From Gemmatimonadota bacterium (GTDB lineage: Bacteria; Gemmatimonadota; Gemmatimonadetes; Longimicrobiales; Gaopeijiaceae): a stretch of 64,000 bases of DNA. The translations under genes were made by a program, and so were the position numbers. Positions 1 through 64,000 of this stretch are shown piece by piece. The DNA lies in assembly GCA_030428885.1 (NCBI GenBank), contig JAUIEJ010000003.1, positions 310,001 to 374,000 on the forward strand. Reading direction: 5' to 3'. The stretch's first letter is position 1, and each line of letters begins with the position of its first letter. The notes beneath the pieces are model-generated. The model did no database searches and was not told the DNA's origin. It worked only from the letters and a program-made list of their open reading frames with translations.

Positions 1-167
1 TGCTCCTGGTCCTGGCGGCGTTCGGCAACGCCCGCGCCGGGGCGGCGGCCGGCCAGCCCGACGTGGCGTTCTGGTGGTCCGTCATCGGCAGCCTGCTCAC
101 CATCGCCACCCTGGGCGCCTTCATCGGCACCACGATCCACATCCGGACGGGCGCCCGGCCCCACTAG
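1..167 (+). CDS. C-terminal end of a membrane protein (partial)
   Basis: The frame ending at the TAG at 165-167 is open from the window edge and encodes about 54 residues. It reads as a hydrophobic stretch, a short polar loop (GNARAG...GQPD), then a second hydrophobic helix (WWSVIGSLLTIATLGAFIG) and a short basic tail (HIRTGARPH). This is the end of an integral membrane protein with a cytoplasmic-looking basic C-terminus. Too little remains to name the family. The next gene starts 3 nt downstream, so the two are probably co-transcribed. Confidence 0.6.
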   Translation, partial: LLVLAAFGNARAGAAAGQPDVAFWWSVIGSLLTIATLGAFIGTTIHIRTGARPH

Positions 168-170
168 CGG

Positions 171-809
171 GTGACGACCCCCGTCTCCCTCCGCCCGTCC
201 AAGATTCTCTGCGTCGGGCGGAACTACCGGGCCCACGCCGCGGAACTCGGAAACGACGTCCCGGCGGCGCCGCTCCTCTTCTTCAAACCTCCCTCGGCCC
301 TCCTGGGCCACGGGGAGGCCATCGTCCTCCCCCCCGAGTCCCACCGGGTCGAGTTCGAGGGCGAGATCGCCGTGACCCTGGGCGCCCGGCTTCGCCACGC
401 CTCCGAAGACGAGGCCCGGGCCGCCCTGTCCCACGTGCTCCCCCTCAACGACGTCACGGCCCGGGACCTCCAGCGCACCGACGGTCAGTGGACCCGGGCC
501 AAGGGCTTCGACACCTTCTGCCCCGTGGGGACGCCGGTGCCCGTGGACGACGTCGATCTGGAGTCCCTGGAGATCGTCACCACGGTGGACGGCGTGGAGC
601 GCCAGCGGGGCAGGGCCTCGGACATGGTGTTCTCCATCGCCGCGGTCCTGGCGTACGCCTCCCGCGTCATGACCCTGGAGCCCGGTGACCTGATCACCAC
701 CGGTACGCCCGAGGGCGTGGGCCCCCTGGAGCCCGGGGCCGTGGTGCGGGTGGAGATTCCCGGTGTGGGGGCCGTGGAGAACCCGGTGCGTCGGGCTGCC
801 ACGCCGTGA
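171..809 (+). CDS. Fumarylacetoacetate hydrolase (FAH) family protein
   Basis: A 212-residue, single-domain FAH-fold enzyme. The family cleaves or decarboxylates beta-diketo acids such as acylpyruvates, or isomerises 2-hydroxyhepta-dienedioate, with a divalent metal. Visible motifs: KILCVGRNYRAHA near the N-terminus, the metal-binding acids in EFEGEIAV and NDVTARDLQ, KGFDTFCPVG, and the closing TGTPEGVG. The length fits the short acylpyruvase/oxaloacetate-decarboxylase type. The start is GTG at 171, and the end overlaps the next gene by 4 nt (GTGA). The exact substrate cannot be read from the sequence. Confidence 0.88.
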   Translation: MTTPVSLRPSKILCVGRNYRAHAAELGNDVPAAPLLFFKPPSALLGHGEAIVLPPESHRVEFEGEIAVTLGARLRHASEDEARAALSHVLPLNDVTARDLQRTDGQWTRAKGFDTFCPVGTPVPVDDVDLESLEIVTTVDGVERQRGRASDMVFSIAAVLAYASRVMTLEPGDLITTGTPEGVGPLEPGAVVRVEIPGVGAVENPVRRAATP

Positions 810-1978
810 GCCTTCCCCGGAGCCCTCGCCTGGATCGGCTGCCCGGGTACCCCCTGGCCGACGTGCCCCGGCTGCGGCGGGAACTGCGAGCCGCGGGGGT
901 CGACGTCATCGATCTCGGGGCCGGGGACGCCGACCTGGCCCCGCCTCCGGCGGCGGTGGCGGCCCTGCGGGAAGCGGTGGGCGATCCCGCCCACTCCCGG
1001 TACCCCTTCCAGCTCGGCCTTCCGGCGTTCCGGGAGGCGGTGGCCGGGTTCATGGCCCGGCGGTTCGGGGTGGAGGTGGACCCCTTCCAGGAGGTGCTTC
1101 CCCTCATCGGCTCCAAGGAGGGCATCGCCCATCTGGCCCAGGCCCTCCTCGGCCCCGGCGACGTGGCGGTGCTTCCCGACCCGGGGTATCAGGCGTACCG
1201 GGGCGGCGTGATCCTGGCCGACGCCGAGCCCCACCTGGTGCCCCTGCGCCCCGAGAACGAGTTCCGGATTCCCCTGGACGGATTCGACCCCGCCACGGAG
1301 TCCCGGATCCGCATGCTCGTCCTCAACTATCCCAACAACCCCACCACCGCCGAGGCGCCGCTGGAGTACTTCGAGTCGGCGGTGGAATCGTGCCGCCGCT
1401 GGGGGGGCGCCCTGGTCCACGACCACGCCTACTCGGAGGTGACCTTCGACGGCTACCGTCCGCCCAGCGTGCTCCAGGTGGAGGGGGCCCGGGACGTGGC
1501 CATCGAGTTCCACTCCCTCTCCAAGACGTTCAACATGACGGGGTGGCGCCTGGGGTGGGCCGTGGGCAACGCCGAACTGGTGGCGGCGCTCTCCCGCCTG
1601 AAGACCTTCGTGGACACGGGGGTCTTCCTGGCGGTCCAGGCCGCGGGCGTGGCGGCCCTCGCCGACGACGACGGGTGGGTTCGGGGCAACGTGGAGATCT
1701 TCCGGGAGCGGCGCGACGCCGCCGTGGAGGCTTTCCGGGAGGCGGGCTTCGAAGTCCGGGTGCCCCGGGCCACCATGTACCTCTGGATTCCCGTCCCCGG
1801 GGGCGAGGCCAGCGAGGCCTTCGCCCGCAGGGCTCTCGTGGACGAAGGCGTGGTGGTGCTCCCGGGCGCGGCCCTGGGGACGGGGGGCGAGGGCTTCTTC
1901 CGCATCGCCCTCACCTCGCCCCCGGAGCGCCTCGTGGACGCCGCTCGCCGACTGGGTCGGGTGGCGGCGAGCCGGTAG
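806..1978 (+). CDS. Class I/II PLP aminotransferase, LL-diaminopimelate aminotransferase-like
   Basis: A 390-residue fold-type I aminotransferase. It carries NYPNNPT (about 174-180), the PLP-nitrogen Asp in VHDHAYSEVTFDGY, the Schiff-base lysine K240 in SLSKTFNMTGWRLG, and a substrate-carboxylate Arg in FFRIALT. The SLSK-x-xNMTGWR pattern is typical of DapL-type LL-diaminopimelate aminotransferases and related alanine/aspartate aminotransferases, so a lysine/peptidoglycan role is possible but not proven. The GTG start at 806 overlaps the FAH gene stop, which implies translational coupling. Confidence 0.85.
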   Translation: MSLPRSPRLDRLPGYPLADVPRLRRELRAAGVDVIDLGAGDADLAPPPAAVAALREAVGDPAHSRYPFQLGLPAFREAVAGFMARRFGVEVDPFQEVLPLIGSKEGIAHLAQALLGPGDVAVLPDPGYQAYRGGVILADAEPHLVPLRPENEFRIPLDGFDPATESRIRMLVLNYPNNPTTAEAPLEYFESAVESCRRWGGALVHDHAYSEVTFDGYRPPSVLQVEGARDVAIEFHSLSKTFNMTGWRLGWAVGNAELVAALSRLKTFVDTGVFLAVQAAGVAALADDDGWVRGNVEIFRERRDAAVEAFREAGFEVRVPRATMYLWIPVPGGEASEAFARRALVDEGVVVLPGAALGTGGEGFFRIALTSPPERLVDAARRLGRVAASR

Positions 1979-2027
1979 CGACGGGGCTGGATGCCAGGAA
2001 CCGGTCCCCGTCAACGGGTTACGATCG

Positions 2028-2945
2028 GTGATGACGGCCCCTTCCGGTTCACTCGCCCCGCCCCCGACGCCCGTGGAGGCACCGCCCCCGCCTTCCGGCG
2101 GCGGCCGAGACCCGTCGGGCCCCGGGGCCGGTGAGCAGGTCCAGTCGTGGAGTCGGCGCAACCCCGGGCGGGTGCGGGCCGTGGCGTTCGCCGTGTCGGC
2201 GCTGCTCCACCTCCTGGCGCTCCTCCTGTATCCCACCTTCACGGTCCAGTTCGGGGAGTTCGACCCGGCGGCCGAGGCCGAGGGGCTCGTGGTGATGGAG
2301 GGCATGGAGGTGGTGAACCTCCAGGAGACGGCCCCCGACGAGCTCGAAGCGCCGGCCCGACCCGACGAGGAGATCCAGGCCGAACCCACCGTGCCCGTGG
2401 TGCCCCTTCCCGCCGCCCCGGGCGACGATCTGACGCCCACCGTGGAGGTGGCGCCGCCGCCCCCCGGGGCCTCGGCGGCGGATCGCCTCCGGCCCGCCAC
2501 CTTCGAGGAAGACCTCTGGATGCCCCTGGTGGCGGAGGCCGTGACCCTCACGGAGCGGGAACTGCTCCGGAGCGTCATCTACCGGCAGCTCGAGGCCTTC
2601 AACGACTCCATGGCCATCCGGGCCGCCCGGGCCGCCGAAGGCACGGACTGGACCTTCACCGACGAGGACGGCAACCGGTGGGGTATTTCACCGGGCAAAC
2701 TCCATCTCGGGTCCATCACCATTCCCCTGCCGTTTTCGTTTGGGGCGTCGCCGGGGGCCTCCGACGACCTCCTGGACGCCCTGGCCTTCGATCGGGAGAT
2801 CCAGCGGGCCGCGGGCCAGCTCGAGACCGACGCCACCATCCGGGAACGGGCGGCGGCGATCCGGGCCCGGGTGGACGCGGAGCGGGAGCGGGCCCGGCGG
2901 GCCGCCGCCGGCGACACGACCCGGTCGGGGGGCGGGGGGCCATGA
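2028..2945 (+). CDS. TonB-like single-pass envelope protein of unknown function
   Basis: A 305-residue protein. A proline-rich cytoplasmic N-terminus is followed by one membrane helix around residues 48-68 (AVSALLHLLALLLYP, very like the TonB N-terminal anchor), then a Pro/Glu/Asp-rich periplasmic linker. The C-terminal part is charged and helical, with no TonB C-terminal fold I can recognise. Start: GTG 2028 directly before ATG 2031; either is possible. It overlaps the next gene by 4 nt (ATGA), so the two are coupled and perhaps act together in the envelope. TonB-like is a description of topology, not a proven function. Confidence 0.65.
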   Translation: MMTAPSGSLAPPPTPVEAPPPPSGGGRDPSGPGAGEQVQSWSRRNPGRVRAVAFAVSALLHLLALLLYPTFTVQFGEFDPAAEAEGLVVMEGMEVVNLQETAPDELEAPARPDEEIQAEPTVPVVPLPAAPGDDLTPTVEVAPPPPGASAADRLRPATFEEDLWMPLVAEAVTLTERELLRSVIYRQLEAFNDSMAIRAARAAEGTDWTFTDEDGNRWGISPGKLHLGSITIPLPFSFGASPGASDDLLDALAFDREIQRAAGQLETDATIRERAAAIRARVDAERERARRAAAGDTTRSGGGGP

Positions 2946-3412
2946 GGCGCTGGCCCGTGGTGCCGGTCATGGCCGGGGCCGTGGCGGGATTCGTGGCCGG
3001 GTGGTGGTGGGGGCGGGCCGGGGGCGGAGCCGACCGGCGGACCGCCGAGCCGATCCCCGACGACCTCGTGGACGAGGGGTGGGCCGATCGGTGGGGCGAG
3101 CGGGTCGATGCCGCCATGGAAGCCGCCGCCGGGGGTCTCCGGGCCGTGGGCGACCGGTGGCGCGGGCTGCCGCCCCTGGACCCGGCCCGACTCCAGGCGG
3201 TGGTGGCCGCGGTGCCCGGCGCCGGGAGCCTCCAGGCCCGCCCGCTGGGCACCGGCCTCGTGGAACTCGTGGGCGACGCCTCCGACGCCGGCGCCACGGC
3301 CGCGGCGGCGGCGCTGCGGGCCCACCCCGGGGTCCGGGTCGTGGTGAACCGCGCCTGGACCCCATCGTCCTTGCGCCCCGGGCAAATTGACGACCTTCCG
3401 GGGTTCGGGTAG
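2942..3412 (+). CDS. Small membrane-anchored protein with a BON-like C-terminus
   Basis: A 156-residue protein with one N-terminal helix (about residues 5-24, VVPVMAGAVAGFVAGWWWG) and a soluble remainder. The last 50 residues (LVELVGDASDAGATAAAAA then LRAHPGVRVVVNRAW) follow the BON pattern: a strand ending in G, a helix, then a G-V-x-x-V-x-N strand. BON domains often sit at membranes. The start ATG overlaps the preceding TonB-like gene. Its TAG stop at 3410-3412 forms the first three bases of the valS -10 box. Family assignment is by pattern only. Confidence 0.6.
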   Translation: MRRWPVVPVMAGAVAGFVAGWWWGRAGGGADRRTAEPIPDDLVDEGWADRWGERVDAAMEAAAGGLRAVGDRWRGLPPLDPARLQAVVAAVPGAGSLQARPLGTGLVELVGDASDAGATAAAAALRAHPGVRVVVNRAWTPSSLRPGQIDDLPGFG

Positions 3413-3415
3413 AGT
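3387..3415 (+). promoter_or_regulatory. Sigma-70-type promoter for valS
   Basis: TTGACG at 3387-3392 and TAGAGT at 3410-3415 are separated by exactly 17 nt, so 5/6 and 4/6 bases match the consensus. The expected start of transcription is near 3422, leaving a leader of about 34 nt with GGGAGG just before the GTG at 3456. The -10 box contains the stop codon of the upstream gene. Confidence 0.65.
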
Positions 3416-3455
3416 CCTTCTCCACCATCGGTTCCGGGAAATCCTGGGAGGTTTC

Positions 3456-6221
3456 GTGAGCCAGGAGCTCGCACCCCGTTTCGACCCCTCCGCCATCGAG
3501 GGTCCCCTCTATCGTCGCTGGTCCGAGCAGGGGCACTTCCACGTGCCCGCCTCCGACGTTCTCCAGGAGGGACGGGATCCGTACGTCATCGTGATCCCTC
3601 CGCCCAACGTCACGGCGGTCCTCCACATGGGACACGGGCTCAACAACGCCATCCAGGACGTCCTGATCCGGTTCCGCCGCATGCAGGGGCGGGCCGCCGA
3701 GTGGCTTCCGGGCACCGACCACGCGGGCATCGCCACCCAGAACGTGGTGGAGCGCCTCATCGCCCAGGAGGGGCTCACCCGGGACGACCTGGGTCGGGAG
3801 GCCTTCGTGGAGCGGGTGTGGGCCTTCGTGAACGAGACCGGGAGCACGATCCTGGAACAGCTCAAGGCCATCGGCTGCTCCTGCGACTGGGAGCGCACGG
3901 CCTTCACGCTGGACCCCAACCTCTCCCACGCCGTCCGGGAGGTGTTCGTCCGGCTCTACGAAAAGGACCTGATCTATCGGGGCGAGTACATCATCAACTG
4001 GTGTCCCCGATGTCTCACGGCCCTCTCCAACGAAGAAGCCGAAGGGACCGAGTCCGAAGGCCGCCTCTGGCACCTCCGGTATCCGCTGCCCGAGAGCGCG
4101 TGGGGGGCCGCCGAGTCGGCCCGGGACGCCGGGGCCACGGCCCTGGGGCGTTTCGACGACGGGGGGTGGTACCTCACCGTCTCCACCACCCGTCCCGAGA
4201 CCATGCTGGGCGATCAGGCGGTGGCGGTGCATCCCGGCGACGAGCGCTACCGCGCGCTGGTGGGGGCCGACGTGGAACTGCCCCTCACGGGGCGCACCAT
4301 TCCGGTGGTGGCCGACGAGTTCGTGGACCCCGAGTTCGGCACCGGCATGGTGAAGGTCACGCCGGCCCACGATCCCAACGACTTCGAGATCGCCCGGCGG
4401 GCCGACCTCCCGGTCCTGAACATCCTCACCGACGCCGCGGTGGTGAACGAACACGCCCCCGAGGCGTTCCGGGGCATGGATCGCTTCGACGCGCGCAAGG
4501 CGGTCCTGGCCGCCCTGGCCGACCGGGGACTCCTGGCCGGTGAGGATCCCCACACCCACAGCGTGCCCCGGTGCTACCGGTGCGACACGGTGGTGGAGCC
4601 CCGCCTGAGTCTCCAGTGGTTCGTGCGCATGGAGCCCCTGGCGCGCCCGGCGCTGGCGGCCTCGAAGGACGGCACCATCACCTTCACGCCGCCCCGGTGG
4701 AAGAAGGTGTACGAGCACTGGATGGAGAACATCCGGGACTGGTGCATCTCCCGGCAGCTCTGGTGGGGTCACCGGATTCCCGTGTGGTACTGCGACGCCT
4801 GCGGCGACGACGGTGTACACGTGCTCCGGGACGAGCCCGACGGGTGTCCCCGCTGCGGCGGGCCCGTGCGCCAGGACCCCGACGTCCTGGACACCTGGTT
4901 CAGTTCGTGGCTGTGGCCCCTGAGTCCCTTCGGTTGGCCCGAGGAGACCGACGACCTGAAGGCGTTCTTCCCCGGCCACACCCTGGTGACGGCCCCGGAG
5001 ATCCTCTTCTTCTGGGTCGCCCGCATGATCATGGCCGGGTACGAATTCCGGGGCGAACCGCCGTTCCGGGAGGTGTTCCTCCACGGCACGGTGCGCGACG
5101 CCCAGGGCCGGAAGATGAGCAAGTCGCTGGGCAACGGGATCGACCCCATGACGGTGGTGGACCGGTTCGGGGCCGACGCCATGCGGTTCACCATCATCAG
5201 CCAGTGCGCCATCGGCACCGACATCCACCTGGACCACGAGGACATCGAGGCGGCCTTCGCCACGGGGCGGAACTTCGCCAACAAGGTGTGGAACGTGGGC
5301 CGCTTCACCCTCATGTCGGTGGGCGACGCCCCGGTGGCGCCCCTGGAGGCCGTGGCGGCCGACCTGGAGGCCATGGATCGGTGGATCCTCTCCCGGCTGG
5401 CGGCGACCGTGGCCCAGGTCACCGACGACATGGAGCGGTTCCGCCTCCACGAGGTGGCCGACCAGGTCTACCACTTCTTCTGGGGCGACCTCGCCGACTG
5501 GTACCTGGAACTGGTGAAGAACCGGCTCCGGGGCGATGGAGGGGAGGCCAGCCGTGAAGCGGCCCGGAGCACCCTGGTGGTGGTCCTGGACCGGGTCCTG
5601 AGGCTTCTCCATCCCCTGGTGCCCTTCGTGTCCACGGCCCTGTGGGATCGGCTGCCCTGGCCCGAAGGCGAGGCCCGGCCCGCCGATCTCATCGTGGCCC
5701 CGTGGCCCGACGCCCCCGAAGCGTGGCGGGACGCCGAGGCCGAAGCCGAGCTGGGAGAACTCCAGGAGTTCCTCACCGCGGTGCGCTCGCTCCGGAAGGA
5801 GTACGGCGTGGGGGAAGGGGAGGGGGTGACGGTCCACGTCGATCCGGGCTCGTCCCGGGTCCGGGCTGCGCTGGAGGGCCAGGAGGGCCCCCTGGAGCGC
5901 ATGGCCCGGGTCACCGAGTTGGTGTGGGGTGGCGCCCCCGAGGGGTCCATCGGCGCCCACGCCGTGCTCCGGAGCGGCGCCGACGTCTTCCTGCCCCTGG
6001 AAGGGGTGGTGGACCTGGACCGGGAGAAAGCCCGCCTGCGGGCCGAGATCGAGCGCATCTCGGCCCAGCTCGCCTCCACCGAGAAGAAGCTGGCCAACGA
6101 AAACTTCGTGACCCGGGCGCCGGCCGACGTGGTGGAGAAGGAGCGGGAGAAGGCCCGGAGTCAGGCCGAGCAGATCGCCGGGCTACGGCACAAGCTCGGT
6201 CTCTTCGAGGGCGGGAGCTGA
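3456..6221 (+). CDS. valS: Valyl-tRNA synthetase
   Basis: A class I aminoacyl-tRNA synthetase of 921 residues that charges tRNA-Val. The HIGH-type motif HMGH is near residue 57 (PPNVTAVLHMGHGLN) and KMSKS near 553 (GRKMSKSLGNGIDP). The editing (CP1) region with TTRPETMLGD lies between them. A zinc-ribbon-like CDAC...CPRC segment follows, and the C-terminal coiled coil typical of ValRS ends the protein. The frame is open back to 3387, but GTG at 3456 has an excellent GGGAGG ribosome site and lies downstream of the promoter, so I place the start there. It heads an operon with a lipoprotein, selA and gmhB. Confidence 0.97.
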   Translation: MSQELAPRFDPSAIEGPLYRRWSEQGHFHVPASDVLQEGRDPYVIVIPPPNVTAVLHMGHGLNNAIQDVLIRFRRMQGRAAEWLPGTDHAGIATQNVVERLIAQEGLTRDDLGREAFVERVWAFVNETGSTILEQLKAIGCSCDWERTAFTLDPNLSHAVREVFVRLYEKDLIYRGEYIINWCPRCLTALSNEEAEGTESEGRLWHLRYPLPESAWGAAESARDAGATALGRFDDGGWYLTVSTTRPETMLGDQAVAVHPGDERYRALVGADVELPLTGRTIPVVADEFVDPEFGTGMVKVTPAHDPNDFEIARRADLPVLNILTDAAVVNEHAPEAFRGMDRFDARKAVLAALADRGLLAGEDPHTHSVPRCYRCDTVVEPRLSLQWFVRMEPLARPALAASKDGTITFTPPRWKKVYEHWMENIRDWCISRQLWWGHRIPVWYCDACGDDGVHVLRDEPDGCPRCGGPVRQDPDVLDTWFSSWLWPLSPFGWPEETDDLKAFFPGHTLVTAPEILFFWVARMIMAGYEFRGEPPFREVFLHGTVRDAQGRKMSKSLGNGIDPMTVVDRFGADAMRFTIISQCAIGTDIHLDHEDIEAAFATGRNFANKVWNVGRFTLMSVGDAPVAPLEAVAADLEAMDRWILSRLAATVAQVTDDMERFRLHEVADQVYHFFWGDLADWYLELVKNRLRGDGGEASREAARSTLVVVLDRVLRLLHPLVPFVSTALWDRLPWPEGEARPADLIVAPWPDAPEAWRDAEAEAELGELQEFLTAVRSLRKEYGVGEGEGVTVHVDPGSSRVRAALEGQEGPLERMARVTELVWGGAPEGSIGAHAVLRSGADVFLPLEGVVDLDREKARLRAEIERISAQLASTEKKLANENFVTRAPADVVEKEREKARSQAEQIAGLRHKLGLFEGGS

Positions 6222-6228
6222 GGGTCGG

Positions 6229-7521
6229 GTGACGCGTCGAGCCTATGTTCCCTGGGCGGCCGCGGTCTGCACGGCCGTGGCCGCCGCCTGCGCCCGCCAG
6301 GAGGCGCCCACCGGGGGTCCCCAGGACCGGCGCCCTCCGGTGATCGTGGAGGTGCGCCCCGACACCTTCGCCCGCATCGACGCCGGCGACGACAAGATCC
6401 GCATCCAGTTCGACGAGGCCATCTCCGAGTCCCCGAGCACGGGCACCCTCGACCAGGCCGTCCAGATTTCGCCCCGCACCGGCGAGGTCCGGGTCAAACA
6501 CGCCGGCGACGCCCTCGAAGTGTCCATCGAGGGGGGATTCCAGCCCGGAGTCCTCTATCGGGTCACCGTCCTTCCCGTCCTCCGGGACCGGTTCCAGAAC
6601 ACCCTCCTGGATCCCTTCGAGTGGGTGTTCTCCACCGGGCCCGACTTCGCCCCCAACGCCCTCGCCGGCGAGGTGTGGGATCGGGCCACGGGCGATCCCG
6701 TCCCGTCCATGGACGTCTACGCCGTGTCCGGCGACTCGGTGCGCTACGTGGCGCGCACCGATTCCCTGGGCCTGTTCGTCATGCGCTACCTCCCCCCGGG
6801 GGCCTACGGGCTGCGGAGCTTCGACGATCGCAACCGCAACGACTCGGCCGACGCCTTCGAGATCCAGGGGGTGGGGGACGCCGTGACCCTGGGGCCCGCC
6901 GATACGGCGCTGACGTCGTTCTGGGTCATGCTCCCCGACACCACGCCGCCCCAGTTGGCCCAGGGCGAGAAGATCGATTCCACCACGGTGCGCCTGATCT
7001 TCGACGATCCCCTGGACCCGGAACAGCCGCTGGACGGGGTGGTGCGGGGCATGTACCGGGACTCGGCCAACACGCCGGGGGTCGTGCGGGCGCTCCATCC
7101 CTGGCGCTACGAGATCTATCTCGACTCCATCCGGGTCATGGCCGAAGCCACGGCGGCCCTGGCGCCCCCCGACACCACCGCGGTGGCCGACACCGGCGCC
7201 GTGGCGCCGCCCCCCGAGGAAGAGGCCGCCGAAGAGGAGGCGGAACTCTTCCTGCCCAACGGTGAGCGGATTCCCTCGCGGGAGATCGTGCTGCTGATGC
7301 GGGGACCCATCGAAGGGGGATCGACCTACACCGTCGCCCTGGGGCCGGTGGCCAACATCTCGGGGCTCGTGCGGGAGGAGAGCGAGGGGATCATTCGCCT
7401 CGACCCCGATCCCGAGCGGCCCCCCGCCGCCGACTCCACCGCCGCCGATACCCTGGCGGTGCCGGACACCGGCGCCGTGGCGCTGCCGCCCCCCGACACC
7501 GTGGGTGTGGGCCGGTCATGA
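6229..7521 (+). CDS. Ig-like domain lipoprotein
   Basis: 430 residues with a signal peptide ending in a lipobox-like AVAAACAR, so Cys21 is probably lipidated. An SbsA/Big_5-type Ig-like domain follows (DDKIRIQFDEAISE...GVLYRVTVLPVLRDRFQN...WVFSTG). Next is a carboxypeptidase-regulatory-like segment (SLGLFVMRYLPPGAYGLRSFDDRNRN), a second Big_5-like unit, and low-complexity Pro/Ala/Asp stretches (ALPPPDT). This layout is common in surface lipoproteins of Bacteroidota and Gemmatimonadota. The GTG start is 7 nt after valS, and the end overlaps selA by 4 nt. The function is unknown. Confidence 0.8.
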   Translation: MTRRAYVPWAAAVCTAVAAACARQEAPTGGPQDRRPPVIVEVRPDTFARIDAGDDKIRIQFDEAISESPSTGTLDQAVQISPRTGEVRVKHAGDALEVSIEGGFQPGVLYRVTVLPVLRDRFQNTLLDPFEWVFSTGPDFAPNALAGEVWDRATGDPVPSMDVYAVSGDSVRYVARTDSLGLFVMRYLPPGAYGLRSFDDRNRNDSADAFEIQGVGDAVTLGPADTALTSFWVMLPDTTPPQLAQGEKIDSTTVRLIFDDPLDPEQPLDGVVRGMYRDSANTPGVVRALHPWRYEIYLDSIRVMAEATAALAPPDTTAVADTGAVAPPPEEEAAEEEAELFLPNGERIPSREIVLLMRGPIEGGSTYTVALGPVANISGLVREESEGIIRLDPDPERPPAADSTAADTLAVPDTGAVALPPPDTVGVGRS

Positions 7522-8948
7522 GCGACCCCCGGAGCCGGATCCCGGGCCTGGACCGGCTCCTGGACCACTCCGGGACCCGCCCGTTCCTCGCCCGGTTTCC
7601 CCGCCCCCGGGTCGCCGACGCGTTGCGGGAGGCCGTGGCGACGGCCCGGGACGCCGTGGGGCGAGGCGAGTGGCCCCACGACCCCGCCGACCCCGACCCC
7701 TATCTGGCCCATGCCGGACGGCGCCTGGAAGCCGACGCGGTGGCGTCGCTCCGCCCCGTGATCAACGCCACGGGGGTGGTGCTCCACACCAACCTGGGCC
7801 GGGCGCCCCTGGCCCCCGAGGCCCGGGCGGCCATGGATCGGGTCACGGCGGGGTACGCCAACCTGGAGTTCGACCTCGGGGCCGGCGTCCGGGGGTCGCG
7901 CTACGACCACTGCCGGGATCTGCTGCGGGAACTCACCGGCGCCGACGACGCGGTGGTGGTGAACAACTGCGCCGGCGCCCTGGTCCTGGTCCTCAACACG
8001 CTGGCCACGGGGCGGGGTGTGGTGGTGTCCCGGGGCGAACTCGTGGAGATCGGCGGAGGCTTCCGCATTCCCGACATGCTGGCCCGGGCCGGGGCGCGGC
8101 TGGTGGAGGTGGGCACCACCAACCGGACGCGGTTGGCCGACTACGAGGAGGCCCTCTCCGGGGGGGAGCCCGTGGGCGCCATCCTCAAGGTGCATCGGTC
8201 GAACTTCCGGGTGACGGGATTCACCGCCGAGGTCGAGCTGGCCGAGCTGGCGGCCCTGGCGGCGGAGGGGGGCGTCCCCCTGGTCCACGACGTGGGATCG
8301 GGACTCCTGGTGGACCCGGGCACGCTGGGGCTCCCCCCCGAGCCCACCGCCGGCCAGTCCCTGGCCCGGGGCGCCACGGTGGCGGTCTTCTCCGGCGACA
8401 AACTTCTCGGGGGACCCCAGGCCGGGGTCGTGGCCGGGGCGGCCTCCACCGTGGAGGCGGTGCGGCGCAATCCCCTCTGCCGGGCCCTGCGGGTGGACAA
8501 GGCCACTCTGGCGGGGCTGGAGGCCACCCTGCGCCTCTACCGGGACCCCGCCACGGTGCGGGACCGGATCCCCGTCCTCCGCATGCTGACGGCGTCCCTG
8601 GACGATCTCGACGCCCGGGCCCGGGCGTTGGCTCTCGAGCTGGAGGGCGTGGCCGGCGCCGGCCGGGTGGAGGTGGCCGACGCCGTGGGGCGGGTGGGGG
8701 GCGGGACCTATCCCGACCACGGTCTTCCCGGTCGCGTGGTGCGGCTGGTGGAGCCGGCCGCCGGGGCCGACGCCCTGGCCGGCCGCCTTCGGGCCGCCTC
8801 GCCTCCGGTGGTGGTCCGCATCGACGAGGGCGCCGTGGTGGTGGACCTCCGGACGGTGGCCCCCGAGGCCGACGGCGTGGTGGTCCGGGCGCTGGTGGAG
8901 GCCCTGGCCCCGTCCGGGGCCCGGGACGGCGTCGAGGACGGGGCGTGA
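7518..8948 (+). CDS. selA: L-seryl-tRNA(Sec) selenium transferase (selenocysteine synthase)
   Basis: 476 residues. SelA is a PLP enzyme that converts Ser-tRNA(Sec) to Sec-tRNA(Sec) with selenophosphate. Visible: the SelA hallmark NATGVVLHTNLGRAPL (about 83-98), GSRYDHC, VHDVGSGLL, the PLP lysine at 295 in FSGDKLLGGPQAG, and the C-terminal DLRTVAP segment. The length is normal for the family. It starts with ATGA overlap to the lipoprotein and ends with GTGA overlap to gmhB. No selB, selC or selD is in the window. The motifs support a true SelA rather than a generic PLP enzyme. Confidence 0.93.
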   Translation: MSDPRSRIPGLDRLLDHSGTRPFLARFPRPRVADALREAVATARDAVGRGEWPHDPADPDPYLAHAGRRLEADAVASLRPVINATGVVLHTNLGRAPLAPEARAAMDRVTAGYANLEFDLGAGVRGSRYDHCRDLLRELTGADDAVVVNNCAGALVLVLNTLATGRGVVVSRGELVEIGGGFRIPDMLARAGARLVEVGTTNRTRLADYEEALSGGEPVGAILKVHRSNFRVTGFTAEVELAELAALAAEGGVPLVHDVGSGLLVDPGTLGLPPEPTAGQSLARGATVAVFSGDKLLGGPQAGVVAGAASTVEAVRRNPLCRALRVDKATLAGLEATLRLYRDPATVRDRIPVLRMLTASLDDLDARARALALELEGVAGAGRVEVADAVGRVGGGTYPDHGLPGRVVRLVEPAAGADALAGRLRAASPPVVVRIDEGAVVVDLRTVAPEADGVVVRALVEALAPSGARDGVEDGA

Positions 8949-9544
8949 GGGGAGGGCCCGAGCCCCGGCCCGTGCTCTTCCTGGACCGGGACGGCACCCT
9001 CATCGAGGACGCCGACTACCTGGCCGACCCCGACGGGGTGGTGCTCCTGCCCGGGGCGGTGGAGGCCCTGGCCCGGTTCCGGGACGCCGGGTGGGCGGTG
9101 GTGGTGGTGACGAATCAGTCGGGGATCGCCCGGGGTCTCTACGGCGAAGCCGACTACACGGCCGTGGCCCGGCGCCTGGAGACGATGCTGGCCGCCCGGG
9201 GGGTGCCGCTGGCGGCGACCCTCCACTGCCCCCACCACCCGGACCATTCGGGTCCGTGCGCATGCCGGAAGCCCGCGCCGGGTCTGCTCCTGGCGGCCGC
9301 CCGGGCCCTGGCTCTGGACCTGAGCCGGGCCGTCATGGTGGGCGACAAGGTCACCGACCTCCAGGCCGGGTCGGCGGTGGGGGCCCGGCCCGTGCTGGTG
9401 CGCACCGGGTACGGCGCCGGTACGGCGTCCCGGGGCGGGGGGGGGCTGCCCGAGGGCACCGTGGTGGTGGACGGCCTGATCGACGTGGCCGACCACGTCC
9501 TGGGGCCCGCCCGCCGCGTTGACCGTGAAGACGGCCCCGGATAG
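8945..9544 (+). CDS. gmhB: D-glycero-D-manno-heptose 1,7-bisphosphate 7-phosphatase (HAD-IIIA)
   Basis: 199 residues. GmhB removes the 7-phosphate in ADP-heptose synthesis for lipopolysaccharide or S-layer glycan. HAD motif I is LFLDRDGTLIED, motif II VVVTNQSGIARG, the zinc-binding loop CPHHPDHSGPCACRKP, and motif IV MVGDKVTDLQAG. The Cys/His loop distinguishes GmhB from other HAD-IIIA enzymes. The frame is open far upstream, but the GTG at 8945 overlapping the selA stop is the natural start. Its TAG stop forms part of the erpA -10 box. Confidence 0.93.
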   Translation: MRGGPEPRPVLFLDRDGTLIEDADYLADPDGVVLLPGAVEALARFRDAGWAVVVVTNQSGIARGLYGEADYTAVARRLETMLAARGVPLAATLHCPHHPDHSGPCACRKPAPGLLLAAARALALDLSRAVMVGDKVTDLQAGSAVGARPVLVRTGYGAGTASRGGGGLPEGTVVVDGLIDVADHVLGPARRVDREDGPG

Positions 9545-9547
9545 CTT
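9519..9547 (+). promoter_or_regulatory. Sigma-70-type promoter for the erpA-like gene
   Basis: TTGACC at 9519-9524 and TAGCTT at 9542-9547 have 17-nt spacing. Transcription would start near 9554, giving a leader of about 88 nt. As in the valS promoter, the -10 box begins with the TAG stop of the upstream gene (gmhB). Confidence 0.5.
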
Positions 9548-9641
9548 CCTCGCCACGCCGAGGGCAGGAACGGCGACCCTCTCCGGGGTGTACTCCCCGA
9601 AGCGATCGTCTACGCCCCCGTTTCCGGTTCAGAGGAGGACC

Positions 9642-9974
9642 ATGGGCATGCTGACGCTCACCCCCACGGCGGTGTCGAAGGTTCAGGAGTTCATCACGGA
9701 GCACGGCTCGGGCGAGGTCCCGGGGCTGCGGGTGGCGGTGCTGCCCGGGGGATGCTCCGGATTCCAGTACGGCCTCAACATCGAGGACGGTCCCGAGGGT
9801 GACGACGAGATCTTCGACCTGGAAGGGGTCCGGATCTTCGTCGATCCCTTCAGCGCCCAGTACCTCGACGGCGTGGAGATCGACTACGTCACGAGCATGA
9901 TGGGCTCGGGATTCAGCTTCCGGAATCCCAACGCCTCCGGCGGCTGCGGCTGCGGCTCGTCGTTCACGGTCTGA
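9642..9974 (+). CDS. erpA: Iron-sulfur cluster insertion protein, HesB/IscA/ErpA family
   Basis: A 110-residue A-type Fe-S carrier that passes [2Fe-2S] or [4Fe-4S] clusters to apo-enzymes. The three ligands are Cys38 (LPGGCSGFQYG), Cys102 and Cys104 (GGCGCGSSF), in the standard positions. The ATG at 9642 has a strong AGGAGG site 6-7 nt upstream; the frame is open to 9519 but that leader is non-coding. The next gene is nadA, a [4Fe-4S] enzyme, so a local supply role is plausible. The symbol erpA is chosen over iscA/sufA because no isc or suf genes adjoin. Confidence 0.9.
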   Translation: MGMLTLTPTAVSKVQEFITEHGSGEVPGLRVAVLPGGCSGFQYGLNIEDGPEGDDEIFDLEGVRIFVDPFSAQYLDGVEIDYVTSMMGSGFSFRNPNASGGCGCGSSFTV

Positions 9975-10000
9975 AGCCCGGACTGCCGCGATCCGTAGCA

Positions 10001-10032
10001 GGGGCCCACGGGATCTCGGTCCCGTGGGCCCC
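10001..10032 (+). terminator. Strong stem-loop after erpA
   Basis: A perfect 13-bp inverted repeat, GGGGCCCACGGGA at 10001-10013 and its complement at 10020-10032, with a 6-nt loop, begins 26 nt after the erpA stop. No T-run follows, so termination may be partial. It separates erpA from the nadA operon. Confidence 0.6.
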
Positions 10033-10083
10033 GTCGCTTCCGCGCACCGGCGCGAAGACCGTCCCTCCCGTCACCGGCCCGCC

Positions 10084-11121
10084 ATGACGCCCCAGACCCT
10101 CGACGCCCTTCCCACCGCCCTCGACTACGCTGCGCTGTCGAAGGACGAGCTCACCGAGCGGATTCGGCGGCGCAAGGCCGAACTCGACGCGGTGATCCTC
10201 GGGCACAACTACCAGCGGGTGGAGATCCAGGAGGTCAGCGACTACCTGGGCGACTCCCTGGGGCTCAGCCAGGAGGCCGCGGCCACCGACGCCGCCGTCA
10301 TCGTCTTCTGCGGGGTCCACTTCATGGCGGAGACGGCCAAGGTCCTGTCGCCCGACAAGACCGTCCTCATGCCCGACCTCCGGGCCGGGTGTCCCATGGC
10401 CGACTTCGTCACCGGCGACGCCCTCCGGCGCCTCAAGGCCCGGCACCCCGATGCGGCCGTGGTGGCGTACGTGAACTCCACGGCCGAGGTGAAGGCCCTC
10501 TCCGACATCTGCTGCACGTCGTCCAACGCCGTGCGCATCGTGGAGAGCATTCCCCGGGATCAGCCGATCCTCTTCGTGCCCGACCGCAACCTGGCCGACT
10601 ACGTGGCCGAAAAGACGGGCCGGACCAACATCATCGCCTGGGACGGCTACTGCTACGTCCACGACGACCTGGTCCTGGACGAACTCGACCGGGTCCAGGC
10701 GGCCCACCCCGAGGCCCGGGTGGTGGTCCACCCCGAAGCCCGGCGCGAACTCCTGGAGCGGGCCGACTTCGTGACCTCGACCTCGGGCATGGTCGACCTC
10801 GCCGAAGACCACGACGCCCTCATCATCGGCACGGAGCGGGGCCTCGTGGATCGGCTCCGGCAGCGGTTCCCCGAAAAGACCCTCCTTCCCCTGTCCGGGG
10901 CGGCCATCTGCGGCAACATGAAGATGAACACCCTGGCGAAGCTGGCGTGGTGCCTCGACCACGGGGCCCACGAGGTCACCCTGGACGAGGGCATCCGGTC
11001 CGGGGCCGAGCGGTCGCTCCGGCGCATGCTCGACCTGTCGGGCGGCTGGCGCGCCCCCACGGCCGAGGAAGCCGAGCTCGAAGCGGCCGGCGTCCGGCCC
11101 CGGGGATGCGGGTGCGCCTGA
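10084..11121 (+). CDS. nadA: Quinolinate synthase A
   Basis: A 345-residue [4Fe-4S] enzyme that condenses iminoaspartate with dihydroxyacetone phosphate to quinolinate in NAD synthesis. Motifs: ILGHNYQRVEIQEVSDYLGDS, VFCGVHFMAETAK (first ligand Cys), SDICCTSSNAV (second), WDGYCYVH, the STSGMV loop and ICGNMKMNTL (third). The C-terminus adds a GCGC pair of unclear role. ATG 10084 is preferred over the 20-residue upstream extension, which runs into the stem-loop. No nadB or nadC is in view. It leads the group MBL hydrolase, purN, purH, MATE. Confidence 0.94.
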   Translation: MTPQTLDALPTALDYAALSKDELTERIRRRKAELDAVILGHNYQRVEIQEVSDYLGDSLGLSQEAAATDAAVIVFCGVHFMAETAKVLSPDKTVLMPDLRAGCPMADFVTGDALRRLKARHPDAAVVAYVNSTAEVKALSDICCTSSNAVRIVESIPRDQPILFVPDRNLADYVAEKTGRTNIIAWDGYCYVHDDLVLDELDRVQAAHPEARVVVHPEARRELLERADFVTSTSGMVDLAEDHDALIIGTERGLVDRLRQRFPEKTLLPLSGAAICGNMKMNTLAKLAWCLDHGAHEVTLDEGIRSGAERSLRRMLDLSGGWRAPTAEEAELEAAGVRPRGCGCA

Positions 11122-11146
11122 CGCCGGGGCGAGGACGGACGGCGCC

Positions 11147-11830
11147 GTGGTGACCCCGGGCGATTCCCCGGCGCGGCTGGAGGTGACGGGCGTCACCGCC
11201 GGACCCTTCGCCGAAAACGGCTACGTGGTGCGGGACCCCGAGGCGGGGGTGGCCGTGGTGGTCGACCCGGGAGCGTGCGGCCCGGACCTCGTCCGCCTCG
11301 TGCGGGACGCCGGCGATCGCCTCGACGCGGTGGTCCTCACCCACGCCCACCTCGACCACGTGGAGGGCATCCCCGCGGTGCGGGAGGCGTTTCCCGACGT
11401 GCCCATCCTCCTCCACGACGACGACCGTCCGTTGTACGACGCCGTAGGGGGGCAGGCGGCCATGTTCGGACTCCCGGCGCCCCGACTTCCCGCCGTGGAC
11501 GGGTCCCTGACGCCGGGTGAGGTCGTACCGGTAGGGCGGGGGGAGCTGGCGATCCGCTTCACCCCGGGGCACGCGCCGGGGCACGTGATCCTGGTTTCCG
11601 AGCCCGACGGATTCGCCGTCACGGGCGACGTGGTGTTCCTGGGGTCCATCGGGCGCACCGATCTCCCCGGGGGCGACTTCCACCGACTCATGCAGTCCAT
11701 CCGGGACGAGGTCCTCACCCTTCCCGACGAACTCCGGCTCCTGGCGGGCCACGGCCCCGAGACCACCGTGGGCCACGAACGGCGGCACAACGCCTTCCTC
11801 GTGCCCCAGTACCGGGGACGGTTCGCGTGA
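11147..11830 (+). CDS. MBL-fold metallo-hydrolase (glyoxalase II-like)
   Basis: A 227-residue metallo-beta-lactamase fold hydrolase. The zinc ligands are seen in THAHLDHVEG (HxHxDH), GHAPGH, the bridging Asp in TGDVVFLGSIGRTDLPGGD, and the final His in LLAGHGPET. The compact form with GSIGRTDLPGGD matches YcbL-type glyoxalase II or related thioesterases, which act on S-lactoylglutathione or similar thioesters. Start is GTG 11147 or the adjacent GTG 11150. It overlaps purN by 4 nt. The substrate is unknown. Confidence 0.88.
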   Translation: MVTPGDSPARLEVTGVTAGPFAENGYVVRDPEAGVAVVVDPGACGPDLVRLVRDAGDRLDAVVLTHAHLDHVEGIPAVREAFPDVPILLHDDDRPLYDAVGGQAAMFGLPAPRLPAVDGSLTPGEVVPVGRGELAIRFTPGHAPGHVILVSEPDGFAVTGDVVFLGSIGRTDLPGGDFHRLMQSIRDEVLTLPDELRLLAGHGPETTVGHERRHNAFLVPQYRGRFA

Positions 11831-12507
11831 CCGCCCCCACCCCCGGGGACGGCCTTCGGGCCGCCGTCTTCGCCTCGGGGGGCGGCTCCAACTTCCAGGC
11901 GCTTCTCGACCACGAAGCCGGGGCCGGCGACGACGCTCCCTGGCGGACGGTCCTGCTGGTGACCGACCGGCCCTGCGGCGCCCGGGCCCGGGCCGAGGCC
12001 GCGGGCGTGGAGGTCGAGGAGATTCCCGTGTCGGGGCGACCGGCCGAGGACGTGGCCGCCGACACCGTGGCCGCTCTGGACGAGGCCGGCGTCGAGGTGG
12101 TCTTCCTGGCCGGGTACCTGCGCCTGATCCCGGCGCCGGTGGTGGCGCGGTGGCGACGGCGCATCCTCAACGTCCATCCCGCCCTCCTTCCCTCCTTCGG
12201 CGGCCAGGGCATGTGGGGCCGGCACGTCCACGAGGCCGTCCTGGCGTCGGGGACCCGGATCACCGGCCCCACGGTGCATTTCGTCGACGAGGCCTACGAC
12301 GAGGGGCGGATCCTGGCCCAGTGGCCCGTGGCGGTGCGGACCGACGACACGCCCGAGACCCTCGCCGCCCGGGTCCTGGAGGCGGAGCACCGCCTCTACC
12401 CCCGGGCCGCCGCCCACCTCTGTGCCGCCCTCCGTCGAGGCGACGACCCGTTGCCCCTGGACCCTCCGGTCCCCCATTTCATGAGTGCCGCCGAGCCCGG
12501 ACCCTGA
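11827..12507 (+). CDS. purN: Phosphoribosylglycinamide formyltransferase
   Basis: A 226-residue GAR transformylase using 10-formyl-tetrahydrofolate for purine synthesis. Motifs: ASGGGSNFQALLD at the N-terminus, the catalytic Asn/His in LNVHPALLPSFGGQGMWGRHVHEAVL, and the catalytic Asp region HFVDEAYDEGRILAQ. GTG start, overlapping the MBL gene stop. It is followed after 45 nt by purH, the next folate-dependent purine enzyme. Confidence 0.95.
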   Translation: MTAPTPGDGLRAAVFASGGGSNFQALLDHEAGAGDDAPWRTVLLVTDRPCGARARAEAAGVEVEEIPVSGRPAEDVAADTVAALDEAGVEVVFLAGYLRLIPAPVVARWRRRILNVHPALLPSFGGQGMWGRHVHEAVLASGTRITGPTVHFVDEAYDEGRILAQWPVAVRTDDTPETLAARVLEAEHRLYPRAAAHLCAALRRGDDPLPLDPPVPHFMSAAEPGP

Positions 12508-12552
12508 CCGCTCCGGGATTCGCTCCTTCTTCGCCCCCATCACCACCGTTTC

Positions 12553-14211
12553 ATGCGCCGACGCCGTGCCCTTCTGAGCGTGTCCGACAAATCCGGGATC
12601 GTGGAGTTCGCCCGGGCCCTCCAGCAGCGGGACTTCGAACTCCTCTCCACGGGAGGCACCGCCCGGGTCCTCCGGGAGGCGGGACTCCCGGTCACCGGAG
12701 TCGCCGACGTCACGAGCCATCCGGAGATGATGGAGGGGCGGGTGAAGACCCTCCACCCGGCCATCCACGCGGGCCTCCTGGCCCGGCGGGACCGGGCCGA
12801 CGACATGGACGCCCTGGAGGAGCAGGGGTACGAACCCATCGATCTGGTGGCCGTGAACCTCTACCCCTTTCGGGAAACGGTGGCCCGGGGCGGCGTACCC
12901 GTGGGCGAGGCCATGGAGAAGGTCGACATCGGCGGGCCCACCATGATCCGGGCGGCGGCGAAGAACCACCGGGACGTGTGGGTGGCGGTGGACCCCGACG
13001 ACTACTCCGAGATCCTGGCGATCCTGGACGCCGGCGACGACGGGGCCGAGGGCGAGAGTGCGCTGCGCCGCCGCCTGGCCGCCAAGGTCTTCCGGCACAT
13101 CAGCGACTACGACGCGGCGGTGGCGACCTATCTCGAGGCCGGCGAGGTGGAGGCAGCGCCGTTCCACGTCTCGGCGCCGGCGGTCCAGACGCTGCGCTAC
13201 GGCGAGAATCCCGACCAGACCGCGTCGTTCCACCGCCTGGGCCCGGTCCCCGTGGGGGTGGCGGCGCTGGAGAAGCTCCACGGAAAGGACCTCTCCTACA
13301 ACAACATCCTGGATCTGGACGGCGCCCTCCTCTCCCTGGCGCCCTTCGCCTTCTCGCCCCGCCCGGCCGTGGCCATCATCAAGCACACCACGCCGTGTGG
13401 GCTGGCCGTGGGCGACGATCTGGCCCAGGCCTACGCACGGGCGCTGGCCACCGATCCCGTTTCGTCGTTCGGGTCGGTCATCGCCATGAATCGTCCGGTG
13501 GACGAGGCCACGGCCCAGTCCCTCTCCAAGCTCTTCGTGGAATGCCTGGTGGCGCCGGGCTACGACGACGACGCCCTGGAGATCCTGACCCGGAAGAAGA
13601 ACGTCCGGATCCTGGTGGCGCCGGGCATGGACACTCCGGTGGAGGGGGAACCCCGGGACGGACCCTGGGCGGACGCCTCGGCCACGGTGAAGGGCACGGG
13701 CCGGTTCCTGGCCGAGCACTCCCGGACGCCCGAGGCCCGGGTCTTCCGTAGCGTGTATGGCGGGGTGCTGGTCCAGTCGCCGCCGGTGCCTCCCTTCTAC
13801 GGCGGGGCCGGAGGAGACGACTGGACCGTGGCCACCGAGCGCCGGCCCAGCGAGGCCGAGTGGGACGACCTGCGGTTCGCCTGGGGGGCCGTCTTCGGCG
13901 TGAAGTCCAACGCCATTCTCCTGGCGGCCCGTGGGGCGACCCTGGGCATCGGCGCCGGCCAGATGAGCCGCGTGGACGCCTCGCGCATCGCGGTGCAGAA
14001 GGCCGCCGACGCGGGGCTGGATCTGGCGGGGAGCGTCCTGGCCTCCGACGCCTTCTTCCCGTTCCGGGACGGGGTGGACGCCGCCGCCGAGGCCGGCGTG
14101 CGGGCCATCGTGCAACCGGGGGGGTCGGTGCGGGACGAAGAGGTGGTGGCGGCGGCCGACGAACACGGAATCGCCATGGTGCTCACGGGACGTCGGCTGT
14201 TCCGGCATTGA
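12553..14211 (+). CDS. purH: Bifunctional AICAR formyltransferase / IMP cyclohydrolase
   Basis: 552 residues carrying the last two steps of IMP synthesis. The N-terminal MGS-like cyclohydrolase domain is recognised by [34 protein letters not shown], and [21 protein letters not shown]. The C-terminal transformylase domain by [13 protein letters not shown], the KHTTPCGLA segment, and the closing [23 protein letters not shown] (split here only by length of the family motif). Start ATG 12553. The stop overlaps the TTG start of the MATE gene. Confidence 0.96.
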
Positions 14212-15605
14212 GCCCGCCGGGTCGCAGGAAGTTCGACCGCTCCATCGTCGACGGCCCCATCCCCGGGGCCGTGTGGAAGCTCGCCTGGCCCACCATGCTC
14301 CAGAACGTGGTGGGGGGGCTCCAGGGCATCGTGGACCACGCCATGGTGGGGCACTACGTGGGCTTCACCGGCAACGCGGCCATCGGCGTCTCGTGGCAGA
14401 TCTTCCTGGTGGTGGTGGTGTTCATCACCTCCCTCTTCACGGGCATGGGCGTGCTGGTGGCGCGCTTCACCGGGGCCGACGATCACGACCAGGTGAACCG
14501 GGTGGTCTACCAGGCCTTCCTCACCGCCCTCTTCCTCACGGTGTTCGTCATGGCGCCCGTGGGGTGGTTCCTCTCGCCCACGCTCCTGGACCTCATCAAC
14601 GCCGAACCGGCGGTCCAGGTGGAGGCGCTGCCGTACCTCCGCATCATGTTCATGTTCAGCTTCGGCATGATGATGTTCTTCATGCTCGGCGGCGCCCTCC
14701 GGTCCGCCGGCGACGCCCGGACGCCTCTGCGCCTGGGCATCGCCATGACGGTGCTGAACGTGATCCTGAACGTGGTGCTCATCGCCGGCCTCGGCCCCAT
14801 TCCCTCGTTCGGCACCGCCGGGGCCGCCATGGGCACGGTCATCGCCGGGGGCGTCGTGAGCATCTACGCCCTCTTCCGGCTCTTCGGGGGCGGGTGGGTG
14901 GTGTCCTTCGACCGGGCCATGGGGTGGCGGCCCGATCTCAAGGTCATCCGGGAACTGTTCCGCTTCGGTCTCCCCACGGGCGTCCAGGGCGTGGCCATGA
15001 ACGTGGCCGGCGTCCTCCTGCTCCGCTTCGTGGGGTCGCTGCAGTTGAGCGCCGAGGCCCAGGCGGTCTATTCGGTGGGGTACTCCCAGCTCTTCTCGTT
15101 CATCACCTGGACGTCCGTGGGACTCCTGGGCGCCACCGCGGCCGTGGCGGGCCAGAACCTGGGCGCCGGACAGCCCGAACGGTCGGTGGCGGGGGTGCGG
15201 GTCGCGGCCCGCATCGGTGTGGGGGTGGCCGTGGCCATCGGCCTCACCTTCCTCCTGATCCCCCGGGCGTTGTTCGGGATCTTCGGCCTGGACGACCCGG
15301 TGGTCCTGGATCTCGGGGTGGAGCTCCTGCGCTACCTGAGCGTCTCGGGACTCTTCATCACCGTGGCCCTCACCTACACCGGAGGGCTGCAGGGCACGGG
15401 CGACACCCGGAGTCCCCTGTACATCTCCATCGTGTCCCAGCTCGTGATCCCCCTGGGCCTGTGCTGGCTGATCCAGACCTTCGCCACCCTGGACCCCGGC
15501 GACATCTGGCTCGCCATCGTCCTGGGCCACTTCACCCGGGCCACTCTGAGCGTCGGCGTCTTCCGGCGGGGCGGCTGGAAGGACATCGAAGTGCGGGTCG
15601 GCTAG
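14208..15605 (+). CDS. MATE-family efflux transporter
   Basis: About 465 residues with twelve predicted helices. The N-terminal [20 protein letters not shown] is characteristic of MATE (NorM/DinF-type) exporters, followed by helices such as [18 protein letters not shown] and the repeat half starting [19 protein letters not shown] proteins expel drugs or metabolites using Na+ or H+ gradients. The TTG at 14208 overlaps the purH stop (TTGA) and gives a complete N-terminus, so I choose it; the frame is open upstream inside purH. Substrate unknown. Confidence 0.9.
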
Positions 15606-15609
15606 CCTC

Positions 15610-16677
15610 CTACCCCCAGATCTCGGCCAGGACCCGGTCCCAGTTGCCGTAGGCGATGCGCACCAGGTCGCCGTGGTGGAAGCCCGCGTCGGCCAGGGCG
15701 TCCAGGAGTCGGGGAAGGGCGGTGACGTCGGGCAGGTCGCCGGGCATGGTGGCGCCGTCGAAGTCCGACCCCAGGGCCACGTGCTCCACCCCGATCCGGT
15801 CGGCCACGTACCGGGCGTGGCGCACGATCTCCGACAGTGACGTGGGGGCCCGCCAGTCGCCGTCGCTGCGGAGGAATCCCGTGTGGAAGTTGATCCCCAC
15901 CACCCCTCCGCTGGCGGCCACGGCGTCGAGTTGACGGTCGGTGAGGTTGCGGGGGGACGACGACAGGGTGAAGGCGCAGGAGTGGGTGGCCACCAGCGGG
16001 GCGGAGGAGAGGCGGGCCACCTCCCAGAACCCCGCCTCGTTCAGGTGGGAGAGGTCCACCACGATGCCGAGCCGCTCGCAGCGCCGGACCAGGCGCCGGC
16101 CCGCGGCGGTGAGGCCGGGACCCGTATCCGGACTCCGGGGGAAGTCGAAGGGCACGCCGTGGGCGAAGGCGTTGGGTCGGCTCCAGACCGGGCCCAGGGA
16201 CCGGAGTCCGGCGGCGTGCAGGACGTCCAGCGCCTCCAGCCGGGTGTCGATGCACTCCGCCCCCTCGATGTGGAGCACCACGGCCAGGCGCCCCTCCCGG
16301 CGGCACCGCTCCAGGTCCCGGGCCTCCCGTACCACCTCCACGGCCCCCTCCGAATCGGCCTCGAGGCGCAGGAGGCCCGATACCACCGACAGGACGTGGC
16401 TGAGGGCCCGGCGGCGGGGCACCCGGGGCGGCGGGTCCACGGCGAAGCCTCCCTCCACCACCGCTCCGTCGGGGCCCACCAGGGGGCGGGTGACCTTGGT
16501 CCACCCGTCCGAGGCGGTGAAGACGGCGAAGAACCCCCCGGCCAGGCCGCCGGCCCGGGCCCGGGGAAGGTCGATGTGTCCGCCGTCCCGTCCGTCGAGG
16601 AAGGTGCGGAGGGGCTGCCGGTCCACGGTGTGGATCCGGGTGAGGGTGTCGTTGTGACCGTCGAAAACGGGAATCAC
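15610..16677 (-). CDS. Membrane dipeptidase, peptidase family M19
   Basis: A 355-residue TIM-barrel dipeptidase of the renal dipeptidase type, which cleaves small dipeptides including D-amino-acid-containing ones. Metal-binding residues are seen in DGHNDTL (HxD), [11 protein letters not shown] (bridging Glu), VDLSHLN and LVATHSCAF (His), and [12 protein letters not shown]. There is no signal peptide, so it is probably cytoplasmic here. GTG start at 16677. It converges with the MATE gene, with only 4 nt between the stops. Confidence 0.92.
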
Positions 16678-16971
16678 GGCGGCGTAGGTCGGGGGGGAGA
16701 CGAGTGCGCGAGTCTCACTCTAGGGGGCGCTGCGGTGCCCGGCGAGGGCGCCGCAGGTGTGGCGTCGACGACACACCCGTGGGCCCGAGACGACAGAACC
16801 CGGGGGGCGCCGTTGGGGGGTGGGCGACGTAAGGCGCATGTTGGTAACGACTTGGCGTTTCGTGGCACGGGTGGACCGCGCCTTGCTCAAGGGGTTCACC
16901 GAGCGAACGTCGTGTGCCCCCCGACCCTTCCGAGACCCGTGACCACCACGACCCAGACCCTGAGCGCCGGC
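16678..16971. other. Divergent intergenic region with an 11-bp hairpin
   Basis: No gene is supported between the M19 dipeptidase and the sugar transferase. It holds an 11-bp stem (one G-T pair) at 16730-16740 / 16746-16756 with a 5-nt loop. A weak GG-N10-GC site lies at 16842-16857 upstream of the sugar transferase, and a minus-strand TAGAGT (16716-16721) without a good -35 lies before the dipeptidase. Confidence 0.4.
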
Positions 16972-17655
16972 ATGAACCCGTCTCCCGCCGTGGCCCGTCC
17001 CCGCGATCATGCCCTCCGCGTCCGCGCCTGCCGCGCCCTCAACGTGACCGTGGCCGCCGTGGGTCTCGTCGCGGTCGCTCCCGTCATGCTCGTCGTGGCG
17101 ATCCTGGTGAAGCTGTCCTCCCGGGGGCCGGTGTTCTACACCCAGCCCCGGGTGGGACTCGATCGGCGCCGGGGAACTCCCACCCCGGAGCAGCTCCGGC
17201 GCCGGACGAACGACGCCGGGGGGCGTGTGTTCACGATCTACAAATTCCGTACGATGTCGGCCGATTCGGACCGGGCGGGGCAGGTGTGGGCCTCGGAGCA
17301 AGACCCCCGGATCACCCGGATCGGCCGCATCTTGCGGAAGTATCGCCTCGATGAGCTGCCCCAGCTCTGGAACGTCCTGCGGGGCGACATGAACATCGTG
17401 GGCCCCCGGCCCGAACAGCCCGGAATCTTCCAGGATCTCCGCGGCAAGGTCGCCCGGTATCAGCACCGTCAGCGGGTGCTTCCGGGCATCACCGGCTGGG
17501 CCCAGGTCAACCACCCCTACGATCAGTGCCTGGACGACGTCCGGCGCAAGGTGGAGTACGACCTGGAGTACATCGAGCGGCGGTCCCTCACCGAGGACCT
17601 CAAGATCATGGCCCGGACCATCCCGGTGATGGTGGGGCGGAAGGGCTCCATCTGA
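16972..17655 (+). CDS. Undecaprenyl-phosphate sugar-1-phosphate transferase (WcaJ/RfbP type)
   Basis: A 227-residue bacterial sugar transferase that starts a polysaccharide or glycan repeat by moving a hexose-1-phosphate from a UDP-sugar to undecaprenyl phosphate. One N-terminal membrane helix (VTVAAVGLVAVAPVMLVVAIL) is followed by the catalytic signature: GPVFYTQPRVG, FTIYKFRTM, DPRITRIGRILRKYRLDELP, QLWNVLRGDMNIVGPRPE and PGITGWAQV. The long N-terminal membrane block of full WbaP is absent, as in the short monotopic class. Start ATG 16972; GTG 16939 is an alternative. Confidence 0.93.
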   Translation: MNPSPAVARPRDHALRVRACRALNVTVAAVGLVAVAPVMLVVAILVKLSSRGPVFYTQPRVGLDRRRGTPTPEQLRRRTNDAGGRVFTIYKFRTMSADSDRAGQVWASEQDPRITRIGRILRKYRLDELPQLWNVLRGDMNIVGPRPEQPGIFQDLRGKVARYQHRQRVLPGITGWAQVNHPYDQCLDDVRRKVEYDLEYIERRSLTEDLKIMARTIPVMVGRKGSI

Positions 17656-17679
17656 CGAAGGGTCCCGCCGGAGGGGCGG

Positions 17680-18927
17680 TCAGCCGAAGACGCCCTTGAA
17701 GAAGTAGAAGAAGAAGGCCGCCAGCGTCGCTCCGATGGGCAGGGTCACGATCCACGAGGTCACGATCCCCACCACGACCCTCAGGTCGATGGCGGCCACG
17801 CCCCGGGCCAGCCCCACCCCCAGAACGGCCCCCACGATGATGTGGGTGGTGGACACCGGCAGCCCGAGTCGGGAGGCCAGGACCACCGTGGAGGCCGCCG
17901 CCAGTTCGGCGCAGAAGCCGCGGCTCGGCGTCAGTTCGGTGATCTTGGTGCCGATGGTCTTCATGACCCGGTACCCCATGGTGGCCAGGCCCAGGATGAT
18001 GCCCGCGCCGCCCAGGAGCAGGATCCAGAGGGGGAGGGGCGAGTCCTGGGCCACCTCCCCCGTGCCCACGATGCTCACCACCGCGGCCAGGGGCCCCACG
18101 CCGTTGGCCACGTCGTTCGACCCGTGGGCGAAGGCCATGGCGCAGGCGGTGAACACGCAGAGGGGCGCGAAGATCCGCTCCACCCCGGCGTAGTGGAAGT
18201 CCCGGTCCGCGTCGGGATCGATCTCGATCCGCTGGATCAGGGTTCGCCCCACCAGGGCCACCGCCGTCCCCACGACCAGGGCGATGACCACCGTCTGGGT
18301 CGTGGTGAGGGTGAGATCGAGGTGGGTCAGCCCCTTGAAGAGGGTCACCAGGGCGATGAGCATGCCCATGATGAACACGTAGACCGGCCCGGCCCGCCGC
18401 GCCGCTTCCATGGGGGCGTCGGTGTCGAGAATGAAGTGCCGGACGCTCATGGCCAGGAGGAAGGCGATGAGAGCGCCCAGGAGGGGCGACACCAGCCAGC
18501 TCGCCACGATCCCGCCCACCTGTCCCCACTCCACGGCCTGGGGGCCGAGTCCCACGATCCCGAACCCGATGAGGGAGCCCACGATGGTGTGGGTGGTGGA
18601 CACGGGCCACCCGAAGTAGCTGGCCACCAGCAGCCACAAGCCCGCGGCGAGGAGCGCCGCCAGCATGCCGTACACCAGGATCTCCGGGGCCGGCACGAAC
18701 GAGGCGTCGATGATGCCTTTTCGGATGGTGCTGGTGACGTGCCCGCCGGCCAGGACGGCTCCCGTGAACTCGAAGATGGCCGCGATGAGGATGGCTTTGC
18801 GGACCGTGATGGCTCCCGAGCCCACCGACGTTCCCATGGCGTTGGCGACGTCGTTGGCGCCGACGCCCCAGGTCATGAACAGCCCCAGGACGATGGCGAG
18901 GACCACGAGGGCTACGGCGAATTCCAT
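17680..18927 (-). CDS. pit: PiT-family inorganic phosphate transporter
   Basis: A 415-residue low-affinity phosphate permease (metal-phosphate/H+ or Na+ symport). The two inverted PiT signatures are intact: GANDVANAMGTSVGSGA in the N-terminal half and AHGSNDVANGVGPLAA in the C-terminal half. Each is accompanied by the PVSTTHTIVGS and PVSTTHIIVGA loops. Start ATG 18927 (MEFAVALVV) with GAGG upstream. It follows a DUF47 protein by 37 nt, the usual order for PiT systems. Confidence 0.95.
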   Translation of the reverse strand: MEFAVALVVLAIVLGLFMTWGVGANDVANAMGTSVGSGAITVRKAILIAAIFEFTGAVLAGGHVTSTIRKGIIDASFVPAPEILVYGMLAALLAAGLWLLVASYFGWPVSTTHTIVGSLIGFGIVGLGPQAVEWGQVGGIVASWLVSPLLGALIAFLLAMSVRHFILDTDAPMEAARRAGPVYVFIMGMLIALVTLFKGLTHLDLTLTTTQTVVIALVVGTAVALVGRTLIQRIEIDPDADRDFHYAGVERIFAPLCVFTACAMAFAHGSNDVANGVGPLAAVVSIVGTGEVAQDSPLPLWILLLGGAGIILGLATMGYRVMKTIGTKITELTPSRGFCAELAAASTVVLASRLGLPVSTTHIIVGAVLGVGLARGVAAIDLRVVVGIVTSWIVTLPIGATLAAFFFYFFKGVFG

Positions 18928-18964
18928 GTACGGCCTCGAAGAGGAGGAGCGGGGGGAGGGGAGA

Positions 18965-19645
18965 TCAGCGGGCCACGAGGAGCCGCAGGCGGTCGCCCAC
19001 ATTCTCGGCCTCGTCGGCGACCCGCCCGAGCATGCGGATCAGTTCGTACCAGAAGACCACGGAGAGGGGACCCACGTCGTCTTCGTGATCGAAGAGCAGG
19101 TCCACCAATTCGGCCCCCTGGGCGTCGGTGACGGATTCCCGGACCGACACTTCGTCGATCATGACCAGGAGCTTCTCGGCCTCCTTTCCCCGGAAACCCA
19201 CTTCCACGAGTTCGTCGAGCTGCTCCACCAGGGCGCGGGCGTGGCCCACCACCTCCACCACTTCCAGCACGAAGACCCGGAGCGGGTCGGCCAGGGCCGG
19301 CACGAAGCGGAGCTTGCCCATACCCAGGAGCCCTGCCGCGTCCTGGGCGGCGTCGGCAACGGCGTCCTGGCTCGACAGCAGGTCCAGGAGGTCGCGACGG
19401 GCCACCGGGAGGAACAGGGTGGAGGGCAGCGCCGAGCGGATGGAGTTCTTGACCTCGTCGGCTTCGTGTTCGAGGCGAAAGACCTCGGCGCGGCGGGCCC
19501 GGGCCGCACCCGGGTCTGCGGCCTCCACCGCGTCCAGGAGCCCCGGGAGTTCGCCCACGCACCGCTCCACGATGCGCATGTGGTCCTGGAGGGGACCGAA
19601 GGGGGAGCGGGCGAAGAGGTTGGCCAGGGGGTTGGTCATCTTCAT
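18965..19645 (-). CDS. DUF47 / PhoU-like phosphate transport accessory protein
   Basis: 226 residues, all-helical, with the family opening NPLANLFARSPFGPLQDHMRIVERCV and the conserved charged helix RAEVFRLEHEADEVKNSIR (ExxxD metal-type motif). DUF47 proteins are distant PhoU relatives and are usually encoded beside pit genes, where they are thought to control or assist transport. ATG 19645 is chosen because upstream codons belong to the end of the neighbouring gene. It lies 25 nt after the P-loop/phosphatase gene and 37 nt before pit, which suggests one transcript. Confidence 0.88.
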   Translation of the reverse strand: MKMTNPLANLFARSPFGPLQDHMRIVERCVGELPGLLDAVEAADPGAARARRAEVFRLEHEADEVKNSIRSALPSTLFLPVARRDLLDLLSSQDAVADAAQDAAGLLGMGKLRFVPALADPLRVFVLEVVEVVGHARALVEQLDELVEVGFRGKEAEKLLVMIDEVSVRESVTDAQGAELVDLLFDHEDDVGPLSVVFWYELIRMLGRVADEAENVGDRLRLLVAR

Positions 19646-19670
19646 GGGAAAGTCGGCTCCGAAAGACGGA

Positions 19671-21707
19671 TCAGACCGGGGAGACGTCGGCGGGTGCGTG
19701 GGTGAACTCGGCCCGGGCCGGATAGACCAGGGGCACGAAGTCCTCCCCCGCCCGGACGAAGGCGGCCGCCCGGTCGGCACGGGCGGAATACACGAGGTGG
19801 TGGCGCTTGATGCCCCCGTGGGCGAACTGCACCGCATCCTGGTCGGGCCCCGGGTTGTGGGACACGATGGTGATGGCGGGCTTCTTCCGGCCCAGGGCCT
19901 TCTGCAGGGCCCGCACGTCCCGCTTGGTGTAGCCTCCGGGCCGGCGGGCCGACCGCACCCGCCCCCAGGTGATGGAGTGGCGCAAACGGGGTTCCTCGTG
20001 AATGTCGATGAGTTTGCGCCGGGACACGGTCCCGGTGGGAGGACCGGCGTGGCAGGCCACGAACCCGGCCCCGGTGGCGACGTACGGAAGAAGATCGTAG
20101 AAGCGCTTCATGCGTGCGAGGGCGTCGGGGCCCCGCTCCTGGACGATGCGGTTCTTCCAGCGTCGCCCCTGAGCAACCCCCCCCTTGGTGATCTCCGACG
20201 AAAAGGTCTCGTGGTTGCCGCGAAGATGGATGATCCGACCCGGGAGCGCGAGAATCAAGCGCACCACCACGTCGTGGGCCAGGAGCGACGCCGTCATGTC
20301 GCCCAGGTCGCCGTCTTCGGGGTGCACGACGTCGCCCAGGAGCACCAGGGCCGCCCGGCCCTCTTCCAGGGCGTCCAGCGTCCGGCCCTCCGAGAGGATC
20401 GTGACCAGGTTGTCGATGCGGGCGTGGAGGTCGCCCACCACCACGGGGACCACCGTGTCGGGCAGCTCCACCAGGCCGCCGGGCTCACCCCGTCGGTCCC
20501 GGGGGCGCCACTGGCTCCGCTCCAGGACGTCGATGGCCTGGTCCAATTCCCGGGCCGCCCGGTCCGGGGGCAGGTGGGGGGGCATCCCCTCGAGGATGGC
20601 CCGGAGTCGGGACACCCGGGCCGCCCGGTCGTCCTCCAGCCGGGTGGCGGCCTCCCCGTGGAGCGCACGGATCCGGGTGCCCGCCGGTGAGTCCAGGTCG
20701 CCCACCGTGAGCCAGTCCCCTTCGTGGACCACCTCCAGGCGGGCCGGAACGTCCTTGGGCATGCGAGGCGTGGGGAGCCCGACGGAGTCGGGCAAGCGGA
20801 CCAGGTCGCCGGGGAGCAGGCGCTGTGAGGGACCCGGTCCCAGGAGGTACGGCTCGGGGTCCAGGAGCCGCACGCCGTCGTCGCCGTCGGGGTGGAGTTC
20901 CAGCCGCTGGGTGTCGGACTGGATGGCCACGGGGAGGACCCGACGGGGCACCAGGGCCCGGCGACCGCGCAGTTCGATCTCCTCGAACCGGTCCAGAACC
21001 CGGTACCCGCTGGGGCTGATGATCCGCTTCACGTACGTGTGCAGGAGCGATCGCTCCCGGGCCCGCCCCTCTCCCCGGAGTTCCTTCTCCACGACGTCGG
21101 TGGAGGGAGCCTCGGCGAAGACCTTGGGTCGCCCCCCGAACTCGTCCCGCACGTACACGGGCAACCCCGCGAGGTGGAGGTGCCGCGCCACCCGCCAGCT
21201 CGCGTCGAGTTGAGCCCGCACCCGCTCCAGGCTCAGGCGTTCGTCCACCACGTGGCTGTGGCGGTCCGAACGGCGCATCCGGGCGTCGAAGACGCTCCCG
21301 GGGGGAGGGAGGAGGAAGTCGAAGACGTACTTCCTTCGCCAACGCCACGGATCCCGGGGGCCGCCGAGGGGAGGGAGCCGAATCCGCTCCAACTCCAGGA
21401 TCGGCGGCTCGTCACCGTCGAGCCACGCGTCCTCGAACACCGACAGGGCTCGGTTGAAGCCACGGAACGGAAGTCCCAGGTGGATCTGCCGGGGCCGGAA
21501 GGCCAACACCCGGGATCGCCACCAGTTGGGGCGGGTGACGTCGACGAACCCCTCCTCGGGCCACCCTCCGATGGCGCCCACCAGAGTGGTCTTTCCAACC
21601 CCCGGCGGGCCCGTCACCAGGAGCTGTCGAAACGATACGCCGGCAGGGAAGGGGATCCCCTTGATCGACTGGAGGTCCTCGACCTCCTCCAATGCGTAGC
21701 GATCCAC
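19671..21707 (-). CDS. P-loop / FHA-like / PPP-phosphatase fusion protein
   Basis: About 678 residues from a GTG at 21707. Residues 1 to about 200 hold a P-loop domain with Walker A GPPGVGKTT at 33-41. Residues about 268-350 look FHA-like: YLLGPGP, later VPARLEVVHEGDWLTVGDLDSPAGTR, like the FHA HA-I...D-L-S-x-N-G-T pattern, but divergent. Residues 425-678 form a PPP-type metallophosphatase: GDLHARIDN (425), GDVVHPEDGD (458), RGNHE (about 496), CHAG (about 552), SHNPG (about 616). It may both bind NTP and hydrolyse phosphoesters, like a polynucleotide kinase-phosphatase or a signalling phosphatase. It leads the DUF47-pit cluster. The start is uncertain because the frame is open further upstream. 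Confidence 0.75.
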   Translation of the reverse strand: MDRYALEEVEDLQSIKGIPFPAGVSFRQLLVTGPPGVGKTTLVGAIGGWPEEGFVDVTRPNWWRSRVLAFRPRQIHLGLPFRGFNRALSVFEDAWLDGDEPPILELERIRLPPLGGPRDPWRWRRKYVFDFLLPPPGSVFDARMRRSDRHSHVVDERLSLERVRAQLDASWRVARHLHLAGLPVYVRDEFGGRPKVFAEAPSTDVVEKELRGEGRARERSLLHTYVKRIISPSGYRVLDRFEEIELRGRRALVPRRVLPVAIQSDTQRLELHPDGDDGVRLLDPEPYLLGPGPSQRLLPGDLVRLPDSVGLPTPRMPKDVPARLEVVHEGDWLTVGDLDSPAGTRIRALHGEAATRLEDDRAARVSRLRAILEGMPPHLPPDRAARELDQAIDVLERSQWRPRDRRGEPGGLVELPDTVVPVVVGDLHARIDNLVTILSEGRTLDALEEGRAALVLLGDVVHPEDGDLGDMTASLLAHDVVVRLILALPGRIIHLRGNHETFSSEITKGGVAQGRRWKNRIVQERGPDALARMKRFYDLLPYVATGAGFVACHAGPPTGTVSRRKLIDIHEEPRLRHSITWGRVRSARRPGGYTKRDVRALQKALGRKKPAITIVSHNPGPDQDAVQFAHGGIKRHHLVYSARADRAAAFVRAGEDFVPLVYPARAEFTHAPADVSPV

Positions 21708-21798
21708 CCGGCGCGGGCTCCGATCCAGGGACGATGCGGCGGCACGGAAACGTAGCCGGGAGCCGGGTGGCCCACCACCGGCATGCTCCCCCCGGGGC

Positions 21799-21828
21799 TT
21801 GTCCGCCTCGGCCGTTCCGGCGTATCGT
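21799..21828 (+). promoter_or_regulatory. Candidate promoter for the GT-C gene
   Basis: TTGTCC at 21799-21804 and TATCGT at 21823-21828 are separated by 18 nt. They sit in the 172-nt gap between the divergent phosphatase-fusion gene and the glycosyltransferase. The -10 box lies about 52 nt before the GTG at 21880. Confidence 0.4.
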
Positions 21829-21879
21829 CCCGGCTGCCGCGGTCGCTCCCCCCTCTCCCCCTTCCTGCACCCCAGGCCG

Positions 21880-23706
21880 GTGACGCGCACCCGACCCGAC
21901 CCCGTCGTCCTGGCCGCCCTGGTGGTGCTCCTGATCGGGCTGGCGGTGCGGTTCGTCCACCTGGGCTCGGATGCCACGAACCCCCTCTGGTCGGGGTGGC
22001 TCGGAGACGAGGGACGCTGGACCGAGATCGCCCACGAGGGCGTGGGGTTCGGCACGGTGGAGATCGAGACCGAGCTGACCCTCTCCCACCTCCTGCTGGC
22101 ACCCGTCTTCCAGGCCTCGGCCGCCGTCAGCCGGGCGGCCCTGGGCCCGGGCCTGGTGCCCATGCGACTGGTGAGCGCCGTGGCGGGGGTGGTGATCCTG
22201 GTGTTGGCGGGCGTGTTGTTGTCCAGGGGACTCGGCCGACCCTCGGCCCTGCTGGGGGTGGCCCTCCTGGCCGTGCATCCCGAGTTGGTCTACTTCAGCC
22301 GGGTGGCCATTCCCGAGATGCCGGCCCTGGCGTTCCAGTTCGCGGCGGTGGTGGTGCTGGTGTCGGGACCGACGGGGGCGGCCCGGGGGTTCGTGGCCGG
22401 GCTCCTCTTCGCCCTCGCCGCCGGCTTCAAGGGCACGGTGCTTCCCGTGCTCCCGGCCTTCCTGGCGGTGATCTGGTTCACCGCCGACCCGGATCGTCGG
22501 GCCGACGCGGTCCGGGCCGTGGGCGCGTTTCTCGCCGCCGTCCTCCTGTCGGCGGCCGTCCCGATCCTGGGGCTCTTCGTGGCCGGGTTCGGCGGGTCGC
22601 TCCTGGGCGGAGGCGGCGGCATGGGCGACCTCTTCGACTTCCTGGCCGGCGATACCCCGTACGGGATGTTGGCCACCCTCCACGACGGGGCCCACACGGT
22701 ATCGGTGAACCTGCTCCTGGCCCTGGTGTGGGTGCCGGCGATCCTGGCCTTCGGACCGTCGGCCGGACCCCGGTCCCCGGCTCGGAGGGCGCTCATGGCG
22801 GCCGCCCTGTGGGGCGCCGGCTGGATCGCGGTCTGGATGTGGCTCGACTATTTCCCCGCCCGGTACCTGGTCCACATCCACCTCCCCCTGATCCTCGTCC
22901 TGGTCCTGGCCGGAGCCGAGGTGGGGCGGGATCCGGCGGCGCGGCTCCCCTGGACCCTCGGGGGGATCGTACGGATGGGCCTCTTCGTGGTTCTGGCCCT
23001 CCCCCTGGCGTTCGCCCTGGGCCCGGCGTTGGCCAACGTCCTGGACACCGTGGGACTCCGTTTCGACCGGTTCCGCCACCACCTCGTCCTGGGGGTGGCC
23101 CTGGCGGGGGTCCTGGGCGTGATCACGAGTCGCATGGACGAACGCCGCGCCGTGTCGGCCCTCACCGTGCTTCCCGGCGCCCTGACCCTGATCTGGTGGC
23201 TAGCCCGCCACACGCCGTGGGTCCCCGACGGGTTCTGGCAACTCGACGGAGCGGTGGGCGCGCTGCGATGGGGGGCGATGCTCGGGGGGGCCGCCCTGGC
23301 GTTCCGCTGGCTGAGCCGGGGCGGGCTGCCCCTCCGCCGCCTGGCCGTGGTCCTGGCCGTGGCGTGGGCGGCCGAGGACGTGGATCAGCGCCGGAGTCCC
23401 ACGTACGTCATGCGGGAGGTGGGGGACTACCTCGACGAGCGGTACGACGAGGGAGAACGGCTCGGGACCATCTACGCGGCGTCGGTATTCCTGGAGACCC
23501 GTCTGGCCTGGATCGAACCTCCCGACGAAGACGACCCTCCGGCGGGACTGCTGGTCTTCTGGGGGTACGACGAGGACGTGGACGTGACCGGGTACACGCT
23601 GGTCCGGGAATTCCCCCTGGAGCTGGGGGACGACTTCCTCTTCTACCACGAATTCCACGAGCCACCGTCGCTGCGGCTCTATGAACCCTCCGGCTCGGCG
23701 CCGTAG
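21880..23706 (+). CDS. GT-C family membrane glycosyltransferase (ArnT/PMT-like)
   Basis: 608 residues with roughly a dozen membrane helices. The family uses polyprenyl-phosphate sugars on the outer face of the membrane. The catalytic acidic loop after helix 1 is LWSGWLGDEGRWTEIA (DE-type motif), and AVHPELVYFSRVAIPEMPALAFQ is the typical conserved luminal segment. A soluble C-terminal tail of about 100 residues (RRSPTYVMREVGDYLDERYDEG) is present. The frame is open to 21799, but GTG 21880 puts the first helix at the right distance. Acceptor and sugar are unknown. Confidence 0.85.
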   Translation: MTRTRPDPVVLAALVVLLIGLAVRFVHLGSDATNPLWSGWLGDEGRWTEIAHEGVGFGTVEIETELTLSHLLLAPVFQASAAVSRAALGPGLVPMRLVSAVAGVVILVLAGVLLSRGLGRPSALLGVALLAVHPELVYFSRVAIPEMPALAFQFAAVVVLVSGPTGAARGFVAGLLFALAAGFKGTVLPVLPAFLAVIWFTADPDRRADAVRAVGAFLAAVLLSAAVPILGLFVAGFGGSLLGGGGGMGDLFDFLAGDTPYGMLATLHDGAHTVSVNLLLALVWVPAILAFGPSAGPRSPARRALMAAALWGAGWIAVWMWLDYFPARYLVHIHLPLILVLVLAGAEVGRDPAARLPWTLGGIVRMGLFVVLALPLAFALGPALANVLDTVGLRFDRFRHHLVLGVALAGVLGVITSRMDERRAVSALTVLPGALTLIWWLARHTPWVPDGFWQLDGAVGALRWGAMLGGAALAFRWLSRGGLPLRRLAVVLAVAWAAEDVDQRRSPTYVMREVGDYLDERYDEGERLGTIYAASVFLETRLAWIEPPDEDDPPAGLLVFWGYDEDVDVTGYTLVREFPLELGDDFLFYHEFHEPPSLRLYEPSGSAP

Positions 23707-23712
23707 GGCGGA

Positions 23713-24021
23713 TCAGCCCGGAAAGCCCCTCACGAGCCGGTTGTAGATCGTCCCCACGCCCCGTCCACCGATGTACCCGATGACGAAGCCGTAGACGAAT
23801 CCCACCAGGCTTCCGAAAAAGGTGACCGAGTACCCCGGGAGGTAGTACCGCAACTGGGAGAGGGTGCCCCCCACTTCCGTTCCCGGGGCCGGGCCGGCCA
23901 TGAGAAGGATGTTGGTGGCGGCGAACAGGCCCAGGCCCAGGAAGAGGGCGCCCGCGATGCCCCACGCCCGGGCGTTGAGGCGGGCGACGGCTCGACGGAG
24001 TTCGGCTTCCGTGGTGGTCAT
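23713..24021 (-). CDS. Small membrane protein, paralog of the preceding gene
   Basis: 102 residues with about three hydrophobic helices. A short charged N-terminus (TEAELRRAVARLNARA) precedes AGALFLGLGLFAATNILLM. The central loop YYLPGYSVTFFGSLVGFVYG closely matches the neighbouring protein's HYFLPGHEVTWFGAVKGAVG, and both end in a charged helix (IYNRLVR). The pair looks like a duplication. Last gene of a four-gene operon with an FAD oxidoreductase and a GT2; gap to the previous gene 9 nt. I know no named domain for it. Confidence 0.75.
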   Translation of the reverse strand: MTTTEAELRRAVARLNARAWGIAGALFLGLGLFAATNILLMAGPAPGTEVGGTLSQLRYYLPGYSVTFFGSLVGFVYGFVIGYIGGRGVGTIYNRLVRGFPG

Positions 24022-24030
24022 GAGGTACGC

Positions 24031-24405
24031 CTAGATGTGGTCGAGGAAGTCGTGGGTCTGGGCGAGCTCGGCCCGGGTCCGGGCGATCCAGACGCTCGCC
24101 GCCAGAACGAAATTGCGGCAGAAGGCGAGAAACCAGGCGCCGACGAACGCGGCGAAGCCGGCTCCCACCGCGCCCTTCACGGCCCCGAACCAGGTGACCT
24201 CGTGGCCCGGAAGGAAGTAGTGCAGCAGGAAGATGATCTCGGGAGGATCGGCGCGAAGCACGCTGACGGCCGTCACCAGGAAGACGGCCAACCCCACCAT
24301 CACCCCCACGGCGACGCCCAGGGCGCGCTTGTGGATGGGCGCGAAGGCGAGGGCCAACTCGTCGGCGAGTCCCTCTCCGACCGGTCTCGACGGGCTCATG
24401 TTCAT
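24031..24405 (-). CDS. Small membrane protein, paralog of the following gene
   Basis: 124 residues: a charged N-terminus (PVGEGLADELALAFAPIHKRA), a helix (GVAVGVMVGLAVFLVTAVSVL), the conserved loop LLHYFLPGHEVTWFGAVKGA, another helix (FAAFVGAWFLAFCRNFVLAA), and a charged tail ending AQTHDFLDHI. Start ATG 24405 has a good AGGAGA site and overlaps the GT2 stop by 4 nt; ATG 24399 is two codons further in. Function unknown. Its place suggests a partner of the glycosyltransferase or a lipid-linked glycan step. Confidence 0.78.
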   Translation of the reverse strand: MNMSPSRPVGEGLADELALAFAPIHKRALGVAVGVMVGLAVFLVTAVSVLRADPPEIIFLLHYFLPGHEVTWFGAVKGAVGAGFAAFVGAWFLAFCRNFVLAASVWIARTRAELAQTHDFLDHI

Positions 24406-25532
24406 CGTCTCTCCTGAGACGGGGCGAAATCGTGTTCTCCCGACGGAACCGGGGGGGCTTCGGGCAACGTAGAAGGGAGGCTCGCCGGTGTCACGCCCGA
24501 CAGCCGCCCGGGCCCCCGGACCACGTGCCCCATCACGCCCCCCACCACGCTCAGTCCCGATACGAAGTGGAAGAGCAGGTTCAGGGGCACGACCCGCGCC
24601 GCGAATCCCCACCCCCGCAGACCGGCGAACCACCGGAAGAGTTCGGCGTTGGAGACGGCCACGGCGGCCAGGGGGACCAGCGCCGACCCGGCGATCCACG
24701 GGTTGAGGAGAACCACGCCCAGCGCCAGGAGCAGGCAGGCCAGTCCCACGCCCGCAACCCGGGCCCGGTCGGCTCCCCCCACGTTGAGGGAGCTGCGCCG
24801 GGGGCGCTCCAGGAGGAGCCGCATCCAGGGAATGCCCCGATCCAGGAGATCGGTCCGGACCATGCCCCCGAAGCGCCACGTCTTCAGATGGGTCGCTTCG
24901 ATGGTGGGATCCAGCACGATGGTCCAGCCGGCGTCCCGGAATCGGTAGCCGAGCTCGATGTCCTCGATCTGGGGGCGCGGGTAGCGCACCGTGTCGAATC
25001 CGCCGAGTTCGAGAAACGGGGCCCGGCGAACCGCTCCGCACCCCGCCCAGAAGGTCTCGGCTTCTCCCGCGCCCAGGAGGTGGACCCAGCGGTGGTACAG
25101 ATTGCGGTACTGGGACAGGAACCCCGCGTCCGCCGGGTGTTCGTCGTAGGCGCCGAAGGCGGCGCCCACCTCGGGTCGGCTGGCGAAGAGGTCCCGGAAC
25201 CGTCGAAGGGCATCGGGATGGACGCACACGTCGGCGTCCACGAAGACCAGCACGTCGCCGGTGGCCGTGGAGGCGCCCAGATTGCGGGCGGCTCCAGGCC
25301 CTTTCGGGCCCCCGGGCACCGTCACGACCCGGTGGCCCCGGGCCTGGGCGAGGTCGGCGGTGCCGTCCGTGCTTCCGTCGTCCACCACCACCACCTCGAA
25401 TTGGGTCGCGGGGAGGTCCGACGCCTCCACGGCGTCCAGGGCCCGTTCGATCATCCCGATCCCGTTCAGCACGGGCATGAGGACCGTCAGCCGCGGCTCC
25501 AGGGTGCGGGCGGAGACGTCAGGCGTCGGCAT
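24402..25532 (-). CDS. Family 2 glycosyltransferase with C-terminal membrane helices
   Basis: 376 residues. The GT-A domain shows LTVLMPVLNG, VVVVDDGSTDGTADLA (nucleotide binding), VFVDADVCVHPDAL (DxD metal site), and the catalytic acids in RPQIEDIELGYRFRDAGW. After about residue 245 there are three hydrophobic segments (ACLLLALGVVLLNPWIAG and others), so the enzyme is membrane-anchored and probably acts on a lipid-linked acceptor. It overlaps the FAD oxidoreductase gene by 14 nt and the next small gene by 4 nt, a sign of strong translational coupling. Confidence 0.9.
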   Translation of the reverse strand: MPTPDVSARTLEPRLTVLMPVLNGIGMIERALDAVEASDLPATQFEVVVVDDGSTDGTADLAQARGHRVVTVPGGPKGPGAARNLGASTATGDVLVFVDADVCVHPDALRRFRDLFASRPEVGAAFGAYDEHPADAGFLSQYRNLYHRWVHLLGAGEAETFWAGCGAVRRAPFLELGGFDTVRYPRPQIEDIELGYRFRDAGWTIVLDPTIEATHLKTWRFGGMVRTDLLDRGIPWMRLLLERPRRSSLNVGGADRARVAGVGLACLLLALGVVLLNPWIAGSALVPLAAVAVSNAELFRWFAGLRGWGFAARVVPLNLLFHFVSGLSVVGGVMGHVVRGPGRLSGVTPASLPSTLPEAPPVPSGEHDFAPSQERR

Positions 25533-27081
25533 TGGCCGCGTGGGCCTCCGCCGGTCGCCTCTCCGCTTCCGACGTGGATTCCGTGTCCGGCGACTCGTCC
25601 CGGGGGGCTTCGAGCCGCTGCTCCTCGTGATACTCGAAGTCGGTGTTCACCGCCCAGAGGTCGTGGTCGGCCCCCTCCATGTTCCATAGGGCCATCATGG
25701 CGGTGAGCATGGAGTGGTCGGCGTTGTTGTACTTGTGCATTCCGTTCCGACCCACGGTGTGGAGATTGGGGATCGGGTCGATGAACGAGCGGATGCCGTC
25801 CACGCACTCGCCGTAGATGCCGTCGTAGATGGGGTAGGCCTTGGGCATGCGGATCACCGCCCCGTCCTGCACCCGGGCATCTCCCGCCACGCCCAACTGG
25901 GCCAGCTCCCGGGTCGCCCGGGCCACCAGTTCCTCGTCGGACGAAGTCCACAGGCCGTCGCCCTCGAAGCAGAAGTACTCCAGGCCCAGGCAGGTCTTGC
26001 CGGGCTCGGGCACCATGGCCTGGCTCCAGTTGTTGAAGTTCTGGATCCGGCCGACCTTCACCCCCGGCGTGTGGACGTAGATCCAGTTGTCGGGGAAGAG
26101 GTCTTCGCCCTCGAGGATCAGGGCCACCACCAGGAAGTCCCGATAGCGCAGCCCGTCGGCGGCCTTGAGCACGTCGGCGGGCGGGCTCGGTTCGAACGAC
26201 CGGGCCAGGGTCCGGAGCGGCATGGTGGAAATGACGTGATCGCACTCCACGACCTTCTCCCCCTCGGGCGAGCGGACCCGCACCCGGGTCACCTCACCGT
26301 CCTCCACCTCCAGGCCCTCCACGTAGTGCTCCAGGTGCACCTCGCCGCCCATGCTCCGGATCTTCTCGGCACAGGTCTCCCACATCTGTCCGGGCCCCAG
26401 GCGCGGGTACTGGAACTCGTTGATGAGGGTCTTGATCTTGGTGGAGCGCTTGTTCAGCGACGCGGCCGAGAGGATGGCCCGGGCCAGGGACAGCCCCTTG
26501 ATGCGCTGCGCCGCCCACTCGGCCCGGATCTCGGTGCACGGGATGCCCCACACCTTCTCGGTGTAGGTCTTGAAGAAGATCTCGTAGAGGCGCTTTCCGA
26601 ACCGGTTCGTGACCCACTGCTCGAAGTTCTCCTCCTCGGGATACGGCCGGAAGTGCCACCAGAGGTAGCTGAGAATGATCCCGATGGAGTTGAACAGGCC
26701 CAGGCCGAAGAGGGCGTTGGCGGGCTTGAGGGGGTAGTTGAAGTACTTGCCCCGGTAGTGGATCCGGGAGAGGCGCGGCACCGAGATGAACTCGTCGCCG
26801 AGGATCTCGAGCCAGAGGGCCTCCACCGGCTCGATCTTGGTGAAGAAGCGATGCCCCCCGATGTCGAATCGGTAGCCGTTGTACTGGGCCGTCTGGGAGA
26901 TGCCGCCCAGGATGTCGTCGCCTTCGAAGACGGTCACCCCGTAGCCGCGCTGAGCCAGGAGGTAGGCTGAGGTGAGGCCGGCAGGGCCCCCGCCCACCAC
27001 TACGATGTGATCACCCTCCTCCAGACGCCGGACACGGCGGGGCGAGGCGGTGGAGTATCGAGGGGACTGGGAAGCGGCCAT
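25519..27081 (-). CDS. FAD-dependent oxidoreductase, UDP-galactopyranose mutase / protoporphyrinogen oxidase-like
   Basis: 520 residues. The dinucleotide-binding motif VVVGGGPAGLTSAYLLAQRG begins near residue 26, followed by DILGGISQTAQYNGYRFDIG and GGHRFFTK. Such amine-oxidase-fold proteins include UDP-galactopyranose mutase and desaturases and are often encoded beside glycosyltransferases. The C-terminal FAD contact is in NLHTVGRNGMHKYNNADHSM. The acidic tail of about 35 residues is probably disordered. ATG 27081 is chosen because codons upstream run into the promoter region. It is first of four genes, so a sugar-nucleotide or lipid-linked sugar reaction is likely. Confidence 0.85.
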   Translation of the reverse strand: MAASQSPRYSTASPRRVRRLEEGDHIVVVGGGPAGLTSAYLLAQRGYGVTVFEGDDILGGISQTAQYNGYRFDIGGHRFFTKIEPVEALWLEILGDEFISVPRLSRIHYRGKYFNYPLKPANALFGLGLFNSIGIILSYLWWHFRPYPEEENFEQWVTNRFGKRLYEIFFKTYTEKVWGIPCTEIRAEWAAQRIKGLSLARAILSAASLNKRSTKIKTLINEFQYPRLGPGQMWETCAEKIRSMGGEVHLEHYVEGLEVEDGEVTRVRVRSPEGEKVVECDHVISTMPLRTLARSFEPSPPADVLKAADGLRYRDFLVVALILEGEDLFPDNWIYVHTPGVKVGRIQNFNNWSQAMVPEPGKTCLGLEYFCFEGDGLWTSSDEELVARATRELAQLGVAGDARVQDGAVIRMPKAYPIYDGIYGECVDGIRSFIDPIPNLHTVGRNGMHKYNNADHSMLTAMMALWNMEGADHDLWAVNTDFEYHEEQRLEAPRDESPDTESTSEAERRPAEAHAANADA

Positions 27082-27441
27082 CAGTGGGCGGGGCGAGGGG
27101 AAGGGCGGGCGTGCGCACCTCTTGATCCATGGTCGGCGCTCTCGCCGGAATCTGCAGGGGTGGCGCAGGTGCCGGTACCCCACTCTGGGGTCGGGGCCCC
27201 GGGTGTGGCCAGTGCGCCACGGGTTTGGGGCCCCCTGTTGCACGTTCGCGACAAGCGTCGGGGCGACGGGTGGCCGGGGCGTCCGGTGCCCGTGGGACGG
27301 GCGGTAGACAGACGTGGACGCCTCAGATCATCGGGAGTACCGCGCATGGACACCGCTCCTCGGGAGAAATGGACCCGTCCTCGTGGCAGGAGGCGTGCCA
27401 GCCTACATTGGCCGTTTCTTTTCCCCGATCCGAGGCTGCCC
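27082..27441. other. 360-nt divergent regulatory region, no gene
   Basis: It lies between the start of the minus-strand glycan operon and the start of the D-aminoacylase-like lipoprotein. No coding frame here has support. The only motif I find is a near-palindromic GG-N10-GC site at 27384-27400, listed separately. Two short hairpins are also present (CCCCA-CTC-TGGGG near 27180). Confidence 0.5.
27384..27399 (+). promoter_or_regulatory. Candidate sigma-54 promoter before the D-aminoacylase-like gene
   Basis: TGGCAGGAGGCGTGCC has the invariant GG (27385-27386) and GC (27397-27398) exactly 10 nt apart, with TGGCA at -24 and TGC at -12. A transcript start near 27410 leaves a leader of about 32 nt to ATG 27442. 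It matches the site at 37978-37993 in 13 of 16 bases. The site is also an inverted repeat, so it could read in either direction or be a protein-binding site. Confidence 0.45.
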
Positions 27442-29136
27442 ATGCGCCCACTCGCCGCCGCCCTCGTCCTCGCCACCGCCGTCTCCAGCGGCTGCTCCTC
27501 CCCGGCCCCGGCGGACTGGATCCTCCGGGGCGGGACCCTCTACGACGGCACGGGCGCACCGCCCCGGGAGGCCGACGTGGCCATCGTCGGGGACTCCATC
27601 GTCGCCGTGGGCGACGTCTCGGGCTTCGAGGCGGCGCGGGAGCTCGACGTGTCGGGACTCGCCGTGGCTCCCGGCTTCGTCAACATGTTGTCCTGGGCCA
27701 CGGAGACGCTCCTGGAAGACGGGCGGGGGCTGGCCGACATCGCCCAGGGGGTGACCCTGGAGGTGTTCGGCGAGGGATCGTCCATGGGCCCCCTCACCGA
27801 CTCCATGAAGGCCGTCATGGTGTCGTCCCAGGGGGATCTCACCTTCGACGTGACGTGGACCACCCTGGGGGAGTATCTGGAGCACCTGGAGCGCCGGGGC
27901 GTCTCTCCCAACGTGGCGTCGTTCGTGGGGGCCACCACGGTGCGGGTCCACGAGCTGGGGTACGACGATCGCGCCCCCTCCGCAGCCGAGCTGGCGCGCA
28001 TGCAGGATCTGGTGCGTGCCGCCATGGCCGAAGGGGCCCTGGGGGTGGGCTCCTCCCTGATCTACGCGCCGGCGTTCTACGCCGACACCGACGAACTGGT
28101 GGCGTTGGTCTCGGCCGCCGCCGAGTCGGACGGCATGTACATCAGCCACATGCGGAGCGAGGCCAACCGGCTCCTGGAGGCGGTGGACGAACTCATCCAC
28201 ATCGCCCGGGTGAGCGGCGCCCCCGCCGAGATCTACCACCTCAAGGCGGCGGGAGCCGACAACTGGGGCAAGATCGACGACGTGGTGGCCCGGGTGGAGG
28301 CCGCACGGGCCGAGGGAATCCGGGTGAGCGCCGACATGTACACCTACACCGCGGGAGCCACCGGCCTGGACGCCGCCATGCCCCCGTGGGTCCAGGAAGG
28401 GGGGTACGACGCGTGGGCGGCCCGCCTCGCCGATCCCGCGATCCGGGCGCGGGTCCTGACCGAGATGCGTTCCCCTACGGACGAATGGGAGAACCTCATG
28501 GCCCAGGCCGGCTCTCCCGATCGGGTCCTGGTGGTGGGGTTCCGGGCCGATTCCCTGAAGCGCCACACCGGGAAGACGCTGGCCGCCGTGGCCGAGGAGA
28601 TGGGACTCACCCCCGAGGAAGCCGCCATCGAACTGGTGATCCGGGACGGGTCGAGGGTGGGGACCGTCTACTTCCTCATGTCCGAAGACAACGTCCGACG
28701 CCAGGTGGCCCTGCCGTGGATGAGCTTCGGCAGCGACGCCGGGGCCCCGGCACCCGAGGGGGTGTTCCTCGAGTCCAACCCCCACCCCCGGGCCTACGGC
28801 AACTTCGCCCGGCTCCTGGGGCGCTACGTGCGGGACGAGGGGTTGATCCCCCTGGAGGAGGCGGTGCGGAAGCTCACCTCGCTTCCCGCCGACAACCTGG
28901 GACTCCGCCGCCGGGGTCGGCTGGCGCCGGGATTCCACGCCGACCTGGCCATCTTCGACCCCGACGAGGTCGGGGACCGGGCCACCTTCGAGTCCCCCCA
29001 CCACCTGTCGGTGGGCATGCGCCACGTCTTCGTCAACGGGATTCCCGTGTGGCAGGACGGGGCCCACACCGGCGCCACGCCCGGCCGGGTGGTGCGGGGT
29101 CCGGGCTGGACCGGGTGGGACGACGGGAGCCCCTGA
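27442..29136 (+). CDS. D-aminoacylase / N-acyl-D-amino-acid deacylase family lipoprotein
   Basis: 564 residues with a lipoprotein signal (ATAVSSGCSS). Amidohydrolase fold: WILRGGTLYDGTGAPPREADVAI and VAPGFVNMLSWATETLLEDGRG (strand 1 without the usual HxH). Other ligands are kept: YISHMRSEANR, AEIYHLKAAG (His), SFGSDAGAPAPEG (Asp). It ends LRRRGRLAPGFHADLAIFDPDEV, the usual closing strand. The family releases D-amino acids from N-acyl or peptide forms at the cell surface. ATG 27442; the frame is open upstream but has no signal there. Confidence 0.87.
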   Translation: MRPLAAALVLATAVSSGCSSPAPADWILRGGTLYDGTGAPPREADVAIVGDSIVAVGDVSGFEAARELDVSGLAVAPGFVNMLSWATETLLEDGRGLADIAQGVTLEVFGEGSSMGPLTDSMKAVMVSSQGDLTFDVTWTTLGEYLEHLERRGVSPNVASFVGATTVRVHELGYDDRAPSAAELARMQDLVRAAMAEGALGVGSSLIYAPAFYADTDELVALVSAAAESDGMYISHMRSEANRLLEAVDELIHIARVSGAPAEIYHLKAAGADNWGKIDDVVARVEAARAEGIRVSADMYTYTAGATGLDAAMPPWVQEGGYDAWAARLADPAIRARVLTEMRSPTDEWENLMAQAGSPDRVLVVGFRADSLKRHTGKTLAAVAEEMGLTPEEAAIELVIRDGSRVGTVYFLMSEDNVRRQVALPWMSFGSDAGAPAPEGVFLESNPHPRAYGNFARLLGRYVRDEGLIPLEEAVRKLTSLPADNLGLRRRGRLAPGFHADLAIFDPDEVGDRATFESPHHLSVGMRHVFVNGIPVWQDGAHTGATPGRVVRGPGWTGWDDGSP

Positions 29137-29145
29137 ACGAACGAA

Positions 29146-29173
29146 GCCCCGGGAGCCGATGCGCTCCCGGGGC
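29146..29173. terminator. Bidirectional stem-loop between convergent genes
   Basis: A perfect 11-bp inverted repeat (GCCCCGGGAGC at 29146-29156, complement at 29163-29173, 6-nt loop) sits between the D-aminoacylase-like gene and the metalloprotease gene. It can serve both strands. No strong T-run is present on either side. Confidence 0.65.
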
Positions 29174-29186
29174 CGTCGTCGTTCGC

Positions 29187-31598
29187 TCAGCCCTCCGAGT
29201 CCAGGATCTCGTCGATCCGGGCCATGGAGTCGTGGTAGTGGAGCCGGGTGGGCTCGTGATTGGTCCGGCTCACGGCACGCTGCAACTCGCCCCGGAGGGT
29301 GGTGAGCTGCCCCCGGGCGAAGGGCGCGATGTCGGTCTGGAGCGCCTCTTCGTCGGCCATGAGTTCGGCCATGCGGCTCAGATACGCCCGCTGCACGTTC
29401 CGGCGGTAGGCGTCGGTGGCCCGACCCGCCGCCGCCTCCGACCAGACGCCGGTGCGGAGGTCGTCCATGAGGTCGCCCAGCCCGTACGCGGCGTCGCCGT
29501 GGAAGGCCTCCTGCTCGATGAGGCGCTTCATCCGGGGCACGTTGAGGAGCCCGTTGAGGGCCGACACCTGCCGGGCCCGGACGTCGTCGGGCACGCCCGA
29601 TCCGGTGATCAGGCCGAGGATGCGGGTGTCCAGCATCCACTCGGGCGTGGCCAGCACCTGACGGTTGAGGTAGTCCACCGCCCGGGCCTGCATCTCGGCC
29701 GGGACGGGAGCGTAGATGGCCCCGTCCTGCCCCTGGCGCTTCCGGGTCTGGACCACGCCGCCCACGTTCGTGAGGACGTGGCCCGTGTACCGGTTCCACT
29801 GGCCCGACACGTTGCTGTAGAGCTCGGCCAGGTCGTCGTAGTCCTCGCCCTCCTGGTACGTCCACTCCAGCAGGTTGTCCACGATGCGCTCGAGGTTGGC
29901 GATCCCGTAGTCCGACGCCGCCACGGCGTCGTCGCCGATGGCCTCGGTAAGGGCGGAGGGATCTTCGCCGTTGGGGCTGGAGAACCGGTACATGGGGTCC
30001 TCCTGCATCTCGGCCACCATGGCGTTCAGGGCGGTCCGCTCGCCGTCCGTCCCCCCGTTCATGGGCCGGTAGCCCCATTCGATGGCGAACTTGTCGTAGG
30101 GGCCGATGACCGGCATGAGGCAGGTGTCGTCGCCGGGCTGGGCCACGTAGTTGAAGCGGGCGTAGTCCATGATGGAGGGGGCCACGCCGTACTCGCAGAC
30201 GAAGCGGGTGCGGAGCTGCTCCACCGGGTAGGCGGCCGAGGCCTGCATGTTGTGCTGGAGGCCCAGTGTGTGGCCCACCTCGTGCGCCGACACGAAGCGC
30301 ACCAGTTCACCCATGAGCTCGTCGCTGAACTGCACGCCCCGGGCCTCGGGGTTCACCGCGGCGGTCTGGATGAAGAACCAGTTCCGCAGGAGGTTCATGA
30401 CGTTGTGATACCACTGGATGTCCGACTCCAGGATCTCCCCGGTGCGCGGGTCGTGGACGTGGGGACCCGACGCGTTCTGGACGTCCGACGCCAGGTACCG
30501 GATCACGCTGTAGCGGGCGTCCTCGGGACTCCACTCCGGGTCCTCCTCCGGGGTGGGGGCGTCCATGGCGAGGATGGCGTTGGAGAATCCGGCCTCCTCG
30601 AAGGCCACCTGCCAGTCCTCCACACCCTGCTTCAGGTAGGGACGCCACTTCGCCGGGGTGGCCGGGTCGATGTAGTAGATGATGGGCTTCACCGGGTCCA
30701 CCAGTTCGCCCCGGGCGAAGGCCGCCGGGTCGCTGGGCTCCAACCGCCACCGGGTCACGAAGCACCGGGAGGTGGCCCGCTGGGAGTCGATGCCGTAGTC
30801 GGTGAGGGACACGCTGAAGAAGCCCACCCGGGGATCACATCGCCGCGGCTGCATGGGGTCGTCGGGGAGCTCCAGCATGGAGTGGTGCATCTCCATGGAC
30901 ACGGTGTTGGCCGCGGCGTTGGAGGGGGCCTCGGTGGCCTCGTAGGTCAGGACCCGACGCACCTCCACGTTGGTGGGGAAGGAACGGGCCCACTCGATGA
31001 ACGTCCGATCGCCGTCGACCCGCCGGACACCGTACTGGGAACGCCGGAAGGACTGGAGCCCCAGGAGGGGCACGTCGGCGGTGAAGAGCGGCGTGACGTC
31101 GATGACCGCGGCCGACGAGTCGGGCGAGAGCGCCTCGATGTCGAAGGCCATGATCACCGGCTCGAAGTTGGAGTTCTGGACCGCCGCCGACACCGGGAGC
31201 GTGGTGTCGGCCACGTTGTCGTGGCTCACCAGGCGCAGGAGCACCCGGTCGCCCCGGCGCTGCCAGCGGACCACCGCCGTGTTGGCCTTGGATCCTCCGT
31301 ACCCGGCGCCGTCGGGCGTCCGGGCGATGCGGGTGAGGAGAAGGAACTCCTCCTCCATGCGGTTCAGGGGGATCTCGTAGAACAGATCGTCGTCGATGCG
31401 GTGGACGTCGAAGATGCCCTCGTCGGTCTCGGCGTCGGCCGTGATCACCTCGGCGTAGGGCTTGGGCCCGTCGTCGTCCCGGGCGCTGCCGGAGCGCTCC
31501 TGGGGGGTGGGGGCGGAGGCCGGGGCGGCCTGTCCCGACGAGCAGCCGCCGAGGAGCGCGGCCAGGGCGAACAGGGGCGCCAGAGGGAATCTGCGCAT
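29187..31598 (-). CDS. Zinc-dependent metalloprotease lipoprotein (DUF5117/DUF4953 type)
   Basis: About 803 residues. The signal ends in LAALLGGCSSG, so it is lipidated. The N-terminal DUF5117-type part shows DVHRIDDDLFYEIPLNRMEEEFLLLTRIA only as a family-like charged segment. The zinc site is SAHEVGHTLGLQHN (HExxHxxGxxH, about 438-449), with a Met-turn in SIMDYARFN, so it is a metzincin. The C-terminal region is helical. Such proteins are abundant in Gemmatimonadota and Bacteroidota surface proteomes; substrates are unknown. ATG 31598 has GGAG 9 nt upstream; ATG 31613 lacks one. It is not in an operon with the ADOP gene, which ends 100 nt away. Confidence 0.88.
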   Translation of the reverse strand: MRRFPLAPLFALAALLGGCSSGQAAPASAPTPQERSGSARDDDGPKPYAEVITADAETDEGIFDVHRIDDDLFYEIPLNRMEEEFLLLTRIARTPDGAGYGGSKANTAVVRWQRRGDRVLLRLVSHDNVADTTLPVSAAVQNSNFEPVIMAFDIEALSPDSSAAVIDVTPLFTADVPLLGLQSFRRSQYGVRRVDGDRTFIEWARSFPTNVEVRRVLTYEATEAPSNAAANTVSMEMHHSMLELPDDPMQPRRCDPRVGFFSVSLTDYGIDSQRATSRCFVTRWRLEPSDPAAFARGELVDPVKPIIYYIDPATPAKWRPYLKQGVEDWQVAFEEAGFSNAILAMDAPTPEEDPEWSPEDARYSVIRYLASDVQNASGPHVHDPRTGEILESDIQWYHNVMNLLRNWFFIQTAAVNPEARGVQFSDELMGELVRFVSAHEVGHTLGLQHNMQASAAYPVEQLRTRFVCEYGVAPSIMDYARFNYVAQPGDDTCLMPVIGPYDKFAIEWGYRPMNGGTDGERTALNAMVAEMQEDPMYRFSSPNGEDPSALTEAIGDDAVAASDYGIANLERIVDNLLEWTYQEGEDYDDLAELYSNVSGQWNRYTGHVLTNVGGVVQTRKRQGQDGAIYAPVPAEMQARAVDYLNRQVLATPEWMLDTRILGLITGSGVPDDVRARQVSALNGLLNVPRMKRLIEQEAFHGDAAYGLGDLMDDLRTGVWSEAAAGRATDAYRRNVQRAYLSRMAELMADEEALQTDIAPFARGQLTTLRGELQRAVSRTNHEPTRLHYHDSMARIDEILDSEG

Positions 31599-31700
31599 GT
31601 GGGGTTTCTCCATATGGTGCGATAGGACCCGGGACTCCGGTCCGGGGCCGCAAGTTCCCCGGGCGCCCGGTCCGGGGCAAGTCCCGGGGCCCCCGGGCCT

Positions 31701-34340
31701 TCACTCCGTGCGGAGGGTCGCCGCAGGATCCAGGCGGGCCGCCCGACGGAGGGGACCGGCGGCGGCCAGGGCCGCCACCAGGGCCACGACGACCGCCACA
31801 CCTCCGAGCAGGGGAATGTCGCCGGCCCCCAGGGGCAGGCTGCCCGGAAAGAAGCGGTGGACCAGTCGGGCCAGGATCAGCCCCACCGCCAGGGCCGCCG
31901 CCACGATGCGGCCCGGTCGCCCCGCCACCGCGGTGGCCACCCGCCGCCCGTCGGCCCCCAGGGCCAGCCGAATCCCCACCTCCCGCCGGGCAGCCGCCAT
32001 GCGGTGCCGCACCGTGCCGTACACCCCCAGGGCCAGGAGGAACACCGCCAGCCCCGCCAATCCGGCCAGCGCCAGTCCGGTGATCTGGGCGGGGCGGATC
32101 CATCGCCGCAGCCCCGCCTCCACCGTGGTGACCTCCCGGACCACCGCGCCGGGAGCGACCCGGCCCACCACCTCCCGCCAGACTCCGGGCCCCGGCGGCG
32201 TGCCCCGGAGCACCAGATGGATGGTCGGCTCCGACCCGGGCGTCGCGGCCAGGAGCGACGCGGGGGTCTGGGGCAGGGAGGTGTACAACCGCGGCGTGGG
32301 GCGCCGGCTCTCCGATCCGGGGTTGGCCACGACGTCGTCCACCACCCCCACCACGGTGAAGAGGTGGCGGGCCTCGCCGTCGGCGAGTTCGACGCCCTCG
32401 CCCACCACGTCGGAGGGCTCCCGGCCGGGCCAGAGAGCCCGGGCCGCCGCCATCGAGGCCACCAGGGCCCCGGGCGCCCCGGCGCCGTCGCCCTCCTCGA
32501 TCCCCCGACCCGCCCGCACCGGGATTCCGAAGAGGTCGAAGTACCCGGGGCCCACGGCCAGGGAGTGACGAGGCACGTCCCGGTCGGCCACGGCTTCGGG
32601 GGCACCCACCACCCGCACCGGGCTGGCGGCCTCGCTCGAACCCCAGGTGCCCAGGAACAGGCTGCGGGCCACGGTGGCCGACTGCACCGCCGGGTGGCGG
32701 ACGAAGGCCGCCTGCAGGGCCCCGTCCGCGGCGGCCGAGCCGCCGGTGGCGTCCCCGTCCACCACCACCGAGGTGATGCCGTCCCACCGGTGGCCCAGGG
32801 TGTCGAAGTCGGCGACGCGGAGAAAGGAGCGCACCGCCGAGAAGGCCCCCGCCACCAGCACCACCCCCAGGGCCACCTGGAGTCCCAGAAGCCCATCGTG
32901 GACCCGGAGTCCTCGCCGCGACCCGCCGGCGCCTCGGGCGGCGCCGCTCCCGCCCAGCGCCCGGACCAGGGGAAGAGCCCCGCAGGCCCCCGCCGTCAAC
33001 ACGGTCACCCCCGCCGCCGCCGCCGCCAGGCGCAGGTCCGCCCGGATGGAGATCCAGCCGGGAAGATCGCCGGCGAACCGGCTCGCCAGCACCTCGGCGG
33101 CCACGCTGGTGACCAGGAGGGCCACCAGGCCCCCGGCCCCCGCCAGGAGGGCGGCCTCCACCACGGCGGCCCGGGCCACCGCCCCGCGGCCGCCCCCCAG
33201 CGCCGCGCGCACGGCGAGTTCGTGCCGCCGTTCGGTCACCCGGGCCACCAGGAGGGAGGCCAGATTGGCCGTGGTGAGGAGCAGGACGAGGGCGGCCGTG
33301 GCCACCAGGGCCGCGGCGGCCGCGGGCTGGGCCACCTCTCGCACGAGGACGTCCCGGATCGGAGTGACTCGGGCCGACCACCCGGGCTCCAGCTCCGGAT
33401 CCGCGGCGAAGCGGGCGCGGGCGAAGTCGTCCAGGGCCCGGTGGGCCGTGGCCACGTCCACCCCCTCGGCCAGACGAGCCACGGCCCAGAGGTCCTGGGC
33501 GCCGTACCCGCCGCTCTCCCGAGCGGGCTCCAGGGGCACGAAGATCTGCCCCCGGTCCAGGGTGCGGGCCTGGGCGGCCAACACCCCCACCACGATGGCG
33601 GCCCCGTCGCCCAGGCGCAGGGTCCGGCCCACGATGTCGGGGTCGCCCCCGAAGGCCGAGGTCCACAGGTCGTGGCGGAGAACGGCCACGGTTCCCGGGC
33701 GGTCGGAGGGGGTCAGTCCCCGGCCCGCGGCGAGGTGGAGTCCCAGGAGACGGAATCCGTCGCCCGTCACCTCGGTGACCCGCACCCCCCGTCGGGCGTC
33801 GCCGTCCCCCAACACGGCCTCCCCTCCGCGAAACGCCGCGGTGGCCTCGAACACGGGCAGCGCGCCCCACTCGCGCCACGCCGCCAGGGAGGTGCCGGGC
33901 GAACAACCCGGGCACACCTCCACCGGATGGGTGTCCTCCAGGTCCACCAGACGGTGAGCCTCGGGCCAGGGCAGGGGGGCGAACCAGATGCCGTCCACCA
34001 GCGCCACGGCCGCGGCGGTGAGGCCGGTCCCGAAGGCCAGCGACAGAACGGCCACGGCGGCCAGGGCGGGGGTGCGGGCGAGGGATCGCCGGGCGGCCCG
34101 GATGTCGAGGCCCAGCCCTGCGCCCAGGGCCCCGATCCGGCGCCCCGCCCGGACCGCGGCGTACGGGAATCCCAGGGCGGCCACCTGGCCCACGTACCAG
34201 ACGTCGGCCCGAAGCCGCCCGCCCGAGCGTCGACGGGCCCGGTACTCGTGGGCCAGATCACCGGGAATCGCCGAGCTGCCGGCCCCCGCGTCGGAGACGC
34301 AGCGGGTCAGGATCCGGGCCGCCCACGCCGGAGGGGTCAT
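31701..34340 (-). CDS. ADOP-type orphan ABC permease (MacB/FtsX fold)
   Basis: 879 residues: a cytoplasmic N-terminal stretch, then two copies of the MacB_PCD plus FtsX unit. Helices: LAAVAVLSLAFGTGLTAAAVALVDGIW, the segment around VATAALVLLLTTANLASLLVARV, and the C-terminal block LVALAAAGPLRRAARLDPAATLRTE. RHELAVRAALGGGRGAVARA and REVGIRLALGADGRRVATAV are the two paired FtsX cytoplasmic loops. No ATPase domain is present or adjoining, which fits ADOP (acidobacterial duplicated orphan permease). It is coupled to a PadR regulator by an ATGA overlap, the known ADOP arrangement. Substrate unknown. Confidence 0.88.
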   Translation of the reverse strand: MTPPAWAARILTRCVSDAGAGSSAIPGDLAHEYRARRRSGGRLRADVWYVGQVAALGFPYAAVRAGRRIGALGAGLGLDIRAARRSLARTPALAAVAVLSLAFGTGLTAAAVALVDGIWFAPLPWPEAHRLVDLEDTHPVEVCPGCSPGTSLAAWREWGALPVFEATAAFRGGEAVLGDGDARRGVRVTEVTGDGFRLLGLHLAAGRGLTPSDRPGTVAVLRHDLWTSAFGGDPDIVGRTLRLGDGAAIVVGVLAAQARTLDRGQIFVPLEPARESGGYGAQDLWAVARLAEGVDVATAHRALDDFARARFAADPELEPGWSARVTPIRDVLVREVAQPAAAAALVATAALVLLLTTANLASLLVARVTERRHELAVRAALGGGRGAVARAAVVEAALLAGAGGLVALLVTSVAAEVLASRFAGDLPGWISIRADLRLAAAAAGVTVLTAGACGALPLVRALGGSGAARGAGGSRRGLRVHDGLLGLQVALGVVLVAGAFSAVRSFLRVADFDTLGHRWDGITSVVVDGDATGGSAAADGALQAAFVRHPAVQSATVARSLFLGTWGSSEAASPVRVVGAPEAVADRDVPRHSLAVGPGYFDLFGIPVRAGRGIEEGDGAGAPGALVASMAAARALWPGREPSDVVGEGVELADGEARHLFTVVGVVDDVVANPGSESRRPTPRLYTSLPQTPASLLAATPGSEPTIHLVLRGTPPGPGVWREVVGRVAPGAVVREVTTVEAGLRRWIRPAQITGLALAGLAGLAVFLLALGVYGTVRHRMAAARREVGIRLALGADGRRVATAVAGRPGRIVAAALAVGLILARLVHRFFPGSLPLGAGDIPLLGGVAVVVALVAALAAAGPLRRAARLDPAATLRTE

Positions 34341-34654
34341 GCGTCCAACGCCTCGGCCGCCCCGGCCCAGAGGCGCTCCAGGGTCTCCCGCCGCTGCCGC
34401 ACCACACCCCGCCCGGTGGCCGTGACCGTGTATCGCCGGCGAACGTGACCCCCGCCGTCTCCTTCGTCGGCGGCCCAGGCGATGAGGGCCTTCTCACCCA
34501 GGCGGTCCAGAGCCCGGTACAGCGCCCCACGGGTGAGGCGTCGTCCCTCGTCGGTGAGGAGGCGGCGGACCGAGGGCGCCGTGGCGGCGGTTCCCAGGGC
34601 CAGGATGGCCAGAAGGATCAGGTACTCGAGCTCACCGACGGATTCGCGGGGCAT
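34337..34654 (-). CDS. PadR-family transcriptional regulator
   Basis: 105 residues. A winged-helix domain: GELEYLILLAILAL, then SVRRLLTDEGRRLTRGALYRALDRLGEKALIAW (recognition helix) and the wing GGHVRRRYTVTATGRGVV, followed by a short C-terminal helix. PadR proteins repress stress or transport genes. ATG 34654 is chosen because the upstream codons lie in the promoter and operator. Its stop overlaps the ADOP start. Two 16-nt repeats over its own promoter make autorepression likely. Confidence 0.88.
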   Translation of the reverse strand: MPRESVGELEYLILLAILALGTAATAPSVRRLLTDEGRRLTRGALYRALDRLGEKALIAWAADEGDGGGHVRRRYTVTATGRGVVRQRRETLERLWAGAAEALDA

Positions 34655-34687
34655 GGCGGGGGAGGGAAGAGGGGTCGGGGACTCCGT

Positions 34688-34719
34688 TGTCGTAATTGTA
34701 TACTGTCGTAGATGTATAC
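34688..34719 (-). promoter_or_regulatory. PadR promoter with tandem 16-bp operator repeats
   Basis: Two tandem direct repeats, TGTCGTAATTGTATAC (34688-34703) and TGTCGTAGATGTATAC (34704-34719), differ at two positions. On the minus strand they overlap a promoter: the first gives TATACA as the -10 box (34697-34702) and TTGTGT just beyond the second gives the -35. The patch is far richer in A+T than the neighbouring genes. The expected transcript start is near 34690 and the PadR ATG is at 34654. Confidence 0.6.
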
Positions 34720-34774
34720 ACAACGGCGCACCCCGCGGGGATCCCCCACGGTCCTGCCCACCGACCGGCAACGG

Positions 34775-37453
34775 CTACCGAGCCGTCCCCGCCAGCACCG
34801 CCTCCACCCGCTCCCGGACATTCTTGAGACGGAACGGCTTCTCCACGAACCCGTCGGGCCGGGGTCCCGACGCATCGCTGAAGATGTCCTCGGGCTGGAA
34901 TCCGCTGGTGAGGAGCACTTTGAGGTCGGGCGACCGCTCCCGGAGCCGGACCATGGTCTCCCGTCCGTCGAGGCGGGGCATGGTGACGTCGAGGATCACC
35001 AGATCGATCTCATCGCGGTGCGATTCCCACGCGTCCAGGGCGGCCTCCCCGTCGGGCGCCTCGATGACGGCGTAGTCCAGGGCCTCCAGGAGGCGGGTGC
35101 CGGCGCGGCGGACGATGTCCTCGTCGTCGGCCAGGAGGATCGTGGGCCGACGGGGCGCGGCGGCGGGCGTCTCCGCGGGGGTCGATGTCTCCACGGCTTC
35201 GCCCGCGGCCCGGGGAAAGAGCAGGTGGAAGGCCGCGCCGCCGGTGCGGCGGGGATCGAACAGCACCGCACCCCCGTGGGCGTGCATGATGCCCTGGGCC
35301 GCCGACAGACCGAGTCCCCGTCCCTGGAACTTCGTGGTGAAGAACGGCTCGAAGAGGCGCTCGGCGACGTCGGGGGTCAGCCCCCGCCCCGAGTCCTCCA
35401 CCACCACCTCCACGAAGTCCCCCGCCTCCAGATGTCCCCGCTCGCCCGCGAGGGGCGTCGAGCCGGGATCGAAGGCGACCGATCGGGACGACACGCGGAT
35501 CCGGCCCGTGGATTCGGGCAGGGCTTCGGCGGCGTTCATGGCCAGGTTGTAGACCACCTGCCAGAGCTGGGTCTGGTCGCCTTCCAAGGCCGGCAGCCGC
35601 TCCGCCAGGTCGAACTCCAAGACCACCTCGGCCGGGAGGGCCGCCCGCAGGGCCGAGCGCATGGAGCGCAGCACCTCGTTGGCGTCGACCCGGGTCACGT
35701 GGATCGCGCCCCGGCCGGAGTAGGCCAGCATCTGGCGCGAGAGTTCGGTGGCGCGCTCGGCGGCGGCCACGATGTCGTCGAGCAGCTCCCGGGTCGAGGA
35801 GTGGGGCCGAACGTCTTCGGCGGCCAGTTCGGCGTTGAGGAGCACGCCGCTCAGGAGGTTGTTGAAATCGTGGGCGATGCCCCCGGCCAGGACCGCCAGG
35901 CTCTCGGCCTTCTGGAGTTCCACCGTGCGGCGCTGCATCTCGAGACGCGCTTCCTCGAGGGCGGCCCGGTCGGTGAGGTCGCGGGACACCCCCACGACGA
36001 ATCGAACGTTCCGGCTGGCGTCGAAGACCGGCGACAGCGACGTCTGGACGTGGCGGACGCCCGAGGGCGTCTCCATGGTCCATTCGTAGACTACGTGCCC
36101 GCCGGCGAACGCCCGATTCTCGGCGTCGATGTGGAGCGCCTGATCTCCGGCGATGTCCCGACGGTTCCGACCCACCAGATCGTCGAGCCGACGACCCTTG
36201 AGGAGTTCGGACTCCACACCGCCGTGGGCCGCCGTGAAGACCCGCTCGTGGTCCAGGGTGAAGACCACGTCCTTCATGGCCTGGAAGATGGCCTGATAGC
36301 GGGCCTCCTCCCCCCGGATGTCGGTGACGTCGGTGTAGCTGATGACGACCCCGTAGTCGGGGTGGTTCACCGGGGCCGCGCTCACGGAGAGGGCCCGCCA
36401 ACTTCCGTCGGCCCGCTGGACGTGCATCTCCACGCCCTCGACCCTGCGCTGTTCCCGAAGGGCCGTGACGGAGGCGAACTCCTCGGGGGGCATCTCGGAG
36501 CCGTCGGGGCGCAGGATCGTCCAGCGGTCGTCGGAGATGCCGCGATCGGTCTGCTCGCGGGCCGTGAGCCCCAGGATCTTCTCGGCCGCGGCGTTGACCT
36601 CCACGATCTCGCCGTGGGGGTCCGTCACGGCGACCCCCAGGGGCTGGCTTTCGAAGAGGGTCTGGAACTTGGCCAGGCTCTGGCGCGCCGAATCGAACGC
36701 TTCCACCCGGGCGGTGATGTCGAGGTGGATTCCCGCCGCCCGGACGGGCCGCCCCTCGTCGTCCCGCTCCAGCACCCGGCCCGTGTCCACGATCCAGACG
36801 TCGTGGCCGTCCTTGTGCTTGAGCCGGTGCTCGGTACGGTAGATGGGCGCCCGCCCTTCGAGGTGCTCGGTGAGGGCGGCCATGACGTCGGCGAGGTCGT
36901 CGGGATGGACCAGCGTCTCCCAGCTCGAGACGTTGGGCTCGATCTCGTCGACCCGGTAGCCCAGCATGGCGGCCCACCGTTCGTTGAACGAGACCGATCC
37001 CGAGGGAATGTGCCAATCCCAGGTCCCGAGCTGGGCGCCGTCGACGATGGTCTGGAGCCGCGCGGCCTGTTCCCGGGACACCCCTTCCGCCGAGGCCCGG
37101 TCGGCCTCGCCCGCCACCCGGTGAAGGGTGAGGGCCACGGAGCGATTGCGGCCGTGGACGCCCGGGATCACGAACACCCGGGCCTCCGCCACCAGGGGGC
37201 GCTCCCCCGGAGTCGCGAGGTGCAGGCGGCACTGGGCCGACACGCCGTCGTCCAGGGCCTGGCGGTAGGCCCCGGCCAACGCCGGGATGTCGGGGGGAGC
37301 CACGAAATCGGTGACGAAGCCGCCCGCGACCTCGTCGGCGGGGCGGTCGAGGAGGGCGAGGAAGTCGGCGCTGGCCGAACCGATGCGGCCCTCCGCGTCG
37401 GTCATGGCCACACCCGCCGTAGCGGGCGAGGGGGGATGCGGCGAGGCGTTCAT
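34775..37453 (-). CDS. Multi-PAS hybrid histidine kinase with receiver domain
   Basis: 892 residues. Four PAS-like domains: about 20-130, a PAS-PAC with GTWDWHIPSGSVSFNERW (about 145-275), one with PLGVAVTDPHGEIVEVNAAAEKILG, and a fourth with DVVFTLDHERVF. Then HisKA (His528 in GGIAHDFNNLL, the subfamily with NNLL instead of the usual HELRTPL), HATPase_c (NLAMNAAEALPESTG, VEDSGRGL), and a C-terminal receiver with phospho-Asp822 in LVILDVTMPRLDG. No signal peptide or helices, so it is cytoplasmic. Start ATG 37453; the frame is open upstream into the tRNA region. Ends with a receiver but no output domain, so it signals onward by phosphorelay. Confidence 0.9.
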   Translation of the reverse strand: MNASPHPPSPATAGVAMTDAEGRIGSASADFLALLDRPADEVAGGFVTDFVAPPDIPALAGAYRQALDDGVSAQCRLHLATPGERPLVAEARVFVIPGVHGRNRSVALTLHRVAGEADRASAEGVSREQAARLQTIVDGAQLGTWDWHIPSGSVSFNERWAAMLGYRVDEIEPNVSSWETLVHPDDLADVMAALTEHLEGRAPIYRTEHRLKHKDGHDVWIVDTGRVLERDDEGRPVRAAGIHLDITARVEAFDSARQSLAKFQTLFESQPLGVAVTDPHGEIVEVNAAAEKILGLTAREQTDRGISDDRWTILRPDGSEMPPEEFASVTALREQRRVEGVEMHVQRADGSWRALSVSAAPVNHPDYGVVISYTDVTDIRGEEARYQAIFQAMKDVVFTLDHERVFTAAHGGVESELLKGRRLDDLVGRNRRDIAGDQALHIDAENRAFAGGHVVYEWTMETPSGVRHVQTSLSPVFDASRNVRFVVGVSRDLTDRAALEEARLEMQRRTVELQKAESLAVLAGGIAHDFNNLLSGVLLNAELAAEDVRPHSSTRELLDDIVAAAERATELSRQMLAYSGRGAIHVTRVDANEVLRSMRSALRAALPAEVVLEFDLAERLPALEGDQTQLWQVVYNLAMNAAEALPESTGRIRVSSRSVAFDPGSTPLAGERGHLEAGDFVEVVVEDSGRGLTPDVAERLFEPFFTTKFQGRGLGLSAAQGIMHAHGGAVLFDPRRTGGAAFHLLFPRAAGEAVETSTPAETPAAAPRRPTILLADDEDIVRRAGTRLLEALDYAVIEAPDGEAALDAWESHRDEIDLVILDVTMPRLDGRETMVRLRERSPDLKVLLTSGFQPEDIFSDASGPRPDGFVEKPFRLKNVRERVEAVLAGTAR

Positions 37454-37498
37454 GGGACTCGGGGTCGGGGGGGCGGACGTGCTGGGCCCTTCGGATCG

Positions 37499-37527
37499 AG
37501 TATCGACGCCTCGTGAGCGGGTGTTGA
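37499..37527 (-). promoter_or_regulatory. Candidate promoter for the histidine kinase
   Basis: On the minus strand TCAACA (plus 37522-37527) and GATACT (plus 37499-37504) have 17-nt spacing, ending about 46 nt before the ATG at 37453. Confidence 0.4.
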
Positions 37528-37543
37528 GGGGGACGCCCGGCGG

Positions 37544-37572
37544 GTGACACGACCGCGTCGGCGCTGTAGCCT
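37544..37572 (+). promoter_or_regulatory. Promoter for tRNA-Ser
   Basis: GTGACA at 37544-37549 and TAGCCT at 37567-37572 with 17-nt spacing, 36 nt before the tRNA. The same box style (TGAC..., TAG..T) is seen at valS and erpA. Confidence 0.5.
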
Positions 37573-37607
37573 TCGTGCTCGCGACCCGGCGGCATCGGGC
37601 GCGCTTC

Positions 37608-37691
37608 GGAGGGGTGGCAGAGCGGTTCAATGCACCGGTCTTGAAAACCGGCGGGCGCAAGCCCTCGTGGGTTCGAATCCCACCCCCTCCG
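37608..37691 (+). tRNA. tRNA-Ser (anticodon TGA)
   Basis: 84 nt. The acceptor stem GGAGGGG pairs perfectly with CCCCTCC, followed by discriminator G. The anticodon stem CCGGT/ACCGG carries loop CTTGAAA, so the anticodon is TGA (reads UCA, UCG). The variable arm is long, with a GGGC-GCAA-GCCC hairpin, as in class II tRNA-Ser. T-stem GTGGG/CCCAC with TTCGAATC loop. CCA is not encoded. It is not tRNA-Sec, whose anticodon would be TCA. Confidence 0.95.
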
Positions 37692-38056
37692 CTTGGAAAG
37701 ACCTGAAGGGCCTGCCCACCGTTGCGCCACGTCGCACGCCACGGCCTCGATTCGAACCCACGGCCCCCGGCGCGCTCCTGCGCACCGTGGGCGGTCGTGG
37801 GTGCGGCTGCGCCGCCCGGCGCCGCCTCCGCGTCGCCGGTTCCTTATCCGTAACGTTCTGTTCCACCTCGGGTAACGGGTGGAAAGAAACGTTCCGGTGC
37901 GTTTCGGGGGTGAAACCGGGCGCTGCGTTCCTGTAAATGGTTTACGGAACGAGTCTTACGGCAATCGCAGTGGGCGGTGGCACGGGGGGTGCCTGAGGGA
38001 GGGGCGTCCTGCGAACGTCGCAGGTTGCGTCACCCAACACCCTGCGGAGCCCTCCC
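37692..38056 (+). promoter_or_regulatory. 365-nt regulatory region with inverted repeats
   Basis: No gene is supported. A long imperfect hairpin spans 37852-37893: AACGTT at both ends, with TTCCACC 37861-37867 pairing GGTGGAA 37878-37884. A GTAAA-TGG-TTTAC palindrome is at 37933-37945, and TTACGG is repeated at 37942 and 37957. A candidate sigma-54 site follows at 37978-37993. The A+T content rises here, as expected of control DNA. Confidence 0.45.
37978..37993 (+). promoter_or_regulatory. Candidate sigma-54 promoter before the ZU5-like lipoprotein
   Basis: TGGCACGGGGGGTGCC: the -24 element TGGCACG is a perfect match to the known consensus, the -12 has TGC, and GG (37979-37980) and GC (37991-37992) are 10 nt apart. 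The transcript would begin near 38004, about 53 nt before ATG 38057. A GAFTGA activator gene starts 0.8 kb downstream. Caveat: the site is also a short inverted repeat (GGCAC/GTGCC). Confidence 0.55.
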
Positions 38057-38635
38057 ATGCGCCCTTCGCTACGCCGCACCGTCTTCACCGTCGCCCTCGC
38101 CTTCATGGCGTCGGCCTGCACCGAAGGGGCCGATCCCCTCGCCCCCACCACCACCGAGAGCGAGGGGCTGATCTCCTCGCTCTGGACCGGCCTCGTCGGT
38201 CCCATGGACGTGGTGGAGCGCACCGTGCCCCTGGCCGACACCCTCACGGCCTCCGCCCGGATCGGTCGCGCCGGCGGCGTCATCGAGATTCCCGAGGCGG
38301 GACTTCGCTTCGAGGTGCCCCGGGGCGCCCTGCGCCGCCCCACCACCATCACGGTGACGGCGCCCGCCGGCGATCTCGTGGGCTACGAGTTCGCGCCCCA
38401 CGGTCTCCAGTTCCGGCGACCCGCCCGTATCGTCCAGTCGATCCAGGGCACCGAGCTCGAAAACACCCGCTTCCGGCTCCTGCGCCGGGCCCGGGGGGCG
38501 TACTTCACCGGTACTCTGCTCCCCGTCATCAACCCGCTGGAGATCTTCGACCTGGATCTCCTCCCGGGGCTCGGCGGCGGGGACGTCTCGTTCGACGTCG
38601 ACCACTTCTCGGGGTACGTCATCGCCATGAACTGA
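38057..38635 (+). CDS. ZU5-like lipoprotein
   Basis: 192 residues. Signal FTVALAFMASACTEG gives Cys21 as the lipid site. A central ZU5-like beta region follows: ARIGRAGGVIEIPEAGLRF, VPRGALRRPTTITVTAPAGD, and the closing DVDHFSGYVIAMN, which matches the HFSGY ending of ZU5-type domains in surface proteins. It is likely an outer-surface protein. It is preceded by a candidate sigma-54 promoter and followed 126 nt later by a sigma-54 activator gene. Function unknown. Confidence 0.75.
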   Translation: MRPSLRRTVFTVALAFMASACTEGADPLAPTTTESEGLISSLWTGLVGPMDVVERTVPLADTLTASARIGRAGGVIEIPEAGLRFEVPRGALRRPTTITVTAPAGDLVGYEFAPHGLQFRRPARIVQSIQGTELENTRFRLLRRARGAYFTGTLLPVINPLEIFDLDLLPGLGGGDVSFDVDHFSGYVIAMN

Positions 38636-38761
38636 CCCCCGGCGGGAGGGGGCGCACGGCCTCGGGGTCGGCGGGACGGCTGAAGATCGAGCCGATTCCT
38701 GCCGACCCTGGGGCTTCATGGGGGCTTCGTGAGGAGGCCCCCACCCCCGAGCGAATCCCGC

Positions 38762-39826
38762 ATGCACCCAGGAATCGTCCCGTCGGCCCCGTCGGCCACG
38801 AAGGACTCGGCTCCGGCGGAGGCCGTCGGGCAGCCGTTCGCCGCCATCCTGGGGGCGAGTCCGGCCATCGACGCCGCCCGGGAACTGGCGGCCCGAGTGG
38901 CCCGGCGCGGCGCCCGCAGCGTGCTCATCGTGGGCGAGACGGGCACGGGCAAGGAACTGTTCGCCCGGGGGCTCCACGCCGGTGGCGCCGACGCCGACGC
39001 CCCCTTCGTGCCGGTCAACTGCCCGGCGCTCCCCGCCACCCTTCTCGAGGCCGAACTCTTCGGCTACGAACGGGGCGCGTTCACGGGCGCCCGGGAGCAG
39101 AAGCGGGGCCTGCTGGAGGTCGCCGGCGACGGCACCCTGTTCCTGGACGAGGTGAGCAGCCTCCCCCTGGACCTCCAGCCGAAGCTCCTCCGGGCGCTGG
39201 AGGGGCGGACGATCCGACGGGTCGGGGGCCTGACGGAGATCGCGATCCGGTGCCGCATCGTGGCGGCCACCAACGAGTCGCTGGAGCAGGCCGTGGCCGA
39301 GGGACGGTTCCGGGAGGATCTCTTCTACCGGCTCAACGTCTTCGAGGTCTCGGTGCCCCCTCTCCGGGCTCGCCCCGGGGACGTGGCCCTCCTGGCCCAG
39401 CATTTCGTGGACGACGCGGCCCGCCATCACGGACTGCCGCGGCGTCGCCTGTCGGAGGCCGCCGTCCGGGAACTCGAGGCCCATCCCTGGCCGGGCAACG
39501 TCCGGGAACTGAAGAACGTCATCGATCGGGCGGTGGTCTTCGCCGACCAGGGCCGGATCCTCCCGGAGCACCTTTCGTTTCGGCGCCGGGAGCGGGCCGG
39601 CGGGGCGGGGGATCCCACCTCGCAGGGGGCCGTCGACGGATCCACCGCGATCCCCATTCCCCCCGACGGGCGCACCCTGGCGTCCATCGAAGCCGAGGCC
39701 GTGGCCCTGACCCTGGCGCTCACGGGGTGGAACAAGAGCGAAGCGGCCCGGATCCTCGGCGTCTCCCGGCCGACCCTGCTCCGGAAGGTGCGGGCGTACG
39801 ACCTGAGCCCGTCTCACCATGGCTGA
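38762..39826 (+). CDS. Sigma-54-dependent transcriptional activator (AAA+ / Fis HTH)
   Basis: 354 residues. A short N-terminus without receiver or PAS domain leads directly into the AAA+ core: Walker A GETGTGKE at 58-65, the sigma-54-contacting GAFTGA at 105-110, Walker B TLFLDE, and the arginine-finger region [20 protein letters not shown]. The C-terminal Fis-type HTH is [26 protein letters not shown] split over the last 30 residues. All parts needed to activate sigma-54 RNA polymerase are present. ATG 38762 is chosen; GTG 38729 adds 11 residues over a 7-bp hairpin (38719-38743). It overlaps the next gene by 8 nt. Confidence 0.9.
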
Positions 39827-41426
39827 CCGGGAACTCGCAGGCCTCTCGGGAGAGGCGGCGCGCCTGGTGGGATCGGCCCGGGAGGCCCAGGCCGAGGGCC
39901 GCTGGGACACGGCCAGGGGGCGCTACGAAGACGCCCTCCGGGCCTGCCCGGCGACCACCGCCGGGGCCACCGTCAGCGCCCTCTTCCGCTGGATTGCCCG
40001 CACCTGGCTGGAGTCGGGCGACGGCGACGCCGCCTGGGACGTGCTGGAGGCGTCGCTTTCGGTGGCCGAGGCCGCCGGCGACGCCCTCGCCCGGGCGTCG
40101 GCCCTGAACACCCGGGCCGGGATCCTCTTCGCTCGGGGCGATCTGGACGGGTGTGAGATTCTCTTCCGGGAGGTGAAGGGCCTGGCTCGCCGGGGAGGGG
40201 ATCGGACGCTCATGGCCATGGCCGACCAGAATCTCGGCTCGGTGGCCAGCGTCCGGGGCGACCCGGATCTGGCGCTGCTGCGCTTCCAGGCCAGCCTCGA
40301 AGGGTACCGGAGCCTGCAGCTGGACGAGCGCCTCGCCCCCCTCCTGAGCAACATCGCCCGCCTCAGCACCGACCTGGAAGACTGGGCCACGGCGGAGGAT
40401 GCCCTGGACGAAGCCGGGAAGGTCTGCGAACGAACGGGCGACCGCGGTAACGCCCTGGTGGTGGAGCTCAACCGGGGCCGGTTCCATCTCGCCCGGGGCA
40501 ACGACGCGGCGGCCCTCATGGCCCTGGACCGCGCCCGGGGACTGGGCGAAACGGGCGAGGGCTCGTTCTGGATGCCCGAGATCCTGAAGAGCTACGGCAC
40601 CCTCTTCCGCCGAACCGGGAAGGACGAACTGGCCCGGTCGTGCCTGGGTCGGGCCGAGGAGGAGGCCGAACGTCGGGGGGATCGGGTGCTCCTGGCCGAC
40701 GTGGCCCGGGAGTGGGCGGTGCTCCACCGGGACGCGGGCGACAGCCGCGCCACCCTGGTGGCCCTGAATCGGGCCCACCGCCTCTTCCGGGAAGTGAAGG
40801 CGCGACGGGAGCTCGCCGACGTGGACCGGCGCCTCGCCGACCTGGAGTCCCAGTATCTCGCCATCGTCCGGGAGTGGGGCGAGTCCATCGAAAGCGCCGA
40901 CGCCTACACCCAGGGACACTGCACCCGGGTGGCGGAGTTCGCGTGTCGACTGGCCGAAGCCGCGGGCCTGCCGGACGAGGATCTGCGGTGGTTCCGCATG
41001 GGCGCCCTACTCCATGACGTGGGGAAGGTGGCTGTGCCCGAGGCCGTCTTGAAGAAGCCCGGGCGCCTCACCGACGAGGAGTTCGCCATCATGAAGCGGC
41101 ACCCCGAGGCCGGGGTGGACCTTCTGGAGGGCATCGACTTCCCGTGGGACGTGCGGCCCATGATCCGGCACCATCACGAGAAATGGGCGGGGGGCGGGTA
41201 TCCCCACGGCATCGCGGGCCTGGAGATTCCGTACTCGGCCCGGATCCTCACGGTGGCCGACGTGTGGGACGCCCTCACCACGACCCGGAGTTATCGGGCG
41301 GCGTTCGGCACGGATCGGGCGCTGGCCATCATGGACGAGGAGTCGGGCCACACCCTGGACCCGGAGCTGTGGGCCCTCTTCCGCGCCGACGTGGTGCCGG
41401 TCCTGGGAGACGGCCGGGCGGCCTGA
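39819..41426 (+). CDS. TPR-repeat protein with HD-GYP phosphodiesterase domain
   Basis: 535 residues. Residues about 15-340 are helical TPR-like repeats ([37 protein letters not shown], and others). Residues 355-500 form an HD-GYP domain: [16 protein letters not shown] with HD at 399-400, [25 protein letters not shown] with GYP at 460-462, and [20 protein letters not shown] enzymes hydrolyse cyclic di-GMP. No signal peptide, so cytoplasmic. It starts inside the end of the sigma-54 activator gene, suggesting a joint regulatory role in motility, biofilm or surface traits. Confidence 0.9.
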
Positions 41427-41430
41427 GCGT

Positions 41431-42000
41431 CTATCCGCCCTGCTCTTCGTCGAGACGGGCCAGGAAGGTGTCGTAGGCCTCCACCAGGACCGTTTCCAGC
41501 CCCACGGCGGTGGCCAGGGGAAACCGGGCCCGACGGGGAATGGCGTTCGGGTCGAGTTCGGCCACGGTGCCCACGTCGAGAATGAAGGCGAGGACGTTGT
41601 CCTGGGACTCCTGGAAGAGCCGCTGGAGCCCGTGGATGCGGGCGATGGACTGGACCCGCTCCAGGGGCATGAAGTGGGTGGCCTGGGTCACCCGGGCCGT
41701 CTCCCACGCCGCCTCCGAGAGGAGGGAGTACTCGTAGGTGAGGGAGAAGTCGTCGGGAATGGAGTCGGTGCGCGCCGCCTCCTGAACCGACTCCAGGAGG
41801 GCCCGGTTGGCCTCCCGATTGTCGACGAGTTCCTGGCGGTTGCCCTCCATCTCGGCCCGGATGCTCGTGAGCGCTCGGTCCGCCAGTTCCCGCTCCTGGC
41901 GGTTCTCCCGCCATTCGTCGGCGGCCAGGGCCACCACCACGGCGAGCGCCACCATGATGGCCTCCGTCACGAGCTCCGGCAGCTTCTCCCGGAGTTTCAT
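41431..42000 (-). CDS. Small single-pass membrane protein (DUF6090-like)
   Basis: 189 residues. One N-terminal helix (LVTEAIMVALAVVVALAADEW) is followed by a charged helical region, RENRQERELADRALTSIRAEMEGNRQELVDNR, given here as its two halves. This N-terminus-helix-coil pattern resembles DUF6090-type proteins common in this phylum. The rest has no motif I recognise. It converges with the HD-GYP gene, with 4 nt between them. Confidence 0.6.
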   Translation of the reverse strand: MKLREKLPELVTEAIMVALAVVVALAADEWRENRQERELADRALTSIRAEMEGNRQELVDNREANRALLESVQEAARTDSIPDDFSLTYEYSLLSEAAWETARVTQATHFMPLERVQSIARIHGLQRLFQESQDNVLAFILDVGTVAELDPNAIPRRARFPLATAVGLETVLVEAYDTFLARLDEEQGG

Positions 42001-42280
42001 GGTCCCCTCCCTGATCCGCGGGTGCGTCGGATTCGTTTCGGCTCACCCGGATCGCCGGGCGGCGCATCGTTCGTGACGAGGTACGGACGGACCTCCCGCA
42101 TCTTTCGATTCCGGGGCCGGCGTCCCGGGAGCCGGCGCCAACGTTTTCCGGGCCTCGGGGGTCGTTCGGGGCTGAGGGAATCGATTGACGGGGCGCGGCG
42201 TCGGACGTAGACGTAGGGTCTGGCTCGCCCGACCCCGGTCGACGCCGAGACGGTCCACTTCATCGTGACGAGGCAACAAC
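42001..42280. other. 280-nt divergent intergenic region with one plus-strand promoter
   Basis: No gene is supported. A plus-strand TTGACG (42185-42190) and TAGACG (42208-42213) with 17-nt spacing may drive the amidohydrolase gene at 42281. The minus-strand promoter for the small membrane protein was not recognised. Confidence 0.45.
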
Positions 42281-45226
42281 GTGAGGACGTTCCACGCTCT
42301 CCTCGGCCTGGCGCTCCTGCTCCCTGGAGCAGCCCAAGCGCAGCAGGCCACCCGGACCCAGCCCGTGGAGGGCATCCGGGACAACACCACCTCCTTCCAC
42401 GCCCTGACCGGGGCCCGGGTGGTCACGGCTCCCGGCCAGGTGATGGACGGCGCCACCATCGTGATCCGCGACGGCCTCGTCCAGGCGGTGGGGACCAACG
42501 TCCAGCCGCCCGCCGGCGCCCGGGTGTGGGACCTCTCGGGGCACACCATCTACCCCGGGTTCATCGACGCCCACGCCGATCTCGGCATGGACGACGTGCC
42601 CGAGGGGGGCGACGTGGGCCCGACGCACTGGAATCCCCAGGTGCGGTCGTGGTTCAGCACCACCATGAACCTCACCGACGACGCCGATCGCCGGTCGGCC
42701 CTGCGTTCCCAGGGCTTCGGGACGGCGCTGGCGGTGCCCAAGCAGGGCATCTTCCGGGGCAAGGCCACGGTGGTGGACCTGGGCGAGGGCAACGTGCGGG
42801 ATCGGGTGCTCCGGGCCGATCTGGTCCAGTCCGTGGGCTTCCAGCGGAGCTTCCAGCTCGGCGGGTCCTACCCCAACTCCCCCATGGGCACCGTCTCCCT
42901 CATCGAGCAGGCGTTCATGGACGCCGACTGGTACATGCGGGCGTGGGGCGCGTACGAGGCCAGCGGGCGGTCGTTCCTTCCGCCGGAAACCAGTGCGGCG
43001 CTGGAGGCGTTGGAGGCGGCGGTGCAGGGGGAGCAGCCCGTGGTGTTCGAGGCGCGGAGCGAGGAGGAGTACCTCCGGGCCCACCGCATCGCCAACGAGT
43101 ACGGCGTGACGCCCTGGTTCCGGGGCAGCGGGATGGAGTACCGGATCGTCGACGTGCTCCAGGGGCGGACCGACCCCCTCATCGTGCCGCTGAACTTCCC
43201 CGATGCGCCGGACGTGAGCGATCCCGAGGCGGCCCTCAACGCGTCGCTCCAGGATCTGAGGCACTGGTATCTGGCCCCCACCAACCCGGCCCAGTTGGCC
43301 GACGCGGGGGTGCCCTTCGCCATCACCACGGACGGGGTGGCGTCGCTGAACCAGTTCCTGCCGAACCTCCGCATCGCCGTGGCCCGGGGCCTGTCGCCCG
43401 ACGACGCCCTGGCCGCTCTCACCACCACCCCGGCGGGGTGGCTCGGCATCGACCGCACCCACGGCACCATCGCCCAGGGCAAGGTGGCCGACCTGGTGAT
43501 CTCGGAGGGTGACCTCTTCACCGAGGAAGCCACGGTCCGCACGGTCTGGGTCGAGGGTCGGCCGTACGAGGTGTCCCGGCCGGGTCAGATCGACCCCCGG
43601 GGCACGTGGCGCATCGCCTCCGACCACGAGGCGGGCTTCGATGCGGTGCTCCGCCTCGAAGGCACCCTGAATCGGCTTCGGGGCTCCATCGAGATCGACG
43701 GCACCCGCTACCCCCTGGACGGCGCCTCCGTAGTGGCCGAGACGGGGCGGATCGAGGCGCGCTTCGACGGGGAGGACCTGGGGTACCAGGGGGTGATCCT
43801 CCTGGCCGGCGCCGTGGACGGCGACGAGTTCTACGGCTGGGGGTCGCTGCCCAACGGGGCGGACCCCTCGTTCCAGGGCACCCGCACCGAGGGCTTCGAG
43901 GGCGAGGCCCGGGGCACGGTGGCCATGAACGTGCCGGAGCTCGACCTCCCGTTCATCCGACCCATGATGGAGTACGGGCGGCCCTCGCTGCCCGAGCAGC
44001 CCGCGGCCGTGGTGGTGCGCAACGCCACCGTCTGGACCCAGGGGCCCCAGGGCACCCTGACCGAGGCCGACCTCCTGGTGGAGGACGGGCGCATCGTCTC
44101 CGTGGGCACCGATCTGGACGCTCCGAGCGGGGCGGTGGAGATCGACGCCCAGGGCAAGCACGTGACGCCGGGCCTCATCGATCCCCACATCCACTCGGGG
44201 ACCAACGGCACCAACGAGACGGGCTTCGCCATCGTTCCCGAGGTCCAGATGGGCGACGTGGTCACCCACAACAACATCTGGATGTACCGGCAGCTCGCCG
44301 GGGGCCTGACCACGGCCCACATCAAGCACGGATCGGCCAACCCCATCGGGGGCGAGAACGTGCTCGTGAAGATGCGCTGGGGCGCCCTCCCCGAGGAGAT
44401 CAAGTTCGGCAACACCACGACCCGGACGGTGAAGTTCGCCCTGGGTGAGAACCCCAAGCGGGTGGGGCAGAACCGGTATCCCAACACCCGCATGGGCACC
44501 ATGGAGATCATCCGGGACCACTTCCGGGCGGCCCGGGACTACGAGGCCGAGTGGGCCGCGTACGAGGCCGATCCCCAGGGGATCCCGCCCCGGCGTGATC
44601 AGCGTATGGAGGCCCTGGTCGACATCCTGAACCAGGAACTCCTGATCTCGTCCCACGGCTACCGGCAGGACGAGTTCCTGGCCCTGATCCGCCTGGCCGA
44701 GGAGTTCGGCTTCAAGGTCCAGACGCTCCAGCACGGGGTGGAGGCCTACAAGATCGCTCCCGAACTGGCCGCGGCCGGCGTGGCCGCCGTGGTCTGGAGC
44801 GACTGGACGTCGTTCAAGCTCGAGGCCTACGACGCCACCATCTACAACGCCCGCATCCTCATGGAGGCGGGGGTCCTGGTGTCGCTCCACTCCGACAACA
44901 GCCAGTTGGCCAGCCGCATGAACTGGGAGGCCGGCAAGCTGCTCCGGACGGGCCTCACCGAGGAACAGGCCCTGTCGCTGGTCACCATCGCTCCGGCCCG
45001 GATCCTGGCCATCGACGAGCGGGTGGGGTCGCTGGAGGCCGGCAAGGACGCGGACTTCGTGATCTGGAACGGGCACCCCCTCTCCCAGTTCACCAAGGCC
45101 GAGCAGACCTGGGTCGACGGGCGCCGCTACTTCTCCCTCGAGGAGGACGCCCAGCTCAGGGAGCAGATCCAGCGGGAACGCAACCAGCTCATCCAGGCGA
45201 TCCTCCAGTCCAACGGGACCAACTGA
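42281..45226 (+). CDS. Large two-unit amidohydrolase, imidazolonepropionase-like, secreted
   Basis: 981 residues with a signal peptide ending GAAQAQQ. Two amidohydrolase units in tandem. The first (about 40-430) has [14 protein letters not shown] where HxH is expected, and lacks other ligands, so it is probably inactive. The second (about 570-960) keeps [28 protein letters not shown] and LHSDNSQLA, so it should bind metal. A beta-domain region with [23 protein letters not shown] lies between. GTG 42281 with GAGG upstream. It is followed 1 nt later by a related gene. Such surface hydrolases are often called imidazolonepropionase-like; the substrate is unknown. Confidence 0.85.
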
Positions 45227-45227
45227 C

Positions 45228-46589
45228 ATGACCCTCCTGACCCGCACCATGAACGCAGGGCGCCTCTTCGGGGCGGTCCTGGCCGGAGCGCTGGCCGTGG
45301 CGTCGACGCCTCTGGCCACCCAGGCCCAGGTCCGCATGACGGTGCCGCCCCAGTCCGGGCCCATCGCCCTCCAGGGGGCCACCATCCACACCGTCTCGGG
45401 CGAGGTGGTGGAGAACGGGACGATCCTCTTCGAGAACGGCGTCATCACCGCCGTGGGCACCGACGTGGACGTCCCCGCCGGCGCCCAGGTAGTGGACGCC
45501 ACCGGCAAGCACATCTATCCCGGGCTCATCGACACCTACAGCCAGGTGGGCATCGCCGAAATCGGCGCCGTGGACATGTCCAACGACGTCTCGGAGGTGG
45601 GGGACTTCAACCCCAACATCCGGGCCGAGGTGGCGGTCAACGGCGAGAGCCGGCACATCGGCACCTCCCGCACGGCGGGGGTCCTGGTGAGCCTCACCAC
45701 CCCCGGCGGAGGCCTCATTTCGGGGCTGTCGTCGGCCATGAACCTGGAGGGGTGGACCTGGGAGGAGATGTCCATGAAGGGGGCCGCCGCGCTGAACGTG
45801 AATTGGCCCAACCCCAACCCCCGGCGCTTCGGAGGCTTCGGGGGTGGTGGCTTCGGCGGAGGCAATCAGGACCGGCCGAGCTACGAGGAACAGGTCCAGT
45901 CCCTCAAGGGATTCTTCGCCGATGCCCGGGCCTACCGGGACGCGGTGGCGGCCGGTGAGAACATCCGGAGCGACACCCGCTACGAGGCCATGATTCCGGC
46001 CCTGAACCGGGAGATTCCCGTGGTGGTGTCGGCCGACGGCGTGGCCCAGATCAACGACGCCATCACCTGGGCCAAGGAAGAGGACGTGCGCCTGGTGATC
46101 CGGGGCGGGGCCGACGCCATCCACGTGGCCGACCGCCTCGTGGCCGAGAACGTTCCCGTGATCCTCACGTCCACCATGGCCGCCCCCGGACGGGACTACC
46201 AGGCCTACGACCGGGAGTACTCCATGCCGGCCCAGCTCTACGAGGCCGGCGTGAAGTTCGCCATCTCCGGAGGCAGCGGCGCCTCGGACAACAACCAGCT
46301 CCAGTGGGACGCCGGCGTGGCCATTGCCTTCGGACTGCCCGAGGACGAGGCCATCAAGGCCGTGACGCTCAACGCCGCCGAGATCATGGGCATCGACGAC
46401 CACGTGGGTTCGCTGGCCCCGGGCAAGGACGCCACCTTCATCATCACCACGGGCAACCCGCTGGACACCATGACCGACGTGGAGCAGGCCTACATCCAGG
46501 GCCGCGAGCTCGACATGATGGACATCCACCGGTGGTTCTTCGAGAAGTACATGGAAAAGATCCTCCAGTTGCGGCGTCTGGTCATGTAG
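45228..46589 (+). CDS. Amidohydrolase-fold protein lacking metal ligands
   Basis: 453 residues with a signal peptide (AVASTPLATQAQ). The amidohydrolase frame is present: GATIHTVSGEVVENGTILFENG, KHIYPGLIDTYSQVG and the closing SLAPGKDATFIITTGNPLD. However, LIDTYSQ has no HxH, and later His/Asp ligand sites are also missing, so it is probably not a classical metal hydrolase. A glycine-rich loop (RRFGGFGGGGFGGGNQ) is inserted mid-protein. ATG 45228 lies 1 nt after the larger amidohydrolase gene, so the two probably form an active/inactive pair. Confidence 0.82.
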   Translation: MTLLTRTMNAGRLFGAVLAGALAVASTPLATQAQVRMTVPPQSGPIALQGATIHTVSGEVVENGTILFENGVITAVGTDVDVPAGAQVVDATGKHIYPGLIDTYSQVGIAEIGAVDMSNDVSEVGDFNPNIRAEVAVNGESRHIGTSRTAGVLVSLTTPGGGLISGLSSAMNLEGWTWEEMSMKGAAALNVNWPNPNPRRFGGFGGGGFGGGNQDRPSYEEQVQSLKGFFADARAYRDAVAAGENIRSDTRYEAMIPALNREIPVVVSADGVAQINDAITWAKEEDVRLVIRGGADAIHVADRLVAENVPVILTSTMAAPGRDYQAYDREYSMPAQLYEAGVKFAISGGSGASDNNQLQWDAGVAIAFGLPEDEAIKAVTLNAAEIMGIDDHVGSLAPGKDATFIITTGNPLDTMTDVEQAYIQGRELDMMDIHRWFFEKYMEKILQLRRLVM

Positions 46590-46674
46590 GGCAGGGGACT
46601 CCTTTCGGATGATCGGCGGGGGCCGGTCGGGCGCCATGCCCGGCCGGCCCTCGTCGCATGGGGGACCCCTGGTC

Positions 46675-46703
46675 TTGCCCGGGAGGCCCTCGGACTTTAT
46701 GCT
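46675..46703 (+). promoter_or_regulatory. Promoter of the arsR-AHSA1 operon
   Basis: TTGCCC at 46675-46680 and TATGCT at 46698-46703 with 17-nt spacing. The transcript start is expected near 46710, inside the inverted repeat listed next, and leads to ATG 46732 with TTGGAG as ribosome site. Confidence 0.6.
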
Positions 46704-46718
46704 AAACCGCAACGTTTA
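46703..46718 (+). promoter_or_regulatory. Candidate ArsR operator
   Basis: TAAAC (46703-46707) and GTTTA (46714-46718) form an inverted repeat with a 6-nt centre, directly over the expected transcript start. It lies in a short A+T-rich patch just before the arsR-like gene, as expected for an autoregulated ArsR promoter. Confidence 0.5.
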
Positions 46719-46731
46719 CTATTGGAGTCCC

Positions 46732-47097
46732 ATGGTCGCCGTATCCGACGAACGCCTGGACCGCACCTTCTCGGCGCTGGCCCACCCGACGCGACGGGCC
46801 ATCCTCACCCGCCTGGCCCGAGGTGAGGTGGCTTCGGTGAGCGAGCTCGCCGAGCCCTTCGACGTGAGCCTCATGGCCGTCTCGAAGCACCTCCGGATCA
46901 TGGAGGACGCGGGACTGGTGAAGCGGGAGAAGGACGGACGCGTTCAGCGATGCAGCTTCGACCCCGAGGCCCTCACCGTGGCCCGGGATTGGATCGAGGA
47001 ACACCGCCGCTACTGGACGCGCCAGCTCGACGCCCTCGCCCGGTACTTCGAGACCACCGACTCCGCCCCCGAACCCTCCGACGGAGACGACCCATGA
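46732..47097 (+). CDS. ArsR-family transcriptional regulator
   Basis: 121 residues, winged-helix: FSALAHPTRRAILTRLARGEVASVSELA, recognition helix SLMAVSKHLRIMEDAGLVKREKDGRVQ. No cysteine pair for metal binding is visible, so it is not a classical arsenic sensor. This form is commonly paired with an AHSA1/SRPBCC gene, as here. ATG 46732 has TTGGAG 4 nt upstream; codons further up are in the promoter. ATGA overlap with the next gene. Confidence 0.9.
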   Translation: MVAVSDERLDRTFSALAHPTRRAILTRLARGEVASVSELAEPFDVSLMAVSKHLRIMEDAGLVKREKDGRVQRCSFDPEALTVARDWIEEHRRYWTRQLDALARYFETTDSAPEPSDGDDP

Positions 47098-47534
47098 CCG
47101 TGGACACCGCCCGGGACCTCACCGTGACCCGCACCATCGCCGCGCCGCCGGATGCGGTGTTCGACGCCTGGACCCGGCCCGAACTCATGGCGCGGTGGTC
47201 GTGCCCCGACCCCGCGGCCGAGCTGGACATCGACGTGGATCTGCGCGTGGGCGGCGCCTACCGCATCGCCATGCGCATGGCCGAGGGCACGTGGACGGCC
47301 GGGGGAACCTACCGGGAGATCGTTCGTCCCCGGAGGCTGGTGTACACCTGGGACTGGGAAGAGGACGGGCACCGCATGGGTGCGGATACGGTGGTGACGG
47401 TGGAGTTCGAGGCCGTGGGCGACGCCACGCAGGTGACGCTGAAGCACACCGGATTCCCGGCCGCGGACGCCGCCCAGGGGCACGATCAGGGGTGGACGGC
47501 CTGCCTGGATCACCTCGAGCGACTGCTCGCCTGA
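47094..47534 (+). CDS. AHSA1 / SRPBCC domain protein
   Basis: 146 residues with the START-like fold of the Aha1/CalC family: RTIAAPPDAVFDAWTRPELMARWS, LRVGGAYRIAM, TYREIVRPRRLVYTWDW, and HDQGWTACLDHLERLL at the C-terminus. Such proteins bind hydrophobic small molecules. The partner ArsR regulator probably senses the same compound. Start ATG 47094 overlaps the regulator stop. Confidence 0.9.
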   Translation: MTVDTARDLTVTRTIAAPPDAVFDAWTRPELMARWSCPDPAAELDIDVDLRVGGAYRIAMRMAEGTWTAGGTYREIVRPRRLVYTWDWEEDGHRMGADTVVTVEFEAVGDATQVTLKHTGFPAADAAQGHDQGWTACLDHLERLLA

Positions 47535-47554
47535 CCCACCCTTCGGCCACGGAA

Positions 47555-47580
47555 CCCGGGGGCGCTTCATCGCCCCCGGG
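47555..47580 (+). terminator. Stem-loop after the arsR-AHSA1 operon
   Basis: A perfect 10-bp inverted repeat, CCCGGGGGCG at 47555-47564 and its complement at 47571-47580, with a 6-nt loop, 20 nt after the AHSA1 stop. No T-run follows. Confidence 0.6.
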
Positions 47581-47636
47581 ACGGGCCGATACTCGGGGAG
47601 GCTCCCACGCCCCGTTCCCCTCCCCCTCCCGAACGC

Positions 47637-48080
47637 ATGAGCGACTGGGCCCGGACCCGACGCGTTCCCTGTCGAGTCGTCCTCTCCGCGGACGAGCCCC
47701 TGGCGGGCGACCTCCATCTCCAGCCCCTGGGTGCCCCCGAGCATCCCCTGGAAACACCCCTGGAAATGCTGAACCGCCCCGAGCGGTTCTTCGCTCTGGC
47801 GGTGGACGACGACGTCCGACTCCTCTCCAAGGACGCCGTCCGCGCCGTCTCGGTGGAGCCGGACCATCTGGAGTCCCACCCCCTGGCCCACCGGGTGGAG
47901 GTGCACCTGCGCACCGACGACGGGATCGACTACCGGGGAGCGGTGGAGATCGAGCTCGCCCCTCCGGCCAATCGGCCGTTGGACTTCCTGAATCAGCCCG
48001 AGCCGTTCTTCGCCCTTCAGTCCGACGATCGTTCCTGGTGCCTCAACCGGCACCGGGTCCTCTGGGTTCGCCCCCTCTGA
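47637..48080 (+). CDS. Unknown protein with an internal repeat, beside pilT
   Basis: 147 residues, soluble. The protein contains two similar segments: residues 41-73 (PLEMLNRPERFFAL..DD...L.K..V..V) and 114-144 (PLDFLNQPEPFFAL..DD...L...V..V). Both have an LN-x-P-E-x-FFAL core. I do not recognise a named domain. The gene lies 11 nt before a PilT-type ATPase gene, so it may assist the same pilus or gliding machinery. ATG 47637 is the first good start after the stem-loop. Confidence 0.65.
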   Translation: MSDWARTRRVPCRVVLSADEPLAGDLHLQPLGAPEHPLETPLEMLNRPERFFALAVDDDVRLLSKDAVRAVSVEPDHLESHPLAHRVEVHLRTDDGIDYRGAVEIELAPPANRPLDFLNQPEPFFALQSDDRSWCLNRHRVLWVRPL

Positions 48081-48091
48081 GACCCCCCTCC

Positions 48092-49576
48092 ATGCCCCGA
48101 CTCGACGCGTTCATCGAACGGCTGCACCAGCGCCGCGCCGACTCCCTCCAGGCCGTGCCGGGCCGTCCCCTCACCCTCGTGCGCGGCAACCAGGTGGGGA
48201 ACCTCACGGCCAAGCCCCTGGGGCCGCCCCAGATCCGCGCCCTCCTCCACGAGGTGGCCGATCCGTCGGTGGCCCATCGTCTCGACCGGGAGTCGCGCCT
48301 CGAGTTCCCGTATCGGGCCCCCACGGGGCCGGTGCGCATCGAGTGGTCCTCCGACGGAGAACAGCCCTCGTTCACCGTGGTGCCCGAGGACGCCTCGGGC
48401 ACCGGTGAGGCGCCGGCGTCCAACGGGTCCGGGTCCGAGCCGCCCAAGACCCCCGCGGCGACGGCCGAGGCCGAGGTGGATCCCGAAGCCCGACGGGCTC
48501 TCGACGAGCTGCTCCGGGCCATGGTGGACGCCGGGGCCTCGGACCTGCACCTGCGGGTGGGCGAACCCCCGATCCTCCGGAAGGACGGCTCCCTCCAGCG
48601 CATGGATCGGCCGCCGCTGGACGCCGAGCTCCTGGGGGCCATGCATCGGTCGGTCATGCTGGACGACGACCGGGCCCGGTTCTGCCGATCGGGGGACGCC
48701 GACTACGCCCACGAGATCGCCGGCCTCGCCCGCTTCCGGGCCAACGCGGCCATGGATCGCAACGGGCCCATGGGCGTCTTCCGGGTGATTCCCGACGCCA
48801 TCCCCAATTGTGAGCAGATGGGCATCGGCCCCGAGCTCCAGAAGCTCTGCTTCCTCCACAAGGGCCTCGTCCTGGTGACGGGCCCCACGGGGTCGGGGAA
48901 GTCCACCACGCTGGCGGCCATGGTGGACCTCATGAACGAGGAGCGGGAGGACCACATCCTCACCATCGAGGACCCCATCGAGTTCGTCCACCCCAGCAAG
49001 GGGTGTCTGGTGACCCATCGCCAGGTGGGCCTCCACACCGAGTCCTTCAAGTCGGGACTCCGGGCCGCCCTGCGGGAGGACCCGGACATCGTCCTCATCG
49101 GCGAGCTCCGGGACCTGGAGACCGTGGCCATCGCCATCGAGACCGCCGAGACGGGCCATCTGGTGTTCGGAACCCTCCACACCACCACCGCGGCCTCCAC
49201 GGTGGATCGCCTCATCGATCAGTTCCCGGCCGATCAGCAGTCCCAGATCCGGGTCATGCTCTCCGAGTCCCTGCGGGGCGTGATCTCCCAGACCCTGTGC
49301 AAGCGGGTGGGGGGCGGCCGGGTGGCGGCCCGGGAGGTGCTCCTCACCACCTCGGCCGTGAGCAACCTGATCCGGGAAGGGAAGACCTTCCAACTGCCGT
49401 CCATCATGCAGACCAGTCGGAAGCACGGCATGATCACGCTGAACGACGCCCTCCTCGAACTGCTGGACAAGGGCCTGGTGGAGCCCGACGAAGCGTGGCG
49501 GAAGGCCGTGGACAAGCCCGGGATGGAGGCCGGCCTCAAGAGCCGGGGGCTTCCGATTCCCCAGCCCGGGGAGTGA
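48092..49576 (+). CDS. pilT: PilT-type ATPase of type IV pili (PilT/PilU family)
   Basis: 494 residues. An N-terminal extension of about 145 residues with a Ser/Pro/Glu-rich linker precedes the ATPase. The core begins ALDELLRAMVDAGASDLHLRVGEPPI. Walker A GPTGSGKST is at about 264-272, the Asp box at LTIEDPIEFVH, the Walker B at DIVLIGELRDLET, and the His box at GHLVFGTLHT. The retraction-type motif LLTTSAVSNLIREGKTFQLPS and NDALLEL are present. PilT hexamers disassemble pili for twitching. No other pil genes adjoin. The C-terminal 41 nt overlap the convergent propeller gene. Confidence 0.9.
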   Translation: MPRLDAFIERLHQRRADSLQAVPGRPLTLVRGNQVGNLTAKPLGPPQIRALLHEVADPSVAHRLDRESRLEFPYRAPTGPVRIEWSSDGEQPSFTVVPEDASGTGEAPASNGSGSEPPKTPAATAEAEVDPEARRALDELLRAMVDAGASDLHLRVGEPPILRKDGSLQRMDRPPLDAELLGAMHRSVMLDDDRARFCRSGDADYAHEIAGLARFRANAAMDRNGPMGVFRVIPDAIPNCEQMGIGPELQKLCFLHKGLVLVTGPTGSGKSTTLAAMVDLMNEEREDHILTIEDPIEFVHPSKGCLVTHRQVGLHTESFKSGLRAALREDPDIVLIGELRDLETVAIAIETAETGHLVFGTLHTTTAASTVDRLIDQFPADQQSQIRVMLSESLRGVISQTLCKRVGGGRVAAREVLLTTSAVSNLIREGKTFQLPSIMQTSRKHGMITLNDALLELLDKGLVEPDEAWRKAVDKPGMEAGLKSRGLPIPQPGE

Positions 49577-50807
49577 GATCGGTCTCCACCACCCGGAGCC
49601 GGACCACCGTGGGCACGTCCAACGCGTCCCGGGACACCCCGAAGATGCGGTCCTCCACGAACAGCCGCGGTTGGAACCGGGGCGGCATGGCGACCACCCC
49701 CAGGTACCGGCCTTCGGCGTCGAAGACGTCCCAATCGGCCGCGCCGTAGTCCTCGATGAAGTTGTACGCCTCGATCTGGGCGTCGCTCAGGTCGGAGGGT
49801 GCCTGGACGGGCTGGACCCAGAGTGACCCCCCGGGACCCACGGCGAGGGCCGCGAAGGCCGGGAGGAACTCGGCGAAGCTCACCCGGGCGCGGTTGGCCG
49901 GGAGCTGGGAGGGTGGAACGCCGGCGTCGAGCCAGGCCCGATCCAGATAGGCGAAGAAGGCGCGTTCGTCCCGGTCGGTGAGGGGGCGCCGCCGGTGGTC
50001 CTTGCGGACGATGCGACGCACCCGTCCCCCACCGTCGTGCACCGACAGCGCATAGGCGCTGTTGACGCCCTGGATCACCGTGGCCGAGTCGCTCAGCGTC
50101 CACAGAGGCTCGGGCGTGAAGTACCGGAGGCCCCCTCCCTGGAACAGGCCTCCCGAGGGGAGAACGAGAAGGGTGTCGCCGAACCGCCCCGAGGGTTCGA
50201 GGATCCGGAGGGCGTCGGTGCCCTCGCCGGCGCCGGCCCCCGCCATGGTCCGCAGTTGTGCGGCCACCACCCGGGTTCCCGGGGATGCGCCGAACCGCAT
50301 GGGCCGTTCCACGGCAGGATCCAGGGGAGCGCTCGGGAGGAGGGTGCCGTCGGGACCGAAGCGATGGATCCGCTGGTTGCGGACGTCGGGGACGAGCAGG
50401 GTATCGCCCCGGGCAACCAGGACGTCCAAAGGCCCCCGGGCGAACTCACCCGGCCCCGAACCGGGCTGCCCGACCCGCCGAAGGAAGCGGCCCTGGGGGG
50501 AATAGACCCTCACCTCGCCCAGGTGGCGGTCCGAGACCACGATGTCTCCTGCGGAGGTGACGGCGATGCTTCCCACCTGGCCGAACTCGTCGTCGGCGTC
50601 GCTGCCGAAGCCGCCGATGCGGAGTTCCTCTTCCACCGTCCAGCCGCTGCCGGGGGGCCAGACGCCGGAGGTCGGATTGGCCATGATCACCACTCCCGCG
50701 CTGTCCACGCGGGTCCCGAGCCAGGCGTCGGCGGGTCCCCGGGACCCGGGTCCGCCGTCGCAGGCCCCCAGGACCACCCCGAGCCCCACAACGAGAAGCC
50801 GTCTCAA
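49536..50807 (-). CDS. Six-bladed beta-propeller lipoprotein
   Basis: 423 residues with a lipoprotein signal (VGLGVVLGACDGG). NHL-type repeats are visible: GQVGSIAVTSAGDIVVSDRHLGEVRVYSPQGRFLRRVG, shown here only in part, and later DTLLVPDVRNQRIHRFGPDGTL, WVQPVQAPSDL, and the DVFDAEGRYLGVVAMP blade. Such 6-bladed lipoproteins are frequent in Gemmatimonadota; the role is unknown. ATG 50807. Its 3' end overlaps the convergent pilT end. Confidence 0.75.
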   Translation of the reverse strand: MRRLLVVGLGVVLGACDGGPGSRGPADAWLGTRVDSAGVVIMANPTSGVWPPGSGWTVEEELRIGGFGSDADDEFGQVGSIAVTSAGDIVVSDRHLGEVRVYSPQGRFLRRVGQPGSGPGEFARGPLDVLVARGDTLLVPDVRNQRIHRFGPDGTLLPSAPLDPAVERPMRFGASPGTRVVAAQLRTMAGAGAGEGTDALRILEPSGRFGDTLLVLPSGGLFQGGGLRYFTPEPLWTLSDSATVIQGVNSAYALSVHDGGGRVRRIVRKDHRRRPLTDRDERAFFAYLDRAWLDAGVPPSQLPANRARVSFAEFLPAFAALAVGPGGSLWVQPVQAPSDLSDAQIEAYNFIEDYGAADWDVFDAEGRYLGVVAMPPRFQPRLFVEDRIFGVSRDALDVPTVVRLRVVETDLTPRAGESEAPGS

Positions 50808-50834
50808 CAGGCCACCACTCCGGGGCGCGGGCCG

Positions 50835-51959
50835 TCAGCCCCGGGCCCACCAGGCGCGCAGGATGTCGGCCTCCCGCGCCATGAGGGATCGGGGGTCGGA
50901 AACGAGTCCCTCCCGACGCTCGGCAGGCACGGCGTCGCTCTCCCACCAGGCGTGGAAGTCCCGGACGGTGTCGGCCAGGGGGCGGTAGGTGAGCCCGTGT
51001 GCCACGGCGCGGGTGGGCCGGATGCGGGCCGACCCGTAGTTGTTGCCCGTGGGCATGATCCAGGGCACCACGTAGCCGACGCCGTGTTCGGCCAGGAAGT
51101 CGTGGTCGTCCACGGCCACGAGGTCGGCGGGGGTGGAGAACGACGCCTGGGCCCCGTGGACGAACCGGTGCATGCCCGTTTCGGAGGCGGGCCCCACGGC
51201 GTCGTAGGTGCCCGCCGCTTCCCGCTCCACCAGGCGGATCATCCATTCGGCCACGTCGCGCACGTCGATCCACTGGACCGGATCGTCGGCCTTGCCCGGC
51301 ACCAGGACCGTGCCGCCCCGCGCCAGACGCACGGGCCAGTAGGCGAACCGATTGGTCCGGTCGGCGGGGCCCACCATGTAGCCGGGACGCACCACCAGGG
51401 TGCGGTCCGGGCCGAACGCCTCCAGGGCCTCTCTTTCGGACCGGGCCTTCATGACGGCGTAGTCCAGGGATCCGTCGTCGCCGGACTCGACGCCGGCGGG
51501 CCAGTCCATGGAGACCGGCGAGTCCTCGGTGATGTCGTCGGCCAGATAGGGGTAGTGGACCCCCGTGGACGACGTGTACAGGTAGGTGCGGGCCCGGTCG
51601 ACCAGGAGGCGGGCCGTGTCCCGGGTCCACTCCACCCGGCTCCCGGAGTTGTCCAGCACGGCGTCCCACTCCCGGCCCCGGAGGGCGTCGAGATCGCCGG
51701 CCCGGTCGCCGATGAGCTGCTCCACGTCGCGGAAGAGAGCGGCGTGGACCGACGGCGTGGTGCGCCCCCGGGTGAAGGTCGACACCGAATGACCCCGGCC
51801 CAGGGCGTAGGCCACCTGGTGCGGACCCAGGAAGCTGGTGCCCCCCAGGATGAGAATGCGCAGCGGGTGCGGCGCCGCGCCGGCCAGGAGCCGGCCGGGC
51901 GCAGCAGCGGCCAGGGCGGCCGCGCCGCCCAGTGCGAGAAATTCCCTGCGGGTCGTCAT
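50835..51959 (-). CDS. Tat-exported NAD-dependent epimerase/dehydratase family protein
   Basis: 374 residues. The N-terminus is a Tat signal: TTRREFLALGGAAALAAAAPGRLLA, with twin arginine. An SDR/epimerase domain follows: ILILGGTSFLGPHQVAYAL (nucleotide binding), AVLDNSGSRVEW, and the catalytic region TSSTGVHYPY with a YAVMK (YxxxK) motif. A periplasmic SDR with a Tat signal is unusual but common in this phylum. ATG 51959; the upstream extension has no signal. Substrate unknown. Confidence 0.85.
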   Translation of the reverse strand: MTTRREFLALGGAAALAAAAPGRLLAGAAPHPLRILILGGTSFLGPHQVAYALGRGHSVSTFTRGRTTPSVHAALFRDVEQLIGDRAGDLDALRGREWDAVLDNSGSRVEWTRDTARLLVDRARTYLYTSSTGVHYPYLADDITEDSPVSMDWPAGVESGDDGSLDYAVMKARSEREALEAFGPDRTLVVRPGYMVGPADRTNRFAYWPVRLARGGTVLVPGKADDPVQWIDVRDVAEWMIRLVEREAAGTYDAVGPASETGMHRFVHGAQASFSTPADLVAVDDHDFLAEHGVGYVVPWIMPTGNNYGSARIRPTRAVAHGLTYRPLADTVRDFHAWWESDAVPAERREGLVSDPRSLMAREADILRAWWARG

Positions 51960-52069
51960 TCCCCTTCCTCCCGGTCGTCGGTGGATCGAGCCTCGGGCTC
52001 CCCCTGGAGCCCCCGCCGACGATATCGCCCCGGACGCGGCCACGAAACCGGGGCCTTCCGCGCTTCCGA
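51960..52069. other. Intergenic hairpin between two minus-strand genes
   Basis: A 6-bp hairpin, GGCTCC 51996-52001 and GGAGCC 52006-52011 with a 4-nt loop, lies inside a longer imperfect inverted repeat. It may slow or end transcription between the hydrolase and epimerase genes. No T-run is seen. Confidence 0.35.
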
Positions 52070-53035
52070 TCAGCGAATCCCCTCAAGGAAGCGCTCGACC
52101 TCGGCGACGGTCTCCTCGAACTCCATGATGAAGTCGTGTGTCCCGCCCTCGACCGTCACGATCCGGGCCCCGGGAATCGCGTCGCGGAGGTGGTCGATCC
52201 ACCACTCCTGGGCCGCTCGGTAGCCGCTAGACTCCACCCACGCGAGGTACCGGCGGTTCCACTCGTGGTCGTCGGTTCGGGCCGAGAGGTACGTCTCGCT
52301 CAACACGAACAGGGTGGGGGCACGCACCTTCTCGTATTCCCGCCGGTAGCCCATGTGGACGGCGGCCATCGACGGCCCCACGTGCTCGACCGCGGTCCTG
52401 TACACGGGCGGGCCAACGGTGTCCACCAGCATGTCCGACACCACCGCGTCCATCATCTCGCTCCACCCCAGAGGAGGCAGGAGGTAGTCCCGCAGGCAGG
52501 CCTCGAAGTCCGCCCGCGACGCCATGTCGACGGTGCAGGCGGGGTAGATCGGATTCGCCATCGCATCGGCGTAGAGCGGATTCTCGTTCATCTCGTGGTG
52601 GGCGTCGAGGTAGACCAGGCCGGCGACCCGATCCGGATACCGCGCGGCAAAACGCGTGATCTCCGCTCCGCCGAACGAATGACCCATCAGCACGGCCCGC
52701 TCCACACCCACCCGGTCCATGAGGTTCCGCAGGTCGTCGACGAGGTCGTCCAGGTCGAAGGGCTCTCCAGGCGGCGAGGCCTTGCCGTGGCCGCGCCGCG
52801 CGTAGGCGACGATCCGGTATCGCTCGGCGAATCGGGGCGCGAAGTGCCCGAACAGGTGGGGGCTGCTGTTGGCCCCGTGAACCAACACGATCGCGGGCTC
52901 GCCCTGTCCCCATTCGAGCACTTCGGTCGTCCAGCCGTGAAGGTCGATCATGCGGGTCTCGATCTGCGCCGAGGCCGGGGTCGTGAGGAGCGGGAAGAGG
53001 GTCGCCGCCAGGGCGGTACGGCCGGAGGAACGCAT
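52070..53035 (-). CDS. Secreted alpha/beta hydrolase
   Basis: 321 residues with a signal peptide (RTALAATLFPLLTTPASAQ). Alpha/beta hydrolase fold: AIVLVHGANSSPHLFGHF (oxyanion hole), VAYARRGHGKA, nucleophile elbow MGHSFGGAE, and late acid/His in RIVTVEGGTHDFIME. The hydrolase serine, Asp and His are all present. ATG 53035 has GGGAGA 9 nt upstream; ATG 53077 is an alternative. Substrate unknown; lactonase or esterase activity is possible. Confidence 0.85.
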   Translation of the reverse strand: MRSSGRTALAATLFPLLTTPASAQIETRMIDLHGWTTEVLEWGQGEPAIVLVHGANSSPHLFGHFAPRFAERYRIVAYARRGHGKASPPGEPFDLDDLVDDLRNLMDRVGVERAVLMGHSFGGAEITRFAARYPDRVAGLVYLDAHHEMNENPLYADAMANPIYPACTVDMASRADFEACLRDYLLPPLGWSEMMDAVVSDMLVDTVGPPVYRTAVEHVGPSMAAVHMGYRREYEKVRAPTLFVLSETYLSARTDDHEWNRRYLAWVESSGYRAAQEWWIDHLRDAIPGARIVTVEGGTHDFIMEFEETVAEVERFLEGIR

Positions 53036-53184
53036 CGCTCGGTCTCCCGTTGGAGGATTGTCGCCTCCATTGTTCATCCCGAGTCCCAGGGCACCTTACC
53101 GCTCGGTCTCGACCCCTTGTCCCGGCGTCTCGAATGTCCCGGGAGGCGCGCCCGACGTGCGCGCAGCGGAGCCCACGAGGTACA

Positions 53185-56100
53185 ATGACCCCCATGCGAC
53201 AGGCCACACGACGCGAAGAGTCCGGACGGGGCGCGCGGGGATGGTGGGTGGCGGTTCTTTCCGCGGCCGTCGTGTGCCCGGTCCCGGTCACCAGCCAGAT
53301 GACCCGCCCGCTCCTCGGCATCGAGGGCTTCGGAGTGGCCGACGGGTTGGCGGGAATGTCCGTGACCGATCTGGCGGTCACCGGAGATGGGTTGCTCTGG
53401 CTGCAGGCCAGCGGTCGGCTGGTGTCGTACGACGGACTCGAATTCGAGACCCACGACCTGGGCCGCTTCCCGGGCGGGAACCGCACGCTTCGAGCCGTCT
53501 CGCCGGGTCGCGCCGATACCCTGTGGGTGATCGCCGGGCGCCGGCTGTACTCCTACGTCGGTGGGGAGGCGAGCGTCCGCAGCGAGTTCGAGGAGACTCC
53601 GAGGAATGTCTGGCAGCGAGGAGACGAGCTCTTCGTGCTCGACCGCGAGGGAGTGCTGCGACTCACGGTGGGTCGAACGACACGGATCGTCCGATTCGCC
53701 CGTGGATGGTCAATCGGCAACCGGTCCGAACTGCGGGTCGATGCGTCGGACGACCTCCGGCTCCATCTTCCGATCCCGGGTCGCCTCCTGGACATCGGGG
53801 CGCCCATGGTCCTCGACCCCCTGCCGTTTCCGGAGGCGTGGCCGCTCCAGGATCCCGACGGAGTTGCCTGGATCGCCCGGCGCGGCGTCGAATCCACCGA
53901 ATTGACGCGGTTCGACGGCACGCCGGTGGCGACGCTTCCCCGGGAGGTGGGCACGACCCCCGTGTTCGTCGAGGACGGAGGGAGAATCTGGGTCCGCCGG
54001 CCCGGAGCGGTGACCCTGGTCTCGCCCGATGGCGATGTCGTCCAGACCTTCGACCTGCCCCCCGGGGCACTTGTCGGGCCGGCCGTGCAGGACGCGGAGG
54101 GCAACCTCTGGATGGGCACGGCCCGGCACGGGCTCTACCGTATCCGTTCGCTTCCCGTTCGGAGTCTCGGCGCGGTCGAGGGCGTGACCGACGGTCAGGT
54201 GCTCCGCATCGCACCCGGCCCGGATTCGAGCGTGCTCGCCATCCATCACGCGGGGGTCCTGACCCGCGTCGGCGAGGAGGGCGCCGACACGTTGTTCGGA
54301 CCCATTGGCGTCGAAGCCCTCGCCGGGGCGCTCACCGACAGCCGGGGCACGACCTGGATCTCCCACGAGGCCGACGACGGAGACCGGCTCGTGGGGCGGC
54401 GGGCGGAGGGCTCCGAGGTCGTCATCCGCCTCCCCAAGGCGTTGCGCATCATCGAAGATCCGTCCGACCCGGGAACCCTGTGGGTCCTGGGCGATGGCCT
54501 CTACCGAGTCCGGCCGTACGGGTCGGGCCCTCCGGTGGTCGACGGCCCGCTTCTCGGGCCTCGCTGGAGATCGCGAGACATGTTCGTGACGCGGGGCGGG
54601 GACGTCTGGGTGACGGGGGCCAGCGGACTAGCTCGCGTCTCCGACGACGGCGTGGAGTCGGTGCCGGCGGAGGCGAACGTTCTGGCGGCCGGGCGGGCCG
54701 TGTATCGAAGCGCCGACGGATCGGTGTGGATCGGCCACTACGAGGCGGGCCTCGTACGGTACCGTGACGGTGAGTTTCGGGCCGTGACCCGGGCGGACGG
54801 ATTGTGGGACGACGGGGCCTCGACGATCCTGGAGGACGGCGCCGGCCAGCTCTGGATGAGTGGAAACCGCGGCGTGCATCGCGCATCGCTCGACGAGTTG
54901 AACGCCTTTCTGGACGGCCGGGCCGACCGGGTCCGGGGGCGCGGGTACGGCGCCGAGGACGGCTTCCGGAATCCCGAGACGAGCGGGTACAACGGCTACC
55001 GGGATCCAGCCGGGCGGATGTGGTTTCCCACGTTCAGCGGCGTGGCGGTCCTGGATCCGGAGGCGGTGATGGCACTGGAACAGGCGGAGCCCGGAATCCG
55101 GATCCGCGGCGTGTCCACCGACCGCGCCCGCTTCGATCCCGACACCGTGGTGTCGCTCCCCCGCGGCCAGCGACGGCTCGACGTCGAATACGGCGCCACA
55201 CTCCTCTCCGGCCACGCCGGACTCCGGTACGAGGTGAGGCTCGAAGGCGTCGACCCGGCCTGGGTCGACGTGGGCGGCCAGCGGCAGGTCACCTACGGCA
55301 GCGTGCCCCCGGGCCGCCACGTCTTCCGCGTGCGGGCCATCAGCGGTCCGGGTGTGGTGGGGACCGACGAAGCGTCGCTGGCCGTGGTGGTGCCCCCGCG
55401 ACTCCACGAGACCGGGGTGTTCGCCCTTCTCGCGACGATGCTCGGAGGGGCTGCTCTGGGGCTGGCCTATCACCTGAGGATGCGGGGGCTCCGGAAGCGC
55501 GAGGTGATGCTGACGGGTCTCGTGGACGCCCGGACCCGGGAGCTGGCCCAGGCGAAGGACGAGACGGAGGCCGCTCTGGAGACCGTGGAAGCCCAGGCCT
55601 CCGAACTCCGGACTCTCGACGAGGCGAAGTCACGCTTCTTCGCCAACGTCAGCCATGAACTCCGCACACCCCTCACCCTCGTCCAGGGACCCCTCCAGGA
55701 CGTCCTCGATGGTCGGCTGGGCCCCACGACCGAGCCGGTGCGGGAGCAGGTGGCGACGGTCCTCGCCAGCGGGCGACGCCTCGGCGAATTGGTGGAACAG
55801 CTCCTCGATGTCGCCCGGCTCGAATCCGGCGCCCTGCGACTGAGCGTCCGGCGGGACGACCTTGCCCCCCTCTTCGATCGACTCGGCCAGGCCTTCGGAG
55901 CCCTCGCACGTAGCCGGGGCATCACCCTCGAGTCGACCATCCCCGACGGAGCGATCCTCGCCTCCGTGGACGCCGACCGGATGGAGAAGGTCTGGGCCAA
56001 CCTGCTCTCCAACGCCCTCAAGTTCACGCCCGAGGGGGGGCGGGTCGGCTTCGCGGTGGAGGCGGACGGCGAGCTGGTCGTGGCGGTCGAAGACGACGGT

Positions 56101-57165
56101 CCGGGCATCCCGTCCGACGAACTCGGACGGATCTTCGACCGTTTCCATCAGGTCGAGACCTCGTCCAGGCCGGTCCACGCCGGCACCGGCCTGGGCCTCT
56201 CCATGGTCCGGGATATCACGGAGCTCCACGGCGGCACCGTGGAGGTCCAGTCCGTGCTCGGACGTGGAAGCCGCTTCGTGGTTCGCGTTCCCGCCGACGC
56301 CGTCGTTCTTCCGGGATCGCCCCGTGAGGAGGCCCCGCCGAACGATCCGCCTGCGGGGTCCGAGGGTCGAGCCGTCCCGAGCCCGGATCCGGATGACACG
56401 CGTCGCCGCACGATCCTGGTGGTCGAGGACAACGACGCTCTCCGGGCGTACCTCCGCCGGGTTCTTTCGGACCGGTACCGCGTGGTGGAGGCCGAGAACG
56501 GTCGGCAGGGGTTGGCGGCGGCCCGGGCCGCCGTTCCCGATCTGATCCTCTGCGACATCATGATGCCGGAGATGGACGGCGAGGAGCTGTGTGCGGCGGT
56601 GCGCGCGGATCCCGAGTTGGCGTTTCTCCCTGTCGTGATGCTCACGGCTCGGGCGTCGCGACGGAGCCGCCTGTCGGCTCTGGAGGGGGGTGCCGACGAC
56701 TACCTGGTGAAACCCTTCGATCCCCGGGAGTTGGAGCTTCGAGTACGGAATCTCTTCGCGGCCCGGCAACGGCTCGCCGAACGTTTGAGGGAGCAGGGAA
56801 GGGTGCTTCCCTTCACGCCCCTGGATCCACCGGGGAACGGTCCGGGCCTGGACCTGGCCGTCGAGCTGGAGAGGGTGTTGCGCGAAGGCATGGCCGACGA
56901 GGACTTCGGCGTCGCGGAGATCGCGAAGGGGCTCGCCATGAGTCGGGCCACGCTCTATCGCAAGACTTCCGAGGCATTCGGGGTGTCCCCCATGGAACTG
57001 CTCTGGGGATACCGGCTCGACCAGGCTGCCCACTGGCTCCGGGAAACGGGCGCCTCCGTGAGCGAGGTGGCATACGGCAGCGGATTCAAGACCGTGCCCC
57101 ACTTCACACGGCGGTTCAAACAACGCTACGGGACCACCCCGGCTGCGTGGGCGAGCGGCGGATGA
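53185..57165 (+). CDS. Hybrid two-component system protein (sensor propeller, kinase, receiver, AraC HTH)
   Basis: 1326 residues, a whole signal chain in one protein. N-terminal signal, then propeller-type ligand-sensor repeats (about 50-640), a Y_Y_Y-type domain (about 680-755), one helix (FALLATMLGGAALGLAYHL, about 755-775), coiled coil, HisKA with His824 (NVSHELRTPL), HATPase_c (NALKFTPEGG, DDGPGI, GTGLGLSMV), a receiver with Asp1124 (CDIMMPEMDG), and an AraC-type HTH (about 1235-1326: ISKGLAMSRATLYR-like, SEVAYGSGFKTVPHFTRRFKQ). Known from carbohydrate systems of Bacteroidota. ATG 53185 has GAGG 4 nt upstream. No SusC/SusD genes adjoin. Confidence 0.92.
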   Translation: MTPMRQATRREESGRGARGWWVAVLSAAVVCPVPVTSQMTRPLLGIEGFGVADGLAGMSVTDLAVTGDGLLWLQASGRLVSYDGLEFETHDLGRFPGGNRTLRAVSPGRADTLWVIAGRRLYSYVGGEASVRSEFEETPRNVWQRGDELFVLDREGVLRLTVGRTTRIVRFARGWSIGNRSELRVDASDDLRLHLPIPGRLLDIGAPMVLDPLPFPEAWPLQDPDGVAWIARRGVESTELTRFDGTPVATLPREVGTTPVFVEDGGRIWVRRPGAVTLVSPDGDVVQTFDLPPGALVGPAVQDAEGNLWMGTARHGLYRIRSLPVRSLGAVEGVTDGQVLRIAPGPDSSVLAIHHAGVLTRVGEEGADTLFGPIGVEALAGALTDSRGTTWISHEADDGDRLVGRRAEGSEVVIRLPKALRIIEDPSDPGTLWVLGDGLYRVRPYGSGPPVVDGPLLGPRWRSRDMFVTRGGDVWVTGASGLARVSDDGVESVPAEANVLAAGRAVYRSADGSVWIGHYEAGLVRYRDGEFRAVTRADGLWDDGASTILEDGAGQLWMSGNRGVHRASLDELNAFLDGRADRVRGRGYGAEDGFRNPETSGYNGYRDPAGRMWFPTFSGVAVLDPEAVMALEQAEPGIRIRGVSTDRARFDPDTVVSLPRGQRRLDVEYGATLLSGHAGLRYEVRLEGVDPAWVDVGGQRQVTYGSVPPGRHVFRVRAISGPGVVGTDEASLAVVVPPRLHETGVFALLATMLGGAALGLAYHLRMRGLRKREVMLTGLVDARTRELAQAKDETEAALETVEAQASELRTLDEAKSRFFANVSHELRTPLTLVQGPLQDVLDGRLGPTTEPVREQVATVLASGRRLGELVEQLLDVARLESGALRLSVRRDDLAPLFDRLGQAFGALARSRGITLESTIPDGAILASVDADRMEKVWANLLSNALKFTPEGGRVGFAVEADGELVVAVEDDGPGIPSDELGRIFDRFHQVETSSRPVHAGTGLGLSMVRDITELHGGTVEVQSVLGRGSRFVVRVPADAVVLPGSPREEAPPNDPPAGSEGRAVPSPDPDDTRRRTILVVEDNDALRAYLRRVLSDRYRVVEAENGRQGLAAARAAVPDLILCDIMMPEMDGEELCAAVRADPELAFLPVVMLTARASRRSRLSALEGGADDYLVKPFDPRELELRVRNLFAARQRLAERLREQGRVLPFTPLDPPGNGPGLDLAVELERVLREGMADEDFGVAEIAKGLAMSRATLYRKTSEAFGVSPMELLWGYRLDQAAHWLRETGASVSEVAYGSGFKTVPHFTRRFKQRYGTTPAAWASGG

Positions 57166-57193
57166 AGGGGGCCGGCTCCATGGGGTGGGTCGG

Positions 57194-60100
57194 TCAGGTG
57201 ATGGGCCGCCCCCGCTCCGGGGGCAGGATCCGGCCCAGGCCCAACTCCTCGAGCAGCCGGTTGAAGTCGTCGAGCCGGGGTCCCAGAAGCTGTTCCACCG
57301 TGGCGCGGTGCTCGGTCCACCGCACCCGGAGGTCACCCAGCACGTCGCGGGATCCCTGGGTGACGCCGGTCTCGGCCGACTCGGCGTTTCCGTGGAGCCA
57401 CACGTACTGGAACTTGAGCCGGGAGGGGAAGTTGATGACGGTCTGACCGTCCACGGTCCGGGCCTGGTAGAGGGAGTCGGCCACCGCCGTGAGGTCGTCG
57501 GTGAGGCCCGCGGCGGCGTCCCGGGCCCGGTCGGCCCCGTCCCGCCCCTCGGCCCGCTCCAGCAGGGCGTCGATCTGGGCGTTCAGGTCGTCCACGTCCA
57601 TGGCGGCGTGGTGGATGGCCGTGAGTTCGGCGGCCACCTCGGCCACGAAGGCGTCCTGCTCCTGGAGGGCGGCCACGGTGGCGGCGTCGACCCGGGGATC
57701 CATGCGCACCTCCAGCGGCTGGGTCGTGGTCTGCCCCCCGGCGGTGAGGCGGACCTGATAGGTACCGGGCACGACCCGGCGCCCCTGGAGGGAGCCGAAC
57801 ACGTAGGCGCCGGGGATGTTGGGGATCGACTCGTGGCGCAGGTTCCAGACCACGCGGTTGAGTCCGGCGCCGAGTTCGAGAGGACGGGCCCCGGGGCTCC
57901 GCTCCTCGTCGGGGTGGGTGGAGAGGGTGCGGACCCGCTCCCCGGCCTCGGTGAGGATCTCCAGGGTGACCGTGTCGGTCTCGGCCGGCGCCTCGGCCAG
58001 CACCACGTGGAGCAGGGCGCCGGCGGGTGGGTTCTGCCCCACCGTCCCTCCTCCTCCGCCTCCGCCGCCCCCGGCGATCCGCCACGCGTGGCGAGGCGGG
58101 AGCAGCCGCGCCGGGGCCCCGTCGTCGGCCTCTCCGGCGTGCTGGAGCGGCGTGAGGTCGTCCAGGATCCAGAACGACCGCCCCGACGTGGCGGCCACCA
58201 GGTCGTTTTCCGGCCCCTGGACGATGAGGTCGTTGATGGGGGTGTTGGGGAGGTTCAACTGGAGCGACTGCCAGCGCTCGCCCTGATCCCACGACACGTA
58301 CAGGCCCGTCTCGGTGCCCAGGTAGAGGAGGCCGGGGCGGACCGGGTCCTCGCGCACGACCTTGGTCCAGGCCTCGGCGGGAACGCCGTCGGTGCGGTCG
58401 TCCCACGACGCCCCGTAGTCGGTGGTGACCAGGACGTGGGGCGTGAAGTCGTTGAACTTGTAGCTCGTGTACGCCACGTAGGCCGTGGCGGGATCGTGGG
58501 GCGACACCTCGATGGCGTTGATCTGGCCCGCCGGGAGCCCCATGTCGTGGGGGGTGACGTCGGTCCAGGTCGCTCCGTCGTCCCGGGTGAGGTGGATCAG
58601 CCCGTCGTCGCTGCCCGTCCAGAGGGTGCCCCGCTCGTGGGGCGAGGGGGCCACGTAGTAGATGGTGCCGTAGATCTCGCCGCCGGCCCCTTCGTTGGTG
58701 ATGGGCCCGCCGCCGTAGCCCTGCTTGTCGTCCTCGTCCCGGGTGAGGTCGGGGCTGATGACGTCCCAGCTCATGCCCCCGTCCCGGGTGCGGGCCAGGT
58801 GGTTGGAGGCGTGGTAGATCTCGGTGGGATCGTGGGGCGAGGCCACGATGGGGGCGTTCCAGTTGTACCTGAACTTCATTTCCCGCCCCTGGAGCGCCGC
58901 CGGGAGCACCGGGTACACGCCGATGTCGCGGCTCGACTCCGAGGCGTGATCGTACCGGCTGATGATGCCCATGTAGCAGCCGGCGTAGACGTAGCGGGGG
59001 TCGTCGCGGTCGAAGGCCGTGTAGGCGCTTTCGCAGCCCCCCACGGGGTACCAGTCCTTCCAGTCGATGCCGCCGCCGCTCCGGCTGGCGATGGCCACCG
59101 TGGAGTTGTCCTGCTGGCCGCCGTAGACGTGATACGGAAAGCGGTGGTCGACGTTGACCCGATAGAACTGGGCCGTGGGCTGATTCTGCTGGGTCGACCA
59201 ACTGTCGCCGCCGTTGAACGACACGTTGGCCCCGCCGTCGTTGGCGTTGACCATGACCGTGTTGTCGTGGGGGTTCACCCACAGGTCGTGGTTGTCGCCG
59301 TGGGGCACCGAGACGTTGGTGAAGGTCCGCCCCCCGTCGATGGACTTCATCATGGGGGCGTTGAGGACGTAGACCGTCTCCTCATCGACGGGGTCGGCGA
59401 AGATCTCGATGTAGTACCAGGCCCGGGCCCGGAGCGTCCAGTTGTCGGTGGTGAGGGTCCACGAGGCGCCACCGTCGTCGCTCCGGAAGACGCCGCCGCC
59501 GGGGTCGGCCTCCACGATGGCGAACACCCGGTCGGGGTTCGCCCGGGAGACGTCGATGGACGTCTTGCCCATGAGGTCGGGGAGTCCGGCCTCCAGGGGC
59601 GTCCAGTGGTCGCCCCCGTCGGTGGACTTCCACAGCCCGCTTCCTTCCCCCCCCGACTGCACCTGCCACGGAAGGCGGCGGTGCTCCCAGAACGCGGCGT
59701 AGAGGATCCGGGGGTTGGTCATGTCCATGGAGAGATCCGACGCCCCGGAGTTCTCGTCGACGTAGAGCACCTTCTCCCAGGTGTCTCCGCCGTCGGTGGA
59801 GCGGTAGACACCCCGCTCCTCGTTGGCGCCGTAGGGCGCGCCCTGCGCCGCCACGTACACCACGTCGGGATCGTGGGGGTGGATCCGGATCCGGGAGATG
59901 GCCCGGGTGCGGTCCAGCCCGACGTGGGTCCAGGTCCGGCCCCCGTCGGTGGAGCGGTACACCCCGTCGCCGTGGGACGTCATGACGCCCCGCACCGCGT
60001 GTTCGCCCATCCCCGCGTAGACCACGTTGGGGTCGGATTCGGACACCGCCAACGCCCCCACCGACGACGTGCCCAGTTGACCGTCGCTGACGTTGGCCCA

Positions 60101-60370
60101 GGTCGTGCCGGCGTCGGTGGTCTTCCAGACTCCGCCGCCCACCGTGCCCATGTAGTAGGTCAGGGGGTCGGAGGCCACGCCGGCAACGGCCACGGAGCGG
60201 CCGCCCCGGAAGGGGCCGATGCCCCGCCACGCCATGGCTTCGTAGGCGGACGGGTCCACGGCGGGGGCGGTGTCCTGGCCCAGGGCCGGGTGGGGAAGGG
60301 GGAGGAGCGCGGCGGCGGCTCCCCACAGGAGAGCGGTGGCCCCGAACGAGGGGCGACGGAAGACGAACAC
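57194..60370 (-). CDS. Sortilin/VPS10-like Asp-box repeat protein
   Basis: About 1058 residues from GTG 60370, with a signal peptide ([16 protein letters not shown]). A ten-bladed-type propeller follows with many Asp boxes of the S/T-x-D-G-G-x-T/S-W form: [64 protein letters not shown]. The last 230 residues are a C-terminal domain with a FlgD-like segment ([14 protein letters not shown]) and a helical tail. Such proteins are called glycosyl hydrolases or VPS10-like, but catalytic residues are not clear. It follows the PLD gene by 85 nt. Confidence 0.87.
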
Positions 60371-60455
60371 GGTGGTGGGACTCCGGAACGGGGGTGGGGG
60401 GTGCGTCAGGATCCCCCGTAGGGCCCCGCGGGGCAAGTGGCGGTCCCGGAGTCGG

Positions 60456-61529
60456 TCAGCTTCGGGCCAGGAGTGCCGCCAGTCCGGCCCCGGCCCGCAC
60501 GGCGGTGTGGCCCAGGCGAAGCCCCAGGCCCCGGTCGTCCCGGGACCGATGGGCCGTGGCCCGGTCGGGCTCCCAGACCCGCTCCCGATACGCCGCCACC
60601 GTGTCGGGGTCCCGGGTGAGGACCACGAGCTCCTCGAGGATGTGATAACTCATGAAGTCGAAGTTGCTCGATCCCGCCACCAGGAGCTCCTCGTCCACCA
60701 CCAGGGCCTTCAGGTGGCTCATGCCGTCGTGGCGCCACACTTCCAGGCCGTGACGCCGGCCCGATTCAAGGATGTGGCGGGCCAGGTTGCCCTTGTTGTT
60801 GTGGGCGGGCGTGAGGATCCGGACCCGCACACCCCGGGCCGCCGCCCGGGCGAGATGGTGGGTGAAGGGGTGGGAGAGGTAGGCGCTCTGGACGTCCACC
60901 GTGCGCCGTGCCCCCTCCATCGCCTCCAGCACCGGGGCGAACCCACGGGGGTTGCCCCGGCCGTTGAGGGAGAGGATCCGCAGGTGTCCCAGCTCCCGGT
61001 CCATGGTAGCGGGCCGGCCCGTCCAACTGGCGTCGAAGTCGTCGCTCAGACAGTCGGCGGCCTCGGGGCACGACACCCGGAGCATCATGTCGTGCCAGTC
61101 GAAGTTGTGCTCGCTGAAGTTGATGCCCCCCACGTAGACCACGTCGTCCACCACCAGGAGCTTCTTGTGGTTGCGGCGCACGAGGCGGAGGGGCGAGGGC
61201 CCCACCGGGTTGCCGAAACGCACCCCTACGCCGTCGTCTCTGAGCCGGCGCACCCAGGCGTGGGTGTGGAACACCTCCCGCCGCAGCACGCGGTCCAGCC
61301 AACTCGGCCCGGGAATGAGCCGGTCGCTGTGGTAGAGCAGGCTGTACCCGTCCACGAGGAGGCGACGGTCCGGGGCGTCGCACCGGCGCAGGGCGCGCCC
61401 CAGGGCGGCCCCTACCCGGTCCCCCTCGAAGGTGAAGGTCTGGACGAGGGCCCGGGTCCGGGCCCGGGACAGGTCGTCCTGCAGGGAGTCCCAGAACTCC
61501 GGCGCGTCGACGAGGAGGCGGACGTCCAT
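60456..61529 (-). CDS. Phospholipase D-like / cardiolipin synthase-like protein
   Basis: 357 residues with both HKD motifs. First: [19 protein letters not shown] (HxKxxxxD); second: [21 protein letters not shown]. This is the cardiolipin synthase or bacterial PLD arrangement without N-terminal membrane helices. It may transfer phosphatidyl groups or cleave phospholipid. ATG 61529 is 2 nt after the DedA-like gene; the frame is open upstream in that gene. Operon with the DedA-like gene. Confidence 0.88.
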
Positions 61530-61531
61530 GC

Positions 61532-62026
61532 TCAGCGGCCCGGGATCAGGGCGCCCACGAAGTCGGTGGCCAGGAGCTGGGCCGAGCCCTCCCCCAGGGC
61601 GTGGGCCGCCCACGCCAGGACGGCGAACCGGACGGCCCGCCCGGCGGTCCCGGTGACGAGGAACGTGCCCATGCGCATGCCCAGGGCTCCGGCGGCGAGG
61701 CTGACCCCGTAGAAGGGAGGCAAGCCCACCACCGCGCTGACGAAGACCAGCGATCCGGCGGCCCCGCCCCGGGCCCGGACCGCTTCCACGGCCTTGTCCA
61801 GGCGCGCGGCGGCCTTCCTGGGGAGTCGAGCCGGGGCGGAGCGGGCCAGGGCGAAGAGCACCGCCTTGGCGATCATCTGCCCCACGGTGGAGGCCGCCAC
61901 CACCAGGGGCACACCGGCCATGGGCACCGCCACCGCCGCGGCGACGCAGAGCAGCTCCGCGTTCACCAGGGGGACGACGCCGCTGACGACGCTGCCCACG
62001 AACAGGCCTCCCAGGATTTCCCACAT
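61532..62026 (-). CDS. DedA/VTT-like membrane protein
   Basis: 164 residues with about four membrane helices: GSVVSGVVPLVNAELLCVAAAV, PLVVAASTVGQMIAKAVLFAL, SLVFVSAVVGLPPFYGVSLAAGALG and a C-terminal helix. The loops G-L-P-P-F-Y-G-x-x and STVGQM are seen in VTT/YqaA-type proteins. DedA-family proteins affect lipid carriers such as undecaprenyl phosphate. ATG 62026 has GGAGGAGGA 11-12 nt upstream. It shares an operon with the PLD gene under a palindromic promoter. Confidence 0.8.
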   Translation of the reverse strand: MWEILGGLFVGSVVSGVVPLVNAELLCVAAAVAVPMAGVPLVVAASTVGQMIAKAVLFALARSAPARLPRKAAARLDKAVEAVRARGGAAGSLVFVSAVVGLPPFYGVSLAAGALGMRMGTFLVTGTAGRAVRFAVLAWAAHALGEGSAQLLATDFVGALIPGR

Positions 62027-62065
62027 GCCGGCCGTTTCCTCCTCCTCCTCGACCCGAGTGCTCTC

Positions 62066-62099
62066 ACCGTACCATACTGTACGGTATGTTTTGCCACAA
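62066..62099 (-). promoter_or_regulatory. Promoter with palindromic operator for the DedA-like/PLD operon
   Basis: On the minus strand TTGTGG (plus 62094-62099) and TATGGT (plus 62071-62076) have 17-nt spacing. Over this lie two overlapping inverted repeats: ACCGTAC/GTACGGT at 62066-62072 and 62079-62085, and CATAC/GTATG at 62073-62077 and 62084-62088. The arrangement resembles TetR-type operators between -35 and -10. No TetR gene is in the window. Confidence 0.55.
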
Positions 62100-62110
62100 G
62101 GTTCCTGCAA

Positions 62111-63289
62111 TCAGTACCAGCGGGAGAGATAGACGTCCAGCGCCTCGGCCAGGGCCTGGGCGAAGGCCGCCCGGTTCTCCGCCGAATCCCGGATGCCCGG
62201 GTAGGGGGCTTCGATCTGCACTCCGCTCACGGGACCTCCGTCCACCGAGCCGTGTCGCCGGGTGTTGTATCCCCCGCTGAAGAAGGGGTCGTCGCCCGGA
62301 TCCGGTTGTCCATCGCTGGGCACGGCGGGGTAGCCTCGCGCTTCCAGCAGGCTGCCCAGGGCGTCGGGCCCCCGGAGCAGGTGGGAGAACGGGACGCCCG
62401 CCGCGTCCACCAACGTCCGGACGCTGCTGTCCACGCTCCAGTTTCCCTGGTCCAGGGCGTCGTCGGTCCGGGCGAGGTCGGCGGCGGTGAGGAGGTAGCC
62501 GAGTTCCAGCCGAGGGATGGGGTGCCCGTGGCCGTGGAGATCGATGTAGAATCCCGTGCCGTGATCGGCCACGACCCGAGCCGAGGCGTGCTCGATGAAC
62601 GCCTGGAACTCCCGCCAGGCGTGCTCGGCCAGGGGGTCGTCCTGGGCGGCCTCCCCCAGTTCCCGGTTGGGGTCGAGCTTGCGCCGGTGCAGGTGGCTCA
62701 CCACCACGTGGGGTCGGCCCCCCAGACGGGCCTCCAGGGCGTCGGCCAGGGCGAAGGCCAGGAACTCGGTGTTGCGATCCGACACCACGGTTCCCCATGT
62801 GCGGTCGGGGACCTCGGAGGGCTCCTCCGTTCCGCCGTGGGGCGCCGACACGACGAGGGGGAGGGTGCCGGGCCGGTACTCCACGTATCGGTTGCGCCCC
62901 CACCGGACGGACCCGGGAGCCGCCGGATCTCCCCGGCCCCGGAAGACCACCCGGGCCGTGTCCACCGCCGCCTCCACCGAATCGGCTCCCGAGCCCGGCG
63001 CCCAGAGGGCCATGGCCCGGCCGTCGGCGTCGGTTCGGGTGACGGCGGGGTGGACTTCGCCTCCGCCCAGGGCCGTCCAGCGCACGGCGGCGTCGGCCAC
63101 GGGTCTCCCGTCATCGGTGACCCGAACCACCAGGGAATCGGCGAAAGGCACCCCGGCGAGTCCGGCCCCGTCCTGGCCCGCCACCGCCGTCAGCCGCACC
63201 GGGCCGGCGGGGGCGGGCAGGAGGGCGTCGTCGCATCCCGCCGCCGCCACGGCCAGGCTCAGGAGGACACCGGCTCGGCGGGAGCTCAC
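62111..63289 (-). CDS. Lipoprotein with Ig-like domain and N-formylglutamate amidohydrolase-like domain
   Basis: 392 residues. Signal LSLAVAAAGCDD gives a lipidated Cys. Residues about 30-125 form a Big_1-type Ig domain (DSLVVRVTDDGRPVADAAVRW, VTRTDADGRAMALWAPG). The rest resembles N-formylglutamate amidohydrolase: LVVSAPHGG, VSHLHRRKLDPNRE, FYIDLHGHG, and GPVSGVQIEAPYPGIR. Such a domain could cleave formyl or amide groups outside the cell. GTG 63289 overlaps the TlpA stop (GTGA). The function is unknown. Confidence 0.82.
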   Translation of the reverse strand: MSSRRAGVLLSLAVAAAGCDDALLPAPAGPVRLTAVAGQDGAGLAGVPFADSLVVRVTDDGRPVADAAVRWTALGGGEVHPAVTRTDADGRAMALWAPGSGADSVEAAVDTARVVFRGRGDPAAPGSVRWGRNRYVEYRPGTLPLVVSAPHGGTEEPSEVPDRTWGTVVSDRNTEFLAFALADALEARLGGRPHVVVSHLHRRKLDPNRELGEAAQDDPLAEHAWREFQAFIEHASARVVADHGTGFYIDLHGHGHPIPRLELGYLLTAADLARTDDALDQGNWSVDSSVRTLVDAAGVPFSHLLRGPDALGSLLEARGYPAVPSDGQPDPGDDPFFSGGYNTRRHGSVDGGPVSGVQIEAPYPGIRDSAENRAAFAQALAEALDVYLSRWY

Positions 63290-63831
63290 GGGGCCATGCC
63301 CTCGGCGTCGGCCTCGCCGCGCAGGCGCTCCACGGCGGCCCGCATGGCCGGCGGGGCGAAGAAACCCAGCACCTTGTGGCGCACCACGCCGTCGGCGCCG
63401 ATGACGAAGGTGGTGGGCGTGTGGGTGATGCCCCCCAGGGCGCGACGGGTGTCCCGATCCAGGAGTCCGTTGGCGTAGGTCACCCCCCGCTCCGCCAGGA
63501 ACGGCTCCACCACCCGTGCGCCCGGGACGTCGGTGGACAGCCCCAGGACCACCACGTCGCCGTCGCCTTCCGTCCGTTCGTGGAGGGCCTGCAGCGCCGG
63601 GATCTCCACCCGGCACGGCGGGCACCAGGTGGCCCAGACGTTCATGACCACCACCTTGCCCCGGAGGTCGGCGGAGGTGAGCCGCGTGCCGTCGAAGAGG
63701 GTGACGGCGTACTCGGGGGTGGAGCCCTCGGCGGGGCCGATGCCCGTCCACGCCGACAACTGGGGCCCCAGGCGATGAATCACGAAGAGCACCAGCACCA
63801 CGAACACGATGCGCTCCGCCCACCGGAACAC
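63286..63831 (-). CDS. TlpA-like thioredoxin-fold thiol-disulfide oxidoreductase
   Basis: About 181 residues. One N-terminal membrane helix (RIVFVVLVLFVIHRLG) anchors a periplasmic thioredoxin domain. The AhpC/TSA-like start VTLFDGTRLTSADLRGKVVVMNVWATWCPPCRVE shown in parts contains the active site WCPPC. The cis-Pro loop is THTPTTFVIG. Such proteins reduce periplasmic disulfides, for example in cytochrome c maturation. Start: GTG 63831; a CTG at 63885 overlapping the CDGSH stop has a GAGGGGG site and would add 18 residues. Confidence 0.88.
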   Translation of the reverse strand: MFRWAERIVFVVLVLFVIHRLGPQLSAWTGIGPAEGSTPEYAVTLFDGTRLTSADLRGKVVVMNVWATWCPPCRVEIPALQALHERTEGDGDVVVLGLSTDVPGARVVEPFLAERGVTYANGLLDRDTRRALGGITHTPTTFVIGADGVVRHKVLGFFAPPAMRAAVERLRGEADAEGMAP

Positions 63832-63881
63832 ACCGGCGAAGCGGGACGGAGCCCGGGGGGCGTCGGTGTCGGGGTTCGGGC

Positions 63882-64000
63882 TCAGTCGGCCCCCTCGGAC
63901 CGGTCCGCGGCTTCCACGGCCGCTTCGGCCCCCAGGAAGCCGATCTTCGAGTGGGTGCCGTCGCAGAACGGCTTGTTGGTGGATCCCCCGCAACGGCACA
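63882..64000 (-). CDS. CDGSH iron-sulfur domain protein (partial)
   Basis: The window edge cuts the gene after its last 39 codons: RCGGSTNKPFCDGTHSKIGF, then an acidic tail. The C-x-C-x(n)-C-D-G-x-H pattern (CRCGGSTNKPFCDGTH) is the CDGSH [2Fe-2S] motif, with the terminal His as the fourth ligand. These small proteins are thought to act in redox or iron handling. It is followed by the TlpA-like gene, so redox function is consistent. The 5' end lies outside. Confidence 0.85.
   Translation of the reverse strand, partial: CRCGGSTNKPFCDGTHSKIGFLGAEAAVEAADRSEGAD

Follow-up and report, generated by a model that had tools for sequence, protein, structure and literature searches.

The window analysed here is a 64,000-nucleotide stretch of a Gemmatimonadota contig (JAUIEJ010000003.1). 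On its minus strand, a gene for a fused P-loop, FHA-like and PPP-like protein (Table 1) lies 25 nt ahead of a DUF47 gene, as the initial annotation had read it, and a PiT-family phosphate transporter gene (pit) follows on the same strand. That annotation had placed pit 62 nt beyond the DUF47 gene; measured to the ATG at 18927, from which the conserved MEFAV is read, the spacing is 37 nt. The DUF47 and PiT genes, both recognized by Pfam, are adjacent on one strand and thus make up a Pap-Pit uptake operon, Pap being the DUF47 protein. The frame of the fusion gene stays open further upstream, where an ATG at 22163 would give 830 aa; the 678-aa reading is preferred because a congener (locus L002) keeps the same GTG start and the same length. 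A divergent membrane glycosyltransferase-like gene (21799-23706, plus strand) begins about 90 nt from the fusion gene start, and a search of the region for a sigma-70-like promoter found none.

An operon of a DUF47 regulator gene and a phosphate uptake gene is known from staphylococci as phoU2-pit (PMC7326077). The DUF47 gene adjoins the PiT gene in both cases, whereas the operon described here carries in addition a P-loop gene and an FHA-PPP gene, or the fusion of the two.

Table 1. Genes and protein regions at the locus (window positions)
Feature	Position	Strand	Details
Fused P-loop / FHA-like / PPP-like protein	19671-21707	-	678 aa, GTG start
P-loop domain, residues 1-200	21108-21707	-	Walker A GPPGVGKT 33-40; RPRQIHLGLPF 71-81; invariant R108, R143, R146, D155
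FHA-like core, residues 294-348	20664-20828	-	profile match; Gly-Arg and His of the phosphopeptide site lost here
PPP-fold phosphoesterase, residues 364-672	19692-20618	-	all metal ligands present; GD-V-V-H-P-E in place of GDXXDRG
DUF47 / PhoU_div (Pit accessory protein)	18965-19645	-	226 aa; PF01865, E 1e-45
PiT-family phosphate transporter	17680-18927	-	415 aa; PF01384, E 2e-122

Split and fused forms and their genomic neighbours

Within the phylum of the window, few genomes have a full-length homolog (three of 395, the window included). A scan of genome contigs with the single sequence returned no homologs, whereas a profile built from a three-row alignment found them in Thermoanaerobaculia, in deltaproteobacterial and other proteobacterial metagenome-assembled genomes (MAGs), in siboglinid endosymbionts and in a Chromatiaceae MAG. 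Within the order of the latter, the P-loop domain occurs in 59 of 210 genomes; it is rare in the wider samples, i.e., the phylum of the Thermoanaerobaculia genome (3/247) and a class sample around the Chromatiaceae genome (3/185). Two weak matches in the phylum of locus L014 proved to be ABC ATPases. No match was obtained by tblastn against phage and plasmid records, and two matches on viral contigs were rejected after inspection of their open reading frames, which encode unrelated P-loop ATPases (helicase-like and MoxR-like).

Gammaproteobacteria mostly carry a P-loop gene of about 205 aa followed directly by an FHA-PPP gene of about 485 aa. This split pair is found at 36 loci, its two genes often overlapping or separated by at most 30 nt, and only eight fused chains were collected, including that of the window. 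Fusion is thus the minor form of the module. On the tree of P-loop domains, three changes or fewer account for the fused form, which may have arisen only once.

The module is also an accessory one. At the cut-off used, a pit gene of any kind was present in only nine of 58 near relatives. The congener G395 (L112, 4936-8833) keeps the neighbours that the fusion gene has in the window, namely a MATE gene, a dipeptidase gene, pit (87% identical at the protein level), DUF47 and the glycosyltransferase-like gene, but no fusion gene; the glycosyltransferase-like gene stands directly beside DUF47. Such a clean absence from the same locus marks the fusion gene as accessory, and DUF47-pit operons free of the module exist elsewhere as well.

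Where the module is present, its partners recur. Of the 48 loci retrieved, 40 have pit beside the module and 38 have DUF47; counting the window, the figures are 41 and 39 of 49. This context spans Gemmatimonadota, Acidobacteriota, one deltaproteobacterial contig and gammaproteobacteria. The homolog search proposed in the initial annotation thus found at least four lineages that keep both Walker A and the DUF47-pit neighbourhood. Three gene orders were observed. Gammaproteobacteria have DUF47-pit-P-loop-FHA-PPP, the phylum of the Thermoanaerobaculia genome has DUF47-pit-fusion (L099, L100), and Gemmatimonadota and L014 have fusion-DUF47-pit. Eight loci show no pit. Two of them (L073, L102) reach the end of a contig, three (L055, L056, L092) belong to the GAF-type relatives, and the remaining three (L008, L054, L088) lack the gene; at these last three and at L089, pit or the phosphoesterase is not next door.

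Two of these exceptions can be described further. At locus L088 (genome G622), a diverged P-loop copy has no pit or phosphatase gene in its vicinity, and the same genome also has the full operon. Loci L008 and L014 have closely similar fused genes and the same flanks, with a Fic-like gene and small genes at L008 in place of the DUF47-pit pair of L014.

One could suspect that the neighbourhood is accidental or merely inherited synteny. The Pit proteins of Gemmatimonadota and Acidobacteriota are 80-81% identical, compared with 50-53% to most Pit proteins of near relatives, so whole operons have probably moved between phyla together, which would favour such an account. Against it, the partners recur although their gene order takes three forms and the module is split in some genomes and fused in others; chance or mere synteny is highly improbable. 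A second connection with phosphate comes from a P-loop-GAF relative (L013:3205-4572) that ends in a hydrophobic segment and immediately follows a pstA gene, whose score exceeds the TIGR00974 cut-off, and two pstB-like genes. At four further loci (L060, L066, L067, L083), a PPK2 gene stands just upstream of DUF47, some 3 kb ahead of the P-loop gene; the PPK2 score at L066 is 298.7 against a cut-off of 301.8. Given these recurrent partners, a link between the module and phosphate uptake is very probable. Another P-loop-GAF relative with a C-terminal hydrophobic segment (L009:5974-7275) lies near multihaem-cytochrome-like genes.

The initial annotation had left two links side by side, one to phosphate and one to nucleic-acid end processing, and only the former is borne out by the neighbourhood. 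End processing in the manner of bacterial Pnkp or eukaryotic PNKP is suggested by the P-loop, FHA-like and metallophosphatase parts sharing one chain, and bacterial Pnkp (kinase-PPP phosphatase-ligase) likewise joins an N-terminal P-loop domain to a metallophosphatase. However, the chain described here stops after the phosphatase domain with no ligase match, as the initial annotation had pointed out along with the different domain order. It further differs from bacterial Pnkp in the FHA-like region between the two domains, in its neighbours and in being encoded usually by two separate genes. The P-loop part matches no polynucleotide-kinase family, the conserved neighbours are phosphate-uptake and not repair genes, and no Pnkp match was found. 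The phosphatase of eukaryotic PNKP has another fold. End processing is therefore a very remote prospect.

The P-loop, FHA-like and phosphoesterase parts

The Walker A motif, which the initial annotation had located at residues 33-41, occupies 33-40 (GPPGVGKT), and no P-loop homolog lacks it. In the pattern GPPGxGK, P34, G36, G38 and K39 are present in all 48 P-loop rows and G33 and P35 in 47. Other invariant or nearly invariant residues are G48, E52, W62-W63, R71-P72-R73, H76, P80, R108, P112, R143, R146 and D155. Searches of Pfam and NCBIfam assigned the domain to no family beyond Walker A, where only fragments of Pfam AAA models matched, and profile comparisons were likewise centred on this motif. 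With the whole fusion protein, NCBIfam, PADLOC and PHROGs added nothing except a NinI-like phosphatase match. The sole structural hint for the P-loop part came from a Foldseek search of a viral fold library, in which phage thymidylate kinase was a weak match (best E 6.5e-3, TMt 0.41) and deoxynucleoside kinases appeared in the tail.

Thymidylate, guanylate and adenylate kinases have Walker A and the alpha/beta layout in common with the P-loop domain, but the likeness in sequence and profile ends at Walker A, and the domain has a conserved block of its own, RPREIHLGLPF. Guanylate kinase identity, guessed from a PPP...R..R pattern, was rejected after profile comparison matched Walker A only. We propose from the motif that the P-loop part binds ATP; that it also transfers phosphate would be a further step. 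The P-loop part might instead be an ATPase or ATP sensor that is not a kinase; bound to the transporter complex, it would control the phosphoesterase or the transporter through a nucleotide-dependent conformational change. Such a role is consistent with the missing kinase family match and with the sensor-like look of the relatives in which GAF and a C-terminal hydrophobic segment are joined to the P-loop domain. By itself, however, it leaves the near-constant phosphoesterase partner unexplained, and the conserved R143 and R146 would suit phosphoryl transfer. We regard an ATPase or sensor role as unlikely.

The FHA-like assignment of the middle of the chain (about 268-350 in the initial annotation) holds at the level of profile homology and fails at the level of ligand residues. 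Over 56 columns, an alignment of the region runs in register with five true FHA domains from the genome of the window (hhalign P 3e-6, probability 88%), whereas unrelated controls (kinases, ApaH, a chaperone) gave no signal (P 0.15-0.67). The core strands thus correspond to those of FHA domains (PF00498), and strands are predicted there in the AlphaFold model, although the region is below Pfam detection in every member tested. The phosphothreonine-binding residues (Gly-Arg and Ser-x-x-His) are absent from the window copy; among the relatives, the Arg is present in 23 of 47 and the His in 14 of the 25 aligned. Because these residues are lost here and patchy elsewhere, phosphothreonine binding by the window copy is doubtful.

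Structure prediction for the 678-aa protein, suggested as a check in the initial annotation, gave a P-loop domain (about residues 1-200), a middle region around the FHA-like core (about 294-348) and a PPP fold (about 364-672). The AlphaFold model was computed from 87 homologous chains (8 fused, 40 P-loop and 39 FHA-PPP) and reached a mean pLDDT of 89 and a pTM of 0.69; with only three sequences, the pLDDT was 39 and the model was useless. Its best fold match is human PP5 (3h64_A, Z 27.0 over 270 residues, rmsd 3.3), and PP5, PP1 and calcineurin match at Z 25-27 over 256-271 residues. These searches are dominated by the PPP domain, so P-loop or FHA folds missing from their lists carry no meaning. 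Pfam recognizes PF00149 at residues 422-628 (E 7e-9).

The initial annotation had called residues 425-678 a full PPP metallophosphatase; the fold and the metal site bear this out, and the canonical GDXXDRG motif does not. The two-metal ligands D426, H428, D459, N498, H553 and H617 are present in all 47 phosphoesterase rows, as is GNH(E/D). In GDXHG, D-L-H is found in 47 of 47, the first Gly in 44 (Ala in three) and the last Gly in six, with Ala in the window. Of the PPP signature motifs (PMC535813), GDXXDRG is replaced: nearly all rows read GD-A/V-V-H/Q-x-E/D, and none of the 47 has Asp at the DRG position. Further invariant residues are K508, Q513, W517, R525, Y537, R583 and G592-Y593. In PP1, the phosphate is held between R96 (the Arg of the DRG motif) and R221, two residues that occur almost universally (PMC10214084). 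With the DRG Arg missing, half of this phosphate clamp appears to be missing in the group, and the invariant R583 may stand in for R221. Compared with PP5, PP1, PP2A, calcineurin and the ApaH/Alph branch, the group thus shares fold, metal ligands and GNH(E/D) but lacks the DRG Asp and the phosphate-binding Arg (47/47), and, unlike them, has an FHA-like domain ahead of the phosphoesterase. A second, diverged FHA-PPP copy lies near the first at three loci (L066:8782-10212, L067:796-2226 and L083:8324-9754).

The missing DRG of the protein phosphatases makes a protein substrate uncertain. The diadenosine tetraphosphatase ApaH and the Alphs also carry changes in this motif (PMC535813), so a nonprotein substrate is conceivable. 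The two parts could then be a metabolic pair, in which a P-loop small-molecule kinase and a PPP-fold hydrolase of a phosphorylated metabolite (a dinucleoside polyphosphate, a nucleotide or polyphosphate) handle or signal incoming phosphate with no protein modification. The altered motif, PPK2 beside DUF47 at four loci and the nucleotide kinases among the weak fold matches all point this way, but the ApaH profile match covers the N-terminal metal-binding half only, and the FHA-like domain and the tight transporter linkage fit regulation better. A metabolic pair is, on balance, a somewhat unlikely account.

A candidate pair of regulators for Pap-Pit uptake

Our preferred reading is that the fusion protein unites in one chain the two proteins of an accessory module serving the Pap(DUF47)-Pit importer, in which an ATP-dependent modifier and an opposing phosphoesterase jointly control uptake; we assign this reading a probability of about 0.42. 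The P-loop part would bind ATP and act as a phosphotransferase or ATP-dependent modifier, and the C-terminal FHA-like/PPP-fold part would be a two-metal phosphoesterase undoing that modification. Together they would set Pap-Pit activity according to cellular ATP or phosphate, throttling uptake when phosphate is plentiful. A shared target would explain why the two parts stay together, and its control over phosphate uptake why they stay beside Pap-Pit. This reading draws on the ATP-binding motif, the intact metal site, the near-constant pairing and the cross-phylum DUF47-pit linkage. Against it, sequence comparison ties the P-loop domain to no kinase family outside Walker A, and the kinase idea leans on the weak thymidylate kinase Foldseek matches and the conserved arginines. 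The uncertain protein substrate, the degenerate FHA site of this copy, the DUF47-pit operons free of the module and the few homologs with no pit or phosphoesterase next door likewise weigh against it. Opposing kinase and phosphatase activities are put forward tentatively, at slightly less than even odds. A more specific version, in which the P-loop domain establishes a kinase family of its own, acting on proteins or metabolites, and forms with the DRG-less PPP-fold phosphatase a dedicated reversible-phosphorylation switch on Pap-Pit, is unlikely.

The control of DUF47/Pap and Pit is poorly known. In the literature searched, with subscription papers mostly outside its scope, we found no description of DUF47-Pit with a phosphatase or P-loop partner, and direct control of Pit by reversible phosphorylation is undescribed there. 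The four-part module names two candidate regulators whose pairing is testable. It also provides a function-linked context for a P-loop family with no Pfam or NCBIfam model and for a PPP-fold subgroup lacking DRG.

That DUF47 or Pit is itself the target is doubtful. DUF47 positions specific to module-bearing operons were considered as target sites and set aside, as they mostly separate two Pit/DUF47 clades. The DUF47 proteins of G395 and the window are 53% identical. At Pit identities of 80-90%, module-bearing pairs have a mean DUF47 identity of 67%, whereas G395 compared with them has 54% (two pairs); at Pit identities of 70-80%, the values are 55% for module-bearing pairs and 46% for G395 (three pairs). 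The faster divergence of DUF47 in this one lineage, which lacks the module, is a hint that DUF47 may be the target.
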